Source of the DNA: a virus | Strand: one strand, 5' to 3' | IMG/VR virus record: IMGVR_UViG_3300010885_032927 | Coordinates: 1-23,579 of that record | Length of the DNA stretch: 23,579 nt | Shown: in pieces, positions 1 through 23,579 of the stretch | Numbering within the stretch: position 1 is the stretch's first letter | Layout of the letters: the number at the start of each line of letters is the position of its first letter | Program-made: the position numbers and the translations under genes | Notes under the pieces: model-generated | The model's input: the letters and a program-made list of their open reading frames with translations, nothing else | Told to the model about the DNA's origin: nothing | The model's database searches: none

Positions 1-99
1 AAAAAACCTGATTTTTTTGATTTATGGCAGAAAAAAGTTCTCCCATAATAATCAGAACCTTTGAGGAAACTTTACAGTTTTCTTTTTAATAAAATATAC

Positions 100-110
100 T
101 ATATTTATAA
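100..110 (+). promoter_or_regulatory. Candidate late promoter motif (TATATTTAT)
   Basis: TATATTTAT followed by AA. The same core lies directly upstream of at least seven other genes here, most of them virion or lysis genes. It resembles the reverse complement of the T4 late -10 element TATAAATA, so it may serve a phage late sigma factor. Here it sits about 105 bases before the start codon at 214, leaving room for a structured leader. The promoter role is inferred from recurrence only. The first 99 bases hold no gene that I can support. Confidence 0.45.
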
Positions 111-130
111 ATGAAACCTTGTTACTGAGG

Positions 131-179
131 TCCACGTGTCCAAGAGACATTTGAGTTGGTTAACCACCAACGAAGTGGG
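131..179 (+). promoter_or_regulatory. Possible three-way-junction RNA in the leader
   Basis: Three short perfect helices nest into a compact junction. CCAC (132-135) pairs with GTGG (175-178). Inside it, TGTC (137-140) pairs with GACA (146-149) around CAAGA, and GTTGG (155-159) pairs with CCAAC (167-171). It lies between a candidate late promoter and the start at 214, so it would be transcribed as the 5' leader. The helices are only 4-5 bp, so chance folding is possible. I see no hammerhead core and recognise no riboswitch class. Confidence 0.35.
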
Positions 180-213
180 GTTCAATAAACATAAAAATTA
201 AAATAAGGAAAAA

Positions 214-1050
214 ATGTATTATCAAACAAAAACCGCAACGCCTTGTGCGTTCATCACAAAAGACAAATTACGTCTTAAACAATTTGGGCATAATGTCTAT
301 CTTAAAAACGGGTCTGAATTCGAATTAGAATTATTCAACCCAACACAATCAAGTGTTTTAACAAAAATTAGAATCGACGGAAATTATATTTCAGGTGGTG
401 GAATTGTTCTTAAACCAGGACAACGAATTTATCTTGAGCGATTTTTAGACGATGCTAAAAAATTTAAATTTGAGACTTACGAAGTTGAATCAACTTCTAA
501 TGAAGTACTAAACGCAATATCTAATAATGGTAATGTGGACGTAGAATTCTACGAGGAATTTATTAAACCAACCTACCAACAACCCTTTTTGGTTAATTAC
601 CCGTTGGTTAACCCTTTAGTTAATTACCCGTCAACAAATCCAAACCCTTACTATGTAAACACTTTTACAACCACAGGTTTAAATAATACCGTATCTACGT
701 ATACATCAAGTGTTGGGTTTAATCCTTCAAATAGTGGTGACGCAACTTTAAGTTTTACCAACGGTTACTCAAATAAATATGAAAATAAACCAAGAAGTCA
801 AAGTTTATCTAAAAAATCAAAATCAATAGAAACAGGTAGAGTTGAGAAGGGTGGTAACAGTAACCAATCCTTTAGAACTGTTAATAAAGATTTTAATAGT
901 TATACGGTATCAACATCTAACTGGAAAATACTTCCTGAGTCAGTTAAACCATACGAATCAAATGATTTAAAAGTTCACTGTACTGAATGCGGAAGTAAGA
1001 GAAAGAAAGATTCTCATAAATTTTGTCCTAATTGCGGAACAAAATACTAA
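214..1050 (+). CDS. Phage protein with C-terminal zinc ribbon, function unknown
   Basis: A 278-residue protein starting at ATG 214, preceded by an AAGGA-like purine stretch. Residues 1-95 look like a compact beta-rich domain with a short conserved-looking stretch (GGGIVLKPGQRIYLERFL, about residues 61-78). Residues 120-230 are Asn, Ser, Thr and Pro rich and look flexible. The C-terminus carries a zinc-ribbon pattern, CTEC near residue 256 and CPNC near residue 272. A folded head, a low-complexity linker and a metal-binding tip would fit a virion surface or nucleic-acid-binding protein, but neither is demonstrated. It is a single-gene unit closed by a strong terminator and preceded by a late-type promoter motif. 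I do not recognise the family. Confidence 0.8.
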   Translation: MYYQTKTATPCAFITKDKLRLKQFGHNVYLKNGSEFELELFNPTQSSVLTKIRIDGNYISGGGIVLKPGQRIYLERFLDDAKKFKFETYEVESTSNEVLNAISNNGNVDVEFYEEFIKPTYQQPFLVNYPLVNPLVNYPSTNPNPYYVNTFTTTGLNNTVSTYTSSVGFNPSNSGDATLSFTNGYSNKYENKPRSQSLSKKSKSIETGRVEKGGNSNQSFRTVNKDFNSYTVSTSNWKILPESVKPYESNDLKVHCTECGSKRKKDSHKFCPNCGTKY

Positions 1051-1077
1051 AATAAAACAACAAGGTTTCAAAAAATA

Positions 1078-1108
1078 AACCCCTTCTATTCGGAGGGGTT
1101 TTGTTTTT
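1078..1108 (+). terminator. Rho-independent terminator
   Basis: A 9-bp stem with core AACCCC/GGGGTT and loop TATTC is followed by TTTTGTTTTT. It closes the zinc-ribbon gene. Its T-tract overlaps the -33 box of the next promoter. Confidence 0.85.
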
Positions 1109-1130
1109 AATAAAAAATGCAGTATCTTTG
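1100..1130 (+). promoter_or_regulatory. Bacteroidetes-type promoter for the RNA-repair operon
   Basis: TTTG at 1100-1103, a 19-nt spacer, then TATCTTTG at 1123-1130. This matches the Bacteroidetes primary-sigma consensus TTTG / TANNTTTG. Transcription should begin near 1136 and cover the genes from 1175 onward. Confidence 0.85.
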
Positions 1131-1174
1131 TTCAAATAAAGGTGATGAAAAGAACAAGTAAAAAAAATTATACT

Positions 1175-1585
1175 ATGAAACAAAGAATATATTTGGATGA
1201 TGTTAGAACTCCTGTAGAAAAAGACCAATGGATTGTTGTTAGAAATTACGATGAGTTCGTAACTAAAGTTACTGAAATTGGTTTAGAGAATATTGGGTTG
1301 ATTTCCTTGGACCACGACTTAGGTGATACTGCGATGGCGGAATGGCGTAAAAACGTTTACCACAACTACGAATTAAATTACGATAACATCACTGAAAAAA
1401 CAGGGATGGATTGTACTAAATGGTTAGTGGAAAAATGGATGGATGGTGAACCTGTTGTAGATGTAGTAATCCATTCAGCTAATGCTATTGGTAGTGCTAA
1501 TATGATGGGATATATTAATAACTATCGTCACATTAATCGTTTACCACAAAATTGTGTAAGAGTACAAATCGAACATACTGTATAA
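1175..1585 (+). CDS. Cyclic-phosphate-processing receiver-like (cREC) protein
   Basis: A 136-residue protein. I prefer ATG 1175 over an in-frame GTG at 1142, because the predicted transcript begins near 1136 and the domain begins at once with MKQRIYLDDVRTP. Acidic pocket residues are visible at D8-D9 and in the LDHDLG motif (D46, H47, D48), with a conserved-looking HSAN near residues 100-103. This pattern fits the receiver-like family predicted by Aravind and colleagues to process cyclic phosphate ends in RNA repair and nucleotide conflict systems. It heads an operon with a phosphoesterase and two RNA ligases, which supports an RNA end-healing role. The enzymatic activity is an inference from family and context. 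Confidence 0.85.
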   Translation: MKQRIYLDDVRTPVEKDQWIVVRNYDEFVTKVTEIGLENIGLISLDHDLGDTAMAEWRKNVYHNYELNYDNITEKTGMDCTKWLVEKWMDGEPVVDVVIHSANAIGSANMMGYINNYRHINRLPQNCVRVQIEHTV

Positions 1586-1587
1586 AA

Positions 1588-2079
1588 ATGAATATTTTCT
1601 TCTTAGATTTTGATGTTAAAAAGTGTGCGGAGTATCATTGTGACAAACACGTTGTTAAGATGATACTGGAAACCGCACAACTTTTATGTTCGTCCCACCA
1701 TGTTACAGGGGGAACTGCACCATATAAGTTATCACATAAAAACCACCCATGTTCAATATGGGTTCGGTCGTCGTTATCTAATTACCTTTACTTATGTGAA
1801 TTAGGGTTGGAGTTAGGTAAAGAATATACTCATCGTTATGGTAAAAAACATAAGTCAGTTGAGGTGATTGAATGGTGTTTGGTGAATAGACCTAATATCC
1901 GCGATATTGATTTCACATGTCCACCATTAGCAATGGGTGATGAATACAAAATAGGTAATGATGTTATTGAATCCTACCGAAATTATTATAAAGGAGCCAA
2001 GTCAAAAATTGTTTCTTGGAAAAACAGAGAAAAACCTTTTTGGTTTGAAAAAAAAGAGTTAAATTTGCAATATGATTAA
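1588..2079 (+). CDS. Conserved phage protein, His/Cys-rich N-terminus
   Basis: A 163-residue protein. ATG 1588 lies two bases after the previous stop codon and gives the N-terminus MNIFFLDFDVKKCAEYHCDK typical of this family; an upstream in-frame ATG at 1552 lies inside the previous gene. The motif CAEYHCDKHVVKMILE and a later HKNHPCSIWVR are strongly patterned, and the C-terminus ends with a YRNYYKGAKS-type segment. I recognise the family from many large phages and metagenomes, but know no established activity. Pyrimidine-dimer glycosylase labels are sometimes attached to relatives, and I see no resemblance to T4 DenV that would support this. The invariant-looking His, Cys and Asp residues suggest an enzyme or metal site. 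It overlaps the next gene by 8 bases, so translational coupling is likely. Confidence 0.88.
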   Translation: MNIFFLDFDVKKCAEYHCDKHVVKMILETAQLLCSSHHVTGGTAPYKLSHKNHPCSIWVRSSLSNYLYLCELGLELGKEYTHRYGKKHKSVEVIEWCLVNRPNIRDIDFTCPPLAMGDEYKIGNDVIESYRNYYKGAKSKIVSWKNREKPFWFEKKELNLQYD

Positions 2080-2734
2080 GATAGATAAAGACTTTAAAGG
2101 AGATGTGTGGGTTTTTTCGGACCCACACTACAACCACAAAAATATATGTCGTGGTGTAACCGCGTGGCGTTTACCTGACGGAACTGTACCATTATCACAA
2201 ACTCGTGATTTTGAAACAATCGACAAGATGAACGCATTGATAGTAAATAACATCAATGAAAATGTGATGCAAGACGATATTTTAATTTGTCTTGGTGATT
2301 GGAGTTTCGGAGGTTTTGAATCAATCAAAGAATTTTGGGATAGAATTGTTTGTAAAAACATTCACCTTATTTTAGGTAACCATGACCATCACATTGAAAA
2401 CAACCGAGACGGTTGTCAGGGATACTTCAAGAGTGTTTCTCATTACAACACTTTGAGAATTGACGAACACACGTTCCGATTGATGCACTACCCAATAAGT
2501 TCTTGGGATGGGTTAAATAAAGGTGTTATGCACCTTCACGGACACTGTCACTTACCAACTAGTTTACGTTTAGGTAAAGGACAACGATTAGATGTTGGTA
2601 TGGATGGTCACCCTGAATTTCGACCATACAATATTCGACGTGAAGTTGTTCCTATGTTACGACACAGAGATAAAGTATCTGAGATGGATAATGACCATCA
2701 CACTGATGAAATAATTAATAAAGATAAAGGATAA
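2072..2734 (+). CDS. Calcineurin-like metallophosphoesterase
   Basis: A 220-residue protein with all signature motifs of the calcineurin-like phosphoesterase fold: SDPHYNH (D17, H19), GDW (D76), GNHDH (N103-H104), H139, and HGHCH (H156, H158, H160). These residues bind two metals and hydrolyse phosphomonoesters or phosphodiesters. The substrate cannot be read from the sequence. Placement between a cREC protein and two RNA ligases suggests that it trims RNA ends, for example a 2',3'-cyclic or terminal phosphate, in the cytoplasm. A small nucleotide or damaged DNA are alternatives. The last 25 residues are charged and probably disordered. Its start codon lies inside the end of the previous gene. 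Confidence 0.93.
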   Translation: MIKIDKDFKGDVWVFSDPHYNHKNICRGVTAWRLPDGTVPLSQTRDFETIDKMNALIVNNINENVMQDDILICLGDWSFGGFESIKEFWDRIVCKNIHLILGNHDHHIENNRDGCQGYFKSVSHYNTLRIDEHTFRLMHYPISSWDGLNKGVMHLHGHCHLPTSLRLGKGQRLDVGMDGHPEFRPYNIRREVVPMLRHRDKVSEMDNDHHTDEIINKDKG

Positions 2735-2738
2735 TAAT

Positions 2739-3011
2739 ATGAAACATGATAAAGACATTTTGATTTGCAGTTGCCATTCAACTGACCACCAATTAATTGT
2801 TCTATACGAACAAGATGAAGATTTTCCGATGGTTTATTTCCACATTCATTTGAATGAAAGACCTTTTTGGGAAAGATTGGTTTATGGTGTAAAATATATT
2901 TTTGGTAGAAAATCTAGATACGGAGCCTTTGATGAATTTATATTTAATCACGACGACGCTCACAAAGTTGAAAGAATTTTAAAATATTTACGAGATGAAA
3001 AAACCGTGTAA
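2739..3011 (+). CDS. Conserved phage protein of unknown function (90 aa)
   Basis: A 90-residue protein with an N-terminal ICSCHSTDHQLIV segment, then alternating hydrophobic strands with HIHLN, and a conserved-looking FWERLVYGVKYIFGRKSRYGAFDEF block. I recognise this type of small protein from many large phages, but it has no function known to me. The Cys and His residues near residues 10-17 could bind metal. It begins four bases after the phosphoesterase stop codon and overlaps the next gene by 17 bases, so it belongs to the same operon. Confidence 0.85.
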   Translation: MKHDKDILICSCHSTDHQLIVLYEQDEDFPMVYFHIHLNERPFWERLVYGVKYIFGRKSRYGAFDEFIFNHDDAHKVERILKYLRDEKTV

Positions 3012-3201
3012 GGAATGTCCTTGGGTTGTTAAAAACAAACATAACGAAATGATTACTAATCATTCGACAAAACATAATAAACCTCATAATTGTCATATGA
3101 TATCACCTGAAAAAAGAGGTGGGTTATGGGATGTAAAAGAAGAAACTAAATGTATAGGGAGAAAATTATATGAACACAGAGAGAAAGTTAGCGAGTATTA
3201 G
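2995..3201 (+). CDS. Small cysteine-rich protein, DUF6283-like
   Basis: A 68-residue protein with the pattern CKECPW near the start, NCHM in the middle and a single Cys (KCIG) near the end. These spaced Cys and His residues suggest a small zinc-binding fold of the DUF6283 type. Its role is unknown. It is tightly packed, overlapping the preceding gene by 17 bases and the following RNA ligase gene by 32 bases, which points to translational coupling inside the RNA-repair operon. Confidence 0.78.
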   Translation: MKKPCKECPWVVKNKHNEMITNHSTKHNKPHNCHMISPEKRGGLWDVKEETKCIGRKLYEHREKVSEY

Positions 3202-4192
3202 AATCATCAGTGACATCCAACCTATTGAGGGGGCTGATGTGATTGAATTAGCTATTGTCGACAGTTGGAAGGTTGTTGTTGCTAAGAATGTTGGATATAA
3301 AGTAGGTGATATGGTTATCTACTGTGAAATTGATTCATTCTTACCAATCAGAGATGAGTTTGAATTCTTGAGAAAGACTTCGTATAAAAAAATGTCTGAC
3401 GGAACGGAAGGATTTCGTTTAAAAACAATTAAAATGAGAGGGCAAGTTTCTCAGGGATTAATCTTACCAATGTCTGTTGTAGAATATACTAACGTAGATT
3501 TTGAAATTGGCGTGGATGTAACTAATTTATTAGGAATTAGTAAATACGAACCACCAATTCCTGCTGAATTATCAGGGAAAGTAAAAGGTTTATTCCCTTC
3601 TTTCTTACGTAAAACAGATGAGGAAAGAGTTCAAAACTTGACAAAAGAATATGAGAACTATAAATCATTAGGTCGTAAATTTTATGTGACTGAAAAATTG
3701 GATGGTTCTTCTGCAACATTTTACTTCAGAGACGGTGTATTTGGAGTATGTTCTCGTAACTTAGAATTACTTGAAACTGAAGGTAACACTTTTTGGAGAG
3801 TTGCTCGTGAATTGGATTTGGAAAATAAAATGAAATCTTTGGGTAAAAACATTTCACTCCAAGGGGAATTAATTGGTGAAGGTATTCAAGGGAATCCTTA
3901 CAAAATAAAAGGTCAAACTGTAAAATTCTTTAATTTGTTCGATATTGATTTACAAGTATATCATTCTTTAGCTCATTTGGATAGAGCTCTTGGTATTATG
4001 GGACTTAAAATGGTTCCAATTGTTGATGAGTTTTTCAAATTACCTGAAACTATTGAAACTTTATTAAAATATGCAGATAATAAATCAATATTAAACCCAA
4101 AATTTAATAGAGAGGGGATTGTCATTCGTTCTAACGATAGAACCATCAGTTTCAAGGTTATTAGTAATAAATTCTTATTAAACGAAAAATAA
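3170..4192 (+). CDS. RNA ligase, DRB0094 (Rnl5)-like
   Basis: A 340-residue ATP-dependent RNA ligase. Residues 1-115 form the extra N-terminal OB-like domain typical of the Deinococcus DRB0094 family (MNTERKLASIR start, GADVIELAIV, GDMVIYCEIDSFLP). The nucleotidyltransferase domain follows: motif I EKLDGSS with the adenylated lysine K176, CSRN near 194, motif III around LQGELIGEGIQ (230-240), motif IV REGIVIR (314-320) and motif V SFKVIS (327-332). All catalytic motifs are present, so it should be active. It would seal 3'-OH/5'-phosphate RNA ends. The 32-base overlap with the upstream gene is accepted because this start gives the usual family N-terminus. The next gene begins in its stop codon (TAATG). 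Confidence 0.95.
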   Translation: MNTERKLASIRIISDIQPIEGADVIELAIVDSWKVVVAKNVGYKVGDMVIYCEIDSFLPIRDEFEFLRKTSYKKMSDGTEGFRLKTIKMRGQVSQGLILPMSVVEYTNVDFEIGVDVTNLLGISKYEPPIPAELSGKVKGLFPSFLRKTDEERVQNLTKEYENYKSLGRKFYVTEKLDGSSATFYFRDGVFGVCSRNLELLETEGNTFWRVARELDLENKMKSLGKNISLQGELIGEGIQGNPYKIKGQTVKFFNLFDIDLQVYHSLAHLDRALGIMGLKMVPIVDEFFKLPETIETLLKYADNKSILNPKFNREGIVIRSNDRTISFKVISNKFLLNEK

Positions 4193-4410
4193 TGGAAGAA
4201 AAGAATACAAGAAAAACCGTGATACACGAGGAACTCAACGAGAAACAACAGGAAATGTATGATGAATGGTTGTCACACATTAAAGCAATTTATGGTGAGT
4301 ATGGATTATTCACTTGGAAAATAACCCCAGATGGAATTGGTAATGGAATTGTAGTTTATAGTCACCATACAAAAACAGAATTAGATTTAACCGACGTTGA
4401 TAGTTGGTAA
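4192..4410 (+). CDS. Small hypothetical protein (72 aa)
   Basis: A 72-residue acidic protein whose ATG shares one base with the stop codon of the upstream ligase, the classic translational-coupling arrangement. The first half looks helical (EELNEKQQEMYDEWLSHIKA) and the second half beta-like (GNGIVVYSHHTKTELDLTD). I recognise no family. It is the last gene before the independent promoter at 4403-4433, so it probably ends the first RNA-repair transcript, although no terminator is visible. Confidence 0.65.
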   Translation: MEEKNTRKTVIHEELNEKQQEMYDEWLSHIKAIYGEYGLFTWKITPDGIGNGIVVYSHHTKTELDLTDVDSW

Positions 4411-4433
4411 TTAATAAAAAAGTATTACCTTTG
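4403..4433 (+). promoter_or_regulatory. Bacteroidetes-type promoter giving a near-leaderless mRNA
   Basis: GTTG at 4403-4406, a 19-nt spacer and TACCTTTG at 4426-4433. The ATG of the Rnl1-like ligase is at 4438, only four bases after the box. The transcript should therefore begin at or within a few bases of the start codon. Confidence 0.82.
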
Positions 4434-4437
4434 TGAC

Positions 4438-5520
4438 ATGTTAGAAAGATTGAACAAATATTATGACGAGGGTTTGGTGCAAAAACAATCGCACCCAACC
4501 CTTCCTTTGACTATATGGAACTACACCCCAAAAGTTCAATACGGGGTGACTGGTGACCAATATAAGTTATGGGATGATATCACTGTACAATGTAGAGGAT
4601 TAGTTACTGACGATAACGGAATTGTTGTTGCAAGACCATTTAAAAAATTCTTCAACATAGAAGAAAACCGACATACCTCAACTTCAGATTTTGAAGTATA
4701 TGAAAAAATGGACGGTTCTTTAGGAATCTTATTTAACTATAAGGGGGAATGGGTTCTTGCGACTCGTGGTTCTTTCACTTCTGACCAATCAGTTAAAGGT
4801 ACTGAGTTACTTCAGAAATACGACTATAAGAAATTACACCCTGATTACACTTATTTATTTGAAATAATCTATCCTGAAAACAGAATAGTTTGTTCTTACG
4901 ATTTTGAGGATTTAGTTTTGTTAGGAATGATACACACTGAAAGTGGTGTTGAGGTTGATATCCATTTAGGCACTAATAACGATGTTAGGTTTAAGAATTT
5001 ATTAAATAATCTTGAGTTAAACATTGTTAAAAAATACGACGGTATCAAAGATTATACTTTTTTGAAACGTATGATAGCAGATTCTAAAGAGGGTTTTGTT
5101 GTTAGATTCTCAAATGGTGATAGGATGAAAATAAAAGGTGAAGAATACCTTCGTCTTCATAAAATAATGACTAATGTATCTACAACTGCGGTTTGGGAAG
5201 TTTTAAGTTCTGGCGGTGATATGGAGGAAATAATAAAAGATGTTCCTGATGAGTTCTACAAGAAAATAAAAATGTATGTTCAGGAGTTGAATTATCAGTT
5301 TTACCGTTATTCAGAATATGCTGGTAAGACTCATGATTATTTCCGATACGGTAAGTATGGTGATAATGAGAAAGAATATACTAAAAAAGAATTTGCTGAA
5401 CATTTGGTAAAATGTGATGTTCATCCTAAAGTAAAATCTATCTGTTTTGCTATGTGGGACCAAAAACCATATGACCATATCATATGGAATTTACTTAAAC
5501 CAAAATTCGAAAAGCTATAA
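4438..5520 (+). CDS. RNA ligase, T4 Rnl1-like
   Basis: A 360-residue ATP-dependent RNA ligase of the T4 Rnl1 type. The family block CRGLVTD...ARPFKKFFN (52-73) precedes motif I EKMDGS with lysine K90. Motif III is YLFEIIYPENRIV (139-151), motif IV KEGFVVRF (217-224) and motif V MKIK (230-233). Length is close to the 374 residues of T4 Rnl1. In T4 the enzyme reseals tRNA cut by the host PrrC anticodon nuclease, and a similar anti-defence role is plausible here. A T4-like polynucleotide kinase is not in the window. It has its own promoter and terminator, so it can be expressed separately from the upstream ligase of a different family. Confidence 0.95.
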   Translation: MLERLNKYYDEGLVQKQSHPTLPLTIWNYTPKVQYGVTGDQYKLWDDITVQCRGLVTDDNGIVVARPFKKFFNIEENRHTSTSDFEVYEKMDGSLGILFNYKGEWVLATRGSFTSDQSVKGTELLQKYDYKKLHPDYTYLFEIIYPENRIVCSYDFEDLVLLGMIHTESGVEVDIHLGTNNDVRFKNLLNNLELNIVKKYDGIKDYTFLKRMIADSKEGFVVRFSNGDRMKIKGEEYLRLHKIMTNVSTTAVWEVLSSGGDMEEIIKDVPDEFYKKIKMYVQELNYQFYRYSEYAGKTHDYFRYGKYGDNEKEYTKKEFAEHLVKCDVHPKVKSICFAMWDQKPYDHIIWNLLKPKFEKL

Positions 5521-5548
5521 AACACGACACAATGTCGTGTTTTTTTTA
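5521..5548 (+). terminator. Rho-independent terminator
   Basis: ACACGACA (5522-5529) pairs perfectly with TGTCGTGT (5533-5540) around a CAA loop and is followed by a run of T. It begins right after the Rnl1-like stop codon and separates the RNA-repair genes from the late-type genes. Confidence 0.92.
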
Positions 5549-5552
5549 TTAT

Positions 5553-5567
5553 CATTATATTTATTAA
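5553..5567 (+). promoter_or_regulatory. Candidate late promoter
   Basis: CATTATATTTATTAA, identical over 15 bases to the sequence just before the gene at 6218. A second ATATTTATA abuts the ATG at 5583. The exact recurrence immediately upstream of two unrelated coding regions supports a promoter. Confidence 0.6.
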
Positions 5568-5582
5568 TAAAAAATATTTATA

Positions 5583-6188
5583 ATGTCAACAGAAGTTATT
5601 GTAGCGTTTATAACAGGGGTATTAGGGCCAGTTATTCTTCTATACGCAAAAAACAAATTTGAGAAGAACAAAGAAAAACCTGACATGGTTAAAGAAGCAC
5701 TACAAGTCAGTGAATTGATAACTTCAAAGATTGAACATATTAAAGATGAATTTAAGGCCGATAGAGTTTGGATAACACAATTCCATAACGGAGGTCATTT
5801 TTATCCAACAGGTAAATCTATGGCTAAATTCAGTGTTATTTATGAGACTGTTTCCCAAAATACAAATTCAATTCAAGCAAATTTTCAAAACATCCCTGTT
5901 AATTTATTTAGTAAGTCTATCAATTATTTATTAGAAAATGATGTGATTGAAATTGCCGACTACACAAACGCAACTATAGCAACTCACGGGTTAAAATATA
6001 TTGCAACAGACACAGGTTGTAAATCAGGGTATTTATTCGCAATAAAAACAATTGATAATAAGTTTATTGGGACCTTAGGTTTAGATTTTTCAAAAAGAAA
6101 AACAAACCTTGATATAGAATCAATAAATCACTTACAAGTTCACGCAACTGCAATAGGTGGCGTTCTTATGGGACACCTAAATGGTTAA
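5583..6188 (+). CDS. Membrane-anchored GAF-like protein
   Basis: A 201-residue protein. Residues 4-22 form one hydrophobic membrane segment (VIVAFITGVLGPVILLYA), followed by a basic, charged linker to about residue 45. The rest looks like a single GAF-like sensory fold: RVWITQFHNGGHFYPTGKS near 59-77, then alternating strands ending with a long helix (LQVHATAIGGVL). A single N-terminal anchor with a soluble ligand-type domain, placed directly before two peptidoglycan-enzyme genes, suggests a lysis-timing or holin-like regulator, but this is inference from position only. A superinfection-exclusion sensor is another option. It follows late-type promoter motifs and lies 30 bases before the next gene. 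Confidence 0.8.
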   Translation: MSTEVIVAFITGVLGPVILLYAKNKFEKNKEKPDMVKEALQVSELITSKIEHIKDEFKADRVWITQFHNGGHFYPTGKSMAKFSVIYETVSQNTNSIQANFQNIPVNLFSKSINYLLENDVIEIADYTNATIATHGLKYIATDTGCKSGYLFAIKTIDNKFIGTLGLDFSKRKTNLDIESINHLQVHATAIGGVLMGHLNG

Positions 6189-6201
6189 CAAATCGAAATC
6201 T

Positions 6202-6216
6202 CATTATATTTATTAA
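6202..6216 (+). promoter_or_regulatory. Candidate late promoter, ATG two bases downstream
   Basis: CATTATATTTATTAA is followed by G and then the ATG at 6218. The same 15-mer occurs at 5553-5567. If transcription starts 6-7 bases after the core, as at T4 late promoters, the mRNA is leaderless. Confidence 0.62.
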
Positions 6217-6217
6217 G

Positions 6218-6886
6218 ATGAGACGATTATTAAACGAAACTTTACAAATACCAGACCCTTCAGATTATACAAACACTGACTTCAAACCGTTTGTTGTTGG
6301 TAGAAGTAATCCGTTAGCGGATAAGATAAATCCATCCTTATTAAAAGATGTTGATACTGCAGCCAAAAAAGCTAATATTAAAGTTAGTATCACAACCGCG
6401 GTTAGTGGTCACGATAAAGGTTCTCGACATGAAAAAGGTTTAGCAGTTGATATAGCCATGATTAATGGTCAAGGGTATGGTAGTGAAAAAGCGGCAAAAC
6501 AAAAAGGTATTTACGACGACATTATGAGATTTGTTTCTGAGTTAGAAAAACTTGGATATACTAAAAATAGTGAATCGGGTAATGATAAAGCCGTTTTAAC
6601 ATTTGGGTTCCCAAATCACCATCACCATGTACATGTTTCAAGGAATTCAGATACTGGAGTGTCAGATAGTAATGGTAATGTTACTACAAACCCTAAACCT
6701 GATTCACAGGAAACTCCTGACTCAGGTGAAAACTACGATAATATTGATTTTGATACTTCGTCAGATAGTAATAACGTAATTCAAAAATTTTTAAATCCAT
6801 TGTTAAGTACGTTAGGGTTTAAAGAAGGTGAAGAGCCAACCAATAAATTAGTTGAGGATATTCAACGAATTAAAAATTTATTATAA
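6218..6886 (+). CDS. M15-type peptidoglycan peptidase
   Basis: A 222-residue protein with a DD- or L,D-peptidase M15-like zinc centre: SRHEKGLAVDIA (H71, D78) and a HHHHVHV stretch in which H137 and H139 fit the second HxH ligand pair. Such enzymes cut peptide cross-links in peptidoglycan. Residues 145-185 are a Ser/Asp/Asn/Pro linker. The C-terminus has a separate tail with FLNPLLSTLGFKE and an amphipathic helix ending in IKNLL. Nearly the same LLSTLGFK occurs at the end of the nucleotidyltransferase-M23 fusion at 14993. There is no signal peptide, so it is either released by a holin or carried in the virion. Its stop codon overlaps the ATG of the next gene by one base. Confidence 0.88.
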   Translation: MRRLLNETLQIPDPSDYTNTDFKPFVVGRSNPLADKINPSLLKDVDTAAKKANIKVSITTAVSGHDKGSRHEKGLAVDIAMINGQGYGSEKAAKQKGIYDDIMRFVSELEKLGYTKNSESGNDKAVLTFGFPNHHHHVHVSRNSDTGVSDSNGNVTTNPKPDSQETPDSGENYDNIDFDTSSDSNNVIQKFLNPLLSTLGFKEGEEPTNKLVEDIQRIKNLL

Positions 6887-7509
6887 TGGAAAAATTTACT
6901 AATCCAGCCCCATATGGTAATATGAAATCATCAATAATGTCAAAATCTGTTGATTTAATTTCATATCCAAATTCAAAATTAATAAATCCGTATGATGGTG
7001 TTATTGTTTTTGACAGAACTCCTTCTTGTGAAAACTTAATTAAAATTAAACATGAGTTTAATGGCGATAATGTATATTCTGAATTTTGTAATGTTGGTAA
7101 GTCGTTTGTTTCACCAGGAGATAGAATAAAACAAGGTCAAATTATTGGACATTTCACTGACGATAGAATTGGGTACTCAATTAAAAACGATGATGATAAA
7201 AAATTAGACGTGTCAAAATATATGGAAGGGTTTAAAACTAAAAAAGAGGAACCTAAAAAAGAAGACCCTAAAAAAGAGGAACCTAAAAAAGAAGACCCTG
7301 AAAAAAAGATTGATAAACTTGATGTCGGTAATAAAGACGTTGGTTCTGGTAATATATTCTTAGATACTTTACTATCCCCATTTTCAATCGCTAACGATAT
7401 TACAAGTGGTGTTGGTAAAGAGATTAAGAAAGCCTTTAAAGAAGATTACGGTGGTAATAAAAGACTTACAGAACAAATAGATAAGATTAAAAAAATTATA
7501 AAGTATTAA
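6886..7509 (+). CDS. M23-fold (LytM-like) protein lacking catalytic residues
   Basis: A 207-residue protein translationally coupled to the M15 peptidase. Residues 35-100 match the M23/LytM beta fold (INPYDGVIVF, IKIKHEF, VSPGDRIKQGQIIGHF), but the metal motifs HxxxD and HxH are absent; the final HxH position reads GYSIKN. It probably binds peptidoglycan or acts as a scaffold rather than cutting. A charged linker made of KKEEPKKEDP repeats follows at about residues 117-140, then a C-terminal helical tail with FLDTLLSPF and IDKIKKIIKY. That tail resembles the C-termini of the two wall-peptidase genes in this window and may dock all three to the same virion or lysis partner. Confidence 0.72.
   Translation: MEKFTNPAPYGNMKSSIMSKSVDLISYPNSKLINPYDGVIVFDRTPSCENLIKIKHEFNGDNVYSEFCNVGKSFVSPGDRIKQGQIIGHFTDDRIGYSIKNDDDKKLDVSKYMEGFKTKKEEPKKEDPKKEEPKKEDPEKKIDKLDVGNKDVGSGNIFLDTLLSPFSIANDITSGVGKEIKKAFKEDYGGNKRLTEQIDKIKKIIKY
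7240..7299 (+). repeat. Two tandem 30-bp units
   Basis: Two identical 30-bp units (7240-7269 and 7270-7299) encode the repeated Lys/Glu/Pro/Asp linker of the M23-fold protein. Each unit is itself made of two diverged halves. It looks like recent slippage expansion of a charged spacer. Confidence 0.9.
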
Positions 7510-7540
7510 AAAACCCCCTTTTCAGGGGGTTTTGTTTTTT
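7510..7540. terminator. Bidirectional terminator
   Basis: AAAACCCCC (7510-7518) pairs with GGGGGTTTT (7525-7533) around TTTTCA. T-tracts follow on the plus strand and, through the A-rich left flank, on the minus strand. It separates convergent genes: the M23-fold protein (plus) and the lipoprotein (minus). Confidence 0.9.
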
Positions 7541-7721
7541 ACTTAACAGAATGAACTGAAGTGGTGTCTACTAAAGTAGAGTCTACACTGATTTTAGTTG
7601 AGTCTGTGGCTACAGATGTACTGTCTGCCGTTGTTTGAGTTTCCTCGGTTTTAGTTGATTGCCCACAAGATGTAATCATCATTGTTCCTGCAACCAACAT
7701 AGTGAAAATTACTTTTTTCAT
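7539..7721 (-). CDS. Small phage-encoded lipoprotein
   Basis: A 60-residue protein read from ATG at 7721. In-frame codons further upstream encode an implausible pre-signal extension. MKK begins a classical signal peptide with hydrophobic core VIFTMLVAGTMMI and lipobox ITSC, so Cys18 would be lipidated. The mature part is about 42 residues of Thr, Ser, Asp and Val repeats, probably unstructured. It looks like a small Bacteroidetes cell-envelope lipoprotein. In a phage it could be the outer-membrane spanin subunit, a superinfection-exclusion factor or a surface modifier. The position next to lysis genes favours spanin, but it is on the opposite strand and no inner-membrane partner is evident. 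An AT-rich TATTTAT motif lies about 25 bases upstream on the same strand. Confidence 0.8.
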   Translation of the reverse strand: MKKVIFTMLVAGTMMITSCGQSTKTEETQTTADSTSVATDSTKISVDSTLVDTTSVHSVK

Positions 7722-7744
7722 GTTATGTTTGTTTGTTTTTATTG

Positions 7745-7756
7745 ATAAATAAATAG
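7745..7756 (-). promoter_or_regulatory. Candidate late promoter on the minus strand
   Basis: Read on the minus strand this is CTATTTATTTAT, close to the motif before late genes on the plus strand. It lies 25 bases before the lipoprotein ATG. No TANNTTTG box is visible for this gene. Confidence 0.4.
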
Positions 7757-7857
7757 GTGATTGTTGACGTAAAATCAACTTATACTTTAAAATAATTTAG
7801 ATTTTCTTAATAAAGTACAATATTTATTTAAAAAATAAAAAAATATACTGTTTAGGT

Positions 7858-7888
7858 ATTGTTAGAACAGTTTTTTTTACTATCTTTG
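7858..7888 (+). promoter_or_regulatory. Host-type promoter P1 of the giant RNA
   Basis: TTG (7859-7861), a 19-nt spacer and TATCTTTG (7881-7888). It is the first of three same-direction promoters reading toward the hairpin-rich region. The segment between P1 and P2 has no ORF; it contains GGAAA pairing with TTTCC and a small hairpin GGTT-TCCT-AACC. Confidence 0.8.
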
Positions 7889-7956
7889 TAAAACAATTCA
7901 GGGAAATGGTTGGAGTATCTGTAAAACCGTGGTTTCCTAACCTTGAAAAAAAAAAC

Positions 7957-8006
7957 AAAAAAAGATTTGGTAAATCAAAAAACTTTACCTACCTTTGTAC
8001 AACAAA
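7957..8006 (+). repeat. Promoter-containing direct repeat, copy 1
   Basis: This 50-bp segment recurs at 8048-8097. The first 43 bases are identical, and one mismatch separates them from a further matching stretch. Each copy carries a complete TTTG / 20 nt / TACCTTTG promoter. Confidence 0.92.
7966..7997 (+). promoter_or_regulatory. Host-type promoter P2 of the giant RNA
   Basis: TTTG (7966-7969), a 20-nt spacer and TACCTTTG (7990-7997), inside copy 1 of the repeat. The spacer sequence is identical to that of P3. Confidence 0.85.
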
Positions 8007-8047
8007 AGAGATAGACAACGATTCAGATACAAATCTCAAAAAAAAAT

Positions 8048-8097
8048 AAAAAAAGATTTGGTAAATCAAAAAACTTTACCTACCTTTGTAAAACAAA
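8048..8097 (+). repeat. Promoter-containing direct repeat, copy 2
   Basis: The second copy of the 50-bp repeat, offset 91 bp from copy 1. Duplication of a promoter together with its initial transcribed bases points to selection for high transcription. Confidence 0.92.
8057..8088 (+). promoter_or_regulatory. Host-type promoter P3 of the giant RNA
   Basis: TTTG (8057-8060), a 20-nt spacer and TACCTTTG (8081-8088). It is the promoter nearest the structured RNA, with predicted initiation near 8094. Confidence 0.87.
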
Positions 8098-9439
8098 TCG
8101 GAAACGTCCGAAGAAGTTCTTTGAAATATATTATTTATCCATCAGGATGTTGATGATGAGACCCTCGGGTTGATTCTGAGATAACTGAGAAAGATAATCG
8201 GCCGTATATGGTCGTTAAATAAACCTCGAAAGGGGGATAAAGTGGAATCACCTGTGTTAGTGGTTCTGCGGTTTGGGAAACCAAACTCAAGTATACAAGT
8301 GGGATATCAGTGAGCCTGTAGTACCGAGGATGACTTCGTAGGGAAATGGAAAACTGAATGGGCAATGTGGATTGTCTGTTTGAGGTGGGAACACCAATAA
8401 GAATAACCCATAGGAATCAAGTGAGAAGTGTACTTCCAAATACACAATTGCGGGTTCCAATATAAAAGGTGACTTAAAACCGAAGGGGTAATACCTGAAG
8501 GTAAGATATAGAACGAGTGGTGTCGCTAATATCCTTACCAAAGGCCTACCAAGGTCTTGGTACGAAGTAATCTTAAAATATGAGAGTGGGGACACTCTAC
8601 CGAGTAGAAAAGTATCTTATTATTCAAAAGATAATGAGGCTTAAGACGGACCTCTACTTGGAACCATCCACAACACTAAAAACTTATATGCTATTTTAAG
8701 TAAAACTAAAAAACAGATAAGCAAAAGTGTTCGTCAGGGTTTGATGAAAGTCGCCTACACAGTCACGGGTTGTCCGTGGCATACAGAGACCGCAAGTTAA
8801 TGTATATTTTTACAAAAAACCTCTAGGGAGTCGAATCCCGAGTTAGTTCGCAAGACTGAAGAGAGTAGAGTAGTAAAAGAGTAGTTGAACCCTTTAGGAG
8901 TGATTGGTCTAACCAATCGGCGATGAGGATTACCATTCAAAAGATGGTGGAAATGAAGGGAAACAATAATCCTTCTAAAGATTCTCACAAAACGGTGTAT
9001 TCTCAGCCTTTTAGCCTAACTATGAAAACAGTGACTCCAACCGAGGTAATTACGGTATATTCCTCGAGGTAATGAGTTTAAACTTCCCCTTAAAAAAGTC
9101 CCATAGAGTGTGTTTTTGGTTTTTTACTATGTTACAACCTTTATCTACTCTGATTGAGAAATCCAAAAAACAAGTGTGTTTGTGTCAAGATAAGACATCT
9201 TCTCTAAAAGATAAAAAACATCAACACCGATATTCTTAGGTTGTGGATTTTTATGATAACCACAGGTTTTTTATAGGTGTCTAAATAAGTAAAAAACTAA
9301 AAAACATAGACGTTTAGGTCGCGAATTCACCTCACGATAGAAGGTCCCATTCGGTGTCACAAACTGATGGAGTGGTTAAGGTTGTACCACTGAGTAAAAA
9401 GCCCAACGGGAGTAACATGACGATGTTACTCCCTTTTTT
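8094..9439 (+). ncRNA. Giant structured non-coding RNA, GOLLD/ROOL-like or new class
   Basis: About 1.35 kb without a convincing protein gene on either strand, preceded by three promoters and ended by a strong terminator. Perfect or near-perfect hairpins follow one another: CCTC-GAAA-GGGG (8224-8235), GTTTGG-GAAA-CCAAAC (8271-8286), GTGTA/TACAC (8428-8445), GGTAAGATAT with ATATCCTTACC (8500-8539), TACCAA-GGTC-TTGGTA (8547-8562), AGAGTG-GGGA-CACTCT (8583-8598), CACGG-GTTGT-CCGTG (8764-8778), GATTGGT-CTA-ACCAATC (8902-8918), and CGAGG with CCTCG (9042-9066). A 9-bp helix 8600-8608/8653-8661 encloses another hairpin, showing higher-order folding. Structure is dense to about 9070 and sparser and U-rich after that. 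GOLLD and ROOL are large phage-associated ornate RNAs often near tRNA or tmRNA genes. I cannot assign either family by eye. The 5' end is a prediction. Confidence 0.82.
9408..9439 (+). terminator. Strong terminator of the giant RNA
   Basis: An 11-bp perfect stem, GGGAGTAACAT (9408-9418) with ATGTTACTCCC (9423-9433), loop GACG, then six T. No protein gene precedes it within 1.8 kb on the plus strand, so it must end a non-coding transcript. Confidence 0.95.
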
Positions 9440-9490
9440 ATGCTATAAAAACTAATTTTTGTACAACACCAAATAATAATTTTACCGCAT

Positions 9491-9517
9491 AAAAAAACCC
9501 CATCCGAAGATGAGGTT
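9491..9517 (-). terminator. Terminator of the tmRNA gene
   Basis: On the minus strand AACCTCATC pairs with GATGGGGTT around a UUCG tetraloop, followed by seven T. It starts eight bases beyond the mature tmRNA 3' end and faces the giant-RNA terminator about 50 bp away. Confidence 0.93.
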
Positions 9518-9524
9518 TAATGAG

Positions 9525-9910
9525 TGGAGGTAGAGGGGTTCGAACCCTCGTGTTGTACACCTTACCTATTAAGGACTACACGCTTAGGATAACATTTTCT
9601 AATGTTCCAAAAATATTTAGTTTGTTCTTCACCATCGTAAACTAACAACCAATGGACGACTCGATTTTGGGTTCAGTCATTTTTCCACCTTTGTAAAGAC
9701 TTCTGTTCCTAGGTTGTATGTCCACCGACCCGTATGGTGTTTCCTATATGTTAGGCAACAACCGCAGCGTCTTCACGGATTAATCCGATGGTCGCCATTT
9801 TGTCTAAAACGTTTCCGTTTACAGTTTACATCCGTAGATTTAAGTGATAGGATACATCTCACTGCGTGCCCCGAATAACTAACAATGCCAGTCAATTCCA
9901 AGTTACCCCC
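9525..9910 (-). ncRNA. ssrA: Phage-encoded transfer-messenger RNA
   Basis: A 386-nt RNA read on the minus strand. The 5' end GGGGGTA pairs with 3' TACCTCC as a 7-bp acceptor stem, with G-U at the third pair, the alanine-identity determinant of tmRNA and tRNA-Ala, and discriminator A at 9525. The T arm is perfect: GAGGG-TTCGAAC-CCCTC. The tmRNA-specific stretch CTAAGCGTGTAG near the 3' side closely matches CUAAGCAUGUAG of the E. coli molecule. The mRNA-like part has a resume site of the form ACT-GTA-AAC-GGA, aligned with E. coli AGUC-GCA-AAC-GAC, and an open frame ending in GCC TAA. CCA is not encoded (CTC follows the discriminator), so it must be added. It would rescue stalled ribosomes and tag nascent proteins for Clp-type proteolysis. 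It has its own promoter and terminator. Confidence 0.95.
9751..9822 (-). other. tmRNA tag-peptide reading frame
   Basis: From the predicted resume codon GTA (9820-9822) the frame runs 23 codons to TAA (9751-9753). The tag begins VNGNVLDKM and ends IREDAAVVA. This is longer than the roughly 10-residue host-type tags I know (E. coli ANDENYALAA; Bacteroidetes types ending YALAA), and ends in VVA rather than LAA. The hydrophobic small-residue C-terminus still fits a Clp degron. The resume codon is placed by alignment with E. coli by eye; the frame is supported because an alternative frame gives a highly basic, non-degron end. Confidence 0.72.
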
Positions 9911-9936
9911 ATATGTTAAAGAACTTATTTCTCCTA

Positions 9937-9967
9937 CAAAGATAGTAAAGTTTTCTCAATTACCAAA
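9937..9967 (-). promoter_or_regulatory. Bacteroidetes-type promoter of the tmRNA
   Basis: On the minus strand: TTTG (9964-9967), a 19-nt spacer and TATCTTTG (9937-9944). The start of transcription would lie roughly 20 bases before the mature 5' end at 9910, leaving a short leader for RNase P removal. Confidence 0.88.
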
Positions 9968-9973
9968 CTATTT

Positions 9974-9982
9974 TATATTTAT
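9974..9982 (+). promoter_or_regulatory. Candidate late promoter
   Basis: TATATTTAT, followed by AT-rich sequence to the GTG start at 9999. It lies back to back with the tmRNA promoter, making a divergent late/host-type promoter region. Confidence 0.5.
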
Positions 9983-9998
9983 ATGTAAATAAATATTT

Positions 9999-11363
9999 GT
10001 GAAAGATTCAAAAAACGCTAAGATACTATTTGAGAATGAGTATGTAGTATTGGTACAGGTGTTCAATAAGAATGCCGCAACCTATTACGGACCCCCCAAG
10101 GTTACTGAATTATATGACCAAGATTTTAGTCATGGTGATTTATATTTTGCCGTTAGTAAATATAATCCTGGCCCTGAGTACATATACACACTATACAAAC
10201 CTACAGATGGTGAACTTGAATATTATTCAGGTGTTGAATTAAAACTTGAAAGTTACGATAACATCACATTTAAGTATCCATACCTAAAACCTTATGTACA
10301 GGATATTAGGGGGAATAGTGAAATATATGATTTATTATTGAAAATTAAGAACGGTCAAAAGGTTAATAACTGGGAGGCTAGTGACTCTGACCCAATTATT
10401 TATGATATTAAATTTAACGAACAAACCCCTGGTAAAAGTAGAGTTAAATTAAAATTTGACGATTATGAGGATTATTGGAAATTATTTGATTTAAAAGATG
10501 GTGATATTTGGTTTGGAAATTACATATATTCTAATTATGATTCCTACGAATTTGAAAGTGCAGATTTTGCTGATGAGGATTGGATAGAGGGTTATTTATT
10601 ACGTGAATTAAATGACGAAAACCAAATTAAATTAAAAGAAATTTTAACACTATTATCTCCAGAACTATCTAAATTACGAAATGATGAAGAATGGAAAAAG
10701 GTTTCTAATTTACTATTATCAACATTTGAACGTGAATGTGAAGAAATTAAACATGAATGGTTGTCAGAAAAAAATAACTGTAAAGAACGAGGAGCACGTA
10801 AGATGATTGAGGACGATTGTTGTAATTTTTTTCAAAATTATGGAATATTCAATATGGGTAGTTGTTTTTATAGTTATGTGACAACAGTATCGGTATTATT
10901 ATCTTTATATAAAATGGTTGATGAAAGACATATAACGGTTAGTGAGGTTTTAAGTGATATTGGTCATAAATCAGGAAATATTGGTGGATGGGAAGAATAT
11001 TCTTATGAACAAGATTGTATTGATTTTGACGATGAATCTTTCAATCGTAGTTGTGGTTGGCAATTAGATAAGATGTTTACTAAACTTGAAGATTCTGAAG
11101 AATTTGAGGATATTAAAAAATTCTCAGATAATGCGTCAAAAATTTTAAGTAAGTACGACATTGAAACTAATTACAAATTACCTAAAGACGAATCAAGAAC
11201 ATTTAGAATTATTAAAATAGACCCAAAAACTAATAAAATCCATGTTGTAGTTTCTAAGAAGGGTGAGTATCAAGGTGAACAAAGAAGTTATGATTTTGAA
11301 AATTTTGACCAATTTTTACATCAACCCGAATTATTTGAAAATAGATTTGTTAAAGTAAAGTAA
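9999..11363 (+). CDS. Phage protein of unknown function (454 aa)
   Basis: A 454-residue protein read from GTG 9999; no ATG appears in frame before residue 265, well inside a continuous coding region, so GTG is the best start. The protein is acidic and rich in Tyr, Trp and Asp. Residues 1-215 look beta-rich and contain several aromatic strands (YYGPPKVTELYDQDF, GDIWFGNYIYSNYDSYEFE). A helical section with a cluster of cysteines follows (ECEE, NCKERG, DDCCNFF, GSCFY, QDCIDF, SCGW, about residues 245-350), which may hold a metal or disulfides. The C-terminal 60 residues look like another small domain. A late-type promoter suggests a virion or late function. I recognise no family. Confidence 0.8.
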   Translation: MKDSKNAKILFENEYVVLVQVFNKNAATYYGPPKVTELYDQDFSHGDLYFAVSKYNPGPEYIYTLYKPTDGELEYYSGVELKLESYDNITFKYPYLKPYVQDIRGNSEIYDLLLKIKNGQKVNNWEASDSDPIIYDIKFNEQTPGKSRVKLKFDDYEDYWKLFDLKDGDIWFGNYIYSNYDSYEFESADFADEDWIEGYLLRELNDENQIKLKEILTLLSPELSKLRNDEEWKKVSNLLLSTFERECEEIKHEWLSEKNNCKERGARKMIEDDCCNFFQNYGIFNMGSCFYSYVTTVSVLLSLYKMVDERHITVSEVLSDIGHKSGNIGGWEEYSYEQDCIDFDDESFNRSCGWQLDKMFTKLEDSEEFEDIKKFSDNASKILSKYDIETNYKLPKDESRTFRIIKIDPKTNKIHVVVSKKGEYQGEQRSYDFENFDQFLHQPELFENRFVKVK

Positions 11364-11377
11364 TTTACTTATCTTTG
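11346..11377 (+). promoter_or_regulatory. Bacteroidetes-type promoter giving a leaderless mRNA
   Basis: TTTG (11346-11349), a 20-nt spacer and TATCTTTG (11370-11377). It overlaps the end of the 454-residue gene. The peptidase ATG is at 11382, four bases after the box, so the mRNA should be leaderless or nearly so. Confidence 0.84.
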
Positions 11378-11381
11378 GCTT

Positions 11382-12212
11382 ATGGAGAGAAACTATCAAT
11401 TACTAAAGGACGTTTTGTCGGTCCCAACAAAGACATATAAGGAAGACCGAATGATTGAGTTTTTAGTTAATTGGTTAACTGAAAACCAAATATCATTTCA
11501 GGTTGACGAACACCGAAATATTTACGCAACTAAAACATCTCAGGATATTCCTGAAGGGTTCTTTTTCCCGTGTGTTATTGCACATACTGACACCGTACAT
11601 CAATTAGACGTAATTAATGTCAGAGAAATGGAATTACCTAACGCTCAGGGTATGATTAAACCATCGTTAAAAGCGTTCAACGATTTTGGGCAACCAACAG
11701 GGATTGGTGGTGACGATAAATGTGGTGTTTACGCATGTTTAGAATTACTAAAAGAATTACCAAATCTTAAAGCAGCATTTTTTGTTTCTGAAGAAACAGG
11801 TTGTCACGGTTCAAAACAAGCCGATAAAAATTTCTTCGAGAACGTAGGATACGGGATTCAATTTGACGCACCTGAGAACTGGATGGTTAGTGAGTTCTGT
11901 ATGGGTGTTCAGTTATTTGGTCGAGATACAGAGTTCTTTAAATCATGTGATGAGGTATTAACAGAAACATTTAATCCTGATAGAAAATATCAATCTCACC
12001 CATACACAGATGTGTACGCACTGAAGAACACATTTGACTTCTCGTGTATTAACTTCTCAATTGGGTACTACGACTACCACACTAGAGAAGAATACGTTGT
12101 AATCGAAGATGTTTATAACGGAATCAAAACGGGTAAAGAATTAATTGAAAAATTAGGTAACGTAAAATACCCATTCAAATCAAAACCACGATATAGTCAT
12201 TTATTTGACTAA
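11382..12212 (+). CDS. M20-type zinc metallopeptidase
   Basis: A 276-residue protein with the full set of co-catalytic zinc residues of the M20/M28 clan: HTD (H68, D70), GIGGDDKCG (D111 or D112), SEETG (E137, E138), FDAP (D162) and a final HTREE (H233). The nearest types are aminopeptidases and peptidase T-like enzymes. The protein is shorter than typical M20 enzymes (about 370-410 residues) because little sequence lies between D162 and H233, where the dimerisation or lid domain normally sits. It may finish degradation of peptides produced by Clp proteases or act on an amidated metabolite; both are inferences. It is a single-gene unit with its own host-type promoter and a terminator, convergent with the Clp ATPase gene. 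Confidence 0.88.
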   Translation: MERNYQLLKDVLSVPTKTYKEDRMIEFLVNWLTENQISFQVDEHRNIYATKTSQDIPEGFFFPCVIAHTDTVHQLDVINVREMELPNAQGMIKPSLKAFNDFGQPTGIGGDDKCGVYACLELLKELPNLKAAFFVSEETGCHGSKQADKNFFENVGYGIQFDAPENWMVSEFCMGVQLFGRDTEFFKSCDEVLTETFNPDRKYQSHPYTDVYALKNTFDFSCINFSIGYYDYHTREEYVVIEDVYNGIKTGKELIEKLGNVKYPFKSKPRYSHLFD

Positions 12213-12215
12213 CAA

Positions 12216-12247
12216 AAAACCCCTCCGTAAGGTGGGGTTATTTTTTG
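12216..12247 (+). terminator. Rho-independent terminator
   Basis: AACCCC-T-CC pairs with GG-T-GGGGTT around GTAA, with one T-T mismatch, followed by ATTTTTTG. It closes the M20 peptidase transcript. Confidence 0.82.
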
Positions 12248-12259
12248 TTTATTAACGAA

Positions 12260-12289
12260 CATAAAAAAAGGGGTTATTAAACCCCTTTT
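12260..12289 (-). terminator. Terminator of the Clp ATPase gene
   Basis: A 10-bp perfect stem, AAAAGGGGTT with AACCCCTTTT and a four-base loop, with a T-tract on the minus strand. The stop codon of the ATPase (12277-12279) lies in the hairpin loop. The hairpin could also work on the plus strand. Confidence 0.85.
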
Positions 12290-14316
12290 CTTTTTCTTAT
12301 AACTTTCTTCCCATCTTTGAATTTGACATCCCCATTTTCACTGATTAACGTGTATTCAATATTTTCTTGGATGTTACTCTTAAGAACTTCTTCCGAGATA
12401 AAATCTTCTATTTTATCCTGAATAGCTCTTTTTAGTGGACGAGCCCCGTACATCTCATCAAACCCAACCTCAGAAATCATGTCAATAATAGAGTCATCAA
12501 ATTTAATATTATATTTAAGCCCTGTTAATCTTTCAGATAAAACATTCAACTCAAGTTTAACAATTTTCTTAACATCTTCTTTCACTAATGAATTGAAAAT
12601 GATAACTTCATCAATACGATTTAAAAATTCAGGTGCGAAAAACTTCTTAAGTTCTTTCTTCAAAACTTCTCTTTTTTGTTCTTCCTCAACATAAGAACTT
12701 GAGTTAGTTTTAAAACCTACACCAGCTCCAAAATCTTGTAGTTTTTTAACTCCAACATTCGATGTCATGATGATAATACAGTTTTTGAAATTAATCTTTC
12801 TTCCCATACCATCAGTAAGGTGACCGTCATCCAACACTTGTAATAATGTTGAGAATATGTCTTTGTTTGCCTTTTCAATCTCGTCAAACAAAATTACCGA
12901 GTAAGGTTTGTTCTTAACTTGTTCAGTTAATTGACCACCTTCATCATAACCTACATATCCTGGAGGTGCCCCAATTAATCTTGAAATACTATGTTTTTCT
13001 TGGTATTCAGACATGTCCACACGAATCATATTTTCTTCACTACCAAACATTTGTTTTGCCAATTGTTTTGCCAAGTAGGTTTTACCCACACCAGTTGAAC
13101 CAAGGAAAATAAATGAACCGATTGGTTTGTTAGGGTCTTTAATACCTAATCTGTTTCGTCTGATTGACTTAGCAATTTTCATAACCGCTTCAGATTGTCC
13201 AATTACTTTATCAGACAAACTACTATCTAATTGACTTAATAACATTGTTTCATCGGCGTTTAATTTACTAATAGGAATTTTGGTCATGTTTGAAACAACC
13301 TCATAAACCAACTCAATAGAAACTTCTTTCTTCTTAACTTGAAGTTCATCTTCAAATTTTTTCTTCTCAATATCTAATTTATTAAGAATACGTTTTTCTT
13401 TATCACGTAAGTTTGCCGCCTCCTCGTAATTTTGTTTTTTAACTACCTCAAGTTTTTCAATTTTAACATCCGCAGCCTCTTGCTTTAATTTCTCAATAAT
13501 TTCAGGCATTTTAATCTCAACCTGACATCTTGCACCAACCTCATCAATAATGTCAAATGCCTTATCAGGGAACTCTCTATCAGTGATATATCTTGCCGCC
13601 AAATCAACACATACAGAAAGTACTTCATCAGTATAGGACACCTTATGAAACGTTTCGTACTTATCTTTAACATTTTTAAGAATTTCTAATGTTTCTTCTT
13701 TTGTTGAAGCGTCAACAATAACCTTTTGGAATCGTCTTTCTAACGCTCCGTCTTTCTCAAAGTTCTTACGATACTCATCAAGAGTTGTAGCACCAACACA
13801 TTGAATTTCTCCACGAGCAAGTGCTGGTTTAAAGATATTTGATGCGTCTAAAGAACCTGATGAATTACCCGCTCCAACAATTGTATGAATCTCATCTATA
13901 AACACGATGATATTTGGAGCATTTTGTAACTCCTCGATGATTACTTTCATACGTTCCTCAAACTGACCACGATATTTTGTACCTGCAACGATTGAAGTCA
14001 TATCTAACGACACAATTCTTTTATCCATTAAATTTCTTGGACATTCACCGTTAAAAATTTTAATAGCTAATCCTTCTACAATTGCGGTTTTACCACAACC
14101 AGGTTCTCCAATAATAATAGGGTTGTTTTTCTTTCTACGAGAAAGAATTTGAGCTATCCTCGTAATTTCTCTCTCTCTACCAACTACAGGGTCTAACTTA
14201 CCTTGTTCAGCTAATTTGATTAAATCTCTACTAAAGTTATCCAACACGGGTGTTGAAGAGTCAGATGTTGATTTAGGTGGGTTATTTTTACCCCCATTGT
14301 CCATGGATTCTATCAT
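12277..14316 (-). CDS. ClpC-like double AAA+ unfoldase lacking the N-domain
   Basis: A 679-residue Hsp100 ATPase. The first AAA+ module has Walker A GEPGCGKT (70-77) and Walker B VFIDEIH (138-144). A middle region at about 284-312 carries a UVR-like sequence (VVKKQNYEEAANLRDKE) as in ClpC. The second module has Walker A GSTGVGKT (406-413), Walker B VILFDE (474-479) and the pore-loop GYVGYDEGG (453-461). VGF at 533-535 sits where ClpA and ClpC carry the [LIV]GF/L loop that docks on ClpP. Host ClpC proteins have about 150 N-terminal residues that bind adaptors; here only about 25 disordered residues precede the first module. It could feed host ClpP independently of host adaptors. No ClpP gene is in the window. 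The same window encodes a tmRNA whose tag would be a natural substrate. Confidence 0.95.
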   Translation of the reverse strand: MIESMDNGGKNNPPKSTSDSSTPVLDNFSRDLIKLAEQGKLDPVVGREREITRIAQILSRRKKNNPIIIGEPGCGKTAIVEGLAIKIFNGECPRNLMDKRIVSLDMTSIVAGTKYRGQFEERMKVIIEELQNAPNIIVFIDEIHTIVGAGNSSGSLDASNIFKPALARGEIQCVGATTLDEYRKNFEKDGALERRFQKVIVDASTKEETLEILKNVKDKYETFHKVSYTDEVLSVCVDLAARYITDREFPDKAFDIIDEVGARCQVEIKMPEIIEKLKQEAADVKIEKLEVVKKQNYEEAANLRDKEKRILNKLDIEKKKFEDELQVKKKEVSIELVYEVVSNMTKIPISKLNADETMLLSQLDSSLSDKVIGQSEAVMKIAKSIRRNRLGIKDPNKPIGSFIFLGSTGVGKTYLAKQLAKQMFGSEENMIRVDMSEYQEKHSISRLIGAPPGYVGYDEGGQLTEQVKNKPYSVILFDEIEKANKDIFSTLLQVLDDGHLTDGMGRKINFKNCIIIMTSNVGVKKLQDFGAGVGFKTNSSSYVEEEQKREVLKKELKKFFAPEFLNRIDEVIIFNSLVKEDVKKIVKLELNVLSERLTGLKYNIKFDDSIIDMISEVGFDEMYGARPLKRAIQDKIEDFISEEVLKSNIQENIEYTLISENGDVKFKDGKKVIRKRKGV

Positions 14317-14370
14317 ATTTTGTTTTTTAGTTAATTATAAGGATTAATTTTGTATTTTCAACTACAGGTA

Positions 14371-14396
14371 CAAAGGTAAGAAAAATATCTAAACTA
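14371..14396 (-). promoter_or_regulatory. Host-type promoter of the Clp ATPase gene
   Basis: On the minus strand TACCTTTG occupies 14371-14378. The -33 region reads AGTTTAG, a weaker match at slightly short spacing. A leader of about 50 bases precedes the ATG at 14316. Confidence 0.7.
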
Positions 14397-14414
14397 AAAA
14401 ATTTAATTTTTGGT

Positions 14415-14423
14415 TATATTTAT
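14415..14423 (+). promoter_or_regulatory. Candidate late promoter
   Basis: TATATTTAT ends four bases before the ATG at 14428. An ATG at 14422 overlaps the motif and is less likely to be used if the motif is a promoter. Confidence 0.5.
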
Positions 14424-14427
14424 GAAT

Positions 14428-14763
14428 ATGATAAAACACTATACCAAATATATTGAGACTCTTGGTGCCGACGAAGAACTTATAGAAACCTATAAGAATC
14501 TTAGACAGGCCTTTCAAAGAGAAGGATGGTCAGAAAAAGATTTAGAAAGACCACCATATTACCCTCAAGATATTATGAGGAACTTTCAAAGGTTTAGTAG
14601 TTTACATTCAAAATTATTCCAAGAATTAAAAAGTTTTTTTCCTGATATTGACCACAATGAGTTTGTTGATTATCTTAGTGGTAAATTACAAATAATAGAT
14701 TCAGAAACACCTTTACAAAATGGCAGTAAAAAAAGAAGAGATAATCGGGACGAAGATTATTAA
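14428..14763 (+). CDS. Small phage protein of unknown function (111 aa)
   Basis: A 111-residue, mostly helical, charged protein. I chose ATG 14428 because upstream in-frame starts (TTG 14410, ATG 14422) lie within or before the promoter-like motif. The sequence (MIKHYTKYIETLGADEELIETYKN, a PPYYPQDIMRNFQRF segment, a tail of KKRRDNRDEDY) matches no family I recognise. It begins the late rightward block and overlaps the KTSC gene by 44 bases, so the two are probably co-translated. Confidence 0.65.
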   Translation: MIKHYTKYIETLGADEELIETYKNLRQAFQREGWSEKDLERPPYYPQDIMRNFQRFSSLHSKLFQELKSFFPDIDHNEFVDYLSGKLQIIDSETPLQNGSKKRRDNRDEDY

Positions 14764-14962
14764 TGAGATTGACTCAAGTAACTTAGTAAAAACTGAGTAC
14801 GACACCGAAACCAAATTAATGGTGGTGGAATTTAAAAACGGTATGAAATATCAATATGATGCGGTTCCTCATGAAGTTTACACAAGATTTAGAATGAATG
14901 AATCTCAGGGTAAATTTTTTAATACCGAAATTTCTAAAAAATACAAATATACTAAACTTTAA
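14720..14962 (+). CDS. KTSC domain protein
   Basis: An 80-residue protein whose second half is a KTSC domain: YDTETKLMVVEFKNGMKYQYDAVPHEVYTRFRMNESQGKFFN and beyond, about residues 27-70. The pattern is a three-stranded sheet with a VP-x-x-VY turn and an S-x-G-x-FFN motif near the end. Relatives occur in phages and beside lysyl-tRNA synthetase, and the molecular role is uncertain. Binding of nucleic acid or a small partner has been suggested for the family. It overlaps the preceding gene in another frame and lies 30 bases before the fusion gene. Confidence 0.88.
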   Translation: MAVKKEEIIGTKIINEIDSSNLVKTEYDTETKLMVVEFKNGMKYQYDAVPHEVYTRFRMNESQGKFFNTEISKKYKYTKL

Positions 14963-14979
14963 TTATTATCAATACTCGA

Positions 14980-14990
14980 CTATTTATTAG
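14980..14990 (+). promoter_or_regulatory. Candidate late promoter
   Basis: CTATTTATTAG is followed by TA and the ATG at 14993. It is a variant of the late motif, with the same tight distance to the start codon as at 6218. Confidence 0.48.
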
Positions 14991-14992
14991 TA

Positions 14993-16288
14993 ATGAGTGA
15001 TTTAAAAAGTATATTAACTAGTTTTCACGTACAAGACGAATTAAATCCTAAGATTTGGGATAATTCTATGGAGAAGATGTCACCTAAAGTTAGGTCACGT
15101 CTACTTGAGATTGCTTATGAGTTCATAGAATTTTTAAAAGTTGATATTGTAGTATCGGACGTTATAATGACAGGGTCATTAGCCAACTATAACTGGTCAA
15201 AATTTTCAGATGTTGATTTACATATCTTAGTCGACTTTAATCAGTTCTCAAAAACCGAATTACCTTTATACGAAGAATTATTTCAACTAAAAAAAACCAT
15301 ATATAACGACAAACACGATATCACCATCTACGGATATGAAGTTGAGTTATATGTTCAAAACGAAATTGAGGCTCACTTTAGTAGTGGAGTGTATTCTGTT
15401 TTATTTGATAGATGGGAAAATGAACCTAAAAAAGAAAATGTTAAAATTGACCTTGAATTGATTAAAAACAAATCAAAACAATGGATGGATATTATTGACG
15501 GTGTTATTGAAAGTGTTCAGGATGAATCTATTGATGATACTAAAAAAATTATCGACAAGTATAAGAAAAAACTTAAGAAATATAGAACTTGCGGGTTGGA
15601 AGAAGGAGGTGAATATTCTGACGAAAACTTAGTATTCAAAGTATTACGAAGAAATGGGTATATTGAGAAATTATACCAATATCAAGATAATCGTATTGAT
15701 AAGGAATTATCATTGAAAGAATCTACAACAACTATCGGTGGTAATTTTAAAACTGATTTAGAAAACGGTCCAAAAAATCATGGTAGTAGAAAATTAGGTA
15801 ATTGGCAGTCGGATAACGCTTGGGATATTTTTGCACCTCCCAATACAGTTGTTAATTCATATACTAACGGTACTGTTACTAAAATTAGAGATACAGGAAA
15901 AAATTCTGGAAAAATTTTTGGAACACAAGTATCAATTAAAGGTGCCGAAGGATTCCCTGAAATTTTTTACACTCACGTTAAAGATGTAAAACTAAAAAAT
16001 GGTGATACTGTTAAAGTTGGTGATTACATTGGGGTTGTTTCTGAATGGGTTGGACATGATACAATGACTCACGTACACATAGGATTACCTTATGGTCAAC
16101 ATATCAGAGATTTGTTAAAAAATTCTGGAAAAATTTTTACCAATAAATTGGGTACTGATTATAAAGATGACAGTAATAATGACAAAACAGATTACGATGA
16201 GCCTGTTATTACCAAAGGTAGTGAAGGAAGTAATAAAGAAGTTAATAATTGGTTAGAACCATTATTATCGACATTAGGATTTAAATAA
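14993..16288 (+). CDS. Nucleotidyltransferase-M23 peptidase fusion
   Basis: A 431-residue two-domain protein. Residues 30-125 are a pol-beta-type nucleotidyltransferase: GSLANYNWSKFSDVDLHILVD with GS (61-62) and carboxylates D73 and D75, and a third acidic candidate near E118. A helical connector spans about 150-235. Residues 250-372 are an M23/LytM-like peptidase: NWQSDNAWDI (D278), YTH (H328), VKVGDYIG and HVH (H360, H362). The usual first zinc histidine of HxxxD is replaced by Asp (D274), so activity is uncertain. The C-terminus ends in LEPLLSTLGFK, nearly identical to the tail of the M15 peptidase at 6218. An envelope enzyme fused to a nucleotide-transfer domain is unusual. A virion-carried injection or wall-modifying role is my inference. 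Confidence 0.85.
   Translation: MSDLKSILTSFHVQDELNPKIWDNSMEKMSPKVRSRLLEIAYEFIEFLKVDIVVSDVIMTGSLANYNWSKFSDVDLHILVDFNQFSKTELPLYEELFQLKKTIYNDKHDITIYGYEVELYVQNEIEAHFSSGVYSVLFDRWENEPKKENVKIDLELIKNKSKQWMDIIDGVIESVQDESIDDTKKIIDKYKKKLKKYRTCGLEEGGEYSDENLVFKVLRRNGYIEKLYQYQDNRIDKELSLKESTTTIGGNFKTDLENGPKNHGSRKLGNWQSDNAWDIFAPPNTVVNSYTNGTVTKIRDTGKNSGKIFGTQVSIKGAEGFPEIFYTHVKDVKLKNGDTVKVGDYIGVVSEWVGHDTMTHVHIGLPYGQHIRDLLKNSGKIFTNKLGTDYKDDSNNDKTDYDEPVITKGSEGSNKEVNNWLEPLLSTLGFK
15898..15919 (+). repeat. Intragenic 22-bp direct repeat, copy 1
   Basis: Identical to 16117-16138. Both copies are in the same frame and encode KNSGKIF, 73 codons apart, within and just after the M23 domain. Confidence 0.9.
16117..16138 (+). 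repeat. Intragenic 22-bp direct repeat, copy 2
   Basis: Second copy of the exact 22-bp repeat. Neutral drift would normally break a 22-bp identity in such a diverged protein region, so a recent copying event is likely. Confidence 0.9.
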
Positions 16289-16330
16289 ATGATTCAATTA
16301 CGTTAGAACGATAACATTTTTGATTCTGAA

Positions 16331-16340
16331 TATATTTATA
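16331..16340 (+). promoter_or_regulatory. Candidate late promoter
   Basis: TATATTTATA lies 31 bases before the ATG at 16372. The intervening leader is A-rich and has no clear ribosome-binding site. Confidence 0.5.
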
Positions 16341-16371
16341 TATAAATTAATTTTAAAAAAAAAACAAAATA

Positions 16372-17718
16372 ATGGGAAACTTAAAACCAATTGGAAGTGA
16401 AAAATTACAAGGTATGGATAAAATCAATCGTATCATTGAAATTTCTAGATATAACGAAAATACTCCGACGCCTATAAATGAAGATAAATCAATCGAATAT
16501 AGAAAGACTTTATCTGACGGAAACAATTATCTAATTGTTAAAGAAAAAAATGGATATGTGATTAAAAAATCACTAACCGAATCTGCTGGTGAAAATGATT
16601 ACTTAGAACCAATGAAAAATAGAAAATACTATTCTTCTTATTCACAAGCATTCAAACGTCTTAACTTAATTGCTAAAGAGGTTAATGTTAATGAAGGGTA
16701 TGAATCAAATGTTTCATTATTTGGTGAGAGTGATATTGATGAAAAAGCAGCAACAAAATACATTTTAAAAATGGGTGAAACTAAGGAACAAGCGGCTCCC
16801 GCACCTGCTCCCGCACCTGCTCCCGCTCCCGCTCCCGCTCCTTCACCTGCTCCCGCACCTGCACCTGCACCGACAGATGACTTAGGTATGGAGGATGAAT
16901 TAGGTATGGAAGAACCTGAAGGTGACGAAATGGAACAACCTGAAGAGGATGAAGTTATAACATTAAAAGTTATTCAAAAATTAACAGGTAAATTAGCTCA
17001 GAAGTTAAGAGCTTTCCAAGATACTCAAGAAGATGAGGAACCAATGACATCTAAGGACATTAAATATGTTGTTAATTCTATATTATCAGCATTAAATTTA
17101 GAATCATTAGACGAAGAAGATAAAGAAGATATTTTAAATAAAATTGAAGGTGTCGAATCTGATGAAGAATTTGGTGGTGAAGAAATGGATATGGAAGAAC
17201 CTGAAGGTGACGAAATGGGTATGGAAGAACCTGAAGGTGAAATGGCTGAGGGTGATTCTGGTATGTTTGATGATGAAGATGAAGCACTTTCTGCAGGTAA
17301 AAAATTGACGGATAAGATTTTTGGTGAAGGTCATTATGAAGAAGATGGTAAAGAATACCATTCAAAAATTAAAGGTGTTAACCCAAAACATGGTAAACAC
17401 ATGGAAGATGTTATCGAAGGACTTTTTACCGAATCTAAAGTTGACAATATATTAAAAAAATACTTTAAAGTTGAGGAAAACGAACGTAATTTAATTGAGG
17501 TTAAAAAACAAAAACTTAATTTAATTAAAGAAAACAAATCAAAAACAATTAGTAAAATTAAGATTGTTTCTGAAAGTATTTCTCAAGAAGTTGCATCAAC
17601 TAAATTGGTCTCTAAATACCCTAACGCTAAATTAGTAGGTAAAACAAATCATAAAAATTTAGTTTTTGAAATGAACAATAAACAACTTAGAGTTACTGTT
17701 AAAGGTCAGATACTATAA
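16372..17718 (+). CDS. Acidic protein with Pro-Ala hinge, possible head scaffold
   Basis: A 448-residue protein. Residues 1-138 form a mixed, probably folded head (TLSDGNNYLIVKEKNGYVIKKSLTE; Tyr-rich segment near 87-100). Residues 141-168 are an alternating Ala-Pro hinge. Very acidic stretches follow, repeating MEEPEGDEM-like units near 178-195 and 268-285, around a helical part at 198-255. The last 90 residues are basic and helical, ending in a small beta-like segment. High charge, flexible hinges and a place upstream of terminase and portal would fit a prohead scaffold or internal virion protein, but no family match is claimed. It shares one base with the start of the next gene (TAATG). Confidence 0.8.
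   Translation: MGNLKPIGSEKLQGMDKINRIIEISRYNENTPTPINEDKSIEYRKTLSDGNNYLIVKEKNGYVIKKSLTESAGENDYLEPMKNRKYYSSYSQAFKRLNLIAKEVNVNEGYESNVSLFGESDIDEKAATKYILKMGETKEQAAPAPAPAPAPAPAPAPSPAPAPAPAPTDDLGMEDELGMEEPEGDEMEQPEEDEVITLKVIQKLTGKLAQKLRAFQDTQEDEEPMTSKDIKYVVNSILSALNLESLDEEDKEDILNKIEGVESDEEFGGEEMDMEEPEGDEMGMEEPEGEMAEGDSGMFDDEDEALSAGKKLTDKIFGEGHYEEDGKEYHSKIKGVNPKHGKHMEDVIEGLFTESKVDNILKKYFKVEENERNLIEVKKQKLNLIKENKSKTISKIKIVSESISQEVASTKLVSKYPNAKLVGKTNHKNLVFEMNNKQLRVTVKGQIL
16792..16872 (+). repeat. Ala-Pro codon repeat
   Basis: A locally GC-rich run of GCN-CCN codons (GCTCCC, GCACCT units) in an otherwise AT-rich gene, encoding an Ala-Pro linker with a single Ser. Such runs expand and contract by slippage. 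Confidence 0.92.
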
Positions 17719-18128
17719 TGAGTTATTTAATATATGTTAATGAATTAGGCCCTAACTATAAGGGTGATAACATATATGAATTCATATTTTCTGACACTTT
17801 AGAAAAAATATGGGGGGATAATTGGGAATCAAAACCGTCAAACGGTTACCCACTACCACCTGATTTAGAATTCATACGAAAAGTAGGGAGTCTAAAAGAT
17901 GACCAAGTTACATTATCAGTTATCCAAAATTCTGATTATTTCTCAATGATGGATTCTATGGATGGAGTAATTGCGATGGCTTGGGAGAACGAAAGTGATG
18001 ATGTCGATTTCGACCATCAAAAAAGATTGGTGTTTAGATTCGGTGACGAAGAAACCACAGTCAAAGATAAATTATATGAACGTGATATCGTTTTAGAATT
18101 TGAAAAAAAGGTTGTCTATGAAAACTAA
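17718..18128 (+). CDS. Phage protein of unknown function (136 aa)
   Basis: A 136-residue acidic protein starting inside the preceding stop codon. It begins MSYLIYVNELGPNYKGDNIYEFIFSD and contains WGDNWESKPSNGYPLPPD, then a beta-rich part ending in LVFRFGDEETTVKDKLY. I recognise no function. The tight coupling on both sides (one base upstream, 11 bases of overlap downstream) and its place between the acidic protein and terminase suggest a morphogenesis or virion component with fixed stoichiometry to its neighbours. Confidence 0.8.
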   Translation: MSYLIYVNELGPNYKGDNIYEFIFSDTLEKIWGDNWESKPSNGYPLPPDLEFIRKVGSLKDDQVTLSVIQNSDYFSMMDSMDGVIAMAWENESDDVDFDHQKRLVFRFGDEETTVKDKLYERDIVLEFEKKVVYEN

Positions 18129-19026
18129 CCAAAAACAATTAAGATTAATACAACACGGGTTGAAAGCGTCCACTGTCACTAGATTAAGTGAATCACAAGT
18201 GGATATTTTGTTTAACAGACTTAATGAGTCTAAAAAAGAAAATAAAGAACAAGTTACTGAAGTCCCAACTAAAAAAAGTTATAAAGTAGGTCCAGCAGGT
18301 GGTAAGGTTGGTGATTTAAATATCACACAAGACCCAAACACTAAAGAAGTTATGGTTACTGCAACCGAATCTGAAATGTCAGAAGACACTGATTCTGAAA
18401 TGGATTGGTTAATGAAAGGTGATACGCAAGACCCTGTTCAAAAAGGACCTACAGGTGACGGTGACCCCGATTCATTACAAGAGTATAAAAATCTTGCAGA
18501 AAAATTTGAGTCTAAAAAACAACAAAAATATTTCTTCGCTAAATGTGGTGATGGTAAAACAAACGAACAAAAGAAATGGTGTAAAATGGCTGAAGAATTC
18601 TCTGACAAAACAAACTTTAAAAAGTTACCTGAAAAGAAAAAAACAGAAGCAAAAGAAAGTGGTTTAAATAATTTAGTTAATAAAGTTTCTGCCGCATATG
18701 CTGGTGGAGTAAAAAATAAGTTGAATTCCATGTCTCCAAGCGTTACCTTTGGTGAAAACGAAATAGAAAAAAAAATTATGAGAATAGTTGAAAAACATAT
18801 AACTCCAAAAATGACTAAAAGGGAATTTCTTAATTTAGTTAAAGAACAAGGTACTAAAACGGCACCATCAAGACCAGGGGTTAAACCTGATGTTGATACA
18901 CCATCAAAACCTTCAAAACCTGCAACACCGTACCAACCAAAGCCAGGTGTTAAACCAGCACCTAAAGCAAAAAGAGAGATACCAACTTGGTTATCATTTA
19001 AATCATTAGGAATTAAATTAAAGTAA
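18118..19026 (+). CDS. Phage protein of unknown function, low-complexity linkers
   Basis: A 302-residue protein read from ATG 18118, which overlaps the previous gene by 11 bases; an in-frame TTG 18 bases earlier is less likely. A short N-terminal helix (QKQLRLIQHGLKASTVTRLSE) is followed by a charged linker. The segment KYFFAKCGDGKTNEQKKWCKMAEEFS (about residues 140-165) carries two cysteines. A helical MRIVEKHITPKMTKREFLNLVKEQ then leads to a Pro/Lys-rich tail (PSRPGVKPDVDTPSKPSKP and similar). The modular, disordered layout is typical of virion or scaffold-associated proteins. The exact role is unknown. Confidence 0.8.
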   Translation: MKTNQKQLRLIQHGLKASTVTRLSESQVDILFNRLNESKKENKEQVTEVPTKKSYKVGPAGGKVGDLNITQDPNTKEVMVTATESEMSEDTDSEMDWLMKGDTQDPVQKGPTGDGDPDSLQEYKNLAEKFESKKQQKYFFAKCGDGKTNEQKKWCKMAEEFSDKTNFKKLPEKKKTEAKESGLNNLVNKVSAAYAGGVKNKLNSMSPSVTFGENEIEKKIMRIVEKHITPKMTKREFLNLVKEQGTKTAPSRPGVKPDVDTPSKPSKPATPYQPKPGVKPAPKAKREIPTWLSFKSLGIKLK

Positions 19027-19030
19027 AACA

Positions 19031-20356
19031 ATGAGTCTAAATCCAAATACAGAAAAAAATCTAAAAGTTAAAAAATTTTTAGAAAAAAAATTAGTTAGTG
19101 AAGGTTTAACCAATAGTGAACGTAGTCTTTTAAGTGAGTTAAAAAATAAATTAAAAGAAGCTCCTATTGATTATGAAGGGCCTGAAAGAATGGAACCTGG
19201 TATTGAAAGAAAAATTACGTCAAAAGAGACTCCATACAATAACTTCCCCGCAATCCCTAACATGGATATGGATAAGGATTATATTGAATTAATCTCTTCA
19301 AAAAGATTTAAAGATTCTGTAGATAAAGTTAGAAGAGCCATGGGTGACACCAGAGCAATCCAAGGAGCAAATCCATTGAATTCATTAATGGCGACCGCAA
19401 TGCAATCGTTACAAACGGTTGTATCAATTCAAATGCAAAACAAAGAAGTGTTAGAACAACTTGCGGTTGATTTAGTTATTAAAGAAATGGGTATTCCTGA
19501 AGGAGCGATGCAATTCGACGCAAAATTAGTTATGCAACCTATGGGAGCGTCTCAAGGGATGCAAGAAGAACCTGAAATGCCAAGTGAAGAAGAGATTGAA
19601 GAGTTTATGGGTGATGCCGAAACCTTTGATTTAGAAAGAGCAAAAAGAAGATTTATTAACTCACTTATCCAAGGTGCGGCATTTAAAGGAGGACACATGT
19701 TTAATTTAGTGTCAAGAGAACTTAATGATATTGACCCTAGATTAATGAATTTATACACCGTGTCACAATCTTTAATGGAACACGCATATTGGTTGTTTCC
19801 TGATATGGAAGGAATGGCTGGTGGCGGTGGTGGACAAATGGGGCAATCAGAAGTTGATACCGAAACAGACCCACCAACAGTAAAAGCGAGAGCAATGACA
19901 TTTCCACTTTTAGTTCATGAATTGGTTAAAGGTGTTTATGAAATATTTGGAACTCACGGTTTACCTGACGACCCAAAACAACAAGAAATGATTATGAAAG
20001 CTGAAGATACTTTGCCTGCGGAGATTTGGGATTCTAGATTAGGACCAATTTTTTGGGAAAAATTTGTAGACGCTTATCCAATGGAATTATTTGATGAGGA
20101 TATGAAACACATCCAACATTACTTATTCATGAGATTTTCTAAGTTAAATGCTGAAGAATTTTTCAGAGTTGCTAAACTTATACTTTCAGGTAACCCACAA
20201 GGAACTCAATTTATTCAGAGAATGGTTAATGAAATCGTTACTGAACTAAAACAATATGATGCTGAAGAAGCGTTAAGCGGTGATGATGACGATGATTTTG
20301 ACGATGATGGGTTTGATGATTTCTTAGGAGGTCTAGGAATATCAAGACCAAAATAA
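19031..20356 (+). CDS. Large phage protein of unknown function before terminase
   Basis: A 441-residue, mostly helical acidic protein starting five bases after the previous stop codon. The N-terminus is a charged coiled-coil-like segment (KKFLEKKLVSEGLTNSERSLLSELKNKLK). The centre has Met-, Gln- and Glu-rich segments, and residues 195-390 look like a compact helical domain (MFNLVSRELNDIDPRLMNLY, FPLLVHELVKGVYEIFGTHG). The C-terminus is a striking Asp run with Gly and Phe before LGGLGISRPK. It lies six bases before the terminase gene. A small-terminase or head-assembly role is possible from position, but it is much larger than T4 gp16 and no DNA-binding motif is apparent. Confidence 0.8.
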   Translation: MSLNPNTEKNLKVKKFLEKKLVSEGLTNSERSLLSELKNKLKEAPIDYEGPERMEPGIERKITSKETPYNNFPAIPNMDMDKDYIELISSKRFKDSVDKVRRAMGDTRAIQGANPLNSLMATAMQSLQTVVSIQMQNKEVLEQLAVDLVIKEMGIPEGAMQFDAKLVMQPMGASQGMQEEPEMPSEEEIEEFMGDAETFDLERAKRRFINSLIQGAAFKGGHMFNLVSRELNDIDPRLMNLYTVSQSLMEHAYWLFPDMEGMAGGGGGQMGQSEVDTETDPPTVKARAMTFPLLVHELVKGVYEIFGTHGLPDDPKQQEMIMKAEDTLPAEIWDSRLGPIFWEKFVDAYPMELFDEDMKHIQHYLFMRFSKLNAEEFFRVAKLILSGNPQGTQFIQRMVNEIVTELKQYDAEEALSGDDDDDFDDDGFDDFLGGLGISRPK

Positions 20357-20362
20357 TGAAAC

Positions 20363-22132
20363 ATGTCAAATTTAACAAGAGAACAGGTACTAATAGAGTA
20401 TGTAAAATGTCATAAAGACGTAGAATATGCGTTAAGAACTTATCTACAAACATACGATAATACAGTATCAAAATACGTACCATTAGAATTATTTCCAGAC
20501 CAAGTATCATTACTTGAAGATTACGAAAATTATAACGAAAATATTGCCTTAAAATATCGACAAGCGGGAGTAACTACAGTTACATCTGCTTGGGCTTCGA
20601 TGAAACTTTCTTTTGCTAAGAAAAACAAACCCGAAAAAGTCCTTATAATTGCTAACAAACTTGATACGTCATTAGAGATGGCGAACAAGATTAGAAACTT
20701 TGTCAGTCAATGGCCAAGTTGGGTTGGTATTGATTTTGCGGTGGAAAAAAACTCACAAAAACATTATAAATTAAATAACGGTAGTGAGGTTAAAGCCGTT
20801 GCAACATCTAAAGATGCCTTACGTGGATTTACCCCAACAATACTTATATTTGATGAGGCTGCGTTTATTGAGGCCGACAGTGATTTTTGGGCGGCTTGTA
20901 TGGCGTCTCTATCTACAGGTGGTAAAGTAATCGTGGTCTCAACACCAAATGGTTATGACCGAATTTATTATGAGATATATGACCAAGCATTAAGAAACAT
21001 GAATGACTTCAGAATTTCTGAAATGTATTGGTATCGTGACCCTCGTTACACAAAAGATTTATATCTAATTAAAACCGATGATATGATTCACTATCTTTTA
21101 AATAAAGAAGAGTACAGTGAGAAAGATATCCTTAGTTGGTCTCATATACCCGCAAACGAAAGAGATTATAAAGAACTAAGAGAATTAATGAACCAAGGTT
21201 ATAAACCTTGTTCTTCTTGGTTTGAAGCGATGGTTAAGAAATTAAAATACGATAAACGTAAAGTATCTCAGGAGTTAGAATGTAACTTCTTAGGTTCAGG
21301 TGATAACGTATTTGATTCTAAAATGTTACAAACAATAAGAGAAAATTCTATTATAGAACCCAAGAATAAACTTATGGGGAACGCTTTATGGATTTGGAAA
21401 GAACCTGTCGTTGGCCATAAATACATTATGGGGGTCGATGTTTCTCGCGGGGATAGTGAAGACTTTAGCTCGTTTCAAATTATTGATTTTGATGAAAGAG
21501 AACAGGTTGCTGAATATGTTGGTAAATTACCGCCAGATACTATGGCTGAAATTTGTTATAAATGGGCTAACATGTATTCGTGTTTTATTGTGATTGATAT
21601 TACAGGTGGAATGGGAGTTTCCACGTCAAGAAAATTACAGGAAATGGGTTACAAAGATTTATATGTTGATGGTGTGGATACCGCTAATAAGTGGAAATAC
21701 GACGCTAAGTCACATGAAAAAATACCAGGAATTAATTTTAATAATAAAAGAGTTCAAATTATTGCTTCATTTGAAGAGGGTATGAGACATGGATTTAAAA
21801 TTTATAGTTCAAGACTTTTCAATGAAATGAATACGTTCATTTACATTAATGGTCGTCCTGACCACCAAAAAGGACATCATGACGACTTAATTATGTCAGT
21901 GGCTATGGCAACTTATGTTGCTGAATCGTCATTTAGTAATTTAACTAAGGTTGTGGAACATACTAAGGCGATGATTGAGTCTTGGGCAGTTAGTAACAAT
22001 GACCAAGCGGCAAAAAATTTAGAATTTAATCCTGTTATACCACACATGTCAGAAAGAATTGGACAGTATAATAATCAGAACATGTCTAAAGAAGATTATC
22101 AAAAGTACGGTTGGTTATTTGGTATTAGATAA
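20363..22132 (+). CDS. Terminase large subunit, T4 gp17-like
   Basis: A 589-residue DNA-packaging motor. The ATPase half has a deviant Walker A, LKYRQAGVTT (63-72), with the lysine at the N-terminal side (K64) rather than the GKT position, and Walker B ILIFDE (160-165), with a STPNG coupling motif near 193-197. The nuclease half carries the RNase H-like acidic triad: GVDVSRGDSEDFS (D359), VIDITGGMG (D412) and HHDDLIMS (D507/D508). Length and domain order match T4 gp17 (610 residues). It cuts concatemeric DNA and pumps it into the prohead through the portal, encoded 215 bases downstream. Confidence 0.97.
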   Translation: MSNLTREQVLIEYVKCHKDVEYALRTYLQTYDNTVSKYVPLELFPDQVSLLEDYENYNENIALKYRQAGVTTVTSAWASMKLSFAKKNKPEKVLIIANKLDTSLEMANKIRNFVSQWPSWVGIDFAVEKNSQKHYKLNNGSEVKAVATSKDALRGFTPTILIFDEAAFIEADSDFWAACMASLSTGGKVIVVSTPNGYDRIYYEIYDQALRNMNDFRISEMYWYRDPRYTKDLYLIKTDDMIHYLLNKEEYSEKDILSWSHIPANERDYKELRELMNQGYKPCSSWFEAMVKKLKYDKRKVSQELECNFLGSGDNVFDSKMLQTIRENSIIEPKNKLMGNALWIWKEPVVGHKYIMGVDVSRGDSEDFSSFQIIDFDEREQVAEYVGKLPPDTMAEICYKWANMYSCFIVIDITGGMGVSTSRKLQEMGYKDLYVDGVDTANKWKYDAKSHEKIPGINFNNKRVQIIASFEEGMRHGFKIYSSRLFNEMNTFIYINGRPDHQKGHHDDLIMSVAMATYVAESSFSNLTKVVEHTKAMIESWAVSNNDQAAKNLEFNPVIPHMSERIGQYNNQNMSKEDYQKYGWLFGIR

Positions 22133-22140
22133 TATTTATT
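22132..22140 (+). promoter_or_regulatory. Candidate late promoter
   Basis: ATATTTATT begins at the last base of the terminase stop codon and lies 13 bases before the ATG at 22154. Confidence 0.5.
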
Positions 22141-22153
22141 AATAAAATATCTC

Positions 22154-22309
22154 ATGGGACTAACTTCTAGAAAAAAATCGGGGAACAAACTTAATGGTAG
22201 TAAATTAAACGTACCTGGTCAGGGTATTAGTAATGTTAGGCCTGGTGGTGATAATAAAATAAACCAACAAAAAGGTGACCCTAACATAAAGAAAGGTAAA
22301 CAAAATTAA
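22154..22309 (+). CDS. Small basic protein (51 aa) between terminase and portal
   Basis: A 51-codon frame, ATG 22154 to TAA 22307-22309, preceded by a late-type motif. The product is Gly, Asn, Lys and Gln rich (begins MGLTSRKKSGNKLNGSK, ends IKKGKQN), strongly basic, and lacks any hydrophobic core, so it is probably disordered. Codon usage is like that of the neighbours. In T4 the gp17-gp20 interval holds the tail sheath and tube genes, which are absent here. It may bind DNA or fill a gap in the head-tail junction, but no function can be assigned. The intact frame, the upstream motif and the snug fit between two genes support it. Confidence 0.62.
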   Translation: MGLTSRKKSGNKLNGSKLNVPGQGISNVRPGGDNKINQQKGDPNIKKGKQN

Positions 22310-22333
22310 CTATTTAATTATAGATAATTAGAA

Positions 22334-22345
22334 TTAAATTTATTA
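22334..22345 (+). promoter_or_regulatory. Candidate late promoter, ATG adjacent
   Basis: TTAAATTTATTA is followed by C and the ATG at 22347. It is a weaker variant (AAATTTAT) of the core motif, with the same close spacing to the start codon. Confidence 0.42.
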
Positions 22346-22346
22346 C

Positions 22347-23579
22347 ATGGAAAACAATCAAAATAATCAATTTACAGTTTGGCAGAGGTTATCTCAAGCC
22401 TTTGGTCCTAACGCCCTGTTAAATCAAGATTATCCAACATATAAGTTAGACAAGACTGAGTTATTAAAAACAACATCAAAACAAGAATACGACAAAGAAA
22501 AATTACAAGCTCAACAAACGTATTACTTAGCCAATCAATGGACTAAAATTGAGAGTAACTTATACACTCAAGCGGTTTATTATGAACCAACAAGATTAGC
22601 ATCATTCTATGATTATGAATCAATGGAATATACACCTGAAATTTCCGCAGCTTTAGATATCTACGGTGAAGAATCAACAACTGTTGACCAAAATGGTTAC
22701 ATGTTACAAATCTATTCAGAATCTAAACGTATAAAATCAATCTTAATTGATTTATTTAATAATGTTTTAGATATCAATACTAATTTACCAATGTGGACAA
22801 GAAATACCGCAAAATACGGTGATAATTTTGTTTATTTAAAATTAGATGCTGAGAAAGGTATTGTTGGTTGTATGCAATTACCAAATATTGAGATTGAACG
22901 ACTTGAGAGAGGTATGGCCGCAAAATCGGCAAACGTTGAGGAACCCGCAGAAAACAAAGGTCTAAGATTTAAGTGGAAGGCTAAAGACATGGAATTTAAT
23001 TCATGGGAAGTTGCTCACTTTAGATTATTAGGTGATGATAGAAAATTACCTTACGGTACTTCTATGTTAGAAAAGGCTAGACGTATTTGGAAACAATTAT
23101 TATTATCAGAAGATGCGATGTTAATCTATCGTACCTCAAGAGCCCCTGAAAGACGTGTGTTTAAAGTCTTTGTTGGTAATATGGATGATAAAGACGTTGA
23201 ATCATACGTACAACGTGTTGCAAACAAATTTAAACGTAGTCAGGTTGTTGATAGTCAATCGGGTAATGTCGATATGAGATTTAACCAAATGGCGGTTGAC
23301 CAAGATTATTTTATTCCTGTACGTGACCCAGCACAAGCATCCCCAATTGAGACCCTACCAGGAGCTCAGAACTTAGCAGAGATTGCCGACATCGAATACA
23401 TACAAAAGAAATTATTAACCGCTCTTAGAGTTCCTAAAGCGTTTTTAGGGTTTGAGGAAGTTGTTGGTGACGGTAAGAATTTATCATTACAAGACATCCG
23501 TTTTGCAAGAACAATTAATAGAATTCAAAAATCTATGATTGCTGAAATGAATAAAATCTCTATTATTCATTTATTCTTA
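22347..23579 (+). CDS. Portal protein, T4 gp20-like (right end cut by window)
   Basis: The first 411 codons, without a stop, of a T4 gp20-type portal vertex protein (about 520 residues in T4). The N-terminus MENNQNNQFTVWQRLSQAFG leads into YYEPTRLASFYDYESMEYTPEI, matching the T4 wing region. Diagnostic stretches are RTSRAPERRVFKVFVGNM, TLPGAQNLAEIADIEYIQKK and LRVPKAFLGFEE, which correspond closely to gp20. Twelve copies form the ring through which terminase pumps DNA and to which the tail attaches. The stop codon lies outside the window. Order terminase-portal is as in T4-like phages. Confidence 0.95.
   Translation, partial: MENNQNNQFTVWQRLSQAFGPNALLNQDYPTYKLDKTELLKTTSKQEYDKEKLQAQQTYYLANQWTKIESNLYTQAVYYEPTRLASFYDYESMEYTPEISAALDIYGEESTTVDQNGYMLQIYSESKRIKSILIDLFNNVLDINTNLPMWTRNTAKYGDNFVYLKLDAEKGIVGCMQLPNIEIERLERGMAAKSANVEEPAENKGLRFKWKAKDMEFNSWEVAHFRLLGDDRKLPYGTSMLEKARRIWKQLLLSEDAMLIYRTSRAPERRVFKVFVGNMDDKDVESYVQRVANKFKRSQVVDSQSGNVDMRFNQMAVDQDYFIPVRDPAQASPIETLPGAQNLAEIADIEYIQKKLLTALRVPKAFLGFEEVVGDGKNLSLQDIRFARTINRIQKSMIAEMNKISIIHLFL

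Follow-up and report, generated by a model that had tools for sequence, protein, structure and literature searches.

GOLLD, ROOL and OLE are large RNAs that have been reported to form multimers (accessible part of PMC12286853). An 833-nt GOLLD, env-38, assembles into a homo-14-mer, i.e., a hollow cage with a disordered linker inside; its loop L21a, which makes the intermolecular contact B8, switches between GC and CG, and ribosomes are stated, via another cited work, to bind GOLLD in pull-downs (same part of PMC12286853). The structure of GOLLD is solved, and its function is the question. Separately, phage Melnitz encodes its own ssrA, and tmRNA was found in 402 of 18,146 phage genomes (accessible part of PMC9004378). 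In the accessible parts of PMC12286853, PMC6582537, PMC5643018, PMC9004378 and PMC4383926, we found no phage literature linking GOLLD to tmRNA or naming the second RNA element described below, and a search combining GOLLD, tmRNA and bacteriophage gave mycobacterial matches; either may be in print.

The DNA analysed here, called the window, is a 23,579-base IMG/VR virus record that carries a large terminase gene and is of phage or prophage origin. We consider it likely that a single transcription unit of a T4-like phage makes a full-length GOLLD RNA and, downstream of it, another conserved structured RNA, hereafter the companion, and that this unit has a role related to translation. The host of this phage is probably a member of the Bacteroidota, because of the promoter type and a weak terminase match, the nearest named records belonging to a Microcystis phage, at 27.7%, and to phages of Flavobacterium, at 27.0%. 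A host search of genome contigs returned no match to the window-type 5′-domain pattern and 12 matches to the 3′-domain pattern, seven of which are GOLLD by nhmmer (all Streptococcus) and five of which are not (four Flavobacteriaceae, one MAG); a window-type 5′ domain or tmRNA match is absent from all 12. The same 23-kb fragment also holds two RNA ligase genes (3170-4192 and 4438-5520; PF09414, RNA_lig_T4_1). The features of the unit and of the adjoining tmRNA are collected in Table 1.

Table 1. Features of the GOLLD-companion unit and of the convergent tmRNA unit (window coordinates).
Feature	Position	Strand	Basis
Promoter 1, Bacteroidota type (TTG...TATCTTTG)	7859..7888	+	Pattern scan
Promoter 2, Bacteroidota type (TTTG...TACCTTTG)	7966..7997	+	Pattern scan; near-exact repeat at 8057 (blastn)
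Promoter 3, proximal	8057..8088	+	Pattern scan
GOLLD 5′ domain	8114..8599	+	nhmmer: 100/132 GOLLD loci, 70 distinct (38 loci in this count fetched by 5′-domain pattern)
Pairing 8204-8207 with 8293-8296	8204..8296	+	Standard pairs in 61/61 at each position
GNRA-type loops	8228-8231 GAAA, 8277-8280 GAAA, 8388-8391 GGAA, 8589-8592 GGGA	+	By eye
GOLLD 3′ domain (RF02032)	8600..9009	+	Model 1-416 of 416, 320.4 bits, E 2.2e-91, cut-off 150
Variable A-rich linker, putative cage-interior part by position	8662..8735	+	Rfam alignment and accessible part of PMC12286853; mapping inferred
Hairpin, loop GUCGAA, putative L21a (B8) by position	8826..8839	+	Mapping by position to accessible part of PMC12286853
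GOLLD-companion spacer; tRNA-Met here in relatives	9010..9029	+	Companion profile, ARAGORN
Companion RNA element with its terminator, unmatched in Rfam	9030..9439	+	Profile match over 437/439 positions
Conserved companion hairpin; loop 9250-9255 pairs with 9305-9310	9242..9264	+	Covarying loop pairing
Partner strand of loop 9250-9255	9305..9310	+	Same loop-pairing test
Second conserved companion hairpin, stem 9350-9355/9363-9368	9350..9368	+	Compensatory change in 5/6 pairs
Intrinsic terminator, 11-bp stem and T run	9408..9439 (9408-9433 in the scan)	+	Terminator scan; closes unit
tmRNA-unit terminator	9495..9518	-	Terminator scan
Complete tmRNA, convergent with GOLLD	9522..9910	-	RF00023, 68.5 bits vs 47, model 1-374 (whole)
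tmRNA tag frame GNVLDKMATIGLIREDAAVVA and stop	9751..9816	-	Read from sequence; identical peptide in L021, L189, L219
tmRNA promoter, same Bacteroidota type	9937..9967	-	Pattern scan

Judged by its sequence, the core of the stretch is GOLLD, a known family. The first-pass annotation had expected a large ornate phage RNA of the GOLLD or ROOL kind, and the covariance-model search that it called for matched GOLLD, and exactly GOLLD, over the whole Rfam model. It had described the RNA as either a divergent, extra-long member or a new class. Divergence is not supported, as the score of the window lies within the 268-331 bits that 32 relatives obtain with the same model. The extra length holds for the whole unit (about 8095-9440), which is unusually long, but not for the GOLLD core, which at 896 nt is normal for the family; the excess is no random tail but a second element, conserved behind GOLLD in some of the phages.

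The wider GOLLD set comprised 136 loci, obtained from two pattern scans, two huge-phage records and the window; the 3′ domain is present in 132 of them (84 distinct sequences). Loci throughout were collected with exact patterns, so that conserved copies are favoured, and one later scan contributed those among the matches listed. Where the 3′ pattern alone had retrieved the locus and the upstream sequence measures 550 nt or more, the 5′ domain is present as well in 58 of 78 loci (43 of 55 distinct). The layout is thus two-part, with a conserved 3′ domain and a separate, less conserved 5′ domain.

Covariation, a check proposed in the same annotation, proved strong in both GOLLD domains. Using an alignment of 61 rows with 60-100% identity to the window, and all other column pairs as the background without tree simulation, compensatory change was observed in 90 of 119 pairs in the 5′ domain (61 above 99.9% of the background) and in 76 of 109 in the 3′ domain (58 above it), i.e., in 166 of 228 pairs overall, with 119 above that level. 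Of the four pairs that join 8204-8207 to 8293-8296, two are variable, and 8206/8294 occurs as four pair types. Extra, non-nested pairings of several types were found at 8205-8206/8294-8295, 8646-8649/8731-8734 and 8751-8754/8920-8923 (59-61 of 61 rows), and 8721-8722/8792-8793 agrees with the published L20 x J13/15 contact. The consensus helix 8117-8123/8894-8900 is without significant covariation in the 61-row alignment. At least ten hairpins had been claimed, and the 61-row consensus has well over ten; three GNRA-type loops had been claimed and four are read by eye; the nested 9-bp helix corresponds to 8600-8608/8653-8661, enclosing 8611-8624/8630-8641, with a paired fraction of 1.00 (rounded). 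The stretch 8095-9009 folds more stably than its shuffled versions (z = −4.82, 20 shuffles).

A protein-coding reading was rejected. The three antisense ORFs in 8094-9439 (76, 102 and 63 aa) are without internal stops in only 8, 6 and 5 of the 61 aligned rows, respectively, with the window included and insertions kept. The protein-frame check suggested earlier thus favours RNA, and the view that the region contains no credible ORF holds.

The three upstream promoters and the strong terminator noted earlier were both recovered, the promoters being of the Bacteroidota type. The motif TTG/TTTG-N-TAnnTTTG, which we take to be the Bacteroidota-type promoter consensus, has 8 strict matches on both strands of the whole window, compared with 1.4 expected, whereas a sigma-70 scan found 4 sites with 7.4 expected, i.e., not above chance. 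At least one TTG-type match is present in 56 of 63 distinct upstream regions (window included), and in 37 of the 63 a promoter lies 54-58 nt 5′ of the GOLLD 5′ domain. Transcription would start near 8095, and pattern scans of the + strand from 8089 to 9407 detected neither a Bacteroidota-type promoter nor a terminator-like site. The terminator stem shows a G-C to A-U change in locus L011. Short segments separate the three promoters (7889-8056) and are possibly small RNAs; the segment at about 8005-8042 recurs, by eye, 5′ of GOLLD in the huge phage L002.

The contact loops allow a comparison with the published cage. At the putative L21a position, the 84 distinct sequences carry UCGAA (48), GCAA (18), CGGCAG (3) or divergent loops (13), or have no letters there (2). 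Self-complementary GC/CG loops of the UCGAA or GCAA class are therefore present in 66 of 84, and the contact-loop classes are consistent with the window GOLLD being a cage-former. By analogy with the solved env-38 GOLLD, the core would form a hollow cage held together by loop contacts, and the A-rich linker would lie in its interior.

The RNA gene that faces this unit encodes a tmRNA, which by eye has the G3-U70 pair and no encoded CCA end. A canonical tmRNA tag ends in ALAA. The window tag, of about 21 residues, instead ends in AVVA. Six tmRNAs were missed by the tag pattern, of which three are partial and three apparently end in S; in these three relatives the last tag residue is thus S, not A. 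Across 51 distinct tag genes of 21 residues, which encode 33 peptides, the entropies of the three codon positions are 0.79, 0.46 and 1.17, the second varying least, although the pattern fixed residues 1 and 21 and restricted residues 2, 3 and 20, so that constancy there is partly built in. The dN/dS of the same genes (51 distinct, 21-residue only) is roughly 0.37. The tag, tmRNA-locus and convergence counts leave out L001 and L140, which are copies of the window, as well as GOLLD matches under 60 bits and tmRNA matches under 80 bits.

Both RNAs occur on 96 contigs, assembled by joining adjoining pieces by coordinates (68 distinct GOLLDs, 63 distinct tmRNAs), and they are convergent in all 96, at distances of 116-6695 nt. 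Rfam confirmed a tmRNA in 9 of 10 nhmmer-positive loci (the exception being L093) and found one in 8 of 8 further loci scanned. Among 14 GOLLD loci negative for tmRNA by both nhmmer and Rfam, 12 also have no tmRNA on adjoining DNA and two do. Starting from tmRNAs fetched by a tmRNA pattern alone, GOLLD is in the locus for 29 of 66 distinct sequences; with at least 3 kb available on the 3′ side, it is there for 16 of 25 and not for 9.

This arrangement can be read in a second way, namely that inherited synteny alone places GOLLD, together with its companion, next to the tmRNA and that they do no joint work, to which we give an even chance. When the presence of tmRNA is mapped on a tree of 102 distinct GOLLDs (56 have it, 35 lack it and 11 are unscored), 8 changes are required, compared with 28 in shuffles; at least two GOLLDs labelled as lacking tmRNA (L055, L102) carry one on adjoining DNA. 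The label is clustered, so the loci are not independent. Other genes travel along as well: of the 77 tmRNA-bearing loci that measure 8 kb or more, 66 have a Clp-like ATPase, 70 an M20-like peptidase and 64 a 454-aa ORF, compared with 5, 0 and 0 of 34 GOLLD loci without tmRNA (near-duplicates counted). Base pairing between GOLLD and tmRNA was considered and rejected, since GOLLD shows no preference for its own tmRNA (means −165.83 and −165.73 for the first 14 of 26 dissimilar pairs), which also fits mere synteny. However, convergence is kept in every contig although the intervening distance varies so widely, and, where the downstream sequence measures at least 700 nt, a tmRNA accompanies 17 of 17 distinct GOLLDs that have the companion, compared with 67 of 109 overall, though a companion locus found later, L259, has no tmRNA in 4.1 kb. 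As the linkage is inherited within a clade, a shared role of GOLLD and tmRNA is suggested only. The Clp-like AAA+ ATPase of the window (12277-14316, − strand; domains AAA_2 and ClpB_D2-small) contains a GVGF segment, presumably near the position of the ClpP-docking loop of ClpC.

The companion was found by profile search in 36 of 259 loci, window included (18 distinct sequences). When 17 distinct copies were aligned, that of L005 was 96% identical to the window and the 15 others 51-57%. A six-sequence seed profile detected unseeded copies at E values of 1e-11 to 1e-17 before iteration, and three (L189, L260, L157) were found only with the iterated profile. A blastn search over the loci of the two pattern scans found it in the window and 11 close relatives only, and an 18-base scan added to this known clade three contigs (L137-L139) otherwise dissimilar to the window; confinement to one clade was rejected, as divergent copies are present among the later-fetched loci. 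No Rfam family reaches its gathering score over the companion in the window and eight other loci, and matches up to E = 10 in 7800-10000 are at chance level there. Compared with the rest of the window, the best match of the companion is 14 A-rich bases in common with the linker (E 0.03), taken as chance.

Two hairpins of the companion are conserved. The loop of the first pairs with a strand about 35-45 nt downstream, with 5-6 standard pairs in 17 of 17 copies and 12 distinct combinations, the anchor having been chosen after viewing the sequences and a narrower one having caught only 10 copies (49 of 60 pairs). The window combines UUUAUG with CAUAGA, and other copies UUUGUG with CACAAA, ACUAU with AUAGU, AGUAUU with AAUACU, GGUAUU with GAUACC, and others. 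None of 2000 trials with re-dealt partners (0 of 2000) reached the observed total, although a run of 5-6 pairs also results in 102 of 248 cases in which loop and partner were swapped. The second hairpin has stems of 5-9 pairs and 10 different sequences among 18 copies (best register, without a control). For the whole element, a MAFFT alignment yields a weak consensus: of its 35 pairs, 10 show compensatory change and none exceeds 99.9% of the background. The window copy folds more stably than shuffles (9010-9440, z = −3.06, 100 shuffles), but low folding energy is not a constant feature of the element, as z is −2.22, −1.25 and +0.47 for three other copies.

The gap between GOLLD and the companion bears on whether the two are parts of one RNA. 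In the window and 15 further loci it spans 15-27 nt, and in 12 loci it spans 85-95 nt and each time contains a tRNA (tRNA-Met in 11 by ARAGORN; a tRNA in the twelfth, L205, by Rfam); loci found later have gaps of about 87 nt (L259) and about 94 nt (L260). Four loci (L019, L008, L025, L029) have a gap of 644 nt, which in L019 holds, by eye, a GIY-YIG-like endonuclease frame. Rfam and tRNA scans detected no tRNA gene in the window, which thus lacks the tRNA-Met found at this place in relatives. More generally, 35 of the 84 distinct sequences have a tRNA no more than 1.5 kb away from GOLLD. By eye, tRNA-Glu-like genes with insertions apparently in the D loop adjoin GOLLD in huge-phage relatives (L002, 8159-8255 and 9356-9453; L003, 7768-7885; also 3′ of GOLLD in L050 and L058), the two copies of L002 being near-identical, one on each side of GOLLD.

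A tRNA or an endonuclease frame in the gap would be hard to keep within one folded RNA, and the companion may accordingly be no third GOLLD domain but a separate RNA with its own task, freed by processing; in our judgement, the considerations for and against this are balanced. The 12 tRNA-containing gaps and the frame in L019 speak for it, whereas the shortness of the gap in the window and the 15 loci like it speaks against it, as does the fact that the companion always follows GOLLD on the same strand in the DNA examined. It does so in 34 of 34 companion loci that contain GOLLD; of the two remaining, L257 extends only 114 nt upstream, and the GOLLD of L151 lies on an adjoining piece, L014.

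It is much less probable that the companion is a decaying or selfish sequence without function. It is found in a minority of GOLLDs (17 of 109 distinct ones with at least 700 nt downstream), and it can be lost, as the L009 clade, 89-91% identical to the window from 7948 on, is without it; however, decay does not account for a loop pairing that is compensated across its 12 combinations. That the whole stretch is a new RNA class unrelated to GOLLD is refuted by the whole-model Rfam match, at more than twice the cut-off score, and with nothing in its favour for the core we give it practically no credence.

We thus return to the reading of one unit, GOLLD followed by the companion, with a role in translation. 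Judging from the anatomy of the gap, tRNA-processing enzymes may cut GOLLD and the companion apart in relatives that carry the tRNA-Met, and the two may stay fused in the window phage, in which the gap has no tRNA. From the gene neighbourhood, the target of the unit in infected cells would be components of translation, be it tRNAs, ribosomes or tmRNA, and the phage tmRNA alongside would add a phage-specific tag. A further-reaching proposal, which we regard as unlikely, is that GOLLD cage, companion and tmRNA form one phage system that takes over ribosome rescue, in which the cage, with the companion as an appendage, as cargo or absent, would hold translation components, and the tag would be read by the phage Clp-like unfoldase rather than by the host route.

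The companion and the convergent tmRNA provide a first handle on the purpose of the GOLLD cage. Since the job of tmRNA is known, the questions become concrete: does the companion belong to the cage, is it cargo or is it an RNA of its own, and is the cage involved in ribosome rescue? Likewise, a tag that is kept as a peptide and does not end in ALAA raises the question of whether phages divert tagged proteins from the proteases of the host.

Compared with the other large multimeric RNAs, ROOL and OLE, the window has no Rfam match to either along its whole length, and none up to E = 10 in 7800-10000. Like Melnitz, the window phage has its own ssrA; unlike that of Melnitz, its tmRNA matches the one-piece Rfam model, adjoins GOLLD and encodes a conserved non-ALAA tag of about 21 residues. 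The window GOLLD can also be compared with env-38: both GOLLDs are phage-encoded, have a complete 3′ domain, a separate 5′ domain, a variable linker and matching contact-loop classes, and are similar in core length (896 nt vs. 833 nt), and the conserved GAAA loop in the 5′ domain of the window agrees with the description of env-38 (accessible part of PMC12286853). While the two are similar in these respects, we note three differences. First, there is no tRNA in the window. Second, the window GOLLD is followed by a conserved companion. Third, it faces a convergent phage tmRNA.
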